A DNA stretch of 64,000 nucleotides from Acidobacteriota bacterium (GCA_019639175.1 JAHBSK010000003.1:124001-188000); one strand, 5' to 3'; shown: positions 1-64,000, counted from the stretch's first letter. Translations and numbers: made by a program. The notes: generated by a model from the letters alone, not told the origin.

Positions 1-2
1 AA

Positions 3-467
3 TATGTCGGCATGATAGCCCGCCGTCACGCTAACAACGACACCGCCGTCTTTCGCGAACAGGGCAAGACGGAGTTTAGCGCCCGGCTGAATGACGTTGT
101 CGGCGGACGCTTTCGGCTGGTCAGCATTTCATCGGAAGAATCGGTCGTTGAGGACACAACGCTTGGCTTCAGGCACAAACTGGCCCTGTTTCGGCCCGCG
201 CCCGGAACCCTGACCAGCACGATACCGCCAATGCAGCAAACTCCGGGAGTACGGCGTCAGCCCAACGTCAGGGTCGTGCGGCCGCAAAATCCGGCAGCGG
301 CGGATAGTGATGATGCCCAGGAGATTCCGGGCATTCCCAGCAACCCGACGATCCCGCCGGGCGGTTCGATTCCCGGAATACCGGACAATATCCCGCGTTA
401 CGAACCGCCGGTGAACACACAGCGGCCGCGTCCGGCAAATCCAAAGGACAATCCGGTGGACAACTGA
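3..467 (+). CDS. C-terminal part of a secretion/pilus-associated protein (incomplete at window edge)
   Basis: The frame is already open at the left edge, so the in-frame ATG at 12 is probably internal and the gene begins upstream. The visible part has a short folded segment of about 55 residues (ARLNDVVGGRFRLVSIS, then VVEDTTLGFRHKLALF). This resembles the small beta domain of PilP/GspC-like proteins, which couple inner-membrane pilus or type II secretion parts to the secretin. A long disordered tail rich in Pro, Asn and Gly follows (PGIPSNPTIPPGG). A pseudopilin-like gene starts 12 bp downstream, which supports a secretion or pilus operon. The family assignment is inference from this short segment and context; the protein could be another periplasmic component. 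Confidence 0.5.
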   Translation, partial: YVGMIARRHANNDTAVFREQGKTEFSARLNDVVGGRFRLVSISSEESVVEDTTLGFRHKLALFRPAPGTLTSTIPPMQQTPGVRRQPNVRVVRPQNPAAADSDDAQEIPGIPSNPTIPPGGSIPGIPDNIPRYEPPVNTQRPRPANPKDNPVDN

Positions 468-479
468 TAGGTAGCCAGT

Positions 480-1175
480 ATGGAACGCGTTCAGGCAAAG
501 AGTTCGGAAAAAGGCATGACGATGTTGGCGGTGATGGCACTGCTCGCCGTCGGGGCCATTGTCCTGCTTGCCGCCGCTCCGTCCATCTATATGGAGGTCC
601 AGCGCGAAAAGGAACTGGAATCGATCCGCCGGGGCGAGGAGATAGCCGAGGCGATACGGCAGTACGTTATCCATTATAACGGCGCTCGTTTGCCCGAATC
701 GATCGACGATCTTTTGGAAGGCCTGCCGCAAGGCACAAAAAAACGGATGATACTTCGCCCGTCCGCCGCGACCGACCCGTTGGCAGAGGACGGCAAATGG
801 AGATTGATCAAGGCTGATGCCGACACGATCCCCGCATTTGCAAAACGTGTTCAGGATTTTAACAACGGCAGCCTCCCGAGCAACCCGACACCGCTCCTTG
901 ACCGTTTTTCGATCATCATCGTCAATTCCATCAATACCGACAGCGATGATGACCTGACGGCTCCCGATGATTTTGACGTTACCACGGAAAATACGCCCTT
1001 CATCGGCGTTGCCAGCCAAAGCAAAAGCCGCTCCGTTCTGACCTATTACGGAATAGAAAATCATTCAAAATGGGTTTTCACACCGCTTTTTCGCGGATCA
1101 CAGGCATTTTCGCCGCGTGGCCGCACACCGCAAACGCCGCCTCAGCCGCGGCCGCCGGTCCGTCCCGGTGAATAG
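480..1175 (+). CDS. Pseudopilin-like protein (type II secretion / type IV pilus minor pilin)
   Basis: A 231-residue protein with a short charged leader ending in KG at residues 11-12, followed by a hydrophobic helix (MTMLAVMALLAVGAIVLLAA). This is the layout of a class III prepilin signal cut by a prepilin peptidase after the Gly. The Glu usually found at mature position 5 is absent, as in GspK-type minor pseudopilins. After the helix come a charged amphipathic stretch (residues 40-60) and a globular region whose text (DPLAEDGKWRLI) resembles pseudopilins. The tail is Pro/Arg-rich. It lies 12 bp after the preceding gene, so the two are probably co-transcribed. The exact subunit is not determined. 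Confidence 0.6.
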   Translation: MERVQAKSSEKGMTMLAVMALLAVGAIVLLAAAPSIYMEVQREKELESIRRGEEIAEAIRQYVIHYNGARLPESIDDLLEGLPQGTKKRMILRPSAATDPLAEDGKWRLIKADADTIPAFAKRVQDFNNGSLPSNPTPLLDRFSIIIVNSINTDSDDDLTAPDDFDVTTENTPFIGVASQSKSRSVLTYYGIENHSKWVFTPLFRGSQAFSPRGRTPQTPPQPRPPVRPGE

Positions 1176-1256
1176 GCGTCGCTTTTCTTCACCGCAATAT
1201 TCTCATTTATGCCTGTCGGCAGGACAGATAGATCTCCGGGCTTTCGCCGGTGTGTG

Positions 1257-1271
1257 ATAGAATAATTCTTT
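1257..1271. promoter_or_regulatory. Second PerR-like box upstream of dps
   Basis: The sequence ATAGAATAATTCTTT shares the core TAGAATAATTCT with the perfect palindrome at 1330-1344. The two sites are 73 bp apart, about seven helical turns, so dimers bound at both would face the same side of the DNA. This suggests a cooperative or looped operator; that is inference. Confidence 0.45.
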
Positions 1272-1307
1272 CAGGTCATTGTTAAAAAGCAGGCCGACAG
1301 AGACGGT

Positions 1308-1336
1308 TTGACTTTACGGTAAATTAGAATTAGAAT
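1308..1336 (+). promoter_or_regulatory. dps promoter (-35 TTGACT, 17 bp, -10 TAGAAT)
   Basis: TTGACT at 1308-1313 and TAGAAT at 1331-1336 are separated by exactly 17 bp, a near-consensus housekeeping promoter. The -10 hexamer lies inside the palindrome at 1330-1344, so a bound repressor would block RNA polymerase. The predicted transcript starts about 15-20 nt before the ATG at 1361. Confidence 0.75.
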
Positions 1337-1344
1337 AATTCTAA
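1330..1344. promoter_or_regulatory. PerR-like operator over the dps -10 element
   Basis: TTAGAATAATTCTAA is a perfect 7-1-7 inverted repeat. It differs from the classical PerR box TTATAATNATTATAA only by one symmetric substitution in each arm. An extra overlapping half-site TTAGAAT lies at 1324-1330. PerR represses dps/mrgA-type genes in Bacillus and is relieved by peroxide; a PerR/Fur-family repressor is therefore the likely regulator, although no such gene is in this window. Confidence 0.65.
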
Positions 1345-1360
1345 AGTGTTAGGAGGAGTT

Positions 1361-1843
1361 ATGGAGTTACATAATACAAAGATAGATCTTGCGAAAGGAA
1401 AACGGGAAAAGATCGTTGAGATACTCAACCAGTCATTGGCGGATGCGATAGACCTGAAATCTCAGGCAAAGCAGGCCCATTGGAACGTAAAAGGCCCCAG
1501 CTTTATCGCCTTGCACGAGTTGTTCGATCAGGTTGCGACCGAAGCGGAAACTTATATCGACGACATCGCCGAAAGAGTTACATCGCTCGGCGGAACTGCC
1601 CTCGGCACGATACGCGTCGCGGCCGAAAGGTCTTCGCTCAGCGAATATCCGCACGAGATAACGGACGGAACGGCCCACGTTGACGCTCTTTCGACCGCAT
1701 TGGCAGATTTTGGCAAAGCGGCGAGAAAAAACATAGACAAGACGGACGAACTCGGCGACGCCGACTCTGCCGATCTTTACACGGGCATCTCACGCGGCGT
1801 GGATAAACTGCTTTGGTTCGTCGAAGCCCACAACCAGGCGTAG
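1361..1843 (+). CDS. dps: Dps-family DNA protection / ferroxidase protein
   Basis: A 160-residue ferritin-like protein that as a dodecamer oxidises Fe(II) with hydrogen peroxide, stores the iron and can coat DNA under stress. The inter-subunit ferroxidase residues are all in register with E. coli Dps: His40 (in HWNVKG), His52, Asp56, Asp67 and Glu71. Length is typical. The ATG at 1361 is chosen because AGGAGGAG at 1351-1358 is a strong ribosome site just ahead of it; the in-frame GTG at 1346 would place the Shine-Dalgarno inside the gene. It is monocistronic, with a PerR-boxed promoter upstream and a hairpin terminator downstream. Confidence 0.95.
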   Translation: MELHNTKIDLAKGKREKIVEILNQSLADAIDLKSQAKQAHWNVKGPSFIALHELFDQVATEAETYIDDIAERVTSLGGTALGTIRVAAERSSLSEYPHEITDGTAHVDALSTALADFGKAARKNIDKTDELGDADSADLYTGISRGVDKLLWFVEAHNQA

Positions 1844-1846
1844 AAA

Positions 1847-1972
1847 GTTAGTAAAGTGAAAGAGTTTAAAAGTGAAAAAGCAGGCCATGATCGGACGGCC
1901 TGCTTTTCATTTTCTTACTTCCTTCCTTATCCCCTTTTCACTCTTTCACCTTTTCACCTTGCTTCACTTCGC
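1847..1972. repeat. GTGAAA-type short-period repeat flanking the dps terminator
   Basis: Purine-rich GTGAAAGAGT/AAAAGTGAAAA motifs at about 1855-1879 reappear inverted as TTTTCACTCTTTCACC at about 1936-1952, on either side of the terminator hairpin. The whole region can fold on itself. It lies between two convergent genes and seems non-coding. Confidence 0.45.
1876..1907. terminator. Hairpin terminator between dps and the M20 peptidase
   Basis: AAAAGCAGGCC (1876-1886) pairs perfectly with GGCCTGCTTTT (1897-1907) across a 10-nt loop, ending in a T-run on both strands. It can serve the convergent genes on either side. Confidence 0.8.
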
Positions 1973-3250
1973 ATAATCGAAAACGATATTGGCAAATGCC
2001 TTTACGCCGACATCAAGGCCGCTGTCGTCGATGATAAAATCCGGAGTGTGGTGCGGGGCCGCATCCTTTGGATCCATTCCTTTCGGCATTCCTCCGACAA
2101 AAAAGTAAAACGACGGAACGCTCTGAAAAAAGGCAAAATCCTCGGCGCCTGTCACCCACGCCGCAGCTTTGACGTTGTCCTTTCCGGCAGCTTTGTGCAA
2201 AGACGGCAGCATCCGCTCGACCAGTTCCGGCGTGTTATGCGTGACCGGCGTTTTCTTGTCTATCGTGACCTCGACGGTCGCTCCCATGCTCTCGGCTATC
2301 GACTTCGCCGTCTGACGAATGCGGTCGTGAACCTCCGTCTGCATACCGGCATCGAGCGTTCTGATGGTTCCCGCCATAACCAGCTCTTCGGGAATGATAT
2401 TTTCGCGAACGCCGCCGTTGATCCTGCCGACGGTTATCACGACCGGAGCTTTAACAAGTTCCGAACGGCGTGCGACTATCATCTGCAGGCCGGTGTAGAT
2501 CTGTGTTGCCACGGCTATCGGATCGACACCGGACCACGGATATGCGCCGTGCGTTTGGCGGCCCTTGACCTTTATCTCGAACCAGTCGCTGGCGGCCATG
2601 ACGGAACCGGCCTTGTATTTGATGCTTCCCACCTCGGTCTGCGAATTGATGTGAATGCCGAATATCGCCTCGATCTTCGGGTCGTTCATCACGCCTTCCT
2701 TGACCATCAGTTCGGCTCCGCCTTCCTCGCCGGCGGGCGGGCCTTCCTCAGCCGGCTGAAACATGAAAACCACCGTTCCCTTGATCTTATCCTTCATTCC
2801 GGCCAGCAGTTCGGCGGCGCCCATCAGCATCGCAACGTGCGTGTCATGGCCGCAGGCGTGCATAACGCCGACCGTCTGGCCGTTGTATTCGCCGGTCGCC
2901 TTTGAACGATACGGCAGATCGTTGCGTTCGGTCACGGGCAGGCCGTCCATGTCGGCTCGCAGCCCGATGACAGGCCCCGGCTGTCCGCCTTTCAAAATGC
3001 CGACCACGCCGGTATGGGCAATGCCCGTGCGAACCTCAAGGCCGAGTTTGCGAAGATGTTCCTCAACAAACTTTGCCGTTTTGAATTCCCTGTTGCCGAG
3101 TTCAGGGTTTTGGTGCAGATGACGCCGCCATTCAACGACCTTTGGCTGAAGCCTGGCCGCCGCGGCCTCTATCTCCTCACTCATGTCCACCGCAAGGGCG
3201 GACGTTCCCGCAAAGGCAAAGACACAAAGCAACAGAAATATTCTTTTCAT
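1964..3250 (-). CDS. Secreted M20D-family amidohydrolase (N-acyl-amino-acid/hippurate hydrolase type)
   Basis: A 428-residue protein with a signal peptide (MKRIFLLLCVFAFAGTSALA). It matches the M20D zinc amidohydrolases that remove acyl groups from amino acids or dipeptides. Visible metal-site motifs are GLRADMDGLPV, MHACGHDTH, PAEEGPPAGEEGGAE and, near the C-terminus, GAEDFAFF. The lid domain lies roughly at residues 200-310. Export makes a periplasmic peptide- or acyl-amino-acid-scavenging role likely. It ends a run of minus-strand genes for secreted hydrolases. The substrate cannot be told from sequence. Confidence 0.88.
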   Translation of the reverse strand: MKRIFLLLCVFAFAGTSALAVDMSEEIEAAAARLQPKVVEWRRHLHQNPELGNREFKTAKFVEEHLRKLGLEVRTGIAHTGVVGILKGGQPGPVIGLRADMDGLPVTERNDLPYRSKATGEYNGQTVGVMHACGHDTHVAMLMGAAELLAGMKDKIKGTVVFMFQPAEEGPPAGEEGGAELMVKEGVMNDPKIEAIFGIHINSQTEVGSIKYKAGSVMAASDWFEIKVKGRQTHGAYPWSGVDPIAVATQIYTGLQMIVARRSELVKAPVVITVGRINGGVRENIIPEELVMAGTIRTLDAGMQTEVHDRIRQTAKSIAESMGATVEVTIDKKTPVTHNTPELVERMLPSLHKAAGKDNVKAAAWVTGAEDFAFFQSVPSFYFFVGGMPKGMDPKDAAPHHTPDFIIDDSGLDVGVKAFANIVFDYAK

Positions 3251-3321
3251 ATTTTTCTCCGAAAGGTTGAGGTGCCTTTATTTTATTCGGAGGCGGAATA
3301 TTTGCAAATGCAGGAAAGGAT

Positions 3322-3519
3322 TTATATTCCGCTGCCTGCGGCGGCATCGGCGGAAGTTGATCGGATAACCTGTTCCACGATCTCGGAAAGCACTCGGCCC
3401 AACGGTTTGCCCAGGTCTCGTCCCACGCTGGTGTTCACCTGAACCGCGACGGCGATCTTGTGTTCGGGAAAATACATCATGTCCGTCGTATAGCCCGTAA
3501 AGGACACGCTTTCGTTCAT
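3322..3519 (-). pseudogene. C-terminal remnant of a serine beta-lactamase-family hydrolase
   Basis: Only 65 codons remain. GYTTDMMYFPEHKIAVAVQVNTS has the pattern of the last strands and helix of class C beta-lactamase/esterase-type enzymes (Gly-Tyr, then a hydrophobic strand ending in NTS). The catalytic Ser-x-x-Lys and Tyr-x-Asn regions are absent. The preceding gene ends 8 bp before this ATG, leaving no room for the missing part, so the gene was probably truncated when neighbouring DNA arrived. Family call is inference from a short segment. Confidence 0.5.
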
Positions 3520-3527
3520 ATACAGAA

Positions 3528-4289
3528 TTATTTCCTCGGCTTATAATAATCGCGGCTCGCGGTCATCCACGCGGCGGGATCCCAAAGGTCCGCCGCGAGT
3601 TCGATGTCAGCCTGCACATCGCTGTATTCCTCAAGCATGGTCTTTTTACCGTCAACAAAAAAGATGACCTCCGGCGCGACCCAGCCGCCCTTTAGCCTCT
3701 CGTATTTGTTGAATTGCGTCTCATGGATGCTTTTCTTTTCCGCAGGCCCTCGTGCTTCGATAAGACGGACAAAATAAAGATTCTTTTTGTCCACCCAAAA
3801 CTGCGGCGACGAAAGATCGCCCGCTTTTGCCCCGACCACATAAACGGCGCGTCCCTGCCATTTGTCCTGACGGATGACCGACAGGTCGATGCCGAGCGAC
3901 CTTAGCTGTTCAGCCGTTTTTTCGGCGGGCTGGGCATAGACGTCAAACCCCAGCACCAACAGCGGATGAACAAGCTCGCGGCTCGCGGCCGGTTCTCCGT
4001 CACGGAATGAATACATCCGGCCATCGGCAAATATGACGCCATTCCCTTTTTCTTCGGGCGCGATGTCGATACGGAGCTTTCCCGGAACCGACATTGCCTC
4101 ATACCACGTCGCTGCCTCGCTGGTGCCGTCCGGTTTGTAGGTCGTCGTTTTCTGCACAAAGGTCATCGTACGGTACCATTTGCCCGCGTATTTTTTGTTC
4201 ATTGCGGCTATCAATTCGCTGCCGTCCTTCATCGGAAAAACGGCGAGCGGCAACAGCAGCGTAAAGAGCATCAGGGATAAAATTCTCAT
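3528..4289 (-). CDS. LolA-like periplasmic outer-membrane lipoprotein-sorting domain protein
   Basis: A 253-residue protein with an N-terminal signal sequence (MRILSLMLFTLLLPLAVF). The remainder has the LolA/LppX incomplete-barrel pattern of alternating strands (TMTFVQKTTTY, KLRIDIAPEEKGNGVIFADG, QFWVDKKNLYFVRLIE, APEVIFFVDGKKTMLEEYSDV). Members carry lipids or lipoproteins across the periplasm, but this branch usually has no known function. It starts 7 bp after the SnoaL-like gene and probably shares its transcript. Confidence 0.6.
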   Translation of the reverse strand: MRILSLMLFTLLLPLAVFPMKDGSELIAAMNKKYAGKWYRTMTFVQKTTTYKPDGTSEAATWYEAMSVPGKLRIDIAPEEKGNGVIFADGRMYSFRDGEPAASRELVHPLLVLGFDVYAQPAEKTAEQLRSLGIDLSVIRQDKWQGRAVYVVGAKAGDLSSPQFWVDKKNLYFVRLIEARGPAEKKSIHETQFNKYERLKGGWVAPEVIFFVDGKKTMLEEYSDVQADIELAADLWDPAAWMTASRDYYKPRK

Positions 4290-4296
4290 AGTTTTC

Positions 4297-4800
4297 TCAC
4301 TGCTGTTTTGTCGCCGAAGGTTTCATTGCCTTTTCCTTTTCGGTGCAGCCGTTTGGGTCCATGGTCGAGGCTCCGTTGGCTATTTTCCATCCGGCGTCGG
4401 TGCGGACGAGGTTAAATTGATTGATGCCGCAATGCGACAGCTTGCCCTCGGCCCAGAAAACATAACGCCCCCAGACCATCGCCCAATCGCCGTCAACCTC
4501 AACTTTCGGGTCAGGCATAACTTCCTCGATGCCGCCCGGTTTTGTAAAGAACTTGCTGAAGGCCTCGCCGCCGATGACGCTGATCCGCGATTTGCCGTCA
4601 CGCATTTTCTGGATGGCGACCAGCTGATTTTCGGGTGTGCCGGTCTCGATTATTCCGGCCGCGTTTGCCGCTGCCATTTCGTCAAACAGTTTGTTGACAA
4701 CGGCCAGAGCGTCCTTTTTATCGTCAGCCGCTTTTTGAGCGAAACCATTCACAACAAAAACAAATAAAAATGCAAAGATGATTGAGAATGTCTTTTTCAT
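4297..4800 (-). CDS. Secreted SnoaL/NTF2-like (DUF4440-type) protein
   Basis: A 167-residue protein with a signal peptide (MKKTFSIIFAFLFVFVVNGFAQ). The mature part has the cone-shaped NTF2-like pattern: an N-terminal helix (ALAVVNKLFDEMAAAN), a middle segment ISVIGGEAFSKFF, and closing strands AMVWGRYVFWAEGKLSHCGINQFNLVRTDAGWKIANG. The family includes small isomerases, hydrolases and many proteins of unknown role. The ATG at 4800 is preferred to one 41 codons upstream because it begins the signal peptide. It lies 4 bp after the alpha/beta hydrolase gene. Confidence 0.72.
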   Translation of the reverse strand: MKKTFSIIFAFLFVFVVNGFAQKAADDKKDALAVVNKLFDEMAAANAAGIIETGTPENQLVAIQKMRDGKSRISVIGGEAFSKFFTKPGGIEEVMPDPKVEVDGDWAMVWGRYVFWAEGKLSHCGINQFNLVRTDAGWKIANGASTMDPNGCTEKEKAMKPSATKQQ

Positions 4801-4804
4801 AATT

Positions 4805-6130
4805 TTAGATATGTCCTGTGGTCTTTCTTGTCCATTCGACCATTGTGCGATCCATGTCGGTATTGACGCGCGGAAAATCCCACTCGCCGTTCGCGGGAAC
4901 GATATTGTTCGAATGATCGGCATTTGGAAACACCTTTATCGTCAGATGTTTATTACGCGCTTTTGACTGTGCCTGTTCAATGATCCGGCGGCTTTTTGCG
5001 ACCGGAACCACAATGTCCTGCCCGCCCCACGCAACAAATGCCGGGATCTTTAATTTTTCCCAGATCGGAACGGGATCGAAAAACAGCAACCGCAAAGCGC
5101 CAAGCGGCGGCAGATCACCCGCAAGCTGCGGCGGCAATTCCGCCGGGCCAAACCAGCGCTCATTGCTGTTGGCGATAAGTTCCTGCGAAACCTCGGACCG
5201 CATCTGCTGATATCTGCCGTCGTTTTTAAGAATCTTGCGGTTCAGGTCATAAAGTTTCTCGCGGAGTTTCGTCGCCTTTTCGATCTCGGCTTCGGTCATG
5301 CCCTGCGACCGCATCACACCTGCCCGATGGTAAATGCTTTGTTCGGCAGGAGTTACGCCCGCCGCCGCACTTGCGATAATGAATGCGACATCCTTTGAAC
5401 GGGCCGCCGAAAGCGGTGCGATCCATCCGCCCTGACTGTGTCCTGCAACGCCGATCTTCTTCGCGTCGATGTCGCCTCGAGTTTTCAGATAATTCAGGCC
5501 GGCGATGGCGTCATCCGCAAGGTCTTCCATGCTGGCGGCGCGCGTATTGCTCGTTGATCTGCCCGATCCGCGTTTGTCGTAGATCAATGCCGCGATGCCG
5601 TTGTTCGCAAAATGTCTTGCCCACGAACGATATGTCGTGCGTTCATTCGGCGAACTGCCGTGGGTTATGATTACCGCCGGAAACTTGCCCTCGCCTTTGG
5701 GCAGAAGAAGCGTACCGGAAAGCCTCACATCGCCGTTTTGAAATTCGACCTCTTCCTCACGAAAAGCGATGCTCTTTTTTTCGGCCTTTATAAGCGAAAA
5801 ACTGCCGTCAACACCCAGGCCGCTCCATGAACCGGCAAACGTATCTCCGACCGCCTCTCCGTCAAATATTATCGGCGGTCGTCCGTCCGGCTGCGGTTTT
5901 TCCAGGCGAATTTTGTTTCCATCGGCCAACAGCGGAAACGCTACATCAATAACATCAAGATCGACAAAATCCACCGTTGCCGCACCGTCTTCAATATTTA
6001 CATTTACGCGCCACTCTTTTCCCTGACGCGTAATATTTCCCTCCCAAAAACCGTCCGGCTGCGACAACAGCGCCGTCGAAAGGAGGATAATGACCGCTGC
6101 GATCTGTAACGATTTTGTGATCATTGTCAT
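4805..6130 (-). CDS. Secreted alpha/beta hydrolase (acyl-peptidase/esterase type)
   Basis: A 441-residue protein with an N-terminal hydrophobic signal, a roughly 110-residue beta-rich N-terminal domain (GFWEGNITRQGKEWRVNV), and an alpha/beta-hydrolase domain. The oxyanion region is ITHGSSPNERT, the nucleophile motif GHSQGGW, the Asp lies in WGGQDIVVP and the His in FPNADHSNN. The architecture resembles peptidase S9-like and dienelactone-hydrolase-like esterases of soil bacteria. Its ATG overlaps the TGA of the upstream amidohydrolase (ATGA), a sign of translational coupling. Substrate unknown. Confidence 0.85.
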   Translation of the reverse strand: MTMITKSLQIAAVIILLSTALLSQPDGFWEGNITRQGKEWRVNVNIEDGAATVDFVDLDVIDVAFPLLADGNKIRLEKPQPDGRPPIIFDGEAVGDTFAGSWSGLGVDGSFSLIKAEKKSIAFREEEVEFQNGDVRLSGTLLLPKGEGKFPAVIITHGSSPNERTTYRSWARHFANNGIAALIYDKRGSGRSTSNTRAASMEDLADDAIAGLNYLKTRGDIDAKKIGVAGHSQGGWIAPLSAARSKDVAFIIASAAAGVTPAEQSIYHRAGVMRSQGMTEAEIEKATKLREKLYDLNRKILKNDGRYQQMRSEVSQELIANSNERWFGPAELPPQLAGDLPPLGALRLLFFDPVPIWEKLKIPAFVAWGGQDIVVPVAKSRRIIEQAQSKARNKHLTIKVFPNADHSNNIVPANGEWDFPRVNTDMDRTMVEWTRKTTGHI

Positions 6131-7587
6131 TGAGGTTTGTGATCGATGTAAGAACCTGCGATCTTTGGCGCTATCTCGTCAAGCCAATCGTTAAGCTCCG
6201 CCTGTGGATACCATTTGCCCTTTAGCATTACACCCGCACGGTCGTATGTGGCCGTGATGTCAGCGAGCGGGTTTGCATTGAGCAGCACCAGATCGGCGCG
6301 TTTGCCTTTTTCGATGGTTCCGGCCTTGCCGAGCGTACCGAGAAACTCATGCGGGTTTCTCGTTCCGGCAGCGAGGGCAGCGTAATTGCCGATGCCTGCG
6401 TCACGCAAAGCCTTTAGCTCGTGGTGCATCGCAAAACCGTAAAGCCATAGAAATTCCGGCGTATCAGAGCCGGCCATCAGCTTGCCGCCCGCGTCGTGAA
6501 TGGCTTTTATCAGCTTGTTTCGCGCGTCTATCCATTTCGCCTTTCGTTCCGCCGGAACCCGCGTGATAACGGACGCTCGCTTGTACCAGTTCAGCCATTG
6601 CTCCTGCACCTTCACAGGATAGAAACGAAGATCCGGCTGGGCGCGTATCGATTCCTCGCTTCGCGGCAAACCGAAAGAGTTTTTGAAAAAATGCTGTGTC
6701 GGATTTGAGAAAGGATTTGCCTCGACCGACCTTTTGGCAACGAGCTGTATCTTTGCCTCGTCGATGAAATCAATGCTTTCCCAGTTTTTCGGATCGGACA
6801 TATACAGGTCGGAAACCGATCCTTTCATCGGAGCATCATCGCTCAATATTTGCTCCATATATCCGTCAAGGTGTTCGATCTGCTGACGTGCCTTCCACGC
6901 ACGCGGAGCCGTAACGTATTCGCGGTCTGCGTGGCCGACGACGCGTATGCCCTGCTTCGCGGCTTCGTCTATCGCCGCTTCGTAAACCGGAGCATCGATA
7001 AATGTCGTGACCTTGATAAAATCGTATCCTGCGGCTTTCGACTTTCGAACGGCGTCACGCGCCTCTTCTTCTGTCTTAACAACAAAGTTATTTCCCTGTT
7101 CACGGCCCGTCAGATGCGGGCTGGCAACATAGATGGTCGGCGCGGTTATCTCGCCTTTTGCGGAACGTGAACGCAGGCCCAGCAGTTCCGGCGTGCCGAT
7201 CATGAACCGCACGGTCGTAACGCCGTTCGCCACCATGACCCGCAGTTCATCAGGAGCTATCGCCTTATCATACTCATTGCCGTCGGAAAGCAGATGCGTG
7301 TGCATGTCAACAAGGCCCGGAATCAGATATTTGCCCTTGCCGTCAACGCGAACCGCATCTTTCGGCACCTTCACCTTTTTGGCTGCGCCGATCTCTGCGA
7401 TCTTGCCGTCGCGAATTATCACCGTTTGATCTTTAAGGACGCGCTCGCGATCCATCGGGACAACATTGACCCCGACGAACGCTATCACGGAGCCTTGTGT
7501 TCCGGCCGCTTTCATTTCAAACGCCGACACCGTCAAAAGGACGAATACAGCGGATAGCATCAGCAAAATGTGAATGGCTTTTTTCAT
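6127..7587 (-). CDS. Secreted metal-dependent amidohydrolase
   Basis: A 486-residue amidohydrolase-superfamily enzyme with a signal peptide (MKKAIHILLMLSAVFVLL). The metal-site signature is complete: DMHTHLL, a Lys in DFIKVTTF that would be carboxylated, His in VVGHADREY and QIEHLDGY, and Asp in MAGSDTPEF. The C-terminal half returns to the small beta-sandwich (GKRADLVLLNANPL). Related enzymes are imidazolonepropionase-like or prolidase-like, but specificity is not readable. Start set at 7587, where the signal peptide begins. Its stop overlaps the next gene's start, and its own start is 4 bp after the beta-propeller gene: one operon. Confidence 0.88.
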   Translation of the reverse strand: MKKAIHILLMLSAVFVLLTVSAFEMKAAGTQGSVIAFVGVNVVPMDRERVLKDQTVIIRDGKIAEIGAAKKVKVPKDAVRVDGKGKYLIPGLVDMHTHLLSDGNEYDKAIAPDELRVMVANGVTTVRFMIGTPELLGLRSRSAKGEITAPTIYVASPHLTGREQGNNFVVKTEEEARDAVRKSKAAGYDFIKVTTFIDAPVYEAAIDEAAKQGIRVVGHADREYVTAPRAWKARQQIEHLDGYMEQILSDDAPMKGSVSDLYMSDPKNWESIDFIDEAKIQLVAKRSVEANPFSNPTQHFFKNSFGLPRSEESIRAQPDLRFYPVKVQEQWLNWYKRASVITRVPAERKAKWIDARNKLIKAIHDAGGKLMAGSDTPEFLWLYGFAMHHELKALRDAGIGNYAALAAGTRNPHEFLGTLGKAGTIEKGKRADLVLLNANPLADITATYDRAGVMLKGKWYPQAELNDWLDEIAPKIAGSYIDHKPQ

Positions 7588-7591
7588 TGAC

Positions 7592-8584
7592 TTAAACTCC
7601 CGCAACCGCTACACCGTCAGGGCCGTCTCCGGTTTCGACGCTGCCCGTCACCTCGCCTTTTTCCAGATCGACCCTCAGCAAAACATCGGGCTGAACCGCC
7701 GTAACAAAAGCAGTTTTACCGTCCGCCGAAAATGCAACGCCGAAAGGCACGCTTTCCAGCTTGATGCGGCGTATTTCTTTTCTCGTGGCGGCGTCGATGA
7801 CGACAATATCTTTCGTGGCGAATATCGTGCAGATGACATATTTGCCGTCCGGCGTGAACCGCACGCGATAGGGCCTGCCTTTGGTGTCAACTTTTGCGAC
7901 GGAAGCTTTCTTTGCCGTATCTACTATCTCAACCAAACCTTCCTGATTAAGGCCGATCCAGACCTCTTTTCCGTCGGGCGAAAGATCTATCGCCTCAGGC
8001 TGTTTGCCGACAGGAATATGCGTTATTGTCGAACCCGCCGGCGGAACGTTCTGAAAAGCAAATGCCGTTACACTGTCCGAACCGATATTCGCCGTGTAAA
8101 ATGCCTTTTCATCACGGCTGACGGCGATCATATGCGAAACATTCTGGCCGGTTCCCATCATCCAATCAACCTTGTTCGCCGCCGGATCGTAACGGGCAAT
8201 GATGCGGTTGGTCTCAGCCGTAAAATAAAGCTTTCCGCCGATCATCTGCAGGCCGTGCGGCCGCATCAGCGGCAGCACATCGACCCGCCGCGTCTCTTTT
8301 GCCGAGGCAATATCGATAACGGAAATGGAACTGCCCGGTGTTTGCGTACCGTAGTTTGCGACGTACGCGGTCTTGCCGTCATCAGACAACACGGCCTCAT
8401 GCGGCCCGACACCGACGGGAACACGGCCCGTGACCTTCATTGCATTAGGGTCGATGATGACAAGTTCGTTGCCGTTCTTGTTCAAAACAACGGCAACGGG
8501 CTTTACGTCCTGTGCCAAGGCGGAAAGGCCGTTTACAAGAACAACAGCCGCTGCCAACATACCGAAAATAAATTTCCTGTTCAT
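7592..8584 (-). CDS. Secreted YVTN-type beta-propeller protein
   Basis: A 330-residue protein with a signal peptide, then about seven blade repeats of the YVTN/lactonase-like type (VVLNKNGNELVIIDPNAMKVTGRVPVG, TAYVANYG, LYFTAETNRI, FYTANIGSDSV, VWIGLNQEG, FAFVTAVQPD). Such propellers act as binding scaffolds or lactonase/dehydrogenase-like enzymes; no catalytic residues can be assigned. The ATG at 8584 is chosen because AGGAG lies 8 nt upstream; an earlier in-frame start lacks a ribosome site. It is first in the minus-strand hydrolase operon and faces the HerA gene across a 161-bp divergent gap. Confidence 0.8.
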   Translation of the reverse strand: MNRKFIFGMLAAAVVLVNGLSALAQDVKPVAVVLNKNGNELVIIDPNAMKVTGRVPVGVGPHEAVLSDDGKTAYVANYGTQTPGSSISVIDIASAKETRRVDVLPLMRPHGLQMIGGKLYFTAETNRIIARYDPAANKVDWMMGTGQNVSHMIAVSRDEKAFYTANIGSDSVTAFAFQNVPPAGSTITHIPVGKQPEAIDLSPDGKEVWIGLNQEGLVEIVDTAKKASVAKVDTKGRPYRVRFTPDGKYVICTIFATKDIVVIDAATRKEIRRIKLESVPFGVAFSADGKTAFVTAVQPDVLLRVDLEKGEVTGSVETGDGPDGVAVAGV

Positions 8585-8745
8585 CAAAAGATCTCCTGTT
8601 AAGATCAAAAAAACCAAAATTTTGCGGAACGCCCCGTGAGTGGTTGTTCTAACGTGAGAGTGCTGACAAAGGTTTCATGAGTTTGTAAAATTTTAGTTAA
8701 GACAGGATGTGTTATACTTTCGCCGCCGCATTGAATTGGCGATAA

Positions 8746-10449
<1,704 letters not shown>

Positions 10450-10456
10450 CAATATG

Positions 10457-10485
10457 TGGCAATTTGCCATTTTGAATGATATACT
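10457..10485 (+). promoter_or_regulatory. tacAT promoter with overlapping operator
   Basis: TGGCAATTTGCCA at 10457-10469 is a perfect 6-1-6 palindrome. A -10 element TATACT lies at 10480-10485, 17 bp after a weak -35 (TGGCAA) formed by the palindrome itself. This is the usual place for toxin-antitoxin autorepression. Transcription should begin at about 10492, only 2 nt before the ATG, so the message is probably leaderless. Confidence 0.5.
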
Positions 10486-10493
10486 GATAAACG

Positions 10494-10790
10494 ATGAAAA
10501 CGGTCACGCAAAGAAAAACGGCTGCAAGAGATGTCGCAAGGCTTAATTTCCGGCTGCCGGCAAAAATAAAGAAACGGGTCGAGGACGCCGCGGTGCTGTC
10601 CGGCGTAACGGTCTCCGACTTTGCCGTCGCCGCCCTTGTCAGTTCGGCTGACGCGGTTCTTCGCCAACGGGAAGAACGCAAACTGTCTGACAGGGATCGC
10701 GATCTGTTCCTTGCCCTTGTGGAAGCTCCGCCAAAACCAAATAAAGCATTAAAAAAAGCCGCCCAAAAATATAAGAAGCGCTCCGATTGA
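10494..10790 (+). CDS. tacA: TacA-like (DUF1778) antitoxin
   Basis: A 98-residue protein with the ribbon-helix-helix pattern of DUF1778 antitoxins: ARLNFRLPAKIKKRVEDAAVLSGVTVSDFAVAAL, where the first strand contacts DNA and the helices dimerise. The C-terminal part (DRDLFLALVEAPPKPNKALKKAAQKY) is the tail that wraps and neutralises the acetyltransferase toxin. It precedes the toxin by 49 bp. The RHH domain with its partner would bind the palindrome at 10457-10469. Length and order match tacAT. Confidence 0.9.
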   Translation: MKTVTQRKTAARDVARLNFRLPAKIKKRVEDAAVLSGVTVSDFAVAALVSSADAVLRQREERKLSDRDRDLFLALVEAPPKPNKALKKAAQKYKKRSD

Positions 10791-10839
10791 TCCCGGATCG
10801 TGCGTTGGAAAAAGTGTCCCCAATACGCAATCGGAATAA

Positions 10840-11337
10840 ATGAGTTTTGATCTTGTTATCGAACCACTTACCAAAAAGCATCGGCGGCAGGATTTCGACT
10901 GCGGCGAGGAAAGTCTCAACACCTTTCTGAAGAATTTTGCCCGGCAAAATGATGAACGCGGATTGGGCAGGACGTTCGTTGCAGTTCGCTCCGGTGAAAC
11001 ACAGGTTTTGGGCTACTATACGATCTCGTCAGGCAGCGTCTCTTTCGAAAACATCCCGCTCAAATTACCGCGATACCCGATCCCGACGGCTCATCTTGGC
11101 CGCCTTGCGGTAGATATTCGCACGAAAGGCATTGGCCTGGGTGAGCATTTATTGATGGACGCTCTGGCCCGCGTAGCTGCCGTTTCAGAACAGCTTGGCA
11201 TATACGCGGTCGAGGCCTTTGCCCTGAACGATGCGGCAAAACGGTTTTATCTGAAATACGGCTTTACCGAACTGAAGGACGACACACATCACCTCTACAT
11301 TGCAATAAAGACCATCCGCGACAGCGGCCTCGTTTAA
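10840..11337 (+). CDS. tacT: TacT-like GNAT toxin
   Basis: A 165-residue GCN5-type N-acetyltransferase. It has the TacT features: FDCGEESLNTFLKNFARQ near the N-terminus, GYYTISSGSV, the acetyl-CoA-binding strand and loop HLGRLAVDIRTKGIGLGEHLL and the terminal FYLKYGFTEL. TacT enzymes acetylate the amino group of aminoacyl-tRNAs and so stop translation; the upstream TacA neutralises them. The key region is intact, so the toxin may be active. Only 15 bp separate its stop from the convergent gene. Confidence 0.9.
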   Translation: MSFDLVIEPLTKKHRRQDFDCGEESLNTFLKNFARQNDERGLGRTFVAVRSGETQVLGYYTISSGSVSFENIPLKLPRYPIPTAHLGRLAVDIRTKGIGLGEHLLMDALARVAAVSEQLGIYAVEAFALNDAAKRFYLKYGFTELKDDTHHLYIAIKTIRDSGLV

Positions 11338-11352
11338 CCGTCCGGCCAAAAG

Positions 11353-13215
11353 TTATCTCGACAAATTCATCTGGTTTATCTCCAGCGTTTTGTTGTCGGC
11401 TATCTCTCTTCTGACAAGCAGCACGAGATCGACACCCGGACGCAGCGGATACGTCCCGACGTATTTGTAATTGGCGGAGTAGCGGCGGGTTATCTCGGCG
11501 TCCTGATCGCGTTTTTTGGCAACGATCATCTCCGCCGTCGGGTTCTCCACCAGCCGCCCGCTGAAGCCCGCTCCCTTGTAATCCTTCAGATACCAGACCA
11601 GCGGCCAATAATCGGGCGAGACGATGTCGATCCTCAGGTCATTGCCCTTGCGAGTGGTTTCGGCATAGCGGTCGATCTCGCCGACCATATCCAGAAAACC
11701 GCGCCGCGTGTGGGCGTAAACATACGGCAGGCTGTCGTCGTCATATCTGACAAAATTGATGTCATACGTTTTATAACCAAGAACGCCGAAAGCCGCCAGA
11801 GCAATTAAACCTGCGGTGACACTGCCCGCCGGATCTTTGAGCTTGGCGATCTCGTTTATCGCATATCCGCCGACAATGCAGGCCGGAAGCAAAAATGAAA
11901 GCGCCAGCCACGGCGTTTTATACGGTATCAGCGAGTATGCGAGAAAAAGCCCGAACGTCCACATACCTACGAACATCGCAAAACGATGACGTGCTTTGAC
12001 GAACGCTATCAGAGTGCCGACGGCAGAAAGGATGACGATCGGGGCCTCTATCTCCCACGCCCATTTCAGATATGTATAAAAACTGTTGTCCGAATGGTCG
12101 CGCGTCCCGGTCTTTGTCCATATCTTATACGCCTCGAACGCTCTGCCGATGCCGTCCGGAAAAGTAAAGAATGACGAAAAGAAAAGCACACTGACATAAA
12201 TAAAAACAACCGCCGCGATCGTAATGAGAAGAATGCGGTCGGCTTTTCCGCCCATTGCCTCGCCGAACCGGGCGAACGTCAGGCCGCTGTCGTCTATGGA
12301 GTCATTCTCTTCAAGCCCAACACCGCTGCCGTAAAATTTTCTCCACAGGACGACACAGAGAACGGCGATCAGCATTGTCCCGAGCGTGATAAAAGCCGTT
12401 TCCTTTGTCGCAAAAAAAAGAGCGACGCTGGCCGAGGCAAGCATCATGTAGATCGGCCGGCCGTCGCGCCACGTCATCAGCATTCTGATAACAAAAGTGA
12501 CCAGCACCGCCTCGATCAAAAAAAAGATCGTTCCGTAAAGCGTAAAGCCCGAACCGTCCGCTCCCGAAAGCGCTCCGGCCAGATGCAGCGTTGACGGAAA
12601 AAAGCATACCAGCAGCAGAAGCGCCGTCCAGCCTATCGCAAACGGCCCGACCCGGCGGCGGTCAATAAAGAACACGACCGCGACCACCAGCGAGAGGCTG
12701 AGAAATACAAAGAATATCTCGTGTATAAAATACCGCGAGATAAAGACCATTCCGGGCGAAAGTGCGACCAACGCCGCTCCGGCCAACGCTCCGGTTTTGC
12801 CGATGTATTTCCGCAAAAACAGCACCAGCACGACCATCAGAACGCCCCATATCGCCATGCTCCAGCGGACAGGAACGGTCTCCAGCCCAAACACTTTTGC
12901 GAAAGCAAGCGAGATGTAATACAGCGTCGGGCCGTGGTAATTTGCCGGATCGTAACGGTAAACGCCGTCGCGAAAAAGCGTGGTCAGAAACCACCCGTTG
13001 ACGCCTTCGTCATGATGAAACGGTTTTAGCCCAAGCCAGAAGAACCGCAGGAAAAAAGCCGCTGCCGTCACCAGAATGCAGCCGATGGCCCACACCGGAT
13101 CGAACCGCTGTTCGGCTGTCGCAGGCGGCGGCTGATGTTGAACCTGTTCCTGGGGCTGTTCAGCTATCGGTTTCGTTACTTTCTCTCTTTTTGCCTTCTT
13201 TGCTTTTTTTGCCAT
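11353..13215 (-). CDS. Agl23-like (TIGR03663) polytopic glycosyltransferase-family membrane protein
   Basis: A 620-residue protein with a Lys-rich cytoplasmic head, about 11-13 hydrophobic segments and a soluble C-terminal domain from about residue 480. The first loop KPFHHDEGVNGWFL holds the DE-type acidic pair of GT-C/PMT glycosyltransferases, and YHGPTLYYISLAF follows. This is the pattern of the flippase-activity-associated Agl23 family, which works on lipid-linked sugars. It follows another large membrane protein by 13 bp, so both may act in glycosylation or polysaccharide export. Sugar and acceptor are unknown. Confidence 0.75.
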   Translation of the reverse strand: MAKKAKKAKREKVTKPIAEQPQEQVQHQPPPATAEQRFDPVWAIGCILVTAAAFFLRFFWLGLKPFHHDEGVNGWFLTTLFRDGVYRYDPANYHGPTLYYISLAFAKVFGLETVPVRWSMAIWGVLMVVLVLFLRKYIGKTGALAGAALVALSPGMVFISRYFIHEIFFVFLSLSLVVAVVFFIDRRRVGPFAIGWTALLLLVCFFPSTLHLAGALSGADGSGFTLYGTIFFLIEAVLVTFVIRMLMTWRDGRPIYMMLASASVALFFATKETAFITLGTMLIAVLCVVLWRKFYGSGVGLEENDSIDDSGLTFARFGEAMGGKADRILLITIAAVVFIYVSVLFFSSFFTFPDGIGRAFEAYKIWTKTGTRDHSDNSFYTYLKWAWEIEAPIVILSAVGTLIAFVKARHRFAMFVGMWTFGLFLAYSLIPYKTPWLALSFLLPACIVGGYAINEIAKLKDPAGSVTAGLIALAAFGVLGYKTYDINFVRYDDDSLPYVYAHTRRGFLDMVGEIDRYAETTRKGNDLRIDIVSPDYWPLVWYLKDYKGAGFSGRLVENPTAEMIVAKKRDQDAEITRRYSANYKYVGTYPLRPGVDLVLLVRREIADNKTLEINQMNLSR

Positions 13216-13228
13216 CTTGTCGGTTTTA

Positions 13229-15316
13229 TTATTTCGACTGTTCTTGCCCTGACGTGTTTCGCACCCGATACAATCTATATTGCCCGAACTGTGCCACTAC
13301 CGGAAATTTTTGAAAGAAAGCCTGATTTGGCGAGACCTCGGTCACTTCGTCCGGCGTAAAAAGAACGTATTCGATATTATATTTTTCAAACAGTTTCATC
13401 GCCTGCGGCCCGCCGCGATACATCTCATTTATCTCTGCGTGACGCTGTCGCGGGTCTATGCCGTGCGAACCCAAATGGCCCGGATGCCGCATCAGCGAAA
13501 CGCGTCCTGTCAGAACGGCAACGGATTTATACGTAGGGCCGTTCAGCAAAACCGTGTCGCGTGGTAAGAACGTCTTTGCCCTTTCTGCCAGAGCCACACC
13601 GTCTGCGCTGAAAATGCCGTAGTTTATCTGTTTTGACATCGTCCGCCAGACATCCAGCGAACCGCTTGCGGCCAAAACGAAAAGACACACGGCAACGACC
13701 GGTTTGAAAGGCGTTCCGGCACGCCAGATACGCGCCAACGCATACGCCACAAACGGCAGCGACCCTACGTACCAGTAGATCAATATCTTGACGTTGTCCC
13801 ATTGCCACGGCGCCAGCTTGACGACATTGGCAATGATAAATAAAAGCACGAACGGAATGTAAAAAAGCAGCAGCGACCGCGCCTGCCACGAACCGAGCGG
13901 CTCGCTGACGGGACGCTTAGTTTTCGCTTTCTTTTTCTTTGGCTTTGCCTGTGCCTGTGTGTCGTCGTCCGCCGGTTTTTCGTCCTTTCGCATCAGCAGA
14001 AAATACGTCCCGACAAACAGCAGCGGAAACAAAAGGCCCGTGTTCTTGAACCAGAACCAGATGATATTGTCACCGCGATTGTCCCAGCCAAAATGCCATT
14101 CGATGAACTTGGCGGCATCTGTCGCGGTTCCGGTCATCGACCAGATCAGTTCGGGGATGGCAACGGCCGCGACCGCCGCTGCAAACGCCATCAGTTCGAT
14201 GATCCTGTTCTTTTCAGGCCGCATCAGCAAAAGGCACAGACAGATGACAAAGAGCGCCAACAGGCTGTGAAGATGAACCAGAACAAGCGTTCCGGCAAGC
14301 AGGCCGGAGATGACTATTCCGGGTGATATGTCCTTTATTGAAAATGCCTTGTGCTGCTCTTTGGCTTCACTGCCGTCGCTTCCCGCAGCATTCGTTTCCG
14401 TGCTGAACATTCGCCACAGCACGCCTATGATTATCAGCGTCAATGGCAATCCCATCAGAATGCCGCGTTGTGTCAGGAACAGCGTGACCAGCGAATTTCC
14501 CCAGCGGAAATCATCGCTGATGGTGTAATCCTTTGGCAGGCTCCACAAAAATTCGACAAAACCTTTTGCCTGGCCCGAATAATCTCCCCAAAACCAGATG
14601 AAACCCAGTCCGCCGCTGAGGAACAGCAGGAACGGTGCGATGCGGCCCGCCAGACGGTCATTGACCATTCTTGTTATCAGGTCGTCAACAATGACAAGCA
14701 GCGACATTGCCAACGCCAGATTTTGCGTCAGCATTATCTCGCGAATACCTGTCCCGACCTTCAAAAGCATTGCCGCGACCAGATCGGCCACAAAAGGATA
14801 TGTGAATTTTGTTCCCGCAAAATTGGGATTGTCCGGCGGAAACGGCGGCCCGTCCGTGAACGCAAAGATCGCTCCCAGATGATACGGCAGATCGCCGAGG
14901 TTATTCGATCCGCCTGTGAGTATCGCCCCTTCGGGACTGATAAGCATTGCCCGTTCAAAAAAGAAAAGTAAAACAAGAAAGAAAAAAGCGTAGTAAAGGA
15001 ACGGGAGAAATTTTCTTACGCTCGCACCCTGAAGTTTGCCGAACGCGCGGTCTTTGTCCTGAAAGAACCGCTTTCGCCGCCTTTCGTCACGGAACATCAT
15101 CAGCGGGAACATTGTTATCAGCAGCGATGCCAGAACCGCGACGCCGCTCAGGCCGAAAAGAAATGACAAAACAAATCCGACCGTGCCGAAAACCGTCATC
15201 CCGATCACACATCCGGCCGAAACGCGCCACAGCATTGGCTTGTCTTCGTCCAGTACGTAGGTAACGGCAAGGCCGCCGGCTGTCATCAGGGCAATAAGGA
15301 TCGCAGATAAGATCAT
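13229..15316 (-). CDS. Large polytopic membrane protein, glycosyltransferase-like
   Basis: A 695-residue membrane protein with roughly 13 predicted membrane helices and a C-terminal soluble tail (LMRHPGHLGSHGIDPRQRHAEINEMYRG, YNIEYVLFTPDEV). A Lys-rich cytoplasmic loop (residues about 455-480) divides the helices. Loop 1 has LGDLPYHLGAIFAF, similar to acidic loop motifs of GT-C enzymes. The tail, which asks whether residues of an active centre are near the membrane, resembles the C-terminal domains of bacterial PMT-like proteins. It is the first gene of a two-gene operon with the Agl23-like gene. No precise family can be assigned. Confidence 0.55.
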   Translation of the reverse strand: MILSAILIALMTAGGLAVTYVLDEDKPMLWRVSAGCVIGMTVFGTVGFVLSFLFGLSGVAVLASLLITMFPLMMFRDERRRKRFFQDKDRAFGKLQGASVRKFLPFLYYAFFFLVLLFFFERAMLISPEGAILTGGSNNLGDLPYHLGAIFAFTDGPPFPPDNPNFAGTKFTYPFVADLVAAMLLKVGTGIREIMLTQNLALAMSLLVIVDDLITRMVNDRLAGRIAPFLLFLSGGLGFIWFWGDYSGQAKGFVEFLWSLPKDYTISDDFRWGNSLVTLFLTQRGILMGLPLTLIIIGVLWRMFSTETNAAGSDGSEAKEQHKAFSIKDISPGIVISGLLAGTLVLVHLHSLLALFVICLCLLLMRPEKNRIIELMAFAAAVAAVAIPELIWSMTGTATDAAKFIEWHFGWDNRGDNIIWFWFKNTGLLFPLLFVGTYFLLMRKDEKPADDDTQAQAKPKKKKAKTKRPVSEPLGSWQARSLLLFYIPFVLLFIIANVVKLAPWQWDNVKILIYWYVGSLPFVAYALARIWRAGTPFKPVVAVCLFVLAASGSLDVWRTMSKQINYGIFSADGVALAERAKTFLPRDTVLLNGPTYKSVAVLTGRVSLMRHPGHLGSHGIDPRQRHAEINEMYRGGPQAMKLFEKYNIEYVLFTPDEVTEVSPNQAFFQKFPVVAQFGQYRLYRVRNTSGQEQSK

Positions 15317-15469
15317 ATTGATGCAGAGAACGTCTTTTCTGTTAAATTAACCCACTTTCGCCAAAGGACAAAACTTCGATTCCGCCGCAACCGCTCCGCG
15401 GGTTGGAGTTATACGCGATAGAAAGGTAAGATATTCGTTTTTGGAAACGTTCTTAGGACGGTCTTTATT

Positions 15470-16570
15470 ATGCTGCAAGCCGGGATCGTTGGGTTGCCCA
15501 ACGTAGGAAAATCGACACTTTTTAACGCACTGACGGCACAGGAAGCCGCTCTTGCCGCCAATTATCCTTTTGCCACCATCGAACCGAACGTCGGTGTCGT
15601 TGCCGTGCCTGATGAACGTCTTCAGGTGCTTGAAAAGTTGATCAAAGCGCAGCGTGTGGTTCCGGCAACTGTAGAATTTGTTGACATCGCAGGCCTTGTT
15701 CGCGGTGCATCAAAAGGCGAAGGCCTCGGCAATCAGTTCCTTGCGAACATCCGCGAAACTGATGCCGTCATTCAGGTCGTGCGCTGTTTTGAGGATGAGA
15801 ACATCGTCCACGTCGAAGGCTCGGTCGATCCGATCCGCGACATTGAGACCATTCAGATCGAACTTGCCCTAGCCGATCTTGCCTCGCTGGAAAAGCGAAA
15901 GGAAAAGGCTGCCCGCTCGGCAAAATCCGGCGACAAGGACGCCAAACGCGAGATAGAGATCGTCGAAAAGATCCTGCCGGTCGTCGAAGAGGGAAAGCCC
16001 GTGCGTTCGGCCCCGCTGACCGACGATGAAAAGGAGATCGTCAAAAAATGGTTCCTGCTCACGTCAAAACCGACCATATATGCCGCTAATGTCGATGAAG
16101 CGACGCTGGCCGACCCGACCTCAAATCCGCACGTGCAAAAGGTGATGGAACACGCAGCCGCCGAAAACGCCGATGTCGTCCCGATCTGCGCAAAGCTCGA
16201 GGCCGAACTCGTCGCACTGGACGAAGCCGAGCGCACCGAATATCTGAAAGACCTCGGGCTGGGGTCGAGCGGCGTCGATAAGATGATCAAAGCGGCCTAT
16301 CACATGCTCGGGCTGATGAGCTATCTGACCGCCGGTGAAAAAGAGGTCCGCGCATGGACCATTCCCATCGGCACAAAAGCTCCGCAGGCGGCGGGTGAGA
16401 TACATACCGACATCGAACGCGGCTTTATCCGCGCCGAGATCATCTCTTATGACGACCTCGTCGCCTGCGGTTCGCGAAAAGCCGCCAGCGAAAAAGGCCT
16501 CGCCCGGCTCGAAGGCAAGGAATACATTATGCAGGACGGCGATGTTGTCGATTTTCGATTCAATGTATAG
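15470..16570 (+). CDS. ychF: YchF/OLA1 P-loop ATPase
   Basis: A 366-residue universally conserved Obg-family protein. G1 is GLPNVGKSTLFNAL, G2 region NYPFATIEPNVGVV, G3 DIAGLVRGASKGEGLGNQFLANI, and the G4 position reads YAANVDE in place of NKxD, which explains the ATP preference of the family. A coiled coil covers about residues 130-200 and a TGS domain closes the protein (FIRAEIISYDDLV, YIMQDGDVVDFRFNV). YchF binds ribosomes and responds to oxidative stress. It appears monocistronic. Length is standard. Confidence 0.95.
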   Translation: MLQAGIVGLPNVGKSTLFNALTAQEAALAANYPFATIEPNVGVVAVPDERLQVLEKLIKAQRVVPATVEFVDIAGLVRGASKGEGLGNQFLANIRETDAVIQVVRCFEDENIVHVEGSVDPIRDIETIQIELALADLASLEKRKEKAARSAKSGDKDAKREIEIVEKILPVVEEGKPVRSAPLTDDEKEIVKKWFLLTSKPTIYAANVDEATLADPTSNPHVQKVMEHAAAENADVVPICAKLEAELVALDEAERTEYLKDLGLGSSGVDKMIKAAYHMLGLMSYLTAGEKEVRAWTIPIGTKAPQAAGEIHTDIERGFIRAEIISYDDLVACGSRKAASEKGLARLEGKEYIMQDGDVVDFRFNV

Positions 16571-16607
16571 GTCATATTGATCTTTGATCTTATAAATTGC
16601 CACCTTG

Positions 16608-16637
16608 TTTACCGAACACATTGGTAAATAGTAGAAT
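16608..16637 (+). promoter_or_regulatory. Candidate operator/promoter of the copper cluster
   Basis: An inverted repeat TTTACC (16608-16613) and GGTAAA (16623-16628) is followed by a -10-like TAGAAT at 16632-16637, about 10 bp before the first gene. The -35 is poor, as in activator-dependent promoters. A metal-responsive regulator is plausible, but none is encoded nearby. Confidence 0.35.
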
Positions 16638-16647
16638 AAACCATAGA

Positions 16648-16974
16648 ATGCGATCGGCCTTATCATTTTCCATCATCCTTTATCTGCTGTTTCTTTTGAT
16701 GCAGCCGTGTCAGGATGTGTTCGCGGCTGACGGCGGAAATGAGGTCGGGCACAACACCGCTCATGCCCCGATGCCTGCCGATGAGGAAAATTCCGATGCG
16801 TGTTCGCCTTTTTGTATATGTTCATGCTGCAGCACCGGTGTGGCATATTATCCGCTGATCGGTATTGAGCCGCCTTCGCGGAAACTTCCCATCATCGAAA
16901 AGCCGGCCATCGGCCACAACGATCCGTTTCTTGGTTCCTATCAAAACTCCATCTGGCAGCCGCCAAAAGCCTAG
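16648..16974 (+). CDS. Small secreted Cys-rich protein of the copper cluster (DUF6660-like)
   Basis: A 108-residue protein with a signal sequence (MRSALSFSIILYLLFLLMQPCQDVFA), a His/Asp-containing stretch, and a cysteine cluster CSPFCICSCCSTG at about residues 52-64. Short proteins of this plan precede metal-related TonB receptors in Bacteroidetes, where they are annotated DUF6660. The clustered Cys and flanking acidic and His residues suggest metal binding. The ATG at 16648 is chosen because it begins the signal peptide. A TonB receptor follows after 91 bp. The family assignment is by resemblance only. Confidence 0.55.
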   Translation: MRSALSFSIILYLLFLLMQPCQDVFAADGGNEVGHNTAHAPMPADEENSDACSPFCICSCCSTGVAYYPLIGIEPPSRKLPIIEKPAIGHNDPFLGSYQNSIWQPPKA

Positions 16975-17065
16975 ATCCCTAGCACAACTGCGCCCATTTT
17001 CGTCTTTGCCGCAACAAGATTGGCAGAGGCAACGCTTTTGTTTACAAGTATTTAGGAGTTTTCAG

Positions 17066-19243
17066 ATGTATAAAGCATTCATATTGGCGGCAATAATGCT
17101 GGCCGCCGCCGTGAGCATTTCTGCTCAAAACAACAACACTGTCCGTGTGACGGTAAAGAACAAGGACACAAAAGAACCTGTTGCAGCAGCAACGATAAAA
17201 CTTAAGAATTCTGACATTTCCGTATCAACTGACGCCGATGGAAATGGCGTTTTGACGAATATCCCTGACGGGCCGCAAACAATAATTATTGAGGCCATAG
17301 GCTTCGAAGAGTTCGAAGTTAAAAAGACCTTTCCGGCTTCTGCGGATGAGGTGCTTAATGTTCTTTTAGAACTTCATCACGAGGTCGGCTCGGTGATAAT
17401 ATCCACGACCCGAACGGGGCGGGAGATAGAGGCCGAACCAAGCCGCGTCGAGGCCATCGACGAAGAAGAACTGGACGAAAAGATAAATATGCGGCCCGCC
17501 AATATCTCGATGGTGCTGCACGAAAGCACCGGCATACAGGTTCAGCAAACGTCCGTTACCTCCAACACGCAATCCATCCGCATACAGGGCCTTGACGGCC
17601 GCTACACACAGATATTAAAGGACGGCTTTCCCGCTTACGGCGGATTTTCGGGCAGCCTCAGTGTGCTGGAGATACCGCCGCTCGACCTAAAACAGGTCGA
17701 GGTTATAAAAGGCCCGGCGGCAACGCTTTACGGCGGCGACGCCATTGCCGGTGTTGTCAATTTCGTCTCGAAAGTACCCGAAGAGAAACCGGTCACGTCG
17801 CTTTTATTCAACCAGACATCAGCGGGCGGAACCGATGTCTCGGCATTTAATTCGCAGAAGTTTGAACGCATCGGCTATACGCTTTTTGGCAGCGTCAATC
17901 TCCAGTGGCCATACGATGTTGACAAGGACGATTTTACCGAACTGCCGCGAACACGCTCATTTGCCATCAATCCTCGCGTGTTCTTTTACCTCGATGACAA
18001 AACATCGTTGATGATCGGAAATTCAACCTCGCATCAGAACAGAAAAGGCGGTGACATATTTGCAGTTCGCGGCGAATCAAACGAGCTTCATTCTTATTTT
18101 GAAAAGAATCTTTCGTCACGCAACATCACCACATTCAGCTTTGACCGCAACTTTGACGACGGCAGCCGCATTAACGCTCGGCAAAGCTTTGCCTTCTTTG
18201 ACCGGGAGCTGAACACGCCCGGCCATTTCTTCAAAGGAAGCCAATTCAACAGCTTTTCCGAAGCGTCTTATTACCGTGCTTTCGGGAAACACGCCTTTGT
18301 TCTGGGCGGCAGCGTCCTGCATGACAGCTTTCGCGAAGACGGCATGTTCGACGCCGCTCCGCGTCGCGACGAGACAAGAACTGCCGTCGGAGCCTTTATT
18401 CAGGACACCGTTGATGTGACCGACCGCCTTTCTGTCGAGGCCGGTTTCAGGCTGGAACATTCAGGAAAATACGGCACGTTCGCTCTGCCGCGAGTTTCGC
18501 TGCTTTACCGCTTTACGGACGAGATCACGACACGCGTCGGCGGCGGTTTCGGATACAAAGTTCCGACCATTTTCACGGAAGAATCCGAACGGCTTCTTTT
18601 CAGGAACGTAATGCCTTTGGGTTCGGACATAAAGGCGGAAACAAGCCGCGGCGGCACGTTCGACATAAATTACAGCAAAGAATTTGGTGAAAAAATTAAC
18701 CTGAGTTTGAACCAGATGTTCTTTTACACGCAGATCTCCGATCCGATCTCAATGCGGCAGCGGCCTGACGAAAACTTTGAGTTCGTCAACGAAAATTCAT
18801 CCGTTATCAGCAAAGGCTTTGAGACCAATCTGCGCATCGGTTACGGCATCGCAAAACTGTTCGCGGGCTACACATTTACGGATGCAAAGGCTGGCTATCT
18901 CGCGGGCGACCGGCGGCTGACATTGGTGCCGCGAAGCATGGTCAATTCGTCTCTGGTTTTTGAGGAACACGGCAATTTCAAGGCCGGCATCGAATATTAT
19001 TACCAGAGCCGTCAGACGCTCGAAGACCGCAGCCGCACGCCTTCGACGTGGGAAGCGGGAATATTTGCTGAAAAGACATTCGGCAAATTCAGCTTGTTCA
19101 TCAACTTTGAAAACATCTTTGACGAACGCCAGAGCAAATACGGCCCGGTCGTCTTTCCGCCGCACGACATGCCGTCATTTGCCGAGATATGGACGCACAC
19201 GGAAGGCCGCGTGATAAACGGCGGCGTGAAGATACGGCTTTAA
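17066..19243 (+). CDS. TonB-dependent receptor with CarboxypepD_reg-like N-terminus
   Basis: A 725-residue outer-membrane receptor. A signal peptide (MYKAFILAAIMLAAAVSISAQ) is followed by an IgG-like regulatory domain (residues 25-105), a plug (about 120-235: NISMVLHESTGIQVQ, IRIQGLDGRYTQILKDGFPAYGG, VEVIKGPAATLYGGDAIAG) and a 22-stranded-type barrel ending in an aromatic-containing strand. The ATG at 17066 has AGGAG 11 nt upstream; an earlier in-frame ATG would lack a signal peptide. Its place between small Cys-rich proteins and a multicopper oxidase suggests a copper or copper-chelate ligand. The substrate is inferred from context only. Confidence 0.88.
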   Translation: MYKAFILAAIMLAAAVSISAQNNNTVRVTVKNKDTKEPVAAATIKLKNSDISVSTDADGNGVLTNIPDGPQTIIIEAIGFEEFEVKKTFPASADEVLNVLLELHHEVGSVIISTTRTGREIEAEPSRVEAIDEEELDEKINMRPANISMVLHESTGIQVQQTSVTSNTQSIRIQGLDGRYTQILKDGFPAYGGFSGSLSVLEIPPLDLKQVEVIKGPAATLYGGDAIAGVVNFVSKVPEEKPVTSLLFNQTSAGGTDVSAFNSQKFERIGYTLFGSVNLQWPYDVDKDDFTELPRTRSFAINPRVFFYLDDKTSLMIGNSTSHQNRKGGDIFAVRGESNELHSYFEKNLSSRNITTFSFDRNFDDGSRINARQSFAFFDRELNTPGHFFKGSQFNSFSEASYYRAFGKHAFVLGGSVLHDSFREDGMFDAAPRRDETRTAVGAFIQDTVDVTDRLSVEAGFRLEHSGKYGTFALPRVSLLYRFTDEITTRVGGGFGYKVPTIFTEESERLLFRNVMPLGSDIKAETSRGGTFDINYSKEFGEKINLSLNQMFFYTQISDPISMRQRPDENFEFVNENSSVISKGFETNLRIGYGIAKLFAGYTFTDAKAGYLAGDRRLTLVPRSMVNSSLVFEEHGNFKAGIEYYYQSRQTLEDRSRTPSTWEAGIFAEKTFGKFSLFINFENIFDERQSKYGPVVFPPHDMPSFAEIWTHTEGRVINGGVKIRL

Positions 19244-19306
19244 GCCGGAACGAAAAACGGTGATGAATTTTTCATCCGCCGCGTCTTTCGTGTATATTTA
19301 AAGACC

Positions 19307-19756
19307 ATGATCGTAAACGCGACAGGTAAACGGGTGATCGCCGCATTTTTTCTTGCCTTTTTCGGCTTGAATCTTGTCGGCGTGTTTTGCCTGTCGCATT
19401 GCAATCTTGGGAATGCCCTTGCAGCCTCGACCGCCATTGAGGAAACTCATGGTTCAAGCCATTGTGACCCAAAACCCGCTGCTCATCACGAAGAAAAAGC
19501 CGAAAACGATGACGAAAATAACAACGCTGTTTCCGGTTTTGACCAATGCTGCGATCCGGGTTTCGGCATCGTCACGGCAACGATAAAATCGGCTGTTGAC
19601 ATCATCCATGCCGTTCCGGCGCAAACACAGCCTCACCAACTTTCGCCTTCATTTGCGTTGGCAAAAAACAGTTCTTCGGCCTCGCTTCCCGTCTATCGGC
19701 CTCCGCCAAAGAACGGCAAAATAGAAAGAAAATTGAATTGCGTCATCCGTATATAA
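19307..19756 (+). CDS. Small secreted His/Cys-containing protein of the copper cluster
   Basis: A 149-residue protein with one N-terminal hydrophobic segment (VIAAFFLAFFGLNLVGVFCL). The exported part has potential metal ligands: CLSHCNLG, SHCDPKPAAHHEEKAE and DQCCDPGFG. The C-terminal 60 residues look unstructured and end in basic residues. It lies between the TonB receptor and the multicopper oxidase in the same direction. I do not recognise the family; a periplasmic copper-binding or chaperone role is a guess from residues and context. Confidence 0.6.
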   Translation: MIVNATGKRVIAAFFLAFFGLNLVGVFCLSHCNLGNALAASTAIEETHGSSHCDPKPAAHHEEKAENDDENNNAVSGFDQCCDPGFGIVTATIKSAVDIIHAVPAQTQPHQLSPSFALAKNSSSASLPVYRPPPKNGKIERKLNCVIRI

Positions 19757-19855
19757 CCGCGCCTGCGCTTTTGTTTTTCAAATGAAAGACGCGGCTTTTG
19801 TGCGCCTGTTTTTTGCGCACAACACCGCCGCGACAGGTTATTTACGGAGACGTTT

Positions 19856-21949
19856 ATGAAAGCATTTTTGTTCTTTATGCTGGCCGCTTTTCCTTTATCC
19901 ATGGCGGCGCAAAATGTGGTCAGATACGACCTGACCATCGGCCATAAAATAGTCAATTATTCGGGCAAGCGTGTTCATGCGCTCGCCATAAATGGGCAAA
20001 TTCCGGCGCCGACGCTGGAATTTACCGAAGGCGACATCGCCGAGATCCACGTCCTCAACACGCTCGACGAGGAATCGTCGCTGCATTGGCACGGCATTCT
20101 TTTGCCGAACGAAGAGGACGGCGTTCCTTATCTGACGACAACGCCGATCAAGCCGAAAGGCACTCACGTTTTTCGCTTTCCGATCAGGCAAAGCGGAACG
20201 TATTGGTATCACTCGCACAGCAATCTTCAGGAACAAAAAGGCCTGTACGGCGCGTTCATCATCAAAAAACGCGATGAACCCGATATGCCAAATTACACGC
20301 TTTTGCTCAGCGATTGGACCGACGAACATCCGCACGAGGTGATGCGTTCGCTAAAGAACGAGAACGACTGGTACGCGATAAAAAAGAACGCCGTCCAGAG
20401 CTATGGCGAAGCCGCAAGGGCCGGTGCATTTAAGGAAAAGATCAAGCAGGAATGGTCGCGCATGGACGCAATGGACGTTTCGGACGTTTACTACGACGCA
20501 CTCCTCGCCAACGGCAAATTGCAGGACCACGCGCCGCAGTTCAAGGCGGGCGACAAGGTTAGGCTGAGGATAATAAACGGTTCGGCATCGACATATTTCT
20601 GGGTTCAGTTCGCAGGCGGAAAACTCTCGGTAGTTGCCAGCGACGGCATTGACGTCGAACCGGTCGAGGTTGACCGGATGCTGATCGCCGTTGCCGAAAC
20701 CTTTGATGTTATCGTCACCATTCCCGAAAACAGGTCGTTCGAACTTCGTGCCACGGCCGAAGACCGGACAAAAGCCACATCGCTCTGGCTCGGCGTCGGT
20801 GAAGAGGTAAAAGCTCCCGTTCTGCCAAAGCTCAAACTCTTTGAAGGAATGAGAATGATGAACGAGATGGGCAAGCACACCATGAAAATGAGCTATCAGC
20901 AGATGGACATGAACGAGGTGATGTATCCCGAAATGGTTCCCGATCCGAGCAAGCCCGGCGAACCTTTTACGCCGCCCGTCACGCTCACCTATGCAATGCT
21001 GAGGTCGCCCGTCAGCACTGCGCTGAACCCGAATGCTCCCGTCCGCGAATTGAACTTTCGCCTGACCGGCAGCATGAACCGCTATCAATGGAGCATCAAC
21101 GACAAGCCGCTCTCAAAAAGCGACAAGATACTCATTAAAAAAGGCGAGGTCGTCCGCATTACGCTCACAAACGACACAATGATGCGTCACCCGATGCACC
21201 TGCACGGACATTTCTTTCGCGTGCTGAACGGCCAGGGCGACCATTCGCCGCTAAAGAACGTGATGGACATAATGCCGATGGAAGAGAACGTCATAGAATT
21301 TGACGCAAATGAGGAAAAGGACTGGTTCTTTCATTGCCACATTCTCTATCACATGATGGCGGGCATGGGCCGCGTTTTCTCTTACGAAGATTCGCCGCCG
21401 AACACACAGATCGCGCCGACAAAAGCGAACTGGAATTTCTTTAGAAAAGAGGACGAGCGGATGTGGCATCCGCTGGCGGAAGTTTCCATGCAGTCGAACG
21501 GCCTTTTTGCTCACGCGATGACCTCGAACAATTACAACTTCTTTGCCGCCGACCTGCACCTGCACCCGAAACACGGTGGCGAGATCGAGCTTAAATACGG
21601 CCGATTTTTTGGCAAACAGCAGTTCCTGAATGCCTATGGCGGCGTCGAGTTTCACCGCGAAAAAGAGAACGGCCAATGGGAGAACGGCTTTAAGGGAATT
21701 TTCGGGCTGGAATACACGCTGCCGATGTTCGTAAAGGCTGACGCCCGCGTTGACACACGCGGCAAATTTCGCTTTCAGGTAGCACGCGAAGACCTTGCCA
21801 TTTCACGCCGTCTGCGTTTTGACGCGATGTGGAATACCGACAAGGAATATCAGGTCGGGCTGCGTTACATAATGACAAAACGCTGGCAGCTCGGGACAAA
21901 TTACTACAACCGGTACGGCTTTGGCGCCGGCATTATCTTTAGTTATTAG
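19856..21949 (+). CDS. copA: CopA-like multicopper oxidase with C-terminal beta-barrel-like extension
   Basis: A 697-residue protein with a signal peptide (MKAFLFFMLAAFPLSMAAQ). Cupredoxin 1 has SLHWHGILLP and TYWYHSHSNLQEQKGLYGAFII, cupredoxin 3 has HPMHLHGHFF and FFHCHILYHMMAGMGRVF, so the type 1, 2 and 3 copper sites are complete. A Met-rich segment (about residues 325-360: MRMMNEMGKHTMKMSYQQMDMNE) is typical of copper-resistance oxidases that oxidise Cu(I). From about residue 520 on, the sequence changes to amphipathic strands (EIELKYGRFFGKQQF, KGIFGLEYTLPMFVKADARVD, YQVGLRYIMTKRWQLGTNYY) and ends in FSY, like a CopB-type or small outer-membrane barrel. This would tether the oxidase to the outer membrane. 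The extension is inference. Confidence 0.88.
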   Translation: MKAFLFFMLAAFPLSMAAQNVVRYDLTIGHKIVNYSGKRVHALAINGQIPAPTLEFTEGDIAEIHVLNTLDEESSLHWHGILLPNEEDGVPYLTTTPIKPKGTHVFRFPIRQSGTYWYHSHSNLQEQKGLYGAFIIKKRDEPDMPNYTLLLSDWTDEHPHEVMRSLKNENDWYAIKKNAVQSYGEAARAGAFKEKIKQEWSRMDAMDVSDVYYDALLANGKLQDHAPQFKAGDKVRLRIINGSASTYFWVQFAGGKLSVVASDGIDVEPVEVDRMLIAVAETFDVIVTIPENRSFELRATAEDRTKATSLWLGVGEEVKAPVLPKLKLFEGMRMMNEMGKHTMKMSYQQMDMNEVMYPEMVPDPSKPGEPFTPPVTLTYAMLRSPVSTALNPNAPVRELNFRLTGSMNRYQWSINDKPLSKSDKILIKKGEVVRITLTNDTMMRHPMHLHGHFFRVLNGQGDHSPLKNVMDIMPMEENVIEFDANEEKDWFFHCHILYHMMAGMGRVFSYEDSPPNTQIAPTKANWNFFRKEDERMWHPLAEVSMQSNGLFAHAMTSNNYNFFAADLHLHPKHGGEIELKYGRFFGKQQFLNAYGGVEFHREKENGQWENGFKGIFGLEYTLPMFVKADARVDTRGKFRFQVAREDLAISRRLRFDAMWNTDKEYQVGLRYIMTKRWQLGTNYYNRYGFGAGIIFSY

Positions 21950-21981
21950 GACGGGAATACCCGATAAATTGGAGAAATTAT

Positions 21982-22503
21982 ATGTTGAAAAAATATTTAT
22001 TCGCCGGCCTGATGCTGGCACTGTTTGCTGTTGCCGGACATTCGCAAAACCTCGGCAAGGTCGATAATGATGTAAAGAGCAAAATGAACGCCGCCCTGAC
22101 CGGTTATTACGCGGTGAAGGACGCTTTGGTCGATTCCGACCTGGAAAAAACAAAGGAAAAGGCGGGCGATTTGGTCACGCTCATAGGTGCGATCTCCGAT
22201 GAAAAAATGACTGCCGCTCAAAAAGAGTTTTGGGGAAAACTTGCGGCACCGTTAAAGAACGACACCGAACACATCCGCGACACCGGCGACCTCGAACACC
22301 AGCGAAGCCATTTTATGCAGTTGTCGAATAATTTCTTTTCCCTTGTTCTGGGTTTCAAGGCAAATTCCGCCGAAGTCTATCAGCACTATTGCCCGATGAA
22401 AAGAGCAACGTGGCTTTCATCTTCAAAAGAGGTCAAAAATCCGTATTACGGCGACAAAATGCTCGACTGCGGCTCTGTCCGCACAACGCTTAAAAAGAAT
22501 TGA
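21982..22503 (+). CDS. DUF3347 copper-associated periplasmic protein
   Basis: A 173-residue protein with a signal peptide (MLKKYLFAGLMLALFAVAGHSQ). A four-helix DUF3347 body follows (ALTGYYAVKDALVDSDLEKTKEKA) and the family's closing segment YCPMKRATWLSSSKEVKNPYYGDKMLDCGSV. The same segment occurs at the C-terminus of CusB-type efflux adaptors and holds Cys, Met and His that bind copper. It starts 32 bp after the oxidase, with GGAG ahead of the ATG, and is the last gene of the copper cluster. Confidence 0.85.
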   Translation: MLKKYLFAGLMLALFAVAGHSQNLGKVDNDVKSKMNAALTGYYAVKDALVDSDLEKTKEKAGDLVTLIGAISDEKMTAAQKEFWGKLAAPLKNDTEHIRDTGDLEHQRSHFMQLSNNFFSLVLGFKANSAEVYQHYCPMKRATWLSSSKEVKNPYYGDKMLDCGSVRTTLKKN

Positions 22504-22518
22504 CGATAATGATGTCCG

Positions 22519-22603
22519 TTCTAACAGTTAAAAGTGGTTCAGTTACCAATTTATAGTTCCATAAACTATCAACTAAAAACTCTTCCACTATTAACTGTTA
22601 GAA
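22519..22603. repeat. Long inverted repeat after the copper cluster
   Basis: Two 19-bp arms (22519-22537 and 22585-22603, starting TTCTAACAGTTAA and ending TTAACTGTTAGAA) match at 18 of 19 positions around a 47-bp AT-rich loop that contains ATAAACTATCAACTAAAAACT. It could terminate the copper operon, but there is no T-run. It resembles the other AT-rich dispersed repeats here. Confidence 0.6.
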
Positions 22604-22696
22604 GAATAAGGGCTGAATGAGAGTGCTGCGGTCATCATCTCATTCGGCCTTGCAAATTCCGCGCTTCTGCGTAAAATTGAAATTGCCGTTCGGCAC

Positions 22697-22771
22697 GGCG
22701 CCTTCGTCTATCGGTTAGGACGCAAGATTCTCATTCTTGAAAGAGGGGTTCGATTCCCCTAGGCGCTACCA
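22697..22771 (+). tRNA. tRNA-Glu (anticodon CUC)
   Basis: A complete 75-nt cloverleaf: acceptor GGCGCCT with AGGCGCT (a G-U wobble at the first pair), D arm GTC/GAC, anticodon stem CAAGA/TCTTG with loop TTCTCAT (anticodon CTC at 22730-22732), T arm GGGGT-TCGATTC-CCCTA with the T loop typical of tRNA-Glu, and an encoded CCA end. It follows the E. coli tRNA-Glu frame closely. A CUC isoacceptor implies another Glu tRNA (UUC) elsewhere. Confidence 0.93.
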
Positions 22772-22824
22772 TTTCTTTTTCACACCAATTGGATATAAAA
22801 AGTTTTTAGCGAACAATGGTGCGC

Positions 22825-24066
22825 CTATTTTGTTCGGTTGCGATAACCTTCCAAAAAGCGCGCGATGCGTGATATTGCCTCGGCCAGATCATCCACGTTC
22901 GGCAGAAAAACTATGCGGAAATGGTCATGTCCCGGCCAGTTAAACCCTGTTCCCTGAACAATTAGAACCTTTTCTTCGGCAAGCAGTTCACAGGCGAACT
23001 GCTGATCGTCAGCAATGGGATACACCTTCGGGTCGAGACGCGGAAACATATATAATGCAGCTTTTGGCTTAACGATCGAAACGCCGGGTATCTGTGACAA
23101 CAGATCGTATGCCCGGTCGCGCTGACGAAACAGCCTGCCGCCCGGAGCCACGAGTTCGTCAATGCTCTGATGTCCGCCGAGAGCGGTCTGTATCGCAAGC
23201 TGTCCGGGCGTGTTCGAGCAGAGCCGCATCGAGGCAAGCATATTCAGCCCCTCGATATAATCCGCCGCCCCGCTTTTGTCGCCGGACACGATCATCCACC
23301 CCGACCGATAGCCGCACGAACGGTGATTTTTGCTCAGGCCATTGAATGTCAGAAACAACACGTCGTCCGCCAGCGACGCGATGCTTGTGTGCGTGTGGCC
23401 GTCATAGATCGTGCGGTCATAGATCTCATCGGAAAAAACGATCAGGCCGTTCTCACGTGCTATCTCGACAATGCCGTTCAATATTTCTTCAGGATACAAC
23501 GCTCCGGTCGGATTGTTGGGATTGATGACGACTATGCCGCGCGTTTTGGGCGTGATCTTTTTTCTGATGCCTGCCAGATCGGGCAGCCATTCGCTTTGTC
23601 CGTCACAGATATAGTGAACCGGCTTGCCGCCCGAAAGCGAGACCGCGCCTGTCCACAACGGATAATCCGGCGCCGGAACAAGTATCTCGTCGCCCGGATC
23701 AAGCAACGCGGTCAGCGACATTACGATAAGCTCCGACACTCCGTTGCCCAAGTAAACGTCATCGACCGTAACACCCGCAATGCCTTTGTCCTGTGTGTAG
23801 CTGACCACCGCGCGACGCGGCGCGAACATCCCTTTGCTGTCGGTATAACCGGCTGCATCGGCCAGGTTGCGGATGATATCCTGAACTATCTCGTCCGGCG
23901 GTTCAAAACCGAACGCGGCCAGATTGCCGATGTTCAGCTTCATTATCCGCTCGCCGCTTTCCTCCATCCGCGACGCCAGATCAAGCACCGGCCCGCGTAT
24001 GTCGTAAAAGACATCAGCCAACTTGCGTGATTTTGTAACGTGTTTCAATTGGTACCTCAGAGACAA
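22825..24066 (-). CDS. alaA: Alanine-type class I aminotransferase (AlaA-like)
   Basis: A 413-residue fold-type I PLP enzyme close to E. coli AlaA, which makes alanine from pyruvate and glutamate. Conserved landmarks are RGPVLDLASRMEESGERIMKLNIGN at the N-terminus, NPNNPTGALYP, FSDEIYDRTIYDG, the PLP lysine in FNGLSKNHRSCGYRSGWM and the carboxylate-binding Arg in HFRIVFLP. Length and order are full. It stands alone between the tRNA-Glu gene and the toxin-antitoxin pair. Confidence 0.88.
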   Translation of the reverse strand: MSLRYQLKHVTKSRKLADVFYDIRGPVLDLASRMEESGERIMKLNIGNLAAFGFEPPDEIVQDIIRNLADAAGYTDSKGMFAPRRAVVSYTQDKGIAGVTVDDVYLGNGVSELIVMSLTALLDPGDEILVPAPDYPLWTGAVSLSGGKPVHYICDGQSEWLPDLAGIRKKITPKTRGIVVINPNNPTGALYPEEILNGIVEIARENGLIVFSDEIYDRTIYDGHTHTSIASLADDVLFLTFNGLSKNHRSCGYRSGWMIVSGDKSGAADYIEGLNMLASMRLCSNTPGQLAIQTALGGHQSIDELVAPGGRLFRQRDRAYDLLSQIPGVSIVKPKAALYMFPRLDPKVYPIADDQQFACELLAEEKVLIVQGTGFNWPGHDHFRIVFLPNVDDLAEAISRIARFLEGYRNRTK

Positions 24067-24138
24067 AAATGCCGTTACAGGTGTGTTTTCTAATAATGAC
24101 TCTTGCCAAAAACATGATGCTTAAATATATCCGCTGCC

Positions 24139-24447
24139 CTACACCGTGAAGAGAGCTTTCGGATCCTTCCGTGCTATCGCCAGCAGTCGCAGCGTCGAAC
24201 CGCTCGGAGCATTGCTGCCTTGTTCCCATGCCCGAACCGTTGCGGCTGACGTATTTAATAACAGAGCAAATGCTGCTTGCGAAACATTGAGCTTTTTTCG
24301 GAGTTTAATAATATCTTCTTTGCCTAACGGCCTCGGAGGCTTCACTTCCCGCACGACCTCGCGAATGCCAACAACCTTTTTGCCGGCCGCATGATCACGC
24401 ATTTGTTTCGCTCCGGTCATTAGTTCGTCAAACATCTTCTTGTCCAT
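24139..24447 (-). CDS. HigA-like XRE antitoxin
   Basis: A 102-residue protein. The N-terminal half (VREVKPPRPLGKEDII) binds the toxin; residues 45-100 form an XRE/Cro helix-turn-helix (IKLRKKLNVSQAAFALLLNTSAATVRAWEQGSNAPSG). It follows the toxin gene by 1 bp, in the toxin-first order typical of higBA. With the toxin it should repress the promoter at 24815-24843. Confidence 0.88.
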   Translation of the reverse strand: MDKKMFDELMTGAKQMRDHAAGKKVVGIREVVREVKPPRPLGKEDIIKLRKKLNVSQAAFALLLNTSAATVRAWEQGSNAPSGSTLRLLAIARKDPKALFTV

Positions 24448-24448
24448 T

Positions 24449-24808
24449 TTATTTACCTCCCTGCCTCAACTTTTCTTTGGTTTCCGTCACGATCTCACCG
24501 AGCATTTTCGCTTGTTCACGAGTTAGGTCTTCCTGCTCGTTCTTTCCGTAAATGTAAAGCAGATATATGCGGCCATACACTTCAAAATAAACGTAAATAT
24601 ACCGGAAACCGCCTCGCTTACCTTTCTGGCGTGAAGGATCGGCAATACGTGCCTTTCTTGCTCCCTTAGCGCCGGGTATGACGGCGCCGCGTTCAGGGTT
24701 CTTTATCAATTCGTCCTGAATAGCCGTTAAAAGGCCAATGCTTCCAAGTTCATCTATTTTCCTGACAAACACCGGAACTTCGACGAATGTGATAAGCTTT
24801 CCCTTCAC
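24449..24808 (-). CDS. HigB/RelE-superfamily toxin
   Basis: A 119-residue protein of the RelE/HigB mRNA-interferase fold: FVRKIDELGSIGLLTAIQDELIKNPERGAVIPGAKGARKARIADPSRQKGKRGGFRYIYVYFEVYGRIYLLYIYGKNEQEDLT. Arg and Lys residues around GARKARI and KGKRGGFR, and the Tyr-rich strand, are those that would cut mRNA in the ribosomal A site. The start codon is a GTG; the promoter lies so close that the message is probably leaderless. The toxin looks complete. Confidence 0.87.
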   Translation of the reverse strand: MKGKLITFVEVPVFVRKIDELGSIGLLTAIQDELIKNPERGAVIPGAKGARKARIADPSRQKGKRGGFRYIYVYFEVYGRIYLLYIYGKNEQEDLTREQAKMLGEIVTETKEKLRQGGK

Positions 24809-24814
24809 GATATA

Positions 24815-24843
24815 ACTATAATATCAGATAGCATAGTTGTCAA
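24815..24843 (-). promoter_or_regulatory. higBA promoter (-35 TTGACA, 17 bp, -10 TATAGT)
   Basis: On the minus strand TTGACA (24843-24838) and TATAGT (24820-24815) are spaced by 17 bp. AACTAT and ATAGTT arms frame the spacer and could be the antitoxin operator. Only 6 nt separate the -10 from the toxin GTG, leaving no room for a leader. Confidence 0.65.
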
Positions 24844-24881
24844 ATGTGTCTCATTTACTCCATTGACAATTATTGAACTAA

Positions 24882-24918
24882 AATAAAACGGCAAGTCCCG
24901 TAAACACAAGACTTGCCG
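24882..24918 (-). terminator. Terminator of the CAU tRNA
   Basis: CGGCAAGTC and GACTTGCCG (24890-24918) form a 9-bp stem; on the minus strand it is followed by TTTTATTTT, 10 nt after the tRNA end. Confidence 0.75.
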
Positions 24919-24928
24919 CTATTTCTAT

Positions 24929-25004
24929 TGGTGCCCCCGGTAGGATTCGAACCTACAGCCGACGGATTATGAGTCCGGCGCTCTAACCGTTGAGCTACAG
25001 GGGC
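24929..25004 (-). tRNA. tRNA with anticodon CAU (elongator Met or Ile2)
   Basis: A complete 76-nt cloverleaf on the minus strand: acceptor GCCCCTG/CGGGGGC, D arm GCTC/GAGC, anticodon stem with loop CTCATAA, T arm GTAGG-TTCGAAT-CCTAC, and an encoded CCA. There are one wobble and one mismatched pair at the outer ends of the stems. The CAU anticodon could be elongator Met, or Ile if modified to lysidine. It is not the initiator, which would carry three G-C pairs in the anticodon stem. Confidence 0.9.
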
Positions 25005-25070
25005 TAGAAACGATTAGTGTAATTTAAACGCAGTGACGGCGCAAATCCGCGTGCAGTCCAAACTGGAAGT

Positions 25071-25793
25071 TTATATATTTTGCCGCGGATCGCCAAAGGT
25101 CGGCGGAGGCGGCGGTTCTGCCGGCTGTATATTCCCAACGACGATGCTGCGTCGCTCCTGCCTGTCTGTAATATCGCGGACGACCGTTATAGCCAACACC
25201 GCCGCAATAATGGTCAATATACCTGCGGCTATAACGACCGTTCCGCCTATTGCCGCACTTTCCGGGTTGTCAGGGTCAAATGCACGCGATGCGAGATTGT
25301 TCGCAATATTTGAGATGATCCAAAATGCCCACCAAATGGTCATAAATCCGGGAGCGCTGTGCAGGCTGGCGGAAAGAAATGTCGGCTCGTTATTGAAATT
25401 GACGCCGTCCGGATCGCTTTCCCACCATATCTCGCGCATTGCCTGGAACGGTTTGAAAAGGTTCAGAAATGGGACGAACCACCACCCAACCGCCCATCCC
25501 GGTGTAAATTCCAGGTTCTCAGGCTTGAGTGCATTAAGATTGGAATGAGCGCGATATTCCCATAATAGAAATGCAATGACCGTTGCGATAAAGATCGGGA
25601 ACTGCAATAAAGCCGCCAGGCCCACAAGCATCAGCCATCCGGGAATTTCATCCTCGGTAAAAACAAACGCATAGGGATCCATTATTTGAATGAATCCGAC
25701 CAAAATATCCAAAAGTGCCACACCCGCCGTTGCCGCCAATCCGCCGATGGCGGCCAATGAAAGTGTCTTTGCCGAACGAAACCTCTCTGACAT
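25071..25793 (-). CDS. DUF4328 membrane protein
   Basis: A 240-residue protein with four to five hydrophobic helices and the DUF4328 signature: LWEYRAHSNLNALKPENLEFTPGWAVGWWFVPFLNLFKPFQAMREIWW at about residues 95-145. The C-terminal tail is Pro-rich and cytoplasmic. Function of the family is unknown. It diverges from the peptide transporter gene, with the palindrome at 25896-25918 in between. Confidence 0.78.
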   Translation of the reverse strand: MSERFRSAKTLSLAAIGGLAATAGVALLDILVGFIQIMDPYAFVFTEDEIPGWLMLVGLAALLQFPIFIATVIAFLLWEYRAHSNLNALKPENLEFTPGWAVGWWFVPFLNLFKPFQAMREIWWESDPDGVNFNNEPTFLSASLHSAPGFMTIWWAFWIISNIANNLASRAFDPDNPESAAIGGTVVIAAGILTIIAAVLAITVVRDITDRQERRSIVVGNIQPAEPPPPPTFGDPRQNI

Positions 25794-25895
25794 ACAGAAA
25801 TCCTCCGAAGATGAGATATTTTACCGAAAACAGGATGCTCCAGCATTTTCACGGCTGTTCGCTTGTTCCTGCCGTTCTGATCTGCTTTATGTTGC

Positions 25896-25918
25896 CGGAA
25901 ATATCTGTTATATTTCCG
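25896..25918. promoter_or_regulatory. Perfect palindrome upstream of the peptide transporter
   Basis: CGGAAATAT-N5-ATATTTCCG is a perfect 9-5-9 inverted repeat, 42 bp before the transporter ATG and about 100 bp before the divergent DUF4328 start. Size and position suit an operator for a dimeric regulator. No cognate regulator is known. Confidence 0.45.
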
Positions 25919-25959
25919 TAACTCTCTTCAGAAATCAAACTTATACGAGGAAAACTTAA

Positions 25960-27543
25960 ATGAGCGCTGCTGCAAACGCTGACAACTCCGCACCACAGGG
26001 CGGATTCTTCGGACATCCGAAAGGCCTTTCAACCCTCTTTTTCACTGAAATGTGGGAAAGGTTCTCGTTCTACGGCCTGCGTCCGCTCCTTGTTCTATTT
26101 ATGGCTGCCGCCGTTATGCAGGGCGGTTGGGGATGGGACCGCGGTGAGGCTTCGGCCATCGTCGGCATTTATGCGGCTTTTGTTTACCTTGCATCTTTGC
26201 CGGGAGGTTGGATAGCGGACAAATTGCTGGGACTGCGCAAAGCCGTCCTTTACGGCGGAGCTTTGATCTCGCTTGGACACCTGACCATCGGCGCTTCGGC
26301 GTTCATACATTCCAAAACCCCATTCTTCCTGGGCCTTGTTTTTATAGTTCTGGGAACGGGCCTGTTAAAGCCGAATATCTCGGCAATGGTCGGCGACCTT
26401 TATCCCGAAGGCGGTGCAAGAAAAGACGCCGGTTTCTCGATCTTTTACATGGGCATCAATCTTGGGGCCTTTATCGGACAACTTATTACAGGTTTTCTTG
26501 GTGAAAGGATCGGCTGGCATTGGGGATTTACGGCCGCAGGACTTGCCATGATCCTGGGCCTTATTCAGTTCTGGATACAGTCTGGAAAAACGCTGGGCGA
26601 CATCGGCTCCGAACCTACACGACATCCCGACCCTGCCATCCAGGCCAAACAGGAATCACAGGTAAAGATATTTACAACCATCGGCCTTGCGATCCTGGCT
26701 GTCGTGTTCATACTCGTCGCCACCGGGATCATTCCGTTCAGTGCCTCTGTATTTGGGACATATCTTGCATACGTCCTCGTCAGCATCGGGTTTATTTATT
26801 TTGCATATCTTTTCATTTTTGGCGGATTGAATGGCGATGAAAAGAAACGTGTCCTCGTCATTGCTGTTCTGTTCGTTTTTGCGGCCATCTTTTGGTCGGC
26901 ATTTGAACAAACCCCGACTGCCCTAAACCTTTTCGCACAGGATTTCACCGAGCGTCAAATGGGCAGTTTTCTTATCCCGGCCACCTGGTTCCAGTCAGTA
27001 AATTCCGCCTGGATCATCCTCCTTGCTCCGGTCATTGCCGCGATGTGGACGGCGCTCGGCAGCCGCAATATAAATCTTTCCAGTCCGGTCAAATTTGCCG
27101 TTGGCCTTGGCCTGACGACCATAGCTTTTGTCGTGATGATCTTTGCCTCGTATGTCGTCGTTGGTGACGGCACCTCGATCACAAAGGTCTCACCGCTCTG
27201 GCTTGTAACATTTTACCTGTTCCTGACACTTGGCGAACTCTTTGTCAGCCCTGTCGGACTTTCTTCGATGACCACGCTCTCGCCAAAACGCTACGTCGGA
27301 CAGATGATGGGCGTATGGTTCCTGGCATCGTCCGTGGGCAACCTGATCGGCGGACTGGTCGGAGGCGAGGTAGATCCGAATAACCTTCCGGCAATGCCGA
27401 GGCTCTTTACGACGACAACGCTCTTCCTTGGCGGCTCTGCCCTCGTTCTGCTGATACTTTCAGTGCCGATAGCAAAGATGATGCGCGCCCGCAGCCCGGA
27501 AGAATCCGACGCCGAAACAGCGGTAAAGAGCGAGATCGAGTGA
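25960..27543 (+). CDS. POT/PTR2-family proton-coupled peptide transporter
   Basis: A 527-residue MFS protein with about 14 membrane helices. It shows the POT signatures: FFTEMWERFSFYGLRPLLVLFM, the ExxERF motif for proton coupling, GGWIADKLLGLRKAVLYGG in the first loop, GTGLLKPNISAMVGDLY, and FQTP-type FEQTPTALNLFA. It would import di- and tripeptides with protons. GAGG lies ahead of the ATG. It stands alone; peptide uptake fits the many exported peptidases in the window. Confidence 0.93.
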   Translation: MSAAANADNSAPQGGFFGHPKGLSTLFFTEMWERFSFYGLRPLLVLFMAAAVMQGGWGWDRGEASAIVGIYAAFVYLASLPGGWIADKLLGLRKAVLYGGALISLGHLTIGASAFIHSKTPFFLGLVFIVLGTGLLKPNISAMVGDLYPEGGARKDAGFSIFYMGINLGAFIGQLITGFLGERIGWHWGFTAAGLAMILGLIQFWIQSGKTLGDIGSEPTRHPDPAIQAKQESQVKIFTTIGLAILAVVFILVATGIIPFSASVFGTYLAYVLVSIGFIYFAYLFIFGGLNGDEKKRVLVIAVLFVFAAIFWSAFEQTPTALNLFAQDFTERQMGSFLIPATWFQSVNSAWIILLAPVIAAMWTALGSRNINLSSPVKFAVGLGLTTIAFVVMIFASYVVVGDGTSITKVSPLWLVTFYLFLTLGELFVSPVGLSSMTTLSPKRYVGQMMGVWFLASSVGNLIGGLVGGEVDPNNLPAMPRLFTTTTLFLGGSALVLLILSVPIAKMMRARSPEESDAETAVKSEIE

Positions 27544-27613
27544 TGTTGTTCCTGTTGTGGCAGGACTTGGCAAAAACCTTGTCCTATAAAATATAAGAGG
27601 ATAGAATAAAGCC

Positions 27614-27892
27614 GTGCATTTTGAATGGGACGAGGAAAAGAACCGCGCAAATATTCGAAAGCACGGCTTGGATTTTAATGAAGCGTGAAAGGTTTTCGAA
27701 GGCCCGATGTGGGTGAGGCCTGACTCCAGATTTGATTACGGCGAAACTCGCCTTATCGGGATCGGAATACTGGATGGACGCATAGTGTTAATAGCATTCT
27801 CCGAACCGGATGAGGACATCATACGTATCATCTCAATGCGTAAAGCAAAAAGAAATGAGCGAACAAGACTTGAAAACAAGATCAAAGACTGA
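27614..27892 (+). pseudogene. brnT: BrnT-like toxin interrupted by a TGA codon
   Basis: From a GTG at 27614 the frame reads FEWDEEKNRANIRKHGLDFNEA, then TGA at 27686-27688, then KVFEGPMWVRPDSRFDYGETRLIGIGILDGR and RIISMRKAKRNERTR. Both halves match the 90-residue BrnT ribonuclease family without a frame change. Codon 25 is the position where members often have Trp or Ala, so a single TGG-to-TGA change would explain it. The catalytic residues of the second half remain but the first strand is separated. Sequencing error or readthrough are alternatives. Confidence 0.8.
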
Positions 27893-28118
27893 CTGGAAAC
27901 GTATCGACGCCATGAGCGATGATGACATCGATACATCGGACATTCCGGAACTGGATGACGCCTGGTTTGCGGACGCTGAACTTCGTATTCCCGAACATAC
28001 AAAAACCGTCCTAATAAACATTGATGAGGACGTTCTGAAATGGTTTGAGGAACAAGGTCCCGGCTATCAGTTCAAAATGAATGCTGCATTAAAGATATAC
28101 GCTGATGCCCATCGCTAG
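27855..28118 (+). CDS. brnA: BrnA-like antitoxin
   Basis: An 87-residue protein with the BrnA pattern: DIDTSDIPELDDAWFADAELRIPEHTKTVLINIDEDVLKWFEEQGPGYQFKMNAALKIYADAH. The C-terminal ribbon-helix-helix (VLINIDEDVLKWFEEQG, GYQFKMNAAL) binds DNA and the middle acidic part covers the toxin. The ATG at 27855 is chosen because the earlier one lies deep within brnT. Start overlaps the toxin end by 38 bp, as in many brnTA loci. It is intact although its toxin is broken. Confidence 0.88.
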   Translation: MSEQDLKTRSKTDWKRIDAMSDDDIDTSDIPELDDAWFADAELRIPEHTKTVLINIDEDVLKWFEEQGPGYQFKMNAALKIYADAHR

Positions 28119-28336
28119 TCCCGCTCCCTATTCTTGTATGCCATAGCAGCTTCGGCTGCGCCGGCGTGGATGATCTCGGGTTTGTGGTATTTCCAGTATT
28201 TTTCAAAGTCTTCCCCTGAAAGCTCGGGCATTTCGGCCCGGGTTTTCTCTTTTAAATAATTTTCGGCCCATTCGCGCATTTCGGGTTTGGTATTCAACGC
28301 GGTGCGTGCTCCGTGCATCAAATTATCACGTTCCAT
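28115..28336 (-). CDS. Small hypothetical protein
   Basis: A 73-residue charged, mostly helical protein (EWAENYLKEKTRAEMPELSGEDFEKYWKYHKPEIIHAGAAEAAMAYKNRERD). AAGGAG lies 9 nt before the ATG, which supports real translation. No family recognised. Its stop overlaps the end of brnA by 4 bp on the opposite strand. Confidence 0.6.
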   Translation of the reverse strand: MERDNLMHGARTALNTKPEMREWAENYLKEKTRAEMPELSGEDFEKYWKYHKPEIIHAGAAEAAMAYKNRERD

Positions 28337-28414
28337 GTATCTGTCTCCTTGTGTTAGATTTAATATTAAGTGGCTGACGTGGTTCAGGCAAGAGAGTCTT
28401 TATATCATTCATTC

Positions 28415-28435
28415 GTCCGGCAAACGCTGCCGGAC
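28415..28435. promoter_or_regulatory. Hairpin in the leader of the M16 protease gene
   Basis: GTCCGGCA and TGCCGGAC form a perfect 8-bp stem with a 5-nt loop, 20 nt before the GTG start. It could be an attenuator or operator, but it has no T-run. Confidence 0.3.
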
Positions 28436-28455
28436 AATATTTATGGAGTCTTAGT

Positions 28456-29973
28456 GTGAAAAGATCATTACTCGGGGCCGCGCTTATGCTGGCGCTGCTC
28501 CCCAATGCGTTCCTCGCCCAGAGAACGGCTTCGTCCGCCGCGGCAGCGGCTCCGGCGGCAGCCAAACCGGCCTATGCCGTTCCGTTCGTCAATAAAAAAC
28601 TTGCGAACGGACTGGATGTCATCGTCCTTGAGGACAACAGCGTTCCTATCGTGACGGTCGAACTGGCAGTCCGAAACGGTTCATTCACAGAACCGCCGGA
28701 GCTGAACGGCCTCTCACATCTTTACGAGCATATGTTCTTCAAGCCGAACATGGCGGCACTGCTTTCGCAATGTCAGGACCTCATTCTTCGCGGCGGCTCC
28801 AACCCGGTGTGTAATGAGCCGATAAAGCTCAGGCCCGTGATCGGCGACGTGAGCTATATGAAGAATATCTCGACGCTCGGCATTTCCTACAACGGAACGA
28901 CGCGCGAAGAGGTGGTCAATTACTATTTCACGACCACAAGCCCGTATCTTTCAACGGCGGTTCGCGTGATAAACGATGCGGTGCGCTATCCACGCTTTGA
29001 CGAAGAAGATCTGGAAAATGAAAAACGTGTCGTCATCGGCGAACTGGAACGCAACGCCTCCAATCCGTTCTCGTATCTTTTTGACGAAACGAACAAAAAG
29101 CTCTTCTATAAATATCCGACGCGCAAAAGCCCAGGCGGAACGCGTGAAACGGTCGCTGCCGCCACGGTCGAGCAAATGAAGCTGATCCGTGACCGCTATT
29201 ATTTTCCGAACAACGCCGCTTTGGTCGTCACCGGAAACGCGTCTCCCGAAACGGTCTTCAAACTTGTCGAGGAAACGATGGGAAGCTGGGAACCGCGAAA
29301 GGTCGATCCGTTCAAGGAATTTCCGTTGGTCGAGCATCCGCCGATCGAGAAAAGTGCGGGTTCCATCATCGAAAAAGAGATCGGCTCAGGCGACGGCGAA
29401 CAGAATGTCTTTATTCAGATCGGCTGGCACGGCCCTTCCATCGGCAAGGACGACGCCTCGACCTATGCGGCAGACGTTTTCTCATACATCCTTTCTCAGC
29501 CCGATCACCGCTTTCAGCGAAACATTGTGGACAAAGGCCTGGCAACGACCGTCGGGCTGAATTATTACACACAGCGCAACGTCGGGCCGATAACCATCTT
29601 TCTGATAACCACGCCGGAAAAGGCAAAAGCCGCCCACAAAGCGGTTTACGATGAGGTAAAGCTTTTTGATACGCCCGCATACTACACGGACGCGGAACTG
29701 GAAAACTCAAAGAACATTCTGGAGGCCAATGACCTTTATGACCGCGAAAAACCGAGCGAATACGCACACACGCTCGGTTTCTGGTGGTCATCCACCGGCA
29801 TTGACTATTTCCGCGATTATCACAAGAACCTGAGGGCAACCTCGCGTCAGGACATCAACCGCTATATTCAGACCTATATAAAGGGCAAGAACCATGTCGC
29901 GGTCGCGCTGATGTCGCCATCGGCTCGTGCAAAAGCGAATTTGACCGAAGAGGAACTCATCGGCCCTAAGTGA
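28456..29973 (+). CDS. M16-family zinc peptidase, catalytic subunit, exported
   Basis: A 505-residue protein with a signal sequence and Ala/Pro-rich linker. The inverted zinc motif HLYEH is at residues about 96-100 in GLSHLYEHMFFKP, and the third ligand is the Glu in VVIGELERNASNPF about 76-100 residues later. The C-terminal half is the second M16 domain. GTG start with GGAG upstream. It forms an operon with the inactive M16 partner 33 bp downstream, the usual M16B heterodimer that degrades short peptides in the periplasm. Confidence 0.88.
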   Translation: MKRSLLGAALMLALLPNAFLAQRTASSAAAAAPAAAKPAYAVPFVNKKLANGLDVIVLEDNSVPIVTVELAVRNGSFTEPPELNGLSHLYEHMFFKPNMAALLSQCQDLILRGGSNPVCNEPIKLRPVIGDVSYMKNISTLGISYNGTTREEVVNYYFTTTSPYLSTAVRVINDAVRYPRFDEEDLENEKRVVIGELERNASNPFSYLFDETNKKLFYKYPTRKSPGGTRETVAAATVEQMKLIRDRYYFPNNAALVVTGNASPETVFKLVEETMGSWEPRKVDPFKEFPLVEHPPIEKSAGSIIEKEIGSGDGEQNVFIQIGWHGPSIGKDDASTYAADVFSYILSQPDHRFQRNIVDKGLATTVGLNYYTQRNVGPITIFLITTPEKAKAAHKAVYDEVKLFDTPAYYTDAELENSKNILEANDLYDREKPSEYAHTLGFWWSSTGIDYFRDYHKNLRATSRQDINRYIQTYIKGKNHVAVALMSPSARAKANLTEEELIGPK

Positions 29974-30006
29974 TCAGGAATTTCCGGACAAAACGAATAA
30001 ACAGAT

Positions 30007-31350
30007 ATGCGATCATTTTTTAGAAAATTCTCATTGTCGGCATTGGTTACAGGCATTGCCTTTGCGGCAGTGTTACAGACAGCCGCTCAAACAATGCCTG
30101 TCCCGCAGGCCGATCCTGTCACTGAGTTTGAGGTCAACGGCCTGAAGGTGATATTGAAACGGCGCGATTCGGCCCCGACCTTTGCCGGCGGACTTTTCTT
30201 TCGCGGCGGCGTAAGGAATCAGACCGCCGAAAAAGCGGGCATAGAGAATCTTGCGCTTGCGGCCGCGACCGAAGGAGGGCAAAAATTCTCCAGCCAGCAG
30301 GTCCGCCGCGAACTTTCGCGGACGGGCGGTTCGCTGGGCGGAGCGTCCTCACGCGATTACGGCGTCATCTCTTTTGTTTCGACACGGGAAAGTTTTGACC
30401 GCATCTGGGACATCTTTGCCGACACGGCGATAAACCCGACATTTGCCGCCGCTGACATCGAGCGTGTCAGACAGCAGATGATTTCGGGCCTCCGCGAAAC
30501 CGAGACCAGCCCGGACGGAGCCTTGATCGCCGCTCAGGACAGGATGCTTTATTCGGGACACCCTTACGCCGTCGATCCAATGGGAACTATCAGGACGATA
30601 ACCTCCCTCACGGCGGCCGACCTTAAGGCATATCACGCGGGCCTGATGCAGACCTCAAGAATGCTTTTAGTGATAGTCGGCGACATCGGCCCTGACGAAC
30701 TCAAGGCAAAAGTGACGGCTTCATTCGGAAAACTGCCCGTCGGCACATACAAGAACGAACCGCTGCCCGCGTTGGATTTTTCAAAAGGAACTGTGGACAT
30801 AACTCCCCGTGACGTTCAGACAAATTATGTCCAGGGCGTTTTTGCGGCGCCGGCGCTGAACGATCCTGATTATTACGCGATGCGCGTTGCGATGAACATC
30901 CTGCAGCAGCTTGTTTTTGAAGAGGTTCGCATAAAGCGGCAGCTTTCTTATGCGCCGAACGCGGAAATGAGCAGCAACGCGGCAAACACTGCGTTCATTT
31001 ACGTGACAGCGACCGATGTGGATCAGGCCGTAAAGGTCATGCTCGAGCAGATAGAGATGATGCGGACACGCACGACGAGCGATGAGTTCATCAACGGAAT
31101 GGCCGGACAATTTCTCACACATTATTACCTTGACCAGCAGACCAATGCCGCTCAGGTAAAAGAGCTTGCGCAATATGAACTTATCGGCGGCGGCTGGCGC
31201 AATTCGTCGGACTTTCTCAAAAAAATGAGAGAAGTAAAACCCGCCGATATACGACGGGTCGCGGAAAAGTATATGAAGAACATCCGTTTTGTCGTTGTCG
31301 GCAACCCCGAAGCGGTAAATAAGGAAGTTCTTCTGAGTTCAGCAAAATAA
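30007..31350 (+). CDS. M16-family non-catalytic partner protein
   Basis: A 447-residue exported M16 protein with signal peptide. At the zinc-motif position it reads GIENLALAAATEGG, without HxxEH, so it cannot bind zinc. The R/Y pair that completes the partner's substrate pocket is found in the C-terminal domain (IKRQLSYAPNAEMSS). It follows the catalytic gene, and the pair resembles heterodimeric M16B peptidases. A bidirectional terminator follows. Confidence 0.87.
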   Translation: MRSFFRKFSLSALVTGIAFAAVLQTAAQTMPVPQADPVTEFEVNGLKVILKRRDSAPTFAGGLFFRGGVRNQTAEKAGIENLALAAATEGGQKFSSQQVRRELSRTGGSLGGASSRDYGVISFVSTRESFDRIWDIFADTAINPTFAAADIERVRQQMISGLRETETSPDGALIAAQDRMLYSGHPYAVDPMGTIRTITSLTAADLKAYHAGLMQTSRMLLVIVGDIGPDELKAKVTASFGKLPVGTYKNEPLPALDFSKGTVDITPRDVQTNYVQGVFAAPALNDPDYYAMRVAMNILQQLVFEEVRIKRQLSYAPNAEMSSNAANTAFIYVTATDVDQAVKVMLEQIEMMRTRTTSDEFINGMAGQFLTHYYLDQQTNAAQVKELAQYELIGGGWRNSSDFLKKMREVKPADIRRVAEKYMKNIRFVVVGNPEAVNKEVLLSSAK

Positions 31351-31372
31351 TGCCGTCGTTTAGGCGAATATG

Positions 31373-31410
31373 AAAAAGGCTGCCTGACATCTTGGTCAGA
31401 CAGCCTTTTT
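31373..31410. terminator. Bidirectional terminator between M16 pair and FecR-like gene
   Basis: Arms at 31373-31388 (AAAAAGGCTGCCTGAC) and 31395-31410 (GTCAGACAGCCTTTTT) pair over 15 of 16 positions with a 6-nt loop, with T-runs on both strands between convergent genes. Confidence 0.85.
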
Positions 31411-31411
31411 T

Positions 31412-33526
31412 CTATTCAGGCTTCCTGGCCCTGGTCGGAGCGGGCCGTGAACTGTCGCTCGATTTTGACGATCCCGACGAAGGAGCCGACTTTTGCTGCG
31501 GCGGGGACGACGGCTTTGACGGAGCCGAAGGCCGCGGCTGGCTCGGAGCCGTCCGCTGTGTCGGCGGCGTGCTAGGCCGTGACGGAGCCGAAGGCCGCGG
31601 CTGGCTCGGCGTTGTCCGCTGTGTCGGCGGCGTACTCGGCCGTGACGGAGCCGTTGGCCGTGAAGGCTGCGGCGTCGTCTTTGGGGCCTGAGGCCGTGAC
31701 GTTGTCGGCGGCGTGCTAGGCCGTGACGGAGCCGTTGGCTGCGAAGGCCTCGGCGTCACGAGCGGCGGCGACTGATTAGGCCTGTTAGCTGCCGGCGGTG
31801 TTTTTGGCACCGTCGTCGGCCTGGCCGTCGTGTCGCGTTTCGGCTGTTCGGGAACCACAGGCGTTCGCGGCGGCAGCACGGCGATCGGCGGCGTTTCCCG
31901 TGTCACCTCAGGACGCGTCTTTCCGGCATCAGGCCGGGAGACCGCACCTGTTCGCGGCTGAGCAGGAGGTTCCGCTATCGGCGGCGAGGTTCGCGGCGTC
32001 GTCTGCAGCGGCGGCCTGTTGCCGAACATACGCGAATTTCGCAGTTTGTCATCCAGCGGAGCATTCTCCGTTCGCGAAGCGGCCCCTGTCCTCGAAGTAT
32101 CGACAGGCCTTGTCACAAGCGGTTTTTCGGGCCTGATATCCTTGCTTATGGTGTCACCGATCTCGCGTCGCGTCGGCAGCAGAGGCGGTGAATTAGCGAT
32201 GACCCTGTCATTTCCAACAACCTCGCGGGCCGTTGTATCGGGCAAACGCGTCATCGAGCCTCGATCCCTGCCAAAGCGGTCCTTTGGCGTCGATATCATT
32301 CCCCTGACCGGCCCCTGATCGAGCGGCGGGACACGATTGCCCGCCCGCCTTTGGCCGGTTATGTCAGGCGTCGGCTGAGGCACAACCTGTGTCGGCCTGT
32401 TCCGCCTGTCGCCGCGGCGTCGGGCTTCCTGATGCCGGCGGTTATAATTGTAATAACGGCGGTTGTACGGAAGCGGATACCAGCACACATTGTTGTTATA
32501 GACCGTCATCACGACCAGCGCCGGACGCCACCAGCTTCGTGTCGTGCGGTAGTAGCCATACGGCGACCATACCCAATAACCGTTGTGCCAGAACCAGCGT
32601 CCGTGATGATACGTCGCCCAGCCCCAAGGCTCGTCATTGACCCACGTCCAGCCAAATGCCGGTAGCCAGCGCCATTGTCCGTAGCGATACGGCGACCAGT
32701 CGCTGTATGTGCTTACCGCCCGCGAAGACGGACGCCAGACATAGCCGTAGTCCAGTGTGTGCATCCAGTCGCCGTAATTCCCTAGGTCTTCGGCTCCGTA
32801 AATATCGCGGTCATAATATTCGTCATAACGAGCGTTCGCCAAACGCTGTTCGGTCATCCGTTCGCGGTCAAGCGACCATGAATCAAATTCATCGTTCAGG
32901 CCGGCAAAATCGCTGAGTTCCCATTCGCCCGCGTTCCTGCCGTCGGTAAAGACCCTGGCAGTACGTCCGTCGCGAAGCGTAAAGCCCGACGTGGTCGAAT
33001 ACACGCGTGCCTCTCCGCCTTCGCTGACGCTGATGCTGACGCCGTCAAATTCACCGCCGCCCGCGTCCAGCCGGTATCGGCCCGCAAGCTGCATGGCGAC
33101 CGTTGCCTTTGGCAGATCGACCTCAAAGAACTCTGATCCCGCGTCAAATTCCAGCAGGCGAACGGCCATCATCCCTTCGGACAGGCTCAGGGCAATGCCT
33201 TCATCGTTTATCAGCGTCATGCGGAGATATGAATTTTCGGAGATGCGGACGTGTTTGTGGCTGGCAAGCTGTATCTCGTATCTGGCGCCCGGCCCGGCGG
33301 CTATCTCATCGCCTTCCACAACAGGGAGGTTCATGACCGCCTTTTCCCACTCGTCAGAATCGGCGCGCTTTATCTGAACATCGCCGGAAAGATCGCTTAT
33401 GCGGGCAACGCGGTCCGTCACATCGGGAATATCCTCATCCTCCGGTGAATAACCGAACGCGGCACCGGCAGCGAGCATTACGACCGACAAAATAAACGGA
33501 ATTGTTCTGGTTTTTAACGACAGCAT
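31412..33526 (-). CDS. FecR-domain / DUF6600 protein with long Pro-rich tail
   Basis: A 704-residue exported protein with signal sequence. Residues about 40-200 form a FecR-type beta domain (ISDLSGDVQIKRADSDEWEKAV, GDEIAAGPGARYEIQL). Residues about 245-350 are a Trp/Tyr-rich DUF6600 segment (GYVWRPS, YRYGQWRWLPAFGWTWV, GWATYHHGRWFW, GYWVWSPYGYY). The remaining half is disordered, and residues about 615-690 are tandem PSAPSRPSTPP-type repeats. It probably lies at the cell surface and binds polymers or the wall. GGGAGG precedes the ATG. Function is unknown. Confidence 0.75.
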   Translation of the reverse strand: MLSLKTRTIPFILSVVMLAAGAAFGYSPEDEDIPDVTDRVARISDLSGDVQIKRADSDEWEKAVMNLPVVEGDEIAAGPGARYEIQLASHKHVRISENSYLRMTLINDEGIALSLSEGMMAVRLLEFDAGSEFFEVDLPKATVAMQLAGRYRLDAGGGEFDGVSISVSEGGEARVYSTTSGFTLRDGRTARVFTDGRNAGEWELSDFAGLNDEFDSWSLDRERMTEQRLANARYDEYYDRDIYGAEDLGNYGDWMHTLDYGYVWRPSSRAVSTYSDWSPYRYGQWRWLPAFGWTWVNDEPWGWATYHHGRWFWHNGYWVWSPYGYYRTTRSWWRPALVVMTVYNNNVCWYPLPYNRRYYNYNRRHQEARRRGDRRNRPTQVVPQPTPDITGQRRAGNRVPPLDQGPVRGMISTPKDRFGRDRGSMTRLPDTTAREVVGNDRVIANSPPLLPTRREIGDTISKDIRPEKPLVTRPVDTSRTGAASRTENAPLDDKLRNSRMFGNRPPLQTTPRTSPPIAEPPAQPRTGAVSRPDAGKTRPEVTRETPPIAVLPPRTPVVPEQPKRDTTARPTTVPKTPPAANRPNQSPPLVTPRPSQPTAPSRPSTPPTTSRPQAPKTTPQPSRPTAPSRPSTPPTQRTTPSQPRPSAPSRPSTPPTQRTAPSQPRPSAPSKPSSPPQQKSAPSSGSSKSSDSSRPAPTRARKPE

Positions 33527-33540
33527 ATTTTAAACCTCCC

Positions 33541-33749
33541 TATCTCTTGGGGTGATGGGGGCCGGACAGCAAAGGGTCGCAACCCGGCTTTTACCGTATT
33601 ATTCAGCAATAAGCATACCGCAAACAAAAGAAGAGGAGCAGTTTGAATTTAGGCGAAAAAATTCATATTTCCGGCAAAAGGTACTAAGTGGTCATACCTT
33701 TTCGTGCGCCGGGTCGCAAAAAACATTACGAAATAGTGCGCCTACGGGC
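33541..33749 (-). other. Possibly structured leader upstream of the FecR/DUF6600 gene
   Basis: About 220 bp between two minus-strand genes. It holds a perfect hairpin AAAAGGTA/TACCTTTT (33677-33703), the hairpin-capable GGGTCGCAACCCGGC (33574-33588) and a second copy of its core CCGGGTCGCAA (33708-33718). The T-rich stretches could also be part of a terminator for the NHL gene. I recognise no riboswitch family. Confidence 0.3.
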
Positions 33750-35060
33750 TTATTCCAGGTCTATTCTTAGCTTTACGACCTCAGGCCGAACGGCTGCAAA
33801 TATGTCGCCTTTGTCATTGATGTCAATGCCGAAAGCCTGATTGGTCTTTATCGTCTTGAGCGGTTTTCCGTCTCCGTTAAAAACGTGAATGGTGCTGACA
33901 TTTGTCAGATAAATGTTGCCCGACGGGTCAATGGCAATATCCTGCGGCGAGCGGACATCGGTCTTGATACGCGTCAGAAATTTGCCCTCTCGCGAAAATT
34001 TCACAAGGTCGCCTTCGGGCCGGACAAAAGCGTAGATATTGCCGTTGCCGTCAACAGCGATCTTTTCAAACCCAAGCCTCGCGCTTGCGTCCTCGGCGGC
34101 CTTGTTGAGGTCTTTCTGTATTTTTAGATCCTTGTCCGTTATCACGATGGAATTTCTGGCGGCGATATAGATGCGTCCGTCCGCGCCGACATGCACTCCG
34201 CGAGGCGTCGAAAGTTTTATCGACCGCAGTTCTTTTCCGGTGTGTCCGTTAAAGCTCCGCACGCCGCGGCCGTCCGCAATATAGACTGTTCCGTCGCGGC
34301 CAGCCGCAAGGTCTGAAATAGACGTCAGTCCGGCGACATTCCATTGGGTCAGAAAATTGCCCTCGGCGTCAAAGACCTGAATGCGTCCACCGGTGTAATC
34401 GGCGCTGTATATCTTTCCGGCGGCATCGACCGCAACGACGCGATTGTCCGTGAATTTTCCGGCACCGGTTCCCTTGCCGCCAAACCTGAGAAGTTCCTCG
34501 ACCGAGCCGTCAGATTCTCTGCCGTCACTGCTAAACCCGACCTTTTCCGTATCCGGACGCGAGCTGATAGTTTCGCCGGCGATAGGAACTATCAAGAAAA
34601 AGAGCATCGGCAAAAAACTGAACGCAATCGGCAAAACAAAGATAACAACAAAGATCACGGCCAATAATGCCTTGACCCTGCGCGGCATTCGGGACTTGCC
34701 GTGGGAACCCAACGCCCGCATGTCCGAGACATTGACGCCGTGGCCGCGTTCCATCGCCTCGACCGCTGCTTTGGCCTGGGCCAGACTCACGCCGAACGTC
34801 TCTCGGAATACTCTGATCGCCTCCAGCTTTTTGCCTTCGGATATCAGCCGCCGGACGTTCTCAACGCCCTGGGCCAGCATTCCTATCGGGCCGACAGGTG
34901 CTGCCTCACGCGGCGGCGGCGACGCTTTAGCTGCTGCGGCGCGGCCAAAAACCTCTGACGGAACAATTACGGAACCGCCACAAAAATCGCACTTCTGGAT
35001 CGTGCCTCCCTGAAACTCAAGCGGGGCCGAACAGGCGGGACATTTGAACATTTCTGGCAT
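33750..35060 (-). CDS. Zinc-ribbon, L7/L12-like, membrane-anchored NHL propeller protein
   Basis: A 436-residue protein of unusual layout. Residues 1-35 are a four-Cys zinc ribbon (CPACSAP, CDFCGGS). Residues 60-100 (LISEGKKLEAIRVFRETFGVSLAQAKAAVEAMERG) match the C-terminal fold of ribosomal protein L7/L12. A basic stretch and one or two membrane helices (about 125-165) follow, then a six-bladed NHL propeller (residues 190-436: GRIQVFDAEGNFLTQW, GTVYIADGRGV, GRIYIAARNSI, GNIYLTNVSTIHVF). This suggests a cytoplasmic sensor head and an extracytoplasmic binding head. Role unknown. Confidence 0.7.
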   Translation of the reverse strand: MPEMFKCPACSAPLEFQGGTIQKCDFCGGSVIVPSEVFGRAAAAKASPPPREAAPVGPIGMLAQGVENVRRLISEGKKLEAIRVFRETFGVSLAQAKAAVEAMERGHGVNVSDMRALGSHGKSRMPRRVKALLAVIFVVIFVLPIAFSFLPMLFFLIVPIAGETISSRPDTEKVGFSSDGRESDGSVEELLRFGGKGTGAGKFTDNRVVAVDAAGKIYSADYTGGRIQVFDAEGNFLTQWNVAGLTSISDLAAGRDGTVYIADGRGVRSFNGHTGKELRSIKLSTPRGVHVGADGRIYIAARNSIVITDKDLKIQKDLNKAAEDASARLGFEKIAVDGNGNIYAFVRPEGDLVKFSREGKFLTRIKTDVRSPQDIAIDPSGNIYLTNVSTIHVFNGDGKPLKTIKTNQAFGIDINDKGDIFAAVRPEVVKLRIDLE

Positions 35061-35215
35061 GATCTTTCAGTTTTATTAAAGGACAAAAGGGAGCGATCTA
35101 TTTTACACCGGCGGACATATTTTTTCCCGGACAGGGCATATCATAAAGCCAAAAATATTGACGTCACACTACGCCGCTTTTGCCGCGTTCAGACCGGTTT
35201 TGCCTTTCGGTGAAC

Positions 35216-35243
35216 AAAAAAGGACGGTCGCCCGTCCTTTTTC
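35216..35243 (-). terminator. Terminator of the GAF-like protein gene
   Basis: AAAAGGACGG (35218-35227) pairs with CCGTCCTTTT (35232-35241), with U-tracts on either strand, 20 nt past the stop codon. Confidence 0.8.
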
Positions 35244-35262
35244 GATCAGATTAGCAGATCTG

Positions 35263-37101
35263 TTAAACCGCGGCTCCCGGATAGCTGGAACCGAGCTTGG
35301 AGCCGTCTCCGTCCGCAAGGCTGTTGACCAGTTCGTAATTGAAATAGTCGAACTTGGACGCAACAAGCGATTCCACACGCTTGTCATACATCTCGCGCGA
35401 GCGGTCTATTGCCTCGCGAAGACGGTCATACAGATCGCCCGCTTCGCGGCCCTCAACGACCTTTTGTTCGTTGTAAAGCTTTATTTCAGAAACAAGCAGG
35501 CGGGCAAACCGACGCGCGTTGTTGTGCTGTTTCCTCTCTTCTTCCGGCACATCGATAGGCAGGTCTATCGAGCGGTCGCTGAAGCGGCTCTTTACCTGAG
35601 TTCCCCCGACAGTTTCGGCCATCGGCTGCGAAACGGTTTCGGCCGCATCGACATGGCCGTTCGTTTGCGGCTGTGTCGTTTCGGCGACAACTGATGCCGG
35701 AACTTCCTCCTCGACCACGACCTCGGCGGCCGTTTCCTCAACGGAAACCGTCTCGGGCGCCGAAAAGGCGTATTCAACCTCAGAAGTTGGGGCCTGCGGC
35801 TCAACATCACCGTAGGACGGGACAGTTTCAAACTCCGCGACCGGAGTTTCAAACGCGGCATCGGCCGGCTGGGCTTCAAAGGCAGGCGTCTCTGCCTGCT
35901 CCTGGGGCGAAGTGTATTCCGGGGTCTGAACCGTCGGTTCGACGTATTCGAACGCCGTCTCGGTTTGCGGTTCGGGCGAAACCTCGGCCGCATACTCCGT
36001 CGGCTCTTCATGCGAAGGAGTTTCTTCGTAAACCGTGGCGGGAACCGTTTCAACCTCCGGGGCCGCAAATTCCGGCTCGGACGCCGTTTCGGCTTCTGCC
36101 GTCGGCTGATATGTTTCCTGTTCACCGTAACTTTCGTACGTTTCGGGCACCGCATCATGCGAAGCGGTGTCAGCAGACAGGTCCTGGGTATCATACGGCG
36201 TCGCGGCACTTTCCTCCGCCGTAGAAAACGCATGATCCTGTTCCGGCACGGCCGTATGATCTGTGTATGTCACGGACGGTGCCGCCGCTGCGGGAGCCTG
36301 GACAACCGGTGCTGCGGCCCTGAGTTCAACGGTCAATCCGGCAACGCGAACAAGCGTTTCAAGAGCTTCCTTGTTGAGCGAGATGCCTTCTATGCCGTAA
36401 TCGGCATAGAGAACCGCAACGCCCCGGCCGCGCGCCGTTAGCGGTATGGCGTACATCCTGTCAGGCCGTCCAAAATCGAGCGGTGTCAAAAAGAGTTCGT
36501 CATCCGCATTGGAGCCGTACGTTCCTTCCGCCGTTTCAAGCGAATGCACCGCCTTGGCAGCAAGCGTATCCGCCGACAGCGGGAACCGTACGGTCTGTGC
36601 CGTGTCGTCGGTCGTGCCGCCCGTTGAACCGAACACCTTCCAGCCCGCGAACTGGTCATTTTTAACGATAAAAAATACACCGCGCGGAGCAAAATCAGAG
36701 GCGTGTTCGACCAGCGATTTCAGGATCGCCGCCTGGGTCATCTGAGAACTTATATCGCTTATCGCATCGCGAAGCAGGTCATATTTTGCAGGAGGTGCGG
36801 TTTCTTGCCTGAGTTTTTCGGCTTCGCCAAAGGCTGTTGCCGTTATCTGGGCACCCTCGTCCCGGGCCAGCCGCAGATGTTCCACGACCGATTCGGCAAA
36901 CCCCTTGTCCATCTGCCGTTCTGACGACATACGGGCGGAAAGGGCCTTCAGTGCTTCATCAAGCTGGGCCTTGTGTTTTGCGAATTCGGCCTCGAATTGG
37001 GCCTGAAACTCAGCGACATCGTCACGGATCGCTTCAATGGTCTTGTTATGGTGATTCTCGAATTCGGTTCTCAGACTTTGTTCGAGTTCTTCGCTTGTCA
37101 C
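35263..37101 (-). CDS. Large acidic protein with coiled coil, GAF-like and conserved C-terminal domains
   Basis: A 612-residue soluble protein. Residues 1-80 are coiled coil (LEQSLRTEFENHHNKTIEAIRDDVAEFQAQFEAEF). Residues about 105-260 look like a GAF domain (KYDLLRDAISDISSQMTQAAILKSLVEHASDFAPRGVFFIVKNDQFAGWKVFG; MYAIPLTARGRGVAVLYADYG). Residues 265-490 are a very acidic, Pro/Thr/Glu-rich disordered linker. Residues about 500-605 form a conserved helical domain (SIDLPIDVP, HNNARRFARLLVSEIKLYNEQKV, MYDKRVESLVASKFDYFNYELVNSLADGD). I know no named family; the ends look like signal-integration or assembly parts. A good promoter precedes it and it is monocistronic. Confidence 0.7.
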   Translation of the reverse strand: MTSEELEQSLRTEFENHHNKTIEAIRDDVAEFQAQFEAEFAKHKAQLDEALKALSARMSSERQMDKGFAESVVEHLRLARDEGAQITATAFGEAEKLRQETAPPAKYDLLRDAISDISSQMTQAAILKSLVEHASDFAPRGVFFIVKNDQFAGWKVFGSTGGTTDDTAQTVRFPLSADTLAAKAVHSLETAEGTYGSNADDELFLTPLDFGRPDRMYAIPLTARGRGVAVLYADYGIEGISLNKEALETLVRVAGLTVELRAAAPVVQAPAAAAPSVTYTDHTAVPEQDHAFSTAEESAATPYDTQDLSADTASHDAVPETYESYGEQETYQPTAEAETASEPEFAAPEVETVPATVYEETPSHEEPTEYAAEVSPEPQTETAFEYVEPTVQTPEYTSPQEQAETPAFEAQPADAAFETPVAEFETVPSYGDVEPQAPTSEVEYAFSAPETVSVEETAAEVVVEEEVPASVVAETTQPQTNGHVDAAETVSQPMAETVGGTQVKSRFSDRSIDLPIDVPEEERKQHNNARRFARLLVSEIKLYNEQKVVEGREAGDLYDRLREAIDRSREMYDKRVESLVASKFDYFNYELVNSLADGDGSKLGSSYPGAAV

Positions 37102-37227
37102 TAGGATTCTTCCTCCAAAATATTGAGAATACTGCGTTTAAGGAAATTGAAACGGCAGGCGAAACTTACACAGTATAGGCAGGTTTACAGGTCTAACGGC
37201 AATTGACGCAGAATCGCCGCCTTTTGG

Positions 37228-37257
37228 ATTATGGCTAATTCGGATGCCTGATGTCAA
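37228..37257 (-). promoter_or_regulatory. Promoter of the GAF-like protein gene
   Basis: On the minus strand TTGACA (37257-37252) and CATAAT (37233-37228) are spaced by 18 bp, leaving a leader of about 120 nt. Confidence 0.55.
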
Positions 37258-37297
37258 GAAATACTTGCACAGGCGGGTGATATTGTGTGGCAGAAGG

Positions 37298-37861
37298 TCA
37301 AACGGCTACGACCTCTATGTCCGGGTCGATCTCTTCTCTTATCATGTTCTCTATCGCCATCAGAGTTCCCGTCAGCGAGCTTGGGCAGCTGCCGCATGCT
37401 CCCTGATAGCGTATCCGCAGGGTCGATCCCGCAAGTTCGATTATTTCCAGCCAGCCGCCGTCACCCGCAAGGTAAGGGCGAATGCGTTCATCAAGCAGTG
37501 CCTCGATCTCTCGCAATGTCGGGTCATCATCGGCTGCCGCAGCTATCGCTCCGCCGACAGAACGTGCGGCCGAAGAACCGTTTCCGGACTTTACAGGCTC
37601 TGCGGCCCTGATCGGCACGGCAAGTTCAGGCAGGATCACGTCCCATTCGACCTCATCGGTCTTTTCAACGGTTATCATCTTGTCCATATAAAATACGGAC
37701 ACGACGTCACCGACATCAAAGATGGAACTTGCAAGCGCGTCAGCATCTGCGGACGCGGCGTTGTCAAACGAATGCGAAGTGCCGTATGACACCGGCTCGC
37801 GTAAAATGAATTTGACTGCGTTCGGGTTTGGGGTTTCCTGTATGTCTGCGATCTTCGGCAT
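37298..37861 (-). CDS. nfuA: Nfu/NifU-type iron-sulfur carrier
   Basis: A 187-residue protein. The N-terminal 90 residues are the Nfu N-terminal domain ([43 protein letters not shown]). The C-terminal domain carries the CxxC that holds a 4Fe-4S cluster: [26 protein letters not shown]. It passes clusters to client proteins. It lies 3.5 kb from the SUF locus, on the same strand but separately transcribed. Confidence 0.9.
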
Positions 37862-38010
37862 TCTTTCCTGCGTTAAATAATCAGCCTCAAATCACTATTT
37901 TCCTTAATCCTTACATTTTTGTCAACATTACAGGCTGCCAGATAGTCCGTGAGGTACGATCCCCCAAACGACAAGAACGAACCTGCCGCGCGGCAAGCCC
38001 GTTCCGATCT

Positions 38011-38053
38011 AAGTTAAAAAGGCCGAAAGCGGTCCGGGAGCATATCCCGGACC
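38011..38053 (-). terminator. Terminator of the small membrane protein gene
   Basis: GGTCCGGGA/TCCCGGACC (38031-38053) is a 9-bp stem; on the minus strand a second GC-rich segment and TTTTT follow. It lies 5 bp past the stop codon. Confidence 0.6.
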
Positions 38054-38057
38054 AAGC

Positions 38058-38246
38058 CTATTCCGTTATATGAATATCTTCGTTCTTATTTACTCGCCCG
38101 GACATAAAAAGCCCACCCAATACGACCGTGGCGACAAGAAATAGAATTGCCACTATGATATACAGGGATTGGGCGCTTTGAACGTAATAATAGAACGAAC
38201 CCGCAGTTATCAAAAGCGACACCAAAGCCAACAAGAGATACAGCAT
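38058..38246 (-). CDS. Small two-helix membrane protein
   Basis: A 62-residue protein with two hydrophobic helices (LYLLLALVSLLITAGSFYYYV and YIIVAILFLVATVVLGGLFM) and an acidic tail. A strong GGAGGTG ribosome site lies 8 nt before the ATG, and a terminator follows, so it is very probably a real gene. No function known. Confidence 0.7.
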   Translation of the reverse strand: MLYLLLALVSLLITAGSFYYYVQSAQSLYIIVAILFLVATVVLGGLFMSGRVNKNEDIHITE

Positions 38247-38440
38247 TTCCTACACCTCCAAACGACAAAATATGGGCTGCCAATCAACGCCGCGACAACG
38301 TCCGCTATTGCCGGTATCCGGATCAAACAGAATCGCTGCCGCACTCACTACCTGCAAAGTGTTCTGAACGCCCTTATATTAACCTCATTTTAAACGGAAA
38401 TGCAAGTAATTTCGTTTGGTTTAAAGCAGCCATAAGCAGA

Positions 38441-39289
38441 TCAGGCGGAACGCATGGCCGTAACGACACGCGGTATTCCCGCCAGGTCGTCATATACATT
38501 CGCCGATTCCCATTCGGCAATATCGAACATTGCTCTCACTTCCGGCTCCTGTCCGTGGCCTATCTCCAGCATCAACGCACCGCCGCGCCGCAGAAATTTA
38601 GGCGAATCCTTGATGATCCGCCTGATGATGCCAAGGCCGTCGCCGTTATCTGAAAGCGCAGGGTGCGGCTCGTGATCGCGGACTTCCGGCTGCAGAGCAT
38701 CCATCGCCGCAGCGGCGATATACGGAGGATTTGAGACGATAAGGTCGAGATCAGCCGCATTAAAGGACGAGAATACATCCGATCTTAAAAATTCCGCCCT
38801 ATTCGCCACGCCATGCCGTTCGGCGTTCTTCCTTGCAACGGCTATGGCTTTATCCGAAACGTCCAGAGCGGCGGCCGTCGCCTCCGGCTCATTTACAAGA
38901 ATGGCAACCGTGACACAGCCCGAACCGACGCCGACCTCACAAAAACGCTTTCCTGTGGAAACCCTCAGAAGATCGAGTCCGCGTTCGACCAGCAGCTCGG
39001 TTTCCGGCCTCGGGATAAGCACATCGGGGTTAACCAGAAACTCAAGGCCGTAAAATTCCTGCTTTCCGACAATGTATTGATACGGCTCTCTGGCGGCGCG
39101 TCTGCCGGTCACGTTCGAAAGATCGGCGGCCTCTTTTTCGCTGAGAACATATTCCGGGTGCGCTATCAGGAACGTCCGGTCGCGGCCGAGAACGTATCCG
39201 AGCAGCGATGACGCCTCGCGCACAGGCTCTGCAACACCGGCTTCGGCCAGTTTTCCGGCGGTTTGTTGAATGGCTTCCTGAATGTTCAT
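38441..39289 (-). CDS. prmC: Release factor glutamine N5-methyltransferase
   Basis: A 282-residue SAM enzyme that methylates the Gln of the GGQ motif in RF1 and RF2. An N-terminal five-helix domain (residues 1-85) carries YQYIVGKQEFYGLEF. The Rossmann domain shows IPRPETELLVERGLDL, FCEVGVGSGCVTVAILVN and the hallmark LIVSNPPYIA. Length and all motifs are normal. No prfA adjoins it here. Confidence 0.94.
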   Translation of the reverse strand: MNIQEAIQQTAGKLAEAGVAEPVREASSLLGYVLGRDRTFLIAHPEYVLSEKEAADLSNVTGRRAAREPYQYIVGKQEFYGLEFLVNPDVLIPRPETELLVERGLDLLRVSTGKRFCEVGVGSGCVTVAILVNEPEATAAALDVSDKAIAVARKNAERHGVANRAEFLRSDVFSSFNAADLDLIVSNPPYIAAAAMDALQPEVRDHEPHPALSDNGDGLGIIRRIIKDSPKFLRRGGALMLEIGHGQEPEVRAMFDIAEWESANVYDDLAGIPRVVTAMRSA

Positions 39290-39394
39290 TTTTTTGTCGC
39301 GGCCTTTTCGGCCTATAGCCCGCTTGCGATAGCCGGGCTTTGCCCTTTTCTCGGAAAACCTACATAATATTGCCTTACGGCGGGTTCGGCAACA

Positions 39395-39922
39395 ATGAAG
39401 ATTTTCTCCAACATCAGGCTTCTGCTTATATCGCTATGGCTCGGCGCCTCCGTGTTCTTTATCGGCGTGGCGCAGACGGCGTTTGCCGTGCTGCCGGAAC
39501 GCGAACTTGCCGGAGCCATTGTCGGGAGAACCCTTGCAATTCTTAATTACAGCGGCCTTGTTATCGCTCTGATACTTCTTGCGATGACCCTCATCGGGCA
39601 AAAGCATGTAAATAAGCTCTGGCTGTGGATTGAAAGATTTGCTTTGGTCATTTTGGCGGCGGCATGTGCGGTCGGGCAATTTGTCATCGCATGGTGGCTC
39701 TTGCTTGTCCGGCAGGAGATGAACAAACCTTTGGAGCAGGTCGCGGCTGACGATCCTTTGCGGATACAGTTCAACGCTCTGCACCAGTATTCTGAATGGG
39801 TACTGCTTTCGGGCATGGTCGCCGCTCTGATCGTCTTTTTTATCATTGCCAACAGACAGCCGGCCGCCGCTAAAAAGGACAACGTCGTGGATTTTGATTT
39901 CCAGGATCAATTCAAAATATAG
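39395..39922 (+). CDS. DUF4149 membrane protein
   Basis: A 175-residue protein with four membrane helices: LLLISLWLGASVFFIGVAQTAF, LNYSGLVIALILLAMTLIG, FALVILAAACAVGQFVIAWWLL and YSEWVLLSGMVAALIVFFIIA. The pattern LWLGASVFFxxxxxxxFxVL is that of DUF4149. A short cytoplasmic tail ends the protein. It is followed 5 bp later by the reductase-like gene, so the two are probably one operon. Function unknown. Confidence 0.75.
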   Translation: MKIFSNIRLLLISLWLGASVFFIGVAQTAFAVLPERELAGAIVGRTLAILNYSGLVIALILLAMTLIGQKHVNKLWLWIERFALVILAAACAVGQFVIAWWLLLVRQEMNKPLEQVAADDPLRIQFNALHQYSEWVLLSGMVAALIVFFIIANRQPAAAKKDNVVDFDFQDQFKI

Positions 39923-39927
39923 GGATT

Positions 39928-40716
39928 ATGGAACTTATTAAAAAAAAGGGTGAATTTTTATCCGATCTGCGCCACTGGAACGGCGAGAATCTTTCCCGCT
40001 ATCCGTGGGTGACTAATGAGCGTACTCCGTTCACACCGGTCCGCCGAGCGCTGCCGATGCTGAACCTTGCCATTATCTCGTCTGCCGGCGCGTATATAAA
40101 CGGTACCGAACCTTTTGACACTTCATCAAAGGACGGCGACCTCGAATTTCGTGAGTTCCCGATAGAATTGGACGCGGCGGACATGAGCTATGCCGCAAAA
40201 GGTTTTGACCCGAAAGCGGTGACAGATGACCGCAATTCTCAGATCCCGATAGACAGGCTTTTGGAATACGAAGCCAATTCCGTTATCGGAAAACTGAACG
40301 ACGTTTGGTGGAGCCTCAGCCCATGGATACCCAACGCCGCACGGGTCGCCGATGAGATGGTTCCCGCGATCGTGGAACGGCTGGAAAGATACAACGTCCA
40401 GGCGGCATTGCTGATACCGGCATCAAAGCTGTGCCATCAGACGCTTGGCGTGCTTGCCCGGGGCATTGAAGAGGCAGGCATTCCGACCATGATGATCTCC
40501 GTTGACAAGGCAGTCTCGGAACAGGTAAAGGCTCCGCGAACTAATTTTTATGATGGCGAATACGGTTCGGTCGCCGGCGAACCGAACTGGCAGCAGTATC
40601 AGCTCCGCATTTTGGATGAGGCGCTCCGCACAATGGAGACCTTTGACCAGCCCGGAATGCGCAAACTTGTGGTCGATCTGGAAACACAGGTCGAAGCCGC
40701 ACGCGGCGAAAGATAG
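39928..40716 (+). CDS. Glycine/betaine/sarcosine/D-proline reductase B-like protein (no selenocysteine)
   Basis: A 262-residue protein related to the B subunits (GrdB/PrdB) of amino-acid reductases: AIISSAGAYINGTEPFD, FREFPIELDAADMSYAAKGFD, AALLIPASKLCHQTLGVLARGIEEAGIPTMMISVDKA. True members are selenoproteins. Here the only Cys is C169 and no in-frame TGA lies inside the gene, so it is a Sec-free short form that may have another activity. It follows the DUF4149 gene by 5 bp. Confidence 0.68.
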   Translation: MELIKKKGEFLSDLRHWNGENLSRYPWVTNERTPFTPVRRALPMLNLAIISSAGAYINGTEPFDTSSKDGDLEFREFPIELDAADMSYAAKGFDPKAVTDDRNSQIPIDRLLEYEANSVIGKLNDVWWSLSPWIPNAARVADEMVPAIVERLERYNVQAALLIPASKLCHQTLGVLARGIEEAGIPTMMISVDKAVSEQVKAPRTNFYDGEYGSVAGEPNWQQYQLRILDEALRTMETFDQPGMRKLVVDLETQVEAARGER

Positions 40717-40725
40717 AGATTTTCT

Positions 40726-41310
40726 CTAGCCGCCCATCTGCCACTGTTTTATCGCTTCGACCGGACAGAGAAGCATGATGACATTCAGGATAAGGCTGTC
40801 GCGAATGGTGAGCGCAAGAATGATCTCGGTAACGATGAACAGCGTCATCGACTTCCAGAAACGCAGCTTGTAGGCGATCCAAAACCCGAGTCCGCAGCAG
40901 AGGATATCCGCGACCGAATTCAATATCGAATCTCCAAAATAATCGAGCGACATCGTGGCTTCGCGGTAGCGTTCGATTATCATGTTAGTGTTCTCGACCA
41001 CTTCCCACGTGCTTTCAAGGCAGATCGCCATCACAAACCGCCACGCAAGCGGAACCTTGTAGAAAATAAGTCCGATCAGCCAGAACTCCGCCACACCGTG
41101 CAGCAGATGCGTGATCGAATAGGGGTCGATGAAATGCTGGGAATTATGCGTGGACCAGATGTCCCACGACCACGGCGAAAGGTCGCCCTCCTTGCACCAC
41201 CATATACGCCCCATAAAAGCGAGAATAACGACCGCAGCCAGGAGCGCCGTTCCGGCCGCCGTCAGCGTGGTTTTGGTAATAAGCGGTTCTGTCGGCAGTT
41301 CCTGGCTCAT
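40726..41310 (-). CDS. DUF2585 (UPF0314) membrane protein
   Basis: A 194-residue membrane protein with five to six helices. The signature WSWDIWSTHNSQHFIDPYSITHLLHG (residues about 47-72), followed by ESTWEVVENTNMIIERYREATMSLDYFGDSILNSVADI, identifies DUF2585. Conserved His and acidic residues on the membrane face suggest an enzyme, but the role is unknown. It is the last minus-strand gene after sufU, 22 bp downstream, and may be on the suf transcript. Confidence 0.82.
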   Translation of the reverse strand: MSQELPTEPLITKTTLTAAGTALLAAVVILAFMGRIWWCKEGDLSPWSWDIWSTHNSQHFIDPYSITHLLHGVAEFWLIGLIFYKVPLAWRFVMAICLESTWEVVENTNMIIERYREATMSLDYFGDSILNSVADILCCGLGFWIAYKLRFWKSMTLFIVTEIILALTIRDSLILNVIMLLCPVEAIKQWQMGG

Positions 41311-41332
41311 CTTCTAAAAGTTATTCGGTAAG

Positions 41333-41782
41333 TTATTCGGTCGAAACCTCTTCTTCGCCGTGGAGAGCAGCGTTCAATGTATGCCAGCTAAGCGATGCGC
41401 ATTTTACGCGGGCGGGAAATTCCAGCACACCGGCGAATATCTTTAATTTGCCAAGATGATTTTCGTCCGTCTCGATATCGAGTTCGCCTGTGACCATCTT
41501 GTGAAACTCATCAAATATCTTTTCCGCTTCTTCCTTCGTTTTCCCACGCACGGCCTGCGTCATCATCGACGCCGACGCCTTTGAAATGGCACAGCCCGAA
41601 CCTTTGAACGCAACATCGCTGACCGTGTCGCCGTCCATCTTCACATAAACCCGCAAAGCGTCACCGCACAACGGATTCCTGCCGTCCGCTTCATTATCCG
41701 CACCCTCGATCTCACGAAAATTTCGCGGATTCTTGTTGTGCTCCAAAATAGTTTCCTGATATAGGTCGTTTAGTTCTGACAT
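41333..41782 (-). CDS. sufU: SufU iron-sulfur/sulfur-relay protein
   Basis: A 149-residue protein. The three zinc/sulfur Cys are present: GRNPLCGDALR, GSGCAISKASASMM and RVKCASLSWHTL, with the SufU-type insert between the second and third. In Firmicutes SufU takes persulfide from SufS; the split locus has sufS 0.9 kb upstream. The start at 41782 gives the standard MSELNDLYQETILEH. The first 35 bp of the gene are repeated at 41860-41894, and a decayed third copy lies at 42390-42419. Confidence 0.93.
   Translation of the reverse strand: MSELNDLYQETILEHNKNPRNFREIEGADNEADGRNPLCGDALRVYVKMDGDTVSDVAFKGSGCAISKASASMMTQAVRGKTKEEAEKIFDEFHKMVTGELDIETDENHLGKLKIFAGVLEFPARVKCASLSWHTLNAALHGEEEVSTE
41748..41782 (-). 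repeat. Direct repeat copy 1: 5' end of sufU
   Basis: The first 35 bp of sufU (MSELNDLYQETI) recur with one difference at 41860-41894, 112 bp away in the same direction. This copy is the functional one, since it continues in frame. Confidence 0.9.
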
Positions 41783-41790
41783 AAAATTTC

Positions 41791-41857
41791 GGGCAGAAAC
41801 GCGAGTGTGAACGAGCGTGCCGCTTTGCACACTCCCTGACGGTCGTGTTTCTGCCTC
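41791..41857. repeat. Palindromic element copy A, between two sufU starts
   Basis: Outer arms GGGCAGAAACGCGA and TCGTGTTTCTGCCT, then inner arms GAGCGTGC and GCACACTC, form a two-step hairpin. The unpaired spacers (GTGTGAAC and CCTGACGG) show it is inverted relative to copies B (52945-53025) and C (53187-53255). It is sandwiched between the two copies of the sufU 5' end. Confidence 0.85.
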
Positions 41858-41859
41858 AG

Positions 41860-41894
41860 ATAGTTTCCTGATATAGATCGTTTAGTTCTGACAT
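41860..41894 (-). repeat. Direct repeat copy 2: duplicated sufU start
   Basis: 34 of 35 bp match the start of sufU (41748-41782). The frame reads MSELNDLYQETI then stops. It directly follows the hicA stop codon (TAG-TAATG). Confidence 0.9.
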
Positions 41895-41896
41895 TA

Positions 41897-42115
41897 CTAT
41901 AGACATTCGATAAACTCCTCTAGCGTCAATCCGGCCTGCCTCAGTATCGACCTGAGCGTTCCTGTTTTAACCGACCTGTGATAAGGAACCGAGGTTCTCA
42001 GTGAGCCTTTTTTCATAATGTAATGGCTGCCAGTTGTATGGTCGATCTCAAATCCTGCTTTCTGGAGTGCTTTGATGACTTTTGTAGGTTTGAGGCTACG
42101 CGGCAATTTGCTCAT
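41897..42115 (-). CDS. hicA: HicA mRNA interferase toxin
   Basis: A 72-residue double-stranded RNA-binding-like toxin: LKPTKVIKALQKAGFEIDHTTGSHYIMKKG with the catalytic His in GSHYIM, then VPYHRSVKTGTLRSILRQAGLTLEEF. It cuts mRNA and tmRNA independently of ribosomes. It overlaps the preceding hicB by 20 bp. Intact, so the toxin may be active. It sits inside the suf locus, 115 bp upstream of sufU. Confidence 0.92.
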   Translation of the reverse strand: MSKLPRSLKPTKVIKALQKAGFEIDHTTGSHYIMKKGSLRTSVPYHRSVKTGTLRSILRQAGLTLEEFIECL

Positions 42116-42362
42116 TTTCGATCCTCACACGAACAGGGAAAGCCATTTTGTCTTCGGGAATCGGGTCGCCGTGTTTTATAAGACTCATCAGATAACCCTC
42201 AATCGCATCCTTTGCCATCGCAAATGCTTCATCAAGCGTATCGCCTTCGGTAACAAGGCCGGGCAATGCCGGACATGTGACCAAATAACCATCCGGATCG
42301 TTCGGTTCGATAAGTATCGTAAAACTGTAATCGCCAACCTGTATCGGAGCTTGCTTTTTCAT
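42096..42362 (-). CDS. hicB: HicB antitoxin
   Basis: An 88-residue protein with the partial RNase H fold of HicB: YSFTILIEPNDPDGYLVTCPALPGLVTEGDTLDEAFAMAKDAIEGYLMSLIKHGDPIPED. There is no separate DNA-binding domain after it, so autoregulation may be weak or indirect. The order here is antitoxin first, the reverse of E. coli hicAB. ATG at 42362 is preferred to a TTG seven codons upstream. Confidence 0.9.
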   Translation of the reverse strand: MKKQAPIQVGDYSFTILIEPNDPDGYLVTCPALPGLVTEGDTLDEAFAMAKDAIEGYLMSLIKHGDPIPEDKMAFPVRVRIENEQIAA

Positions 42363-42389
42363 ATCAGTTATTTTAGCACTCAAATTTTA

Positions 42390-42419
42390 TTTCTGATACG
42401 GGCCATTAGGTTCTGACAT
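42390..42419 (-). repeat. Direct repeat copy 3: decayed sufU start upstream of hicB
   Basis: The minus strand reads TAATGTCAGAACC and then diverges, coding MSEPNGPYQK before a stop, compared with MSELNDLYQET at sufU. TTCTGACATTA is identical to copy 2 and roughly two thirds of the remainder can be aligned with one gap. It begins on the TAA of the upstream gene (TAATG). Confidence 0.6.
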
Positions 42420-42721
42420 TAGACTTTTTTGTCCATAATGGAATCGATTTCTCCAAAAAAGCAATCGCGAATCAGTGACTTTGCCCTATCGTCCCCGTTT
42501 AACTTTACTTCTTCGATTACTAGAAAGATCGAATGAAACTCTTTTGTCTTCCCATTTTCAAGCAATCCGAAAACATGATCCGCAAAATCATCCATGAGTA
42601 TTTCAGGTGATGCAGGTTTATGCACTTCGTTTAAGCCGTCATAAAGCTTTCGAAACGACGGACAGGCATCAACCAACATTGGCATCACATGGTCAATTGA
42701 TATCAGCTTCACTCTATGCAA
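42419..42721 (-). CDS. Hypothetical acidic protein within the suf locus
   Basis: A 100-residue soluble helical protein: MPMLVDACPSFRKLYDGLNEVHKPASPEILMDDFADHVFGLLENGKTKEFHSIFLVIEEVKLNGDDRAKSLIRDCFFGEIDSIM. The pattern resembles the DUF7674-type proteins found singly in accessory DNA, but I cannot confirm this. Its start overlaps the sufS stop by 8 bp, which indicates translational coupling, and its stop overlaps the old sufU start, now decayed copy 3. Confidence 0.6.
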   Translation of the reverse strand: MHRVKLISIDHVMPMLVDACPSFRKLYDGLNEVHKPASPEILMDDFADHVFGLLENGKTKEFHSIFLVIEEVKLNGDDRAKSLIRDCFFGEIDSIMDKKV

Positions 42722-43964
42722 AAACCTCTATCACCTTCTGCACCGCATCGGCGAGTTTATCAACTTCTTCGCGGGTATTATAGAACGCAAAAGATGCGCG
42801 GGCGGTTGCCGGTACGTCAAAAAACTGCATAACGGGCTGGGCGCAGTGGTGCCCCGCTCGGACGGCGATGCCCTGCTGGTCTAAAATTGTGCCGATGTCG
42901 TGCGGATGAACGCCTTCGATGGTAAACGAAAGCACGCTTGCCTTATTCGCCGCCGTGCCGATTATGGTCACGCCTGGAATATCCGCAAGCCTTTCGGTCG
43001 CATATTCCAGCAGTTCGTGTTCATACTTCGCGGCGGCCTCAAAATCTATCGAATTTAAATAATCTATCGCCGCACCAAGCCCGATGCCCGCTGCGATGGC
43101 TGGTGTTCCGGCCTCAAATTTTTCGGGTATCGGAGCAAAGGTCGTTTTTTCAAAACTTACGATGCGGATCATCCCGCCGCCGGTCTGATACGGCGGCATT
43201 TTGTCCAGCCACTCGCGCTTGCCGTAAACGACGCCGCTGCCGGTCGGGCCGTACATTTTGTGGCCGGAAAAGACATAAAAATCAGCGTCGATATTCTGAA
43301 CATCCACCGGAAAATGCGGCACGCCTTGCGCTCCGTCAACACAGACCGGAACGCCGAATTTATGCGCCGTGGCGATCATTTCCCTGACCGGATTTACCGT
43401 GCCGAGCGAATTGGAAACATGCGCGACCGCAACCATCTTAGTGCGTTCATTGAGCAGATTTTCGTATTCTTCGATGATAAGTTCGCCGCGTTCGTTCATC
43501 GGAATGACCTTGATGACTGCTCCGCGTTCTTCAGCGACCATCTGCCACGGCACGATGTTCGAGTGATGCTCCATCTGCGAAACAAGTATCTCATCGCCCT
43601 CGTTGATGAACTTGTGTCCGTATGAATGCGCGACCAGATTGATGCCCTCGGTCGTTCCGCGAACAAAAATGCATTCCTTCACGTCAGGCGCATTTATAAA
43701 ACGCTTGACCTTTTCGCGCGCCGCTTCATAGGCCGTCGTCGCGTGCTGTGACAGATAATGCACACCGCGATGAATGTTCGAATGCTCCTCGGCCAGATAC
43801 TTTGATGTGCGATCAATAACCGCCTGCGGCACCTGCGACGACGCCCCGTTATCCAAATAGACCAAAGGTTTTCCGTTCACATCTCGCGACAGCACGGGAA
43901 AATCTTTTCTAACTTTTTCTACGTCCCAATTTGTCATTTCTTGTACAGGTTTCATAACTGACAT
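42714..43964 (-). CDS. sufS: SufS cysteine desulfurase
   Basis: A 416-residue group II cysteine desulfurase. PLP binding is shown by HVSNSLGTVNPV, VDGAQGVPHFPVDVQ and Lys236 in VFSGHKMYGPTGSGVVYG; the persulfide Cys is C374 in RAGHHCAQPVM. It releases sulfur from cysteine for Fe-S assembly and passes it to SufU. The first 10-12 residues before MTNWDVEKVRKDFPVL exceed the usual start, so the true start may be the second or third Met. Confidence 0.95.
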   Translation of the reverse strand: MSVMKPVQEMTNWDVEKVRKDFPVLSRDVNGKPLVYLDNGASSQVPQAVIDRTSKYLAEEHSNIHRGVHYLSQHATTAYEAAREKVKRFINAPDVKECIFVRGTTEGINLVAHSYGHKFINEGDEILVSQMEHHSNIVPWQMVAEERGAVIKVIPMNERGELIIEEYENLLNERTKMVAVAHVSNSLGTVNPVREMIATAHKFGVPVCVDGAQGVPHFPVDVQNIDADFYVFSGHKMYGPTGSGVVYGKREWLDKMPPYQTGGGMIRIVSFEKTTFAPIPEKFEAGTPAIAAGIGLGAAIDYLNSIDFEAAAKYEHELLEYATERLADIPGVTIIGTAANKASVLSFTIEGVHPHDIGTILDQQGIAVRAGHHCAQPVMQFFDVPATARASFAFYNTREEVDKLADAVQKVIEVFA

Positions 43965-43974
43965 TCACATCTTA

Positions 43975-44994
43975 CTAATCAACAATGCTTAATAATTCAG
44001 CGATTTTGTCGGGTTCCGGCAGTTCACCCTTTAATTCCTTGGGCAATTCAGAACTTACGCGATATTGAGCAATGCCAATCGGTTTTTTTGATTCGCGCAG
44101 GGCATATTCAACGATCGTTCGTGTCTTACTGCGACACAGTATCAAGCCTATCGAAGCGTTTTCGTCCGGCATCCGTACCAGATCGTCCAGAGCTGCCAGA
44201 TAGAATTGCATCTTTCCGACAAACTCCGGCTGAAATTCACCGACCTTTAGCTCTACAGCAACCAAACAACGCAAACGGCGGTGAAACAATAGCAGGTCTA
44301 TGAAAAACTCTTTTCCGTCTATTTCCAATCGGTGCTGGCTGCCGACAAAGGTGAAAAGCCCGCCCATTTCTCTTAAAAATTCTTCGATCTTGCCGATAAG
44401 CGATCTTTCAAGTTCACGTTCTCTGTGTTCTTCGCCAAGTTCGAGGAAATCAAACATATACTCGTCCTTGACAGCAAGTTTTGCCTGATCGCGAATATCT
44501 TCCGGAATTGTCTGGTCAAAATTTGTTTGATTTAACAGGGTTTTTTCGTAAGAGCGATTATCTATTTGGTGGATCAGAACATTCTTTGTCCAGCCAAATT
44601 TTTTCGTCATCCGCAGGTAAAATTCTCGTTGGAGATCATCCTTGCATCGCTGAAATATAACGATGTTATGCGTCCACCCAATTTCTCGCACCATTGGTGC
44701 GAGTTTTTCATTTTCGCAGTAGGTTTCATAAAACACTTTCATCCGCCAAAGGCTTGCTACCGAGAAGCCTTTGATTCCGGGAAATTCATTTTGCAAATCT
44801 GTTGCCAGATTTTCGACAACGGACTTTCCCCAAGTCTCACCCTTCTGACGCTCTACGATCATCCTGCCGATGTCCCAATACAAAGCAATAAGCTCTTTAT
44901 TAACAGCTTTTAAGGCTTCATATTGAGCGTTGCGGATGCGGGTTTTTACTTCGCTCAAAAGCCGTCCATAGTTGTCAGAATCGATATCACTCAT
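43975..44994 (-). CDS. DUF1016/YhcG-family PDDEXK nuclease-like protein
   Basis: A 339-residue protein. An N-terminal domain (ALKAVNKELIALYWDIGRMIVERQ, GFSVASLWRMKVFYETY) is followed by a PDDEXK core with KEFFIDLLLFHRRLRCLVAVELKVGEFQPEFVGKMQFYL: catalytic Asp and ExK are visible. The family is common in accessory regions near restriction and toxin genes. Here it is wedged between sufD and sufS, 13 bp and 10 bp from them, and has nothing to do with Fe-S assembly as far as is known. Confidence 0.88.
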   Translation of the reverse strand: MSDIDSDNYGRLLSEVKTRIRNAQYEALKAVNKELIALYWDIGRMIVERQKGETWGKSVVENLATDLQNEFPGIKGFSVASLWRMKVFYETYCENEKLAPMVREIGWTHNIVIFQRCKDDLQREFYLRMTKKFGWTKNVLIHQIDNRSYEKTLLNQTNFDQTIPEDIRDQAKLAVKDEYMFDFLELGEEHRERELERSLIGKIEEFLREMGGLFTFVGSQHRLEIDGKEFFIDLLLFHRRLRCLVAVELKVGEFQPEFVGKMQFYLAALDDLVRMPDENASIGLILCRSKTRTIVEYALRESKKPIGIAQYRVSSELPKELKGELPEPDKIAELLSIVD

Positions 44995-45007
44995 CTCTTC
45001 TTGGCGC

Positions 45008-46162
45008 TCAGATCTCCGTTCCCAGCCTATTCAGGACGATCTCGTCCAGTTCGTTCTTGATGCTTTCTACGCCGATCTTATTTATTATCTCCTCGGCAAA
45101 ACCGTATGTGAGCAGATTTCTTGCCAGGTTTTCGGGCAGGCCGCGTGTGAGCAGGTAGAAAAGCTCTTCATCTTCAAGCTGGCCGACCGTCGCGCCGTGA
45201 GCGCATTTTACGTCGTCGTTAAAGATCTCAAGCTGCGGTTTTGTATCGACGCGGGCGTCGTTTGAGAGCAGGAGATTTTTGTTCTGCTGATAAGCGTCGG
45301 TGCCGCTGGCATCGAGCCTGACGAAAACTTTGCCGTTAAAAACGGCGTGCGAGTGATCGTTCAAAACGCCCTTGTATGTCTGATGCGAAACACAGTTCGG
45401 CACCGCGTGGTCTATCGACGAATGCGTGTCGTGGTGCTGCGATTCATTCAGCATATACAGCCCGTCAACCCACGCCTCGGCTCCCGTCGCGTTGAATTTC
45501 ACATCAATATCGTGTCGCGAAATTTCGGCGCCGAGATTTATGTTCGTCGAATTATAAACGCTGCCGCGTCCGAGCTCGACCTCGGTCACGCCGTAATGAT
45601 AAGAGGTCTGGGCGTCTTTCTGAACCCGATAGTGCGTCAGGTTCGCATTGTCTTCGACAACGATCTGGACGGCGGCATTGGTAAAAACATTGTCGCCGGA
45701 GTCATAAACTCCAACGAGCGTCGCCTTGCTTCCCGCCTCGGCAATGACTATCGTGTGCGGAAAATAAGCATTGCCGCTTTCTCCTTTCAGCGAAAAGCTG
45801 ATCGGTTCTTCGATGATGGTGTCTTTCGGTATTCTGATGACAGCAACCTCGGCAAAAGCAAGATTCAACGCGGTGAAGCCGTTGCGTTCAAGATCAAACT
45901 TTTGCAGCAGCCTGACCGCGTCCTCATCCAACTCTGACGAAAACCCCGCAGGCATTGCGGCGATCTTCCACGCCTCTTTGGCAACAGGCGCGACATTGGT
46001 GTATTTCCACTCTTCTTCCTTTTGCGAGGGAAATCCTTTCTCCGTAAAAACGGCAAATGCCTCTTCGCGCAGCCGACGCATTCCCGCGTCCTTTTCACCT
46101 GCGATCTTTTCCTTAAAACTTTCCGTAAATTGTGTTTCCAATACGGCTGTTGATAAAACCAT
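45008..46162 (-). CDS. sufD: SufD Fe-S assembly scaffold subunit
   Basis: A 384-residue right-handed beta-helix protein of the SufBCD complex. Typical segments are EEWKYTNVAPVAKEAW, VQIVVEDNANLTHYRVQ, GVLNDHSHAVFNGKVFVRLDASGTDAYQQNKNLLLSNDARVDTKPQLEIFNDDVKCAHGATVGQLEDEELFYLLTRGL, including the conserved Cys and His (CAHGA). It lies 2 bp after an unrelated membrane-protein gene; sufC is 2.5 kb upstream. Confidence 0.94.
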   Translation of the reverse strand: MVLSTAVLETQFTESFKEKIAGEKDAGMRRLREEAFAVFTEKGFPSQKEEEWKYTNVAPVAKEAWKIAAMPAGFSSELDEDAVRLLQKFDLERNGFTALNLAFAEVAVIRIPKDTIIEEPISFSLKGESGNAYFPHTIVIAEAGSKATLVGVYDSGDNVFTNAAVQIVVEDNANLTHYRVQKDAQTSYHYGVTEVELGRGSVYNSTNINLGAEISRHDIDVKFNATGAEAWVDGLYMLNESQHHDTHSSIDHAVPNCVSHQTYKGVLNDHSHAVFNGKVFVRLDASGTDAYQQNKNLLLSNDARVDTKPQLEIFNDDVKCAHGATVGQLEDEELFYLLTRGLPENLARNLLTYGFAEEIINKIGVESIKNELDEIVLNRLGTEI

Positions 46163-46164
46163 GT

Positions 46165-48288
46165 CTAAAATACCTTTACTAAACTAAATTTGTTGTCGGA
46201 ACGAACTGTGTTCACCTGATCCATCAGCACTTCGCGAGCCATGCGAAGTTTAGCCTCATTGACCGCTCGCGGCTTGTCGTCATCGACCAGCGTCGAACGG
46301 TCGTAACCAAAAAGAAAATCGTGACGCGCCAATATGTAATTAAAACCTGCCGCTTTTGCCTTTTCGCGCAGCTCATCGGCAGAATTTGATTCCCATATCC
46401 ATTTCCTTAACGTCACATCCTCAAACAGATAATCCGAAAAATACGGCCGGTCGAGGTGATAGCTGTCGCGCCGCATATTTATCAGCCAGACCTTTGCGTC
46501 GGTCGGTGTTTCAGTGTTCAGCCACTGATAATACGGGTAATAATCTATGTTGCGGATGAGGTATGCGTCCGGCGTCTCACCGCCGAGAACAACCCTCAAC
46601 GGAGCTTTTTGCAGAAACCATGCCGACGACGCAGCGATGCACGCGATGGCCGCAAAACCTATCGCAAATTTCGCCGATTTATTTAAAACATCGCGTCTGT
46701 CCGACATGCTTTCCACCGCCGCCGCAATGGTGATGGCAAGCAGCGGCAATATCGGCAACAGGTAGCGAAGCTGCTGGCTGGAAAAGAGCCAGAAAAGGAA
46801 CATCACCAACGCCACACCGGAAAAGATCTTTGCCTCAACAGAAAGTTCCAGTTTCCACAACGCGAATATCAGCAGCGGCAGCCCGATCAAAAACGCAACA
46901 CCGAGAACACCGTCAAAATTTGCCGCGATCTCCGGCTGAGCTGTGACCGAAATGTTCCACGGCGCAAGCAGATAATCCAGAGCATTTTTATTTGCACCGC
47001 CGTATTGTGAATTCATCATCTGGAACAGGTTTGAACGGTCTACGTCCCAGCCCGGAGCCTTTCCTTCCCAGATGCTCATATAAAACGGAAAGATCGGGCT
47101 GCCGGTTTCCGCCCATGTCCGCAGATACCACGGCGATGCGATGACACCCGCAAGCAGAAACGCACCAAACCCGAACGCCGCGATCTTGCCTATGCGGTCC
47201 GGTTCGCTTTCCTGCGCTTTTCTGACGCGGAACAATATCACCAGAGCGAACGCCGCCATCACAAACAGCGTGGTCAGCTTTGCCGAAAGCGCCGCTCCGA
47301 GGAATATCGCCATCAGGATAAGCCAGTTTTTGTCGAGCGTTTTCCACCACCGTGTCAGCGAATACGTCGCCAACAGCACATAGAGAGCGAGGGCAACGTC
47401 AATATATGCGCTTGCCGCGACGTGATACGCCGTCGGCACGGTCGCGGCCATCAGCACCGCCATCAGCGCCCAGCGTCGGGAAATTCCCGTCTCGCGGGCA
47501 ATGCCAAAGATGGCTGCCAAAAGAAGCGGAAAGAAAAGCCAAACAGTCGCTCCCGCCGCAGCCTCTGCCGCGCGTTCGCTGACGATATTGCCCAGCAGCA
47601 TCGCCCAGACAACGTGCATTTCCGTTCCCAGGGCAAGATAGCTGGCGATGTTGCCTTCGATAACTGCATTGCCGCCCTGTGCGATGAATTGTTTCGGCAC
47701 GGAAAAATGATAAAGCAGCGTGTCCTTTGCCGTTGGCGGCGCAAGGCTTGCGATAAACGAAAGTAAGACCGGTATCGCGATCAGTATCAGCAAAACGCGG
47801 TCAAAAATACTTGGCCTTTCAGGAACACGGCTTTCATTCTTGATCTTGCGCAAACGAAGTACCCCAAAAATCGCACTGAAAAGTCCAACTGCTAACGTTA
47901 AACAGGCCAATGAGGTCGAGTAGCTGCCAGGCCCACCTAAAGCAAAAAAGATTAGTGACCAAGTGGCTATTCCTAAGACAATGTCTCTGACAAGTTCTAG
48001 AACATGAGAGTGTCTTGGACTTTGCTCCAGTTTATCTAATCGCCGATAACTATTTCCCATGCCAAAACATGAGGCTAACCACAGAACGGCAACAACCGCT
48101 CCGACAAAACTATCAACAATACCCGCACCGAACACCGCCCCGCCGCCGAGGTTGCCGATGAGTTGCCCTATGCTCCCAACGTCATCGCCGCGATTGGCGA
48201 AAAACGCTATGAGCAATACAACAGCCCACACTGCGATCAATATCGCCGCGAGCGAATTATTGTTTGATTGTGTGTCCGTCTTTGCCAA
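46165..48288 (-). CDS. GT39-like polytopic glycosyltransferase membrane protein
   Basis: A 707-residue protein with about 14 hydrophobic helices and a soluble C-terminal domain (residues about 590-707). The long loop after helix 5 reads PPTAKDTLLYHFSVPKQFIAQGGNAVIEGN, with an acidic residue where GT-C enzymes bind the lipid-phosphate sugar. The first ~130 residues (short helices) look like an added domain. It sits between sufC-DUF3703 and sufD, close on both sides (4 and 2 bp). The substrate is unknown; a link with Fe-S clusters is not expected. Confidence 0.65.
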   Translation of the reverse strand: MAKTDTQSNNNSLAAILIAVWAVVLLIAFFANRGDDVGSIGQLIGNLGGGAVFGAGIVDSFVGAVVAVLWLASCFGMGNSYRRLDKLEQSPRHSHVLELVRDIVLGIATWSLIFFALGGPGSYSTSLACLTLAVGLFSAIFGVLRLRKIKNESRVPERPSIFDRVLLILIAIPVLLSFIASLAPPTAKDTLLYHFSVPKQFIAQGGNAVIEGNIASYLALGTEMHVVWAMLLGNIVSERAAEAAAGATVWLFFPLLLAAIFGIARETGISRRWALMAVLMAATVPTAYHVAASAYIDVALALYVLLATYSLTRWWKTLDKNWLILMAIFLGAALSAKLTTLFVMAAFALVILFRVRKAQESEPDRIGKIAAFGFGAFLLAGVIASPWYLRTWAETGSPIFPFYMSIWEGKAPGWDVDRSNLFQMMNSQYGGANKNALDYLLAPWNISVTAQPEIAANFDGVLGVAFLIGLPLLIFALWKLELSVEAKIFSGVALVMFLFWLFSSQQLRYLLPILPLLAITIAAAVESMSDRRDVLNKSAKFAIGFAAIACIAASSAWFLQKAPLRVVLGGETPDAYLIRNIDYYPYYQWLNTETPTDAKVWLINMRRDSYHLDRPYFSDYLFEDVTLRKWIWESNSADELREKAKAAGFNYILARHDFLFGYDRSTLVDDDKPRAVNEAKLRMAREVLMDQVNTVRSDNKFSLVKVF

Positions 48289-48292
48289 GTCT

Positions 48293-48646
48293 CTACTCTC
48301 TTTCTGCCTGTTCCAATATCTCCGCCAGGTCGGGTTCTATCGGCATCGGTTTTAGCGGATTGACGTTCGCTCCGCCGGTGTTGCCTTTTGGATAAATGCC
48401 GAGCGGCGTTTTCGTCGCCGCACCGCCGATCCGCAGAACCTGTCCCGCAACTTCTCTCGCATCGCGTTCGCGAAACCCGTGTTTCAGCATCAGCCAATGC
48501 ACCCGCGTGTGATAATAAGTGCTTGACTGGCCCAGCACATGCGCCCGTTCAAGATGACGAAACGCACCGGCCGCATCGCCTGCCGCAGCCAGTATTCCCG
48601 CCTCGGCTATTTCGCTTTCGATGTGTTTTTCGACAACGGCATTCAT
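48293..48646 (-). CDS. DUF3703 protein
   Basis: A 117-residue helical protein with the DUF3703 pattern AAAGDAAGAFRHLERAHVLGQSSTYYHTRVHWLMLKHGFRERDAREVAGQVLRIGGAATKTPLGIYPKGNTGGANVNPLKPMPI. Two TPR-like helices form the first part. Function unknown. It starts at the base after the sufC stop, so it is coupled to sufC. Confidence 0.85.
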   Translation of the reverse strand: MNAVVEKHIESEIAEAGILAAAGDAAGAFRHLERAHVLGQSSTYYHTRVHWLMLKHGFRERDAREVAGQVLRIGGAATKTPLGIYPKGNTGGANVNPLKPMPIEPDLAEILEQAERE

Positions 48647-49399
48647 CTATCTTGCGGCGCCTTTTACCCAGTCGTAACCTTTCTCTTCCAACTCAAGCGC
48701 AAGCTCTTTTCCGCCTTCTTTTACGATCTTGCCGTCTGCCAGAACGTGGACAAAATCAGGCTGAATATAATTAAGCAGCCGCTGGTAATGCGTTACCAGA
48801 ATGATCGCGTTGTCTTCGCTGCGGAGCTTGTTCACGCCTTCGGCAACGATGCGCAGAGCGTCGATGTCTAAGCCGGAATCGGTCTCGTCCAAAATCGCCA
48901 GCTTTGGCTCAAGCACGGCCATCTGCAATATCTCGTTGCGTTTCTTTTCGCCGCCCGAAAAGCCTTCGTTGACCGAACGCTTGAAGAATTGCGGGTCCAT
49001 ATCAACGATCTTTGCCTTCTCTTTCAGATAGTCGTTGAACTCCAGCGGGTCAAGCTCTTCCTGGCCCAGGTGCTTCATCTTTTCGTTATACGCCAGCCGC
49101 AGAAACTGCGAATTTGAAACGCCCGGAACCTCGACCGGATACTGGAACGCCATGAAAACACCCTCGCGGGCCCGTTCGTCCGGCTCCAGCTCAAGCAGGT
49201 CTTTGCCTTCAAACAAAACCTCGCCCGAGATGACCTCATAGCTCGGATGCCCAGCCAAAACCTTTGACAAGGTCGATTTGCCGGAACCGTTCGGCCCCAT
49301 AATGGCGTGAACCTCGCCCCGATTGACCTGAAGATTCAGACCCTTTAATATCTCTTTTCCTTCAATGCCTGCACGCAGGTCTTTTACTTCTAATAGCAT
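48647..49399 (-). CDS. sufC: SufC ABC-type ATPase
   Basis: A 250-residue ATPase that drives the SufBCD scaffold. Walker A is GPNGSGKST, the Q loop [16 protein letters not shown], signature [11 protein letters not shown], Walker [17 protein letters not shown], and H loop LVTHYQR. The usual start MLLEVKDL at 49399 is chosen; a repeat-derived extension would precede it if the upstream in-frame start were used. Neighbour sufB lies 0.8 kb upstream behind two ridA genes. Confidence 0.95.
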
Positions 49400-49410
49400 A
49401 ATTTCCATCT

Positions 49411-49468
49411 GCCGCAGAGCCGCCAAGAAATACCTTATTTTCTCTGCGACTCTGTTCCTTTGCGGTTA
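49411..49468. repeat. GCAGAG short-period repeat, copy 1
   Basis: GCCGCAGAGCCGCCAAG and TCTCTGCGACTCTGTTCCTTTGCGG form an imperfect inverted repeat at the boundary of sufC and the RidA fragment. It codes the last ten residues of the fragment ([10 protein letters not shown]). Related sequence occurs at 51639-51770, 53031-53055 and 62148-62177. Confidence 0.55.
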
Positions 49469-49704
49469 GTATTATTCTTTGAATTCTTTTTGGCCACAGC
49501 GACCGTTTCGATCTCTATCTTTGCATCACGCGGCAGCCGTGCTGCCTGAACTGTCGAACGCGCCGGGAACGGCGCCGCAAAATGCCGAGCATAGATCTCA
49601 TTCATCTTTGCAAGATCGTTTATGTCTGCAAGAAAAACTCCCCTCCTTACAAAGGAGGGGTGCGGCTTCAGCCGCGGGGTGGTTCTTTCTTTGCTATCCA
49701 TCAT
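49435..49704 (-). pseudogene. Truncated RidA with repeat-derived N-terminus
   Basis: An 89-codon frame. Residues 24-70 (VFLADINDLAKMNEIYARHFAAPFPARSTVQAARLPRDAKIEIETVAVAKK) are the C-terminal half of a RidA/YjgF protein with the catalytic Arg in PARST. The first half is missing; in its place are residues TTPRLKPHPSFVRRG, coded by the double-hairpin repeat at 49640-49675. The join falls exactly at the start of a RidA strand. The intact ridA lies immediately upstream. It may be a decayed tandem copy. Confidence 0.75.
49640..49675. repeat. Double-hairpin REP-like element inside the RidA fragment
   Basis: CCCCTCCTT/AAGGAGGGG (49640-49660) is followed by GCGGCTTCAGCCGC (49662-49675). The element at 53343-53402 has the same two-hairpin plan with a related second hairpin. 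It is read in frame as part of the RidA fragment. Confidence 0.75.
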
Positions 49705-50082
49705 CTATTCCTTCGCCGCTATCGCCTGTATCTCAATGCCGACGCCGTAATGCAGGTCTTTTACCGGCACTATCGCCCGCGCGGGTTTGTGTTCGCCCAT
49801 TACCTTGATATACGCCGCGTTGACCGCGTCCCACAGCGACATATCAGAAACATAGATCGTCATCTGCAAAACCTTGTCCAAACCGCTGCCGCCCGCAACC
49901 AAAACCGTCTCGACATTTCGCAAAGCAAGCTCCGTCTGCCGACCAATGTCACCCGTAAAAGGCTCACGCGTCTCCAGATCAAGCGGCAACTGCCCCGACA
50001 CATAAATAACGCCGTTGTGTTCAACACCCGGCGAATAATGGCCTTTCGGTGAAGGCTGATTTTGCGGTTGAATTAGTTTCAT
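49705..50082 (-). CDS. ridA: RidA/YjgF-family imine deaminase
   Basis: A 125-residue trimeric enzyme that hydrolyses reactive 2-aminoacrylate and related imines formed by PLP enzymes. The family core is intact: GVEHNGVIYVSGQLPLD, LRNVETVLVAGGSGLDKVLQMTIYVSD and the active-site Arg in HKPARAIVPV, ending GIEIQAIAAKE. It lies between sufB and sufC, and PLP-linked SufS is in the same locus, a plausible functional link. Confidence 0.93.
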   Translation of the reverse strand: MKLIQPQNQPSPKGHYSPGVEHNGVIYVSGQLPLDLETREPFTGDIGRQTELALRNVETVLVAGGSGLDKVLQMTIYVSDMSLWDAVNAAYIKVMGEHKPARAIVPVKDLHYGVGIEIQAIAAKE

Positions 50083-50114
50083 ATCTTTCCAGGCAAAAAA
50101 ACCGAGTTTTGTTT

Positions 50115-50184
50115 GGCTGAAAGCTGACAGCTCACGACTGATAGCTGTTCTTAAAATTCCGGCTATCAGCTTTCAGCTATGAGC
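50115..50184. repeat. GCTGAAAGCTGA-type inverted repeat between sufB and ridA
   Basis: GCTGAAAGCTGA (50116-50127) and TCAGCTTTCAGC (50166-50177) are perfect inverse copies; further copies of CTGATAGC and GCTATCAG sit within. It lies in the 107-bp gap after sufB. Confidence 0.7.
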
Positions 50185-50189
50185 AGAAA

Positions 50190-51629
50190 TTATCCAACGC
50201 TTCCTTCCAGCTTCAGCCCCAGCAGCTTCTGCGCTTCGACCGCATATTCCATCGGCAATTCGCGGAAGACCTCTTTGCAAAAGCCGTTGATGATGAGCGA
50301 AACGGCGTCTTCCTGTGACAGGCCGCGTTGCTGCAAATAAAAAAGCTGTTCCTCGCTGATCTTGGATGTCGTTGCTTCGTGTTCGACGCGGGCGGTGTTG
50401 TTCATCACCTCGATATACGGGAACGTGTTCGCCTCACACGTTTGCCCGATCAGCATCGAATCGCACTGCGTATAATTTCTCGCACCCGTTGCCTTTGGCA
50501 TCACTTTTACAAGTCCGCGATAGCTGTTGTTCGATTTTCCTGCCGAGATGCCTTTTGAAACGATGGTCGATCTCGTATTTTTGCCCAGATGGATCATCTT
50601 CGTGCCTGTGTCGGCGATCTGGGCGTTGTTAGTCAGAGCGACCGAGTAAAATTCGCCTATCGAATTATCGCCCTGCAAAATAACGGACGGATATTTCCAC
50701 GTTATCGCCGAACCGGTCTCGACCTGCGTCCACGAGATCTTTGAATTTACGCCTCGGCAGGCTCCGCGCTTCGTCACAAAATTATAAATACCGCCTTTGC
50801 CCGATTCGTCGCCCGCGTACCAGTTCTGCACGGTCGAATATTTGATCTCGGCATCGTCCAAAGCAACGAGTTCGACCACCGCCGCGTGAAGCTGATTGGT
50901 GTCAAACTGCGGCGCGGTGCATCCTTCGTTGTAGGCAACGTAACCGCCTTCTTCGGCAACGATCAGCGTGCGTTCAAACTGGCCTGATTCCTGCGTGTTT
51001 ATGCGGAAATACGTCGAAAGCTCCATCGGACAGCGGACGCCTTTCGGGATAAAAACGAACGAACCGTCAGAAAAAACGGCGGAGTTCAAAGCGGCGTAAT
51101 AGTTGTCACCGACAGGCACGACAGAACCGAGATATTTTTGAACCAGTTCGGGATAGTCGTGTATCGCCTCCGTAAACGAGCAAAATATCACGCCCGCCTT
51201 CTTCAGCTTTTCCTTATACGTCGTCGCGACAGAGACCGAATCGAACACGGCATCGACTGCCACATTCGCCAGCATCTTTTGTTCGCTGAGCGGTATGCCG
51301 AGCTTTTCAAACGTCTTGATCAGTTCCGGATCGACCTCGTCCATCGACGCCTTTTTCGGCTTTTGCCTCGGGGCCGAATAATACGAAATGTTCTGAAAAT
51401 CTATCGCCGGGTATTCAAAATTCGGCCACGCTTTCGGCTCTTCCATTTTCAGCCACTGGCGATATGCCTTTAGCCGAAATTCGAGCATCCATTCCGGCTC
51501 GTTCTTTTTAGCCGAGATCAGGCGCACCGTGTCCTCGGACAAACCCTTTGCTATTGTGTCCGTTTCTATATCGGTGACAAATCCGTATTTGTATTCCCGG
51601 TTTGTCAGTAGTTCTGCTGCTGTTGACAT
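50190..51629 (-). CDS. sufB: SufB Fe-S assembly scaffold subunit
   Basis: A 479-residue core scaffold of SufBCD. Recognisable segments are [26 protein letters not shown]-like text near the N-terminus, YGSV-type [85 protein letters not shown], and [35 protein letters not shown]. The Cys-rich patch around [10 protein letters not shown] is present. ATG at 51629 matches MSTAAELL; an upstream in-frame start is repeat-derived. Second gene after rrf2. Confidence 0.95.
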
Positions 51630-51638
51630 ATTTATTTC

Positions 51639-51770
51639 TAACGCAGAGAGCACAGAGAACGCAGAGATATTACATCTTATTTTCTCAACAATGCTCCCGC
51701 TTTTTCTCTTACACGCCCATTCAAGATCCCTGCTCTTAAAACCTCTGCGTCCTCCGCGATCTCTGCGTTA
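51639..51770. repeat. GCAGAG short-period inverted repeat, copy 2
   Basis: TAACGCAGAGA (51639-51649) and TCTCTGCGTTA (51760-51770) are perfect inverse arms; both continue as imperfect ACGCAGAGA-type units. It fills the gap between rrf2 and sufB. Confidence 0.75.
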
Positions 51771-51776
51771 AGATCA

Positions 51777-52256
51777 CTATACCCGCTGCGGTTCGAGCGT
51801 TCTGTGGAGACCCTGTATCTGATGGAACATCGCGTCCACCTTGCTTTCGTTGCCGACCAAACTTGCCAGCGTTATCCGCGACAGCGCGTTCTCCACTATC
51901 TCGTGCAGCCCGACGATCACCGGCCTGATGCCGCAATCGCCCGTATGCACGCATTTTTCCATCACGCCCGTGTAGCTGTCGCAATGCGAGCTAAGCACGT
52001 CTTCGTCCAAAACCTTTATTATCTCGTTCAGATATATCTCATCGGCGGGCCGCGCCAAAAAATAGCCGCCTTTCGTTCCGCGTGTCGAATGAACGAAACC
52101 GGCTTTATTCAAAAGCCACATCAGTTTGCCCGCGTTTGCGGCCGAAATGCCTTCAAGTTCCGCTATCTGCGGCAGCGTCAGCGTTTCGCCGTCCGCAAGA
52201 TTTGCCAACTGCACCAGACAACGCAGCCCATATTCTTCCTGTGCCGAGATCTTCAT
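51777..52256 (-). CDS. Rrf2-family regulator of the suf locus (IscR/SufR-like)
   Basis: A 159-residue winged-helix protein. Residues 1-65 hold the DNA-binding domain (YGLRCLVQLANL, LPQIAELEGISAANAGKLMWLLNKAGFVHSTRGTKGGYFLARP). Cys92, Cys102 and Cys108 (HCDS, EKCVHTGDCGI) resemble the Fe-S ligands of IscR/SufR though with wider spacing. It would sense cluster status. It is the first gene of the suf run and is preceded by a promoter with a 30-bp dyad. Confidence 0.9.
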   Translation of the reverse strand: MKISAQEEYGLRCLVQLANLADGETLTLPQIAELEGISAANAGKLMWLLNKAGFVHSTRGTKGGYFLARPADEIYLNEIIKVLDEDVLSSHCDSYTGVMEKCVHTGDCGIRPVIVGLHEIVENALSRITLASLVGNESKVDAMFHQIQGLHRTLEPQRV

Positions 52257-52301
52257 AAGCGTTTCGTCTTAAAAAAGGATGTAGGATCAGCCTCTGCAAG
52301 A

Positions 52302-52337
52302 ATTATCGCTAATCATTACTTTTTAGTCAAGATTAGC
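52302..52337 (-). promoter_or_regulatory. suf/rrf2 promoter with dyad operator
   Basis: On the minus strand TTGACT (52330-52325) and GATAAT (52307-52302) are spaced by exactly 17 bp. GCTAATC-N16-GATTAGC (52308-52337) covers the spacer and -35, with inner ACT/AGT symmetry. This is where an Rrf2 dimer would repress. The leader is about 40 nt. Confidence 0.7.
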
Positions 52338-52348
52338 GGCGGTAAAAA

Positions 52349-52441
52349 AGATGACCAAACCGACCAAAGTGACAGAAAGGGAAACTCGCAAACTTTTGTC
52401 CTTTGTGCCCTTTTGGTCACTTATGTCATTTTTGCGAGTTG
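52349..52441. repeat. GACCAAA/GTGAC hairpin repeat at the end of the M1 gene
   Basis: AACTCGCAAA (about 52382-52391) pairs with TTTGCGAGTT (52432-52441), and GACCAAA and GTGAC units occur on both sides inverted. It includes the M1 stop codon; with the T-run at the far side it could also terminate that gene. Confidence 0.55.
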
Positions 52442-55400
52442 AATTTTCGCCTTATCTTCGCGGCGCGTTCGATGGTGTCTGCGTTTTCAAGAATTTTCAG
52501 CCGCAGATCGTTGTCGAGGTTCGGATTGTCGGCGAGGAATTTATTGATGATGTTCAACGCCTCTTCGCTGCGCTGGCCGCCGATGAATGCGCCAAGCCAG
52601 CCGTTGACAAAAAATATCTTGCGATTCGCCTTGTGGTTCGGCAGTTCTTTCAACGAGCGTTCCAGATAAGGCAGCGTCAATGCCGAATGCCTGATCGAAT
52701 TCCACGGCCCGAACGCCGCCTCGATCCAGCTTTCCGAAATATCTTTGTTCTCCGTAAAGTCTTTCCAGTATTTCGCCTTGTTCTCTGCCGTCGCAATACC
52801 CGCACGCGCCGCATAAGCCCAACGCTTGGCATCGTCTGAGGTTTCTGTCTTTTCAAGCTCCGCAAGCAGCTTTTCTCCTTCCGGATCGCCAAGAATAATT
52901 AGCCGTGTAACGATATCGAATTTATCTTTGGTCCTGATCGGCACAAAGGCGGAAACGCGACCGTTAGGGAGCGTGCCTTCGGGCGCCCGACCAGCACGCT
53001 CGTTCACACTCGCGTTTCCGCCTTTGGTTTCTCCGCGGCTCTGCGTCTCTGCGGTGAGTATCTCTTTCAGCACTTTTCGGGCATTCTCGCTCGACGCAAC
53101 ATTCAAAAACGCCCTGTAATAAGTGATCCGCCGGCCTTGCGTTTCGGCGTTCTGCATACGTTCGATCAGCATATTCTCTACACGTTCGGGCAGAGACGCG
53201 ACTGTTAAGGAGCGTGCATCTTTTGCACGCTGGTTCACACTCGCGTTTCCGCCCGCAGATATTGATGTGTCAATGTAGTAATTCATCGCCGTTCCGACAC
53301 GGCTGAGAAGCAGCGCCGTCGTCGATTCGTCCTCTATGTTCGGAGTACCGCCTTTGTTTTTAGTGCCGCCTTTAGGCGGCTGCCGGCTGAAGCCGGGACT
53401 CAAAACACGCACCACCAACTCTACATATTCACGCGGATCAAGCTCGCCCTCGCGGACGCTGTCCCAAAACGCGCCCCATATCATGCTTCTGATGAATGGC
53501 TCATCAACAGTGGCAATGTTTTTAAGAAAGTACTTCTGACTTTCTTTATCAAGCAAAAATATGCCGTATCCAAAATCACCTTGGTTTGGAATAACAAATT
53601 TAGGTCGGCGCGGAACCCGCGGGTATTTTGTAGGCCCTGCAGAAATATTTCCAGCCCAGAAAATACGAGCGTCTAGCGGATCTTGGCGTTTAGTTGTTGA
53701 TGCTGGAGGTTCCGGTGTCGAATCAAATACCGACGGATGAACATAGAAACGCTCCCCATCACCACCACCAATATTGCCGAAAGAAACCGTTAGAAAACGT
53801 TGGTCCCAGTAGGTTCCGGTGTTTAATATATCTGACTGCTTCATTACTATTATCATTCTATCCGTGCCGGAAGGGCTCGATAGAAAGACTTCGTTATTCA
53901 CACTTACTCTAATAAGGGGCAGACCGGGTCTCTTGACCCAAACATCCGCCCACTTTTTGAGATCCTTTTTACTCGCCAATTCAAACTCACTGACCAGATC
54001 TTCCCAACCCGCATTCGCGTACTCATGCTTCTTCAAAAACACTCGGACGGCGGTTTGGAATTTATCTTCACCCAGATAGAATTCCGCCTGCCGGAGAAAC
54101 GCCGGGGCTTTGTTATAGACGATGTTGCCGTAGGCGGATTTTGCGGCGGAGAGGTTCTTTATCTCCTGATAGATCGGTGTTGTGCCTTTTGTGGAATCGG
54201 TGCGGTAGGCGGCCTGTTTTACACGCTCGTAAAAGACCTTCCAGGCGTTTGCCTCGGGCATTATCTTTTCGAGCGCTTTGTAGGCGGCAAAGTTTGCAAA
54301 GCCCTCTTTCAGCCATAGGTCGTCAAACCATTTCATCGTCACCGTATCGCCGAACCATTGATGAGCCGCCTCGTGAAAGATCAAAAGCGCCCGCGAAATA
54401 TGGTCGTTCGCCGTCGGCTCCTGCGGAAAGATGATGCTCGATTCTCTGAGGAAAGTCGCCCCGGCGTGCTCCATCCCGCCAAACGGAAACTCCGGTATCA
54501 AGACCAAGTCGTATTTTGAGAACGGAAATTTGTAGTCAAAATACTCCTCAAAAAACTTCACTGCTTCCCGATTAAGCCGAAAAACCTCCGCGGCATGCGG
54601 CCTAAACTTTTCCGCCTGCGACTTGCGGACATAGATGGAAGTAAGCGGATTCGCCCGGTCAGAACCGGGAGCGATAGCGACCGGGTTCTTCCCACTCTGT
54701 GCAGCCCGGAACCCAGTCGCTATCGCTCCCGGTTCTGACTTTGGCTCCGACACCTTCTCAAACGGCCCCGCCGCGAACGCGAAGACGTATGTGCTGATGG
54801 GTTGGGTTTCCTCAAAAGAGATAAATTTACCCCAAGTGCTTGAAGAGGTGAGCATTAGCGGTGTATTCGAGATAGCTGTCCAATCAGTCGGGAAATCTCG
54901 TCTGTTCGGACCAGTGAAATTCACGCTGAGTGTAAACAGCGCCTTCAAATCCGGCTGGTCAAACACCGGAAACGCTGTGCTGGCATCTGACGGGACAAAG
55001 AGCGAGTAGATATATTCGCTGCCGTCTTCTTTGTCGATGTATCGCGTTATCGCCGAACCGCTGGTCAGTATCGGCGATGTGAAATCGAGCTTGATGACGT
55101 TCTCGCCCGCAACCACTCCGTCGCGGAAGATGAGATGTTCTGAATACTCATGATATGTATTCGGAGTGTCGATCTGAAGTATGCCTGCCGCAATAGGCTT
55201 TTCACCATTGATTTCGACATTGGTTACAGTTGATCTCTCCTCATGCCCTTTTATCTTTCGCCAGTCAAGTATGATTGGCGGGACAGGCCCGGTCGCTATC
55301 GCTCCCGGTTCTGACTTATTCTCCCTTACTCCCTTACTCCCCGACTCCTCCACTTTCACACGTATCTCAATGCTGCCTTTCAGCACCGGCGACATCTTTT

Positions 55401-55554
55401 CGAGCGTCAGGTTCAGCTTGTAGCGAACGTCCGAATAATGAACGGCACGCCATTGGGCAAGTTCCTTCGAAACGCCCGGTTCTATCGGCGGCATTTGTGA
55501 AAACGCTGCGGCTGAGGTGCATAAAATTACCAGCAAAAGGCCTTTTATCGACAT
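52426..55554 (-). CDS. Secreted M1-family aminopeptidase with repeat-derived in-frame inserts
   Basis: A 1042-residue exported zinc aminopeptidase. The signal sequence is MSIKGLLLVILCTSAAAFS. Substrate loop is GGMEHAG (359-365), zinc motif HEAAH (394-398) and third ligand Glu417 in LKEGFANF; all catalytic parts are intact. The length exceeds the usual 850-900. Repeat-coded segments account for this: residues 72-89 and 272-299 (SEPGAIATG type), about 718-738 (PGFSRQPPKGGTKNKGGT), about 767-790 and 843-870 (GGNASVN types) with a GCAGAG-type neighbour. All keep the frame. Function is inferred to survive because the active site and remaining core are normal. Confidence 0.87.
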   Translation of the reverse strand: MSIKGLLLVILCTSAAAFSQMPPIEPGVSKELAQWRAVHYSDVRYKLNLTLEKMSPVLKGSIEIRVKVEESGSKGVRENKSEPGAIATGPVPPIILDWRKIKGHEERSTVTNVEINGEKPIAAGILQIDTPNTYHEYSEHLIFRDGVVAGENVIKLDFTSPILTSGSAITRYIDKEDGSEYIYSLFVPSDASTAFPVFDQPDLKALFTLSVNFTGPNRRDFPTDWTAISNTPLMLTSSSTWGKFISFEETQPISTYVFAFAAGPFEKVSEPKSEPGAIATGFRAAQSGKNPVAIAPGSDRANPLTSIYVRKSQAEKFRPHAAEVFRLNREAVKFFEEYFDYKFPFSKYDLVLIPEFPFGGMEHAGATFLRESSIIFPQEPTANDHISRALLIFHEAAHQWFGDTVTMKWFDDLWLKEGFANFAAYKALEKIMPEANAWKVFYERVKQAAYRTDSTKGTTPIYQEIKNLSAAKSAYGNIVYNKAPAFLRQAEFYLGEDKFQTAVRVFLKKHEYANAGWEDLVSEFELASKKDLKKWADVWVKRPGLPLIRVSVNNEVFLSSPSGTDRMIIVMKQSDILNTGTYWDQRFLTVSFGNIGGGDGERFYVHPSVFDSTPEPPASTTKRQDPLDARIFWAGNISAGPTKYPRVPRRPKFVIPNQGDFGYGIFLLDKESQKYFLKNIATVDEPFIRSMIWGAFWDSVREGELDPREYVELVVRVLSPGFSRQPPKGGTKNKGGTPNIEDESTTALLLSRVGTAMNYYIDTSISAGGNASVNQRAKDARSLTVASLPERVENMLIERMQNAETQGRRITYYRAFLNVASSENARKVLKEILTAETQSRGETKGGNASVNERAGRAPEGTLPNGRVSAFVPIRTKDKFDIVTRLIILGDPEGEKLLAELEKTETSDDAKRWAYAARAGIATAENKAKYWKDFTENKDISESWIEAAFGPWNSIRHSALTLPYLERSLKELPNHKANRKIFFVNGWLGAFIGGQRSEEALNIINKFLADNPNLDNDLRLKILENADTIERAAKIRRKFNSQK
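52945..53025. repeat. Palindromic element copy B, in frame in the M1 gene
   Basis: 16-bp perfect outer arms (AAAGGCGGAAACGCGA and inverse), inner GAGCGTGC/GCACGCTC, length 81 bp = 27 codons. It codes GGNASVNERAGRAPEGTLPNGR. Same orientation as copy C, opposite to copy A. Confidence 0.9.
53031..53055. repeat. GCAGAG short-period repeat, copy 3, in frame in the M1 gene
   Basis: CTCCGCGGCTCTGCGTCTCT and following bases code TAETQSRGE on the minus strand, abutting copy B of the palindromic element. Confidence 0.6.
53187..53255. repeat. Palindromic element copy C, in frame in the M1 gene
   Basis: Outer arms CGGGCAGAGACGCGA and TCGCGTTTCCGCCCG (13 of 15 pair), inner AGCGTGCA/TGCACGCT, length 69 bp = 23 codons. 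It codes GGNASVNQRAKDARSLTVASLP. Confidence 0.88.
53343..53402. repeat. Double-hairpin REP-like element in frame in the M1 gene
   Basis: GCCGCCTTTAGGCGGC (53365-53380) and CCGGCTGAAGCCGG (53383-53396) are adjacent perfect hairpins, framed by GAGT/ACTC. It codes SPGFSRQPPKGGTKNKGGT, which reads as a Pro/Gly-rich surface loop. Confidence 0.82.
54658..54741. repeat. Long palindromic element in frame in the M1 gene (SEPGAIATG type, full)
   Basis: Two 30-bp arms (54659-54688, 54709-54738) match at 29 of 30 positions around a 20-bp loop, a very stable hairpin. It codes SEPGAIATG, then AAQSGKN, then PVAIAPGSD. One arm recurs at 55288-55317. Confidence 0.93.
55288..55341. repeat. Half copy of the long palindromic element plus short-period repeat
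   Basis: 30 bp at 55288-55317 match the right arm of the element at 54658-54741 with one difference and code SEPGAIATG. It is joined to GGAGTAAGGGAGTAAGGGAG-type units on the minus strand, which code SGSKGVREN. In frame. Confidence 0.85.
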
Positions 55555-55994
55555 ATATCTAAAGTTTTATCAGTGGAATTGTGTGAAAAAAGCTTATCTT
55601 TTCTTGTTTGAGGGCCTATCAGCAGTAAAAGTTGCATCTAGGCCGGATCAACCCCTTTTTATCATTATATATACACCGGAAGATTCATAACCGGCAGGCC
55701 CCAAAAACAGCACATTGACCGATGTTAACAAAAAGTTACAATTTCGCTCAAAATTTGTGGAAGCGGGGATGGTTTTGTGATAGTATTTTGCAATTTGCAT
55801 ACGGGCATTTTCAGAACAGGCAACTGATACAAGGGGCTGTTGAACGCCTATTGGCGTGACCGGTTCCTGCCTTTAACACAAAAGTACGCAGGATTTTACA
55901 GAAATGTAAGGTCAAAAGGCGATACTGTGTGTTGCTTCACTGACCAATGCCTAAATGTAAGGTTTTATCTCTATTGAATATATTCGGAGAAACT
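55555..55994 (+). promoter_or_regulatory. Leader region of the Oar-like receptor gene
   Basis: A 440-bp gap between divergent genes. TTGACC (55715-55720) with TACAAT (55737-55742) at 16 bp is a plausible promoter, giving a leader of about 245 nt. AAATGTAAGGT occurs twice (55904-55914 and 55951-55961). I see no gene, no known riboswitch and no terminator in the gap. Confidence 0.45.
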
Positions 55995-58900
55995 ATGTAT
56001 CCACAAACTCAAGCTAAATCGTTTTCAAAATGGTATTTACATACGGTAAGTATCATGGCGTTGATGATCGCTTTTGCCTTTACCGCCACAGCACAGGTGA
56101 CGACCGCCAGTTTGGCAGGCCGTATCACTGACGCTCAGGGACAACCCCTGGCAGGCGTAATGGTAGAAGCTGAACATCAGCCCTCAGGCACAAGATATTC
56201 GGCCACCACCAATGACGCGGGCCGTTACACCATCCCGTTGGTACGCGTCGGCGGCCCTTATCTGGTCAAGGCAACATCGGCCGGATTTGCCGAACAGACC
56301 CGCGGCGACATTCACCTTGCTCTCGGAACGACCGGAACGGTCAACTTCTCTATGAGCAGTGCGATCTCAGAAGAGGTCACGGTTCAGGCCGATGACGTGT
56401 TCAACGAAGCACGGACAGGCGCCGCAACCAACGTTTCCAACACCGTTATGTCGGCCCTGCCGACCATCGGACGCCAGTTGACAGACTTTTCCAGGCTGTC
56501 GCCCCAGTTTGGCGGCAACGGTTCATTTGCCGGCCAGGACAACCGCCTGAACAACATCACGGTTGACGGTTCTTATTTCAATAACTCATTTGGCCTCAGA
56601 AGCCAGCCGGGCGAAACATCAGGTGTTTCCCCGATCTCGCTCAACGCCGTTGAAGAATTTCAGGTGAACGTCGCTCCGTTCGATGTCCGTCAGGGCAACT
56701 TCGTCGGTGCAGGTGTAAACATGGTAACGAAGAGCGGTAACAATGATTACTCAGGGTCGGTTTACTACATCTGGAGAAATCCCAGCCTGGTTGGTGACAA
56801 ATACGGTGAGAACACCTTTAATCCGGGCGACTTCAAGTTCAGAACGTGGGGCTTTACCGCAGGCGGCCCGATCCCGCTGCCCGACCTCCGCACCAATTCC
56901 CGCAAGATGTTCACATCGGGCCGCGACCGTGCTTTCTTCTTTGTCAATTACGAAGATGAACTCACGACCCGTCCTGCAACAACTTTTGAGGCATGTCCGG
57001 GAACAGGCTGCAGAAGCGGCAGCGTAACACGCGTTCTGGCATCTGACCTGGATCAGCTTTCCGCATTTCTGAGAACGAATTTCGGTTACGAAACAGGCGG
57101 CTATCAGGGCTATCCGGCAGAAGTTCCGGGCAAAAAGTTCCTTGTTCGCGGTGACTATAACATCAACAACAGCAACAAGCTGACGTTCCGTTATATGCAC
57201 CTCGATTCCAGCACGGATGTTCTCGCTTCAAACTCGTCCTCGCTCGGTTTCGGAAATCGCAGAACCAGTTTGGACGCATTGAACTTCCAGAACTCGAACT
57301 ACTCGATCCTTGAGAACATTCGCTCTTTTGTCGGTGAGTGGACCTCTATGTGGGGCAGCAGCGTCTCCAACAGCCTTCTTGTCGGTTACACGAAACAGGA
57401 CGAAAGCCGCGGAGATATAGGCACACTTTTCCCGTTCGTTGACATTCTGCAGGATGGCATCACCTACACATCATTCGGTTCGGAACCGTTCACTCCTAAC
57501 AATGAACTGATCTACGATTCGCTTCAGATACAGGACAACCTCAGCTTCTATAAGGGAAATCACACGATCACGGCCGGATTCAGCTTTGAAAAGTATGAAT
57601 CGCTGAATACGTTCTTCCCCGGATCGCAGAGCGCATACGTCTATAACAGCCTTGCAGACTTTTACACGGACGCCAACGACTATCTGGCAAATCCGGGCAG
57701 AACGACCTCTCCCGTAAATCTGCGGCGCTTTCAGGTTCGCTGGGCAAATGTCCCCGGACTGGACAAGCCGAGTCAGATACTTGATGTTGTTTACACCGGC
57801 TTTTACGGACAGGACGTGTGGAAAGTGCGGGACAATTTCACACTTACATACGGCCTCCGTGTTGATGTTCCTTTCTTTGGCAAAACCGGATATACAAATC
57901 CTTTGGCCAATGCCATGAACTTCCAGGATGAGAACGGTGCTTCGGTTCAGTACGCTACAGAAAAACTGCCTGATCCGAATCTGCTGTGGTCGCCCCGTGT
58001 TGGTTTCAACTGGGCTCCGTGGGAAGGAAAGATACAGGTTCGCGGCGGTACAGGACTGTTTTCGGGCCGCCCGGCTTACGTCTGGATCTCGAACCAGATC
58101 GGCGGCAACGGAGTTCTTACCGGATTTGAACAGTTTGACAACACGGTCGTCAGGCCGTGGAACCCGAATCCTCACCACTACAAACCGGCCACTGTTACGG
58201 GAGATCCCGCCCCTTCTTATGAACTGGCACTGACGGATCCGAAGTTCAATTTCCCGCAGTTGTGGAGAACGAACATCGCCGTTGATTACAGATTGCCGTT
58301 TGGCCTGATCGCCGGTTCGGAACTCCTTTACTCAAAGGACATGAACGGCATCTATTACATCAACGCGAACCTTGCCAACCCAAGCACCTCATTCACCGGG
58401 GCTGATAACCGGCCGCGTTGGACGGCGGGCAACCGCATTCACAGCAATATAAGCAGTGCCATTGTTCTGAAGAACCAGAATGTCGGCAAATCGTGGAACC
58501 TTGCTTTCACGCTCGAAAAGCCGTTCGCAAACGGATTTTATGCTAAAGGTGCTTATAGCTACGGCGAGGCAAAGAACACGGTTGACCCCGGCTCAATAGC
58601 TTTCGGTTCGTGGAACAACAATCAGCACCACGGCCATCCGAACGATCCTGGTGTCGGTTTCAGCGCCGCTAATCCGCGTCATCGCGTATTCACGGCGGTC
58701 ACATATCGCAAGGAATACTTCAAGTTTGGCGCGACCTCGATCTCGGCTTTCTGGGAATCGCGGACGGGCGGAACGGGAAGCTATGTCTTTGGCGGCGACC
58801 TCAATGGCGACGGCGGAACAAGCAACGACCTGATCTACATTCCACGCGACATCTCTGAGATGAATTTTGGAAGGATCACCAATTCGGCTGGCGTTGAACT

Positions 58901-59348
58901 GTTCACACCTGCTCAGCAGGCTGCGGCCTGGGATGCTTTCATCAACCAGGACCCGTACCTTTCCAAGCACAGGGGCGAATATCTGACGCGCGGTGCTCTC
59001 CAACTTCCGTTCGTTCATCGGATGGACTTGAGCCTTGCACAGGATATCTTCGTCAAGTTGGGCGGACAGCGTCATAAATTCCAGTTCAGAGCTGATGTCC
59101 TGAACTTTGGAAATCTGCTGAATCACAACTGGGGAACTTCCCAGACGTTCAGCACCACCCAGCCGCTCCTGACCACGAGTACCAGTGGAACGGCAACTTG
59201 TCGTGCCCCTATCGGCGGCACAGCAACTGACGCTGCATATTGTTTGCGGAGGATCGGCAGCGACTTCCTGAACACCTCATATGTTCCGTCAAGTGGTGAA
59301 GCAAACGTTTATCGTATCCAGTTCTCGGTTAAATACACATTTAACTAA
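55995..59348 (+). CDS. Oar-like TonB-dependent receptor with carboxypeptidase-type regulatory domain
   Basis: A 1117-residue outer-membrane protein. Signal peptide ([14 protein letters not shown]) is followed by a CarboxypepD_reg domain (about 35-115: [54 protein letters not shown]), a plug (120-250: [70 protein letters not shown]) and a large barrel ending in [12 protein letters not shown]. Such receptors are numerous in Acidobacteriota, where they are thought to import glycans or adhere. ATG at 55995 has GGAG ahead. Monocistronic, with terminator. Substrate unknown. Confidence 0.92.
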   Translation: [1117 protein letters not shown]

Positions 59349-59372
59349 AACCGGTTCGTAAAACAGCTAAAC

Positions 59373-59406
59373 GGCCTCTTTGATCAGATCAAAGAGGCCT
59401 TTTTCT
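59373..59406 (+). terminator. Terminator of the Oar-like receptor gene
   Basis: GGCCTCTTTGATC and GATCAAAGAGGCC form a 13-bp perfect stem, followed by TTTTTCT, 24 nt past the stop codon. Confidence 0.9.
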
Positions 59407-59469
59407 ATTTTAACTGCGACGGATTATTGAACAATTCATAGAAAAGTGTCGTAAAATGGTTTTTGGACA

Positions 59470-60105
59470 ATGGCCAACAGATACGATACAAATCCGCTTG
59501 ACCCGGAATTTCCGGAAAGAGCAAAAGCACAGACGGCTTCGGTCGGCGGCTATACCACGCCTGCGGCGACGCCCTTTAAGACGGCTGAGCTGCCGACGAA
59601 TCCCGGTTCGATAACCGAAGAGGAAACACGCCGTTTCAATGAGGCAGACCTGAATGCTCACACATGGCAGGGCGGGCCTGCTCCGGCATTTTATAAAGCT
59701 CCTTCCGCGCCTGCCGATATGGGCAAGGCATCGGAACGCAAGGTTGCAAAGGTCGGCGTTTCTGAAAAATGGCTTGTCGGTTTGCCCTATCTCCCTATCT
59801 GGCTCGGCCTGATCGCCGGCCTTGTCATGCTGCTTATCGTTCCTAAAGAAGAGAACAAGGTTCGGTTTCACGCGGCGCAGGGTTTGGCGGCGCATGTGGG
59901 CATTTTGATCGTGACCACGGTCTTGAGCTTTATCGGCAATCTGACCGATCTGGCAGACCTCGGGCGCGGTATTTTTACCGTCGTCACATCGATAATGCTG
60001 ATCATCTTTGCCATAAAGGCATGGCGCGGAAAGCCCGTCCATATCGAATCGGTCGATGATCTGACCAACTGGCTTGAGGAAAAGATAGGGCCGATGAGGT
60101 CATAG
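59470..60105 (+). CDS. DUF4870 membrane protein
   Basis: A 211-residue protein. The first 95 residues are disordered and cytoplasmic; the remaining part has three helices (LPYLPIWLGLIAGLVMLLIVPKEENKVRFHAAQGLAAHVGILIVTTVLSFIGN, GIFTVVTSIMLIIFAIKAWRGKP), the DUF4870 pattern with its charged NKVRFHAAQG turn. Function unknown. It precedes the zinc-ribbon gene by 18 bp. Confidence 0.8.
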   Translation: MANRYDTNPLDPEFPERAKAQTASVGGYTTPAATPFKTAELPTNPGSITEEETRRFNEADLNAHTWQGGPAPAFYKAPSAPADMGKASERKVAKVGVSEKWLVGLPYLPIWLGLIAGLVMLLIVPKEENKVRFHAAQGLAAHVGILIVTTVLSFIGNLTDLADLGRGIFTVVTSIMLIIFAIKAWRGKPVHIESVDDLTNWLEEKIGPMRS

Positions 60106-60123
60106 CTCCGGAGAAACTACGCA

Positions 60124-60582
60124 ATGTTCTGTTCGGGATGCGGCACCAAGATCCAGGAAGGACTGAATTACTGCAGCCGCTGCGGCAAACGGGCGGCAGA
60201 AGATACTGCCTCGCGCCCTTCGCTTGCTGAAAGTCTTACTGTTGCCGTCGGTTATATAGGCTCTGCCGGGTTTTTAGGATTTATTTTCGTCGTTCTGATA
60301 CTTTCCAGATCGGGCTTTCCGCCGAACCAGATGGTTCCCATCGTGTTCTTCTATTTTGCAGCCCTGTTCGGTATCTGCTTTCTCATTCTGCGGCAGGCAG
60401 GACAACTTGCCGGAAAAAACAAGGACACCGAGCCGGCCATCCCCCAGGGCAAACCGGAACAGCAGGCGTATATTCACCCGGCCAATACGGCCCAACTTGT
60501 CGAGCCCCGCGACCTTGGCATCGCCAGTGTCACCGAACACACGACCAGAACTCTGGAAAAGACACCCGTCGAACGAAACTAG
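60124..60582 (+). CDS. Zinc-ribbon membrane protein
   Basis: A 152-residue protein. Residues 1-22 form a zinc ribbon (MFCSGCGTKIQEGLNYCSRCGKR). Two helices (VGYIGSAGFLGFIFVVLIL and VPIVFFYFAALFGICFLIL) follow, then a disordered tail of 55 residues. Proteins of this layout are common with no known function. The upstream DUF4870 gene is probably co-transcribed. Confidence 0.72.
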   Translation: MFCSGCGTKIQEGLNYCSRCGKRAAEDTASRPSLAESLTVAVGYIGSAGFLGFIFVVLILSRSGFPPNQMVPIVFFYFAALFGICFLILRQAGQLAGKNKDTEPAIPQGKPEQQAYIHPANTAQLVEPRDLGIASVTEHTTRTLEKTPVERN

Positions 60583-60977
60583 AAATTTTTCACTTCGGCA
60601 GACGCATCTCTTTTTGCACTGAGCAGTTTTATCAAAGCCGTTCCCACAAGGTAGATCGCCAACAGAACGAGTACAAGCGACGCCAAACCGTTCACCGGCT
60701 TTACGTCGTCCCCCTACGAAGCCTGCAAATTGGAATAGACCGGCATTACCAATGCCCACAATGTTATCACCGGCACGAACAGCATCGGCTATCGCCGAAA
60801 ATGCTGGCCGAAAAGATAAAAAGGCTGCGTCAGGACAAAATCCTCGCCGTCATTCAACTCATTGGCGGGTGTTGTCCGCGAATCGTCCCGCCGAAATTGT
60901 TTGGCGATCCAACGCCCATAGGCAAAATAGCCAAAAACCAGCCAGGCAAGAAAACCTATCGCTAAAAGGGTCAGCAT
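60581..60977 (-). pseudogene. cstA: cstA remnant with large internal deletion
   Basis: The first 59 codons (MLTLLAIGFLAWLVFGYFAYGRWIAKQ, DDSRTTPANELNDGEDFV, LFGQHF) are the N-terminus of CstA, a pyruvate/peptide permease of carbon starvation. After RR and a TAG the frame shifts, and LFVPVITLWALVMPVYSNLQA, an internal TAG, and VNGLASLVLVLLAIYLVGTALIKLLSAKRDA give the C-terminus. About 500 residues of the normal protein are gone. It cannot code a permease; a solitary 62-residue product is possible. Confidence 0.85.
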
Positions 60978-61089
60978 AAATTGTAGGAATGCGGAGAAGT
61001 TTTGAGCGTGATAAATTTACACGCTTTTTGCCCCGGCAACAAGTTTTCCCAAAGCGAAAACTGATGTTAAGCTGAATAGCGGTAAAGAT

Positions 61090-61557
61090 ATGTCAGACGA
61101 AAGATCATTACAGGAAACATTTTCGCCAAAGAGCATCTGCTTTGGCTGTGGCCCGGCGAATGAAAAGGGGCTGCACATCCGCAGCTTTGCCGAAGGCGAC
61201 GAACTCGTCGCCACGTGGCACGCCGAACCGCATCATCAGGCATTTCCCGGCATTCTGAACGGCGGCATCATCGGCGCCTTGCTCGATTGCCACTCGAACT
61301 GGGCCGCCGCCTATCACCTGATGAAAAAACACGGCGATGACGGCCCGCCATGCACCGTGACCGCCGATTTTGCTGTTAAACTGCTCCGCCCGACACCCGT
61401 TGACGGCCCGATAACGCTAAAGGCACGCGTCGTCGAATCGACCGACGACCGCGCCGTCGTCGAAGCCGAACTCATCGCCAACGGCAAGGTCTGCGACACA
61501 TGCCGCGGCACATTCGTCGCCGTCAAAGAAGGCCACCCGGCATTTCACCGGTGGTAA
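61090..61557 (+). CDS. PaaI-type hotdog thioesterase
   Basis: A 155-residue hotdog-fold acyl-CoA thioesterase: CFGCGPANEKGLHIRSF near the N-terminus, the central helix motif HHQAFPGILNGGIIGALLDCHSNWAAAYHL with the catalytic Asp/Asn region, and strands TADFAVKLLRPTPVDGPITLKARVV. Substrate not readable. Its last 35 bp overlap the end of the convergent exonuclease gene. Confidence 0.87.
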   Translation: MSDERSLQETFSPKSICFGCGPANEKGLHIRSFAEGDELVATWHAEPHHQAFPGILNGGIIGALLDCHSNWAAAYHLMKKHGDDGPPCTVTADFAVKLLRPTPVDGPITLKARVVESTDDRAVVEAELIANGKVCDTCRGTFVAVKEGHPAFHRW

Positions 61558-62125
61558 GCAGCTTGGCGATTTGAGCATTAAACTGATCTGTCATACCGAG
61601 TTTGCAGAGCCATTCGGTCTGTTCCTTCATCAGCCGTGGTAAATGAACTACGTCTGACAGGGCATAAACGACGAGTTCGGGGGTCCAGATGCCGTTCCAG
61701 TTTTTGTTAAATTTTGAGCGTTGAGATTTGTCCAGATCGACGGCGAAGTAGCGGTAGAGCGTGTCGGCGAGCGAGGCGGATTGGCCGGCGCCGCGTGTGA
61801 TGAGCTTTTCGGCGATCATCGTATCAAAAACGTTGCGGACGGTGTGTCCGGCGGCGGTAAGAAATTCGAGATCAAATTTTGCGTTGTGAAATATCTTGAC
61901 GATATTCTCATCTGCCAGCAGATCGGCAAATTCTCCCATCGCCACGCCCTCGCTCAAAGGAACCAGAACGTTGTATTCGCCGTCCGAGAATTGTATAGAG
62001 AAAAGCTTTCCTGACCGCGAATTGAAACCCGACGTTTCCGTGTCACAGCCCAGAGCCTCGGCCGATCTCAGCCGTTCACAGGCCGCTTTTATTTCTTCCG
62101 CCGTGCGGGTGATGGTCACGTTCAT
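61523..62125 (-). CDS. DnaQ-like 3'-5' exonuclease domain protein (RNase D / Pol I exo type)
   Basis: A 200-residue single-domain DEDDy exonuclease. Exo I is GCDTETSGFNSRSGKLFSIQFS, Exo II FHNAKFDLEFLTAAG, and Exo III YALSDVVHLPRLMKEQ with the Tyr and Asp. It has no polymerase or HRDC domain. It may trim DNA or RNA ends. The 3' end overlaps the thioesterase gene. Confidence 0.87.
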   Translation of the reverse strand: MNVTITRTAEEIKAACERLRSAEALGCDTETSGFNSRSGKLFSIQFSDGEYNVLVPLSEGVAMGEFADLLADENIVKIFHNAKFDLEFLTAAGHTVRNVFDTMIAEKLITRGAGQSASLADTLYRYFAVDLDKSQRSKFNKNWNGIWTPELVVYALSDVVHLPRLMKEQTEWLCKLGMTDQFNAQIAKLLTTGEMPGGLL

Positions 62126-62147
62126 ACTATATTGATATTTTCACCGT

Positions 62148-62177
62148 TGAGCCGCAAAGACGCAAAGGGCGTAAAGG
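62148..62177. repeat. GCAAAGACGCAAAG short-period repeat, copy 4
   Basis: GAGCCGCAAAGACGCAAAGG and following GCGTAAAGG lie between the divergent exonuclease and YceH genes. It is related to the GCAGAG repeats in and near the suf locus. Confidence 0.55.
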
Positions 62178-62228
62178 TTGTATAATTTTTTGGTGAAACT
62201 GATTACGGTTATTTAACTTAGATTTCCT

Positions 62229-62888
62229 ATGCCCTTAACGATCAACGAAACCGAAGCCCGCGTCCTCGGCAGCCTTGTCGAAAAGCAGCTGACCACGCCG
62301 GAATATTATCCGCTGACGCTGAACGCTCTGACCGCCGCCTGCAATCAAAAGAGCAATCGCGACCCTGTGATGTCGCTTGGCGAAACCGAGATATTGGCCG
62401 CCATTGACAGCCTGCGTGACAAAAATCTTGTGTATCTTTATTACGGCAGCTCCAGCCGGACGGTCAAATACAAACACATGCTGCCGAACGTTTTTGAGAT
62501 CGAAGCTCCGGCGGTCGCGATACTGACATTGCTCCTGCTGCGCGGGCCGCAAACCGCCGGCGAGATGCGCGGACGTGCCGATCGCCTTTATGAATTTTCA
62601 GGCATTGGCGAGGTGCAGGAAACGCTTGATGAGCTTGCCCGACGCGACGACGCATTGGTCGTAAAGCTCGAACGCCAGCCCGGACAGAAGGAATCACGCT
62701 ATGCTCATCTCCTTTCAGGCCCGGTCGATGCCGCTGCGGTTACGGCAAGCGCGGAAAGTACGTATGCGGCTTCGCCCACTGCATCGGGTGGACGCATTGA
62801 GCAGCTTGAACAGCAAGTAGAAAAACTGAGTTCCGAAATGGCCGAGCTTCGTTCGATGTTCGAAGAGTTCAGGAAACAGTTCGAATAG
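62229..62888 (+). CDS. yceH: YceH/DUF480 (UPF0502) protein
   Basis: A 219-residue protein with two winged-helix domains (LTINETEARVLGSLVEKQLTTPEYYPLTLNALTAACNQKSNRDPVMSL and VAILTLLLLRGPQTAGEMRGRADRLYEF) and a C-terminal coiled coil (IEQLEQQVEKLSSEMAELRSMFEEF). The family is highly recognisable, but its function is not known. Full length. Confidence 0.9.
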   Translation: MPLTINETEARVLGSLVEKQLTTPEYYPLTLNALTAACNQKSNRDPVMSLGETEILAAIDSLRDKNLVYLYYGSSSRTVKYKHMLPNVFEIEAPAVAILTLLLLRGPQTAGEMRGRADRLYEFSGIGEVQETLDELARRDDALVVKLERQPGQKESRYAHLLSGPVDAAAVTASAESTYAASPTASGGRIEQLEQQVEKLSSEMAELRSMFEEFRKQFE

Positions 62889-62895
62889 GCTGCCT

Positions 62896-64000
62896 TTACG
62901 GATGAAGCCTCGTTGTCACGGTAAACTCCCTGCTTACAGATATTTCCGGCTGTTCGGCGTCCGTCGCCGTCAGCGTGAATGTCCAGGTGCCTTTTAGCCT
63001 TGCCCGTCCTCTGATCGCGCCCGTCTGAGTGTCAAGCCGAAGTCCCGGCGGCAGATCGCCTGCGGAAATTGACCAAACATAAGAGCCTGAACCGCCATCG
63101 GCCTCGACCGCTCCGTCATAATAACGGAGCAGCACCGCTCCGGACAGCTTTCCTGTAAGTATCTGCATCGGCGCGGCAGACGCGTGTTCATAAGCCCCGA
63201 GGTCGAACGCTCCGCTCATCGGCCTGTCCGTCTTTGTTTGGTGCTTTACGTATTGAAACAAAAGGCTGTGCGAAGGCAGAACGTCGGCGTGAAGCGATGT
63301 CCCGGCATCAATGGCGGGCGATGTCGGCTGCAAACGAAAGTCCTGAACCGATGCATCCAAAAATCCCGGCGACGTGCCGGTTATCATCGTTCCGCCGCCG
63401 GTGACGCTGCCGCCAAAACCGCCGCCTTCGTGCGAATTTCGCCAGCCGGTCTTTGCCCAATTATTTGCCAGATTCAGCGTTCCTGCTTCGGCAAGCATCG
63501 CTAGGCTCGTTCCCGCAGCGGTGTTAAAGAAAATGTTGTTGCGAAAATCGCCCTGTTCGTCATTGGTCGAAAGACGTGCGACGACCGTGTTTCCGGCGCG
63601 TATCGAATAAAGCGTGTTGTTGTAAAAATAGAGCTTGCCCTTGCGGTAATTTGCCGTGTTTCCGCTGTCGCCGCCGTAATGTATCGCCTGATTATTGCCG
63701 CCGTCCTGCTTTATCAGGATGTTGCCGTAAACGAACGTTTTTCGATATTCGGGAGCATTGCGGATGACGGCGGTGTCCTCGCCGTCAACCATATCGATGT
63801 TGCGATTGCCGCCTTCGATCCAGTTGTAACGGACGACAAGGCCCGCCGAGCGATCCTTTAGATTAACGCCGGGCGCACCGCTCCGCAGCGGCCCGAATCG
63901 GTTGTATTGAAACGTGATGTTTATCGCGGCGGTGTAATTATTGTGCTGATAGATGCTGCCCGAAATGCCGTTGCCGTAAATGTAGTTTCCCTCAACAAGT
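62896..64000 (-). CDS. Right-handed beta-helix / Ig-like surface protein (incomplete at window edge)
   Basis: The frame is open through the right edge, so the visible 368 residues are the C-terminal part. They begin with parallel beta-helix rungs (NYIYGNGISGSIYQHNN, NITFQYNRFGPLRSG, YNWIEGGNRNIDMVDGED, LYFYNNTLYSI, FRNNIFFNTAAG, LNLANNWAKTGW) and end with a putative Ig-like domain of the He_PIG type (YVWSISAGDLPPGLRLDTQTGAIRGRARLKGTWTFTLTATD). Beta-helix proteins of this kind are often secreted polysaccharide lyases or adhesins. DFRLQPTSPAIDAG is a common linker. An in-frame ATG at 63792 is probably internal. Confidence 0.78.
   Translation of the reverse strand, partial: LVEGNYIYGNGISGSIYQHNNYTAAINITFQYNRFGPLRSGAPGVNLKDRSAGLVVRYNWIEGGNRNIDMVDGEDTAVIRNAPEYRKTFVYGNILIKQDGGNNQAIHYGGDSGNTANYRKGKLYFYNNTLYSIRAGNTVVARLSTNDEQGDFRNNIFFNTAAGTSLAMLAEAGTLNLANNWAKTGWRNSHEGGGFGGSVTGGGTMITGTSPGFLDASVQDFRLQPTSPAIDAGTSLHADVLPSHSLLFQYVKHQTKTDRPMSGAFDLGAYEHASAAPMQILTGKLSGAVLLRYYDGAVEADGGSGSYVWSISAGDLPPGLRLDTQTGAIRGRARLKGTWTFTLTATDAEQPEISVSREFTVTTRLHP

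Follow-up and report, generated by a model that had tools for sequence, protein, structure and literature searches.

The extra segments of an M1 aminopeptidase of an Acidobacteriota bacterium are very probably intragenic REP/REPIN elements, mobilised by RAYTs (REP-associated Y1/HUH tyrosine transposases) and persisting in frame in surface loops of the enzyme. The gene lies in a 64,000-nucleotide stretch of genomic DNA (JAHBSK010000003.1:124001-188000; hereafter, the window), for which an initial annotation had proposed that the aminopeptidase is longer than its family norm and that five repeat-coded, frame-preserving segments account for the excess.

Results

The M1 aminopeptidase carries five repeat-coded inserts in frame

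The open reading frame contains the Pfam-type domains M1_N, Peptidase_M1, and ERAP1_C, and its predicted fold (AlphaFold model; mean pLDDT 78) matches EryP and M. tuberculosis AmpN, of 859 aa each. Both the HExxH-(18)-E zinc site and the GxMEx exopeptidase motif are present, and the catalytic residues (HEAAH, 394-398; E417; Y480; GGMEH, 359-363) are intact, as the initial annotation had stated, with the key positions invariant in the alignment. The proposed excess length is likewise borne out: the protein has 1042 aa, and its complete same-genus orthologues have 965-1109 aa, vs. 852-889 aa in class out-groups.

When aligned with out-group M1 proteins, each of the five segments proves to be an insert; that is, gaps in the out-groups coincide with all five segments, and repeat-free homologues do not carry the same segments ungapped. 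Loop lengths at the insert places are near-constant in 13 out-group proteins (from other Acidobacteriota, Gemmatimonadetes, Planctomycetes, and others) and vary widely in the in-group; the loop that holds insert 1, for example, has 27 residues vs. 7 in most out-groups, the alignments being approximate inside long inserts. In the AlphaFold model, segments with pLDDT<50 (residues 73-88, 274-301, 724-738, 766-785, and 840-868) match the five inserts and are almost without regular structure. The further low-pLDDT stretches are residues 13-19, at the end of a signal-peptide-like helix, and the variable residues 597-645, the sole other sizeable one, which may hold an old F1 remnant (Table 1). We conclude that, in the predicted structure, the inserts lie in surface loops of the aminopeptidase.

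The five repeat-coded segments are real: most are copies of genome-wide repeats, and they are absent from the out-groups. Their earlier description as, in each case, a palindrome or short-period repeat stands as regards repeat origin and can be refined for two inserts: insert 1 consists of a single F1 arm and a short GGGAGTAA-type tract, with no palindrome pair, and insert 3 is of F5, a separate short-hairpin family that occupies the same site in L168, L175, L186, and L188. Insert 2, in the linker joining the N-terminal and catalytic domains, is a REP doublet with arms (I2) that are 97% complementary over 31 bp, and folding gives its hairpin in the coding mRNA −68.2 kcal/mol. Inverted arms I4, 85% complementary over 33 bp, likewise constitute a REP doublet, and a second REPIN hairpin, also an inverted doublet, folds at −59.2 kcal/mol.

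Table 1. Features of the M1 aminopeptidase gene and an intergenic REPIN, in window coordinates
Feature	Residues (aa)	Position	Strand	Description
CDS, M1 aminopeptidase, insert host		52426..55554	(-)	1042 aa ORF; signal-peptide-like N terminus
HEAAH zinc motif	394-398	54361..54375	(-)	intact; E417 codon at 54304-54306
Insert 1	72-89	55288..55341	(-)	short GGGAGTAA-type tract and one F1 REP arm
Insert 1, F1 REP arm		55288-55315	(-)	GTCAGAACCGGGAGCGATAGCGACCGGG; read SEPGAIATG
Insert 2	272-299	54658..54741	(-)	complete F1 REPIN; two inverted REPs, 54658-54688 and 54709-54739, 20-nt spacer; read SEPGAIATGF...NPVAIAPGSD
Insert 3	718-737	53343..53402	(-)	F5 short-hairpin repeats CCGGCTTCAGCCGG, GCCGCCTAAAGGCGGC; read SPGFSRQPPKGGT
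Insert 4	767-789	53187..53255	(-)	F3/F2 REPIN, GGCGGAAACGCGAGTGTGAACCAGCGTGC ... inverted partner; read GGNASVNQRAKDARSLTVASLP
Insert 5	834-870	52944..53055	(-)	F3/F2 REPIN preceded by CAGAGACGCAGAGCCGCGGAGA tract; arms 52944-52976 and 52994-53026; read GGNASVNERA...GTLPNGRVSA
Candidate old degenerate F1 remnant	612-620	53690..53730	(-)	TPEPPASTT; resemblance to SEPPASAGG only
Intergenic F3 REPIN		41790..41855	(+)	same family as inserts 4 and 5; inverted arms 41792-41818 and 41829-41855

The repeats are REPs and REPINs with a GNCRGA(A/T) head

The F1 arm occurs in 40 genome copies (≤3 mismatches) and the F2/F3 arm in 14, with 0 copies of the reversed control in each case; the repeats are therefore not single-copy. 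Identical 27-mers are common to unrelated genes and intergenic DNA, with zero in controls, and copies occur genus-wide (40 of 41 genomes). The REP unit consists of a head, GNCRGA(A/T), and then a 20-nt hairpin, which in the four families folded has a 4-bp stem, a 2x2 internal loop, a 2-bp stem, and a tetraloop; the internal loop is made of G-A mismatches in most families, and the loop is GNNA-like. A structure-only scan of 780 kb detected 26 hairpins, where random sequence gives 0-1. Each of the 26 has a GNCRGAR-type head (GNCRGAA in 25), the head not having been a search criterion. The units are thus short palindromes, within the 20-40 nt of REPs, in many genome copies, and those of F1 and F3 are paired in opposite orientation, as doublets that form a larger hairpin. 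From this inverted pairing we conclude that F1 and F3 have the anatomy of REPs and REPINs. At its foot the palindrome has GNCRGA(A/T), with no GTAG tetranucleotide, and there is no CGTC tag at one end, which places the elements in neither the GTAG nor the CGTC superfamily; Rfam holds no family matching the repeats. Filled loops start and end exactly with GTCAG...CTGAC (e.g., L170 and L180 at M1 site 4).

The genome was covered by sequence searches and by 780 kb examined in stretches, together with the DNA flanking F1 and F2 copies. A loose arm definition gives ~20 chance matches per 780 kb; with the tightened definition, the count is 53 vs. 3-9. Plain 14-mer counting over 380 kb exposed the repeat families poorly, and a nearness search in a plasmid collection found nothing. 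Both arms of the F3 REPIN outside the M1 gene (Table 1; C15:165792 and C15:165829) are intergenic. The window also has direct repeats (D1; 31496-31757, spacing 63-81 bp) and 40-nt inverted arms that are 78% complementary and 5 nt apart (I1; 22519-22603).

About half of the F1 copies lie within genes

With genes called by our own simple hexamer caller (86% coding), 22 of 42 F1 copies are intragenic, 19 are intergenic, and 1 is at an edge; almost all F2 copies are intragenic. The predominantly extragenic location of REPs is thus not seen here. We treat that location as a usual, not a defining, feature of REPs, because intragenic REPs have been accepted as REPs (PMC3733652). Since coding DNA makes up 86% of the genome, F1 is depleted per kb in genes, where its density is about five-fold lower than between genes, a pattern that loss of most insertions would produce. 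When one copy per genome was taken from 30 genomes, 10 were coding, 6 were at an edge, and 14 were noncoding.

Coding copies of F1 are read as VRTGSDSDR or SEPGAIATG, never in the TAG frame, and coding copies of F3 as GGNxxxxE or AETRPLGSV, never in the TAG-stop frame. The host proteins, identified by Pfam, include AspRS, LysRS, GltX, ValRS, asparagine synthase, carbamoyl-phosphate synthase (carB), P-type ATPase, acyl-CoA dehydrogenase, MutS2, carboxyltransferase, saccharopine dehydrogenase, NAD(P)H-hydrate dehydratase, and MmeI. A single Pfam match spans the insert in several hosts (e.g., tRNA-synt_1c, 3-326, with an insert near residue 159).

An MmeI-type restriction-modification gene (L110; G000:C21:119179-119463) has several F3 arms, mostly tandem with a 42-bp period, that read GGNATVRERAKSET and lie between the target-recognition and C-terminal domains. 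Two REP arms, of the different families F3 and F1, stand in frame in the gene for an FAD-dependent, kynurenine 3-monooxygenase-like monooxygenase (L083; G000:C16:265691-267175). Beside REPINs, genes such as that of ValRS (L109; G000:C18:220717-223647) contain other short-period inserts, among them ETGDRRQETGD (in ValRS) and IPHSAFRIPQ; in-frame repeat DNA thus seems to have a second source in such inserts.

Cognate RAYTs are flanked by the same REP families

The window's own genome has seven Y1_Tnp genes (Pfam). One of them, at G000:C16:73846-74358, has F1 repeats on either side; it scores 28 bits with Pfam Y1_Tnp, above the cut-off of 23, and 24 bits with NCBIfam REP_Tyr_transpos, below the cut-off of 80. 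The Y1_Tnp domain with an HUH motif and a single catalytic Tyr, together with the REP flanks, places it among RAYTs, and most members of its clade keep NHVHVV and CNYVNNEQGD-type motifs. Among 30 relatives of this F1 RAYT in the genus, which belongs to the Pyrinomonadaceae, 19 have inverted superfamily REPs on both sides, vs. 0.4% of random positions, the 19/30 being approximate and rather a lower bound, with several loci cut by contig ends and windowed imperfectly (one such RAYT, L240, is flanked by REPs on both sides in the genus-wide survey).

The flanking REPs are of types CCGGGAGCGATAGCGACTGG (F1a), CCACCTGCGGTAGCGGGTGG (F1b), CCGCCTGCGTAAGCGGGCGG (F1c), GCCCGCACGTAAGTAAGGGC (F4), and ACACGACCGGTAGGGAGTGT (F3). 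In the RAYT tree, carriers of F3 (100/97), carriers of F4 (91/81), and most carriers of F1a (97/87) form clades by REP family, and neither F1b nor F1c carriers are monophyletic. The families that flank RAYTs in the genus are the families that code M1 inserts in various species. Cognate RAYTs are found for F1a, F1b, F1c, F3, and F4 in the genus and for F1 only in the window's own genome, where F3 is without a clear cognate RAYT, its REPs lying only 5' of a RAYT that has different hairpins at its flanks. No RAYT association was seen here for F5 and F6, which are short hairpins of other types.

The RAYTs L090 (G000:C16:43.3-43.9 kb) and L087 (C20:113.1 kb), both above the NCBIfam REP_Tyr_transpos cut-off, were considered as owners of F2/F3 and dropped, their flanks being mostly other, perfect hairpins (GGAGGCTATGCCTCC, GGCGGCAAGCCGCC), which suggests further REP families.

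Different families occupy the same loops in different species

Across the compared genomes, mostly MAGs (Pyrinomonadaceae/Blastocatellia), six M1 loops are either empty or occupied by F1, F3, F4, F5, or F6 elements, two or more families being represented at nearly every site. At site 2, the F1 REPIN seen here has an F3 REPIN as its counterpart in the nearest relative, G014; site 5 shows the reverse, with F3 here and F1 in G014. The six loop intervals, which make up 18% of the protein, contain 72 of the 74 in-group M1 F1/F3 arms, a figure that counts inherited insertions repeatedly and is no probability. Many other M1 loops remain free of elements. The ValRS loop at aa 213-246 behaves similarly: it contains F3 here, F1 in both G009 and G006, and an F5-like element in G012, and eight congeners retain the ancestral length of 10 residues.

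Discussion

We propose that a RAYT copies single-stranded REPINs into new sites, and that REPINs borne by genes would survive only if the reading frame is kept, if one of the two stop-free frames is used, and if the site is a surface loop. The stop-free frames would yield peptides rich in Gly, Ser, Pro, Ala, Glu, and Arg, such that a translated REPIN would form a flexible linker, roughly 18-40 residues long, that is present in the mature protein and nearly neutral. Across species, tolerant loops would then gain a REPIN, stay empty, or be filled anew by REPINs of another family.

The initial annotation had likened the inserts to Rickettsia palindromic elements (RPEs) and had suggested an undescribed class of coding mobile repeat. 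The likeness holds, the in-frame palindromic inserts being comparable; of the suggested class, the repeat-derived, in-frame, loop-borne character is upheld, and the novelty of kind is not, F1 and F3 being of the known REP/REPIN kind, with cognate RAYTs. A separate class of coding mobile repeat, RPE-type or another MITE, unrelated to REP/RAYT, would account for in-frame palindromes in many unrelated host proteins, as for RPEs (PMC10969869), but is very improbable, in that the units are REP hairpins of ~28 nt, arranged as inverted doublets on the flanks of their own RAYT genes, whereas classical RPEs are ~150 bp (PMC10969869), RPEs being set apart here by description. Ordinary fast-evolving, low-complexity loops, in which slippage and convergent codon usage would make the likeness between genes coincidental, would accommodate the short-period character of some adjoining inserts, such as ETGDRRQETGD in ValRS, but not the identical 27-mers in unrelated genes and intergenic DNA with zero in controls, the 85-97% complementarity of arms over 31-33 bp, or the exact element boundaries, and we give this explanation almost no credence.

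The REPINs could also be under selection rather than simply tolerated, having been domesticated either as linkers or as translation-tuning mRNA hairpins. Repeated filling of the same loops by different families, and a −68 kcal/mol hairpin within coding mRNA, could point to domestication; however, many congeners have empty loops, lengths vary widely, and coding copies are depleted per kb vs. intergenic copies, which fits tolerance, and domestication appears unlikely. Also rather unlikely is an extension of the reading as RAYT-mobilised REPINs persisting in loops: coding DNA may be a true REPIN niche, with opened loops preferentially re-targeted by other RAYT/REPIN families and interchangeable linkers supplied to core enzymes. 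The coding fraction comes into question as a niche because two of three REP frames are open and encode flexible, hydrophilic linkers.

REPs are extragenic by name, and the reported intragenic cases are scattered. In P. fluorescens SBW25, 14 of 1,067 16-mers overlap genes (Bertels and Rainey, 2011; PMC3116915). The elements described here are like that REPIN/RAYT system (PMC3116915) in having inverted REP doublets, hairpin units, a RAYT between its own REPs, and within-genome families, but about half of the F1 copies are in genes, and the head is GNCRGAA in place of the GTAG foot. A 2013 study described intragenic REPs, in what it called 'REP-decorated proteins', from Opitutus terrae, R. conorii, Thauera, and further bacteria, including O. 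terrae uvrA with two insert positions per gene and different REPs at about the same recB site in two Xanthomonas species (PMC3733652). The same work counted RPE-4 and RPE-6 as CGTC REPs, reported CGTC REPs, including some RPEs, without transposase-gene association, and noted tyrosine transposases in other Acidobacteria (PMC3733652). Those GTAG and CGTC REPs and the present ones are alike in that REPs and dimers are read in frame in many proteins; here, in contrast, the REP superfamily and the phylum are other, and a set of RAYT-linked families takes turns in the six loops of a single enzyme across ~25 species (cf. PMC3733652). With RPEs the present elements share palindromic repeats in frame in unrelated proteins (PMC10969869); unlike RPEs and CGTC REPs, they have cognate RAYTs. 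A literature search, of partial coverage, found no description of palindromic inserts in Acidobacteria or Pyrinomonadaceae, and what we have not found described is the acidobacterial GNCRGAA superfamily, its high intragenic share, and the turnover of several families in fixed loops across a genus.

Because the system spans ~40 species in a single genus, with several RAYT-linked REPIN families and more than one host protein, it allows loop-by-loop comparison that includes empty loops. The rate at which mobile repeats become protein sequence, the positions that accept them, and whether filled loops draw more insertions are thereby directly testable. The finding also explains odd peptides that recur in this group's proteins, such as SEPPAVAGG, PPATAGGSD, GGNPSGSEG, LPTGRVSA, and KPAREQG, which will disturb annotation, alignments, and phylogenies.
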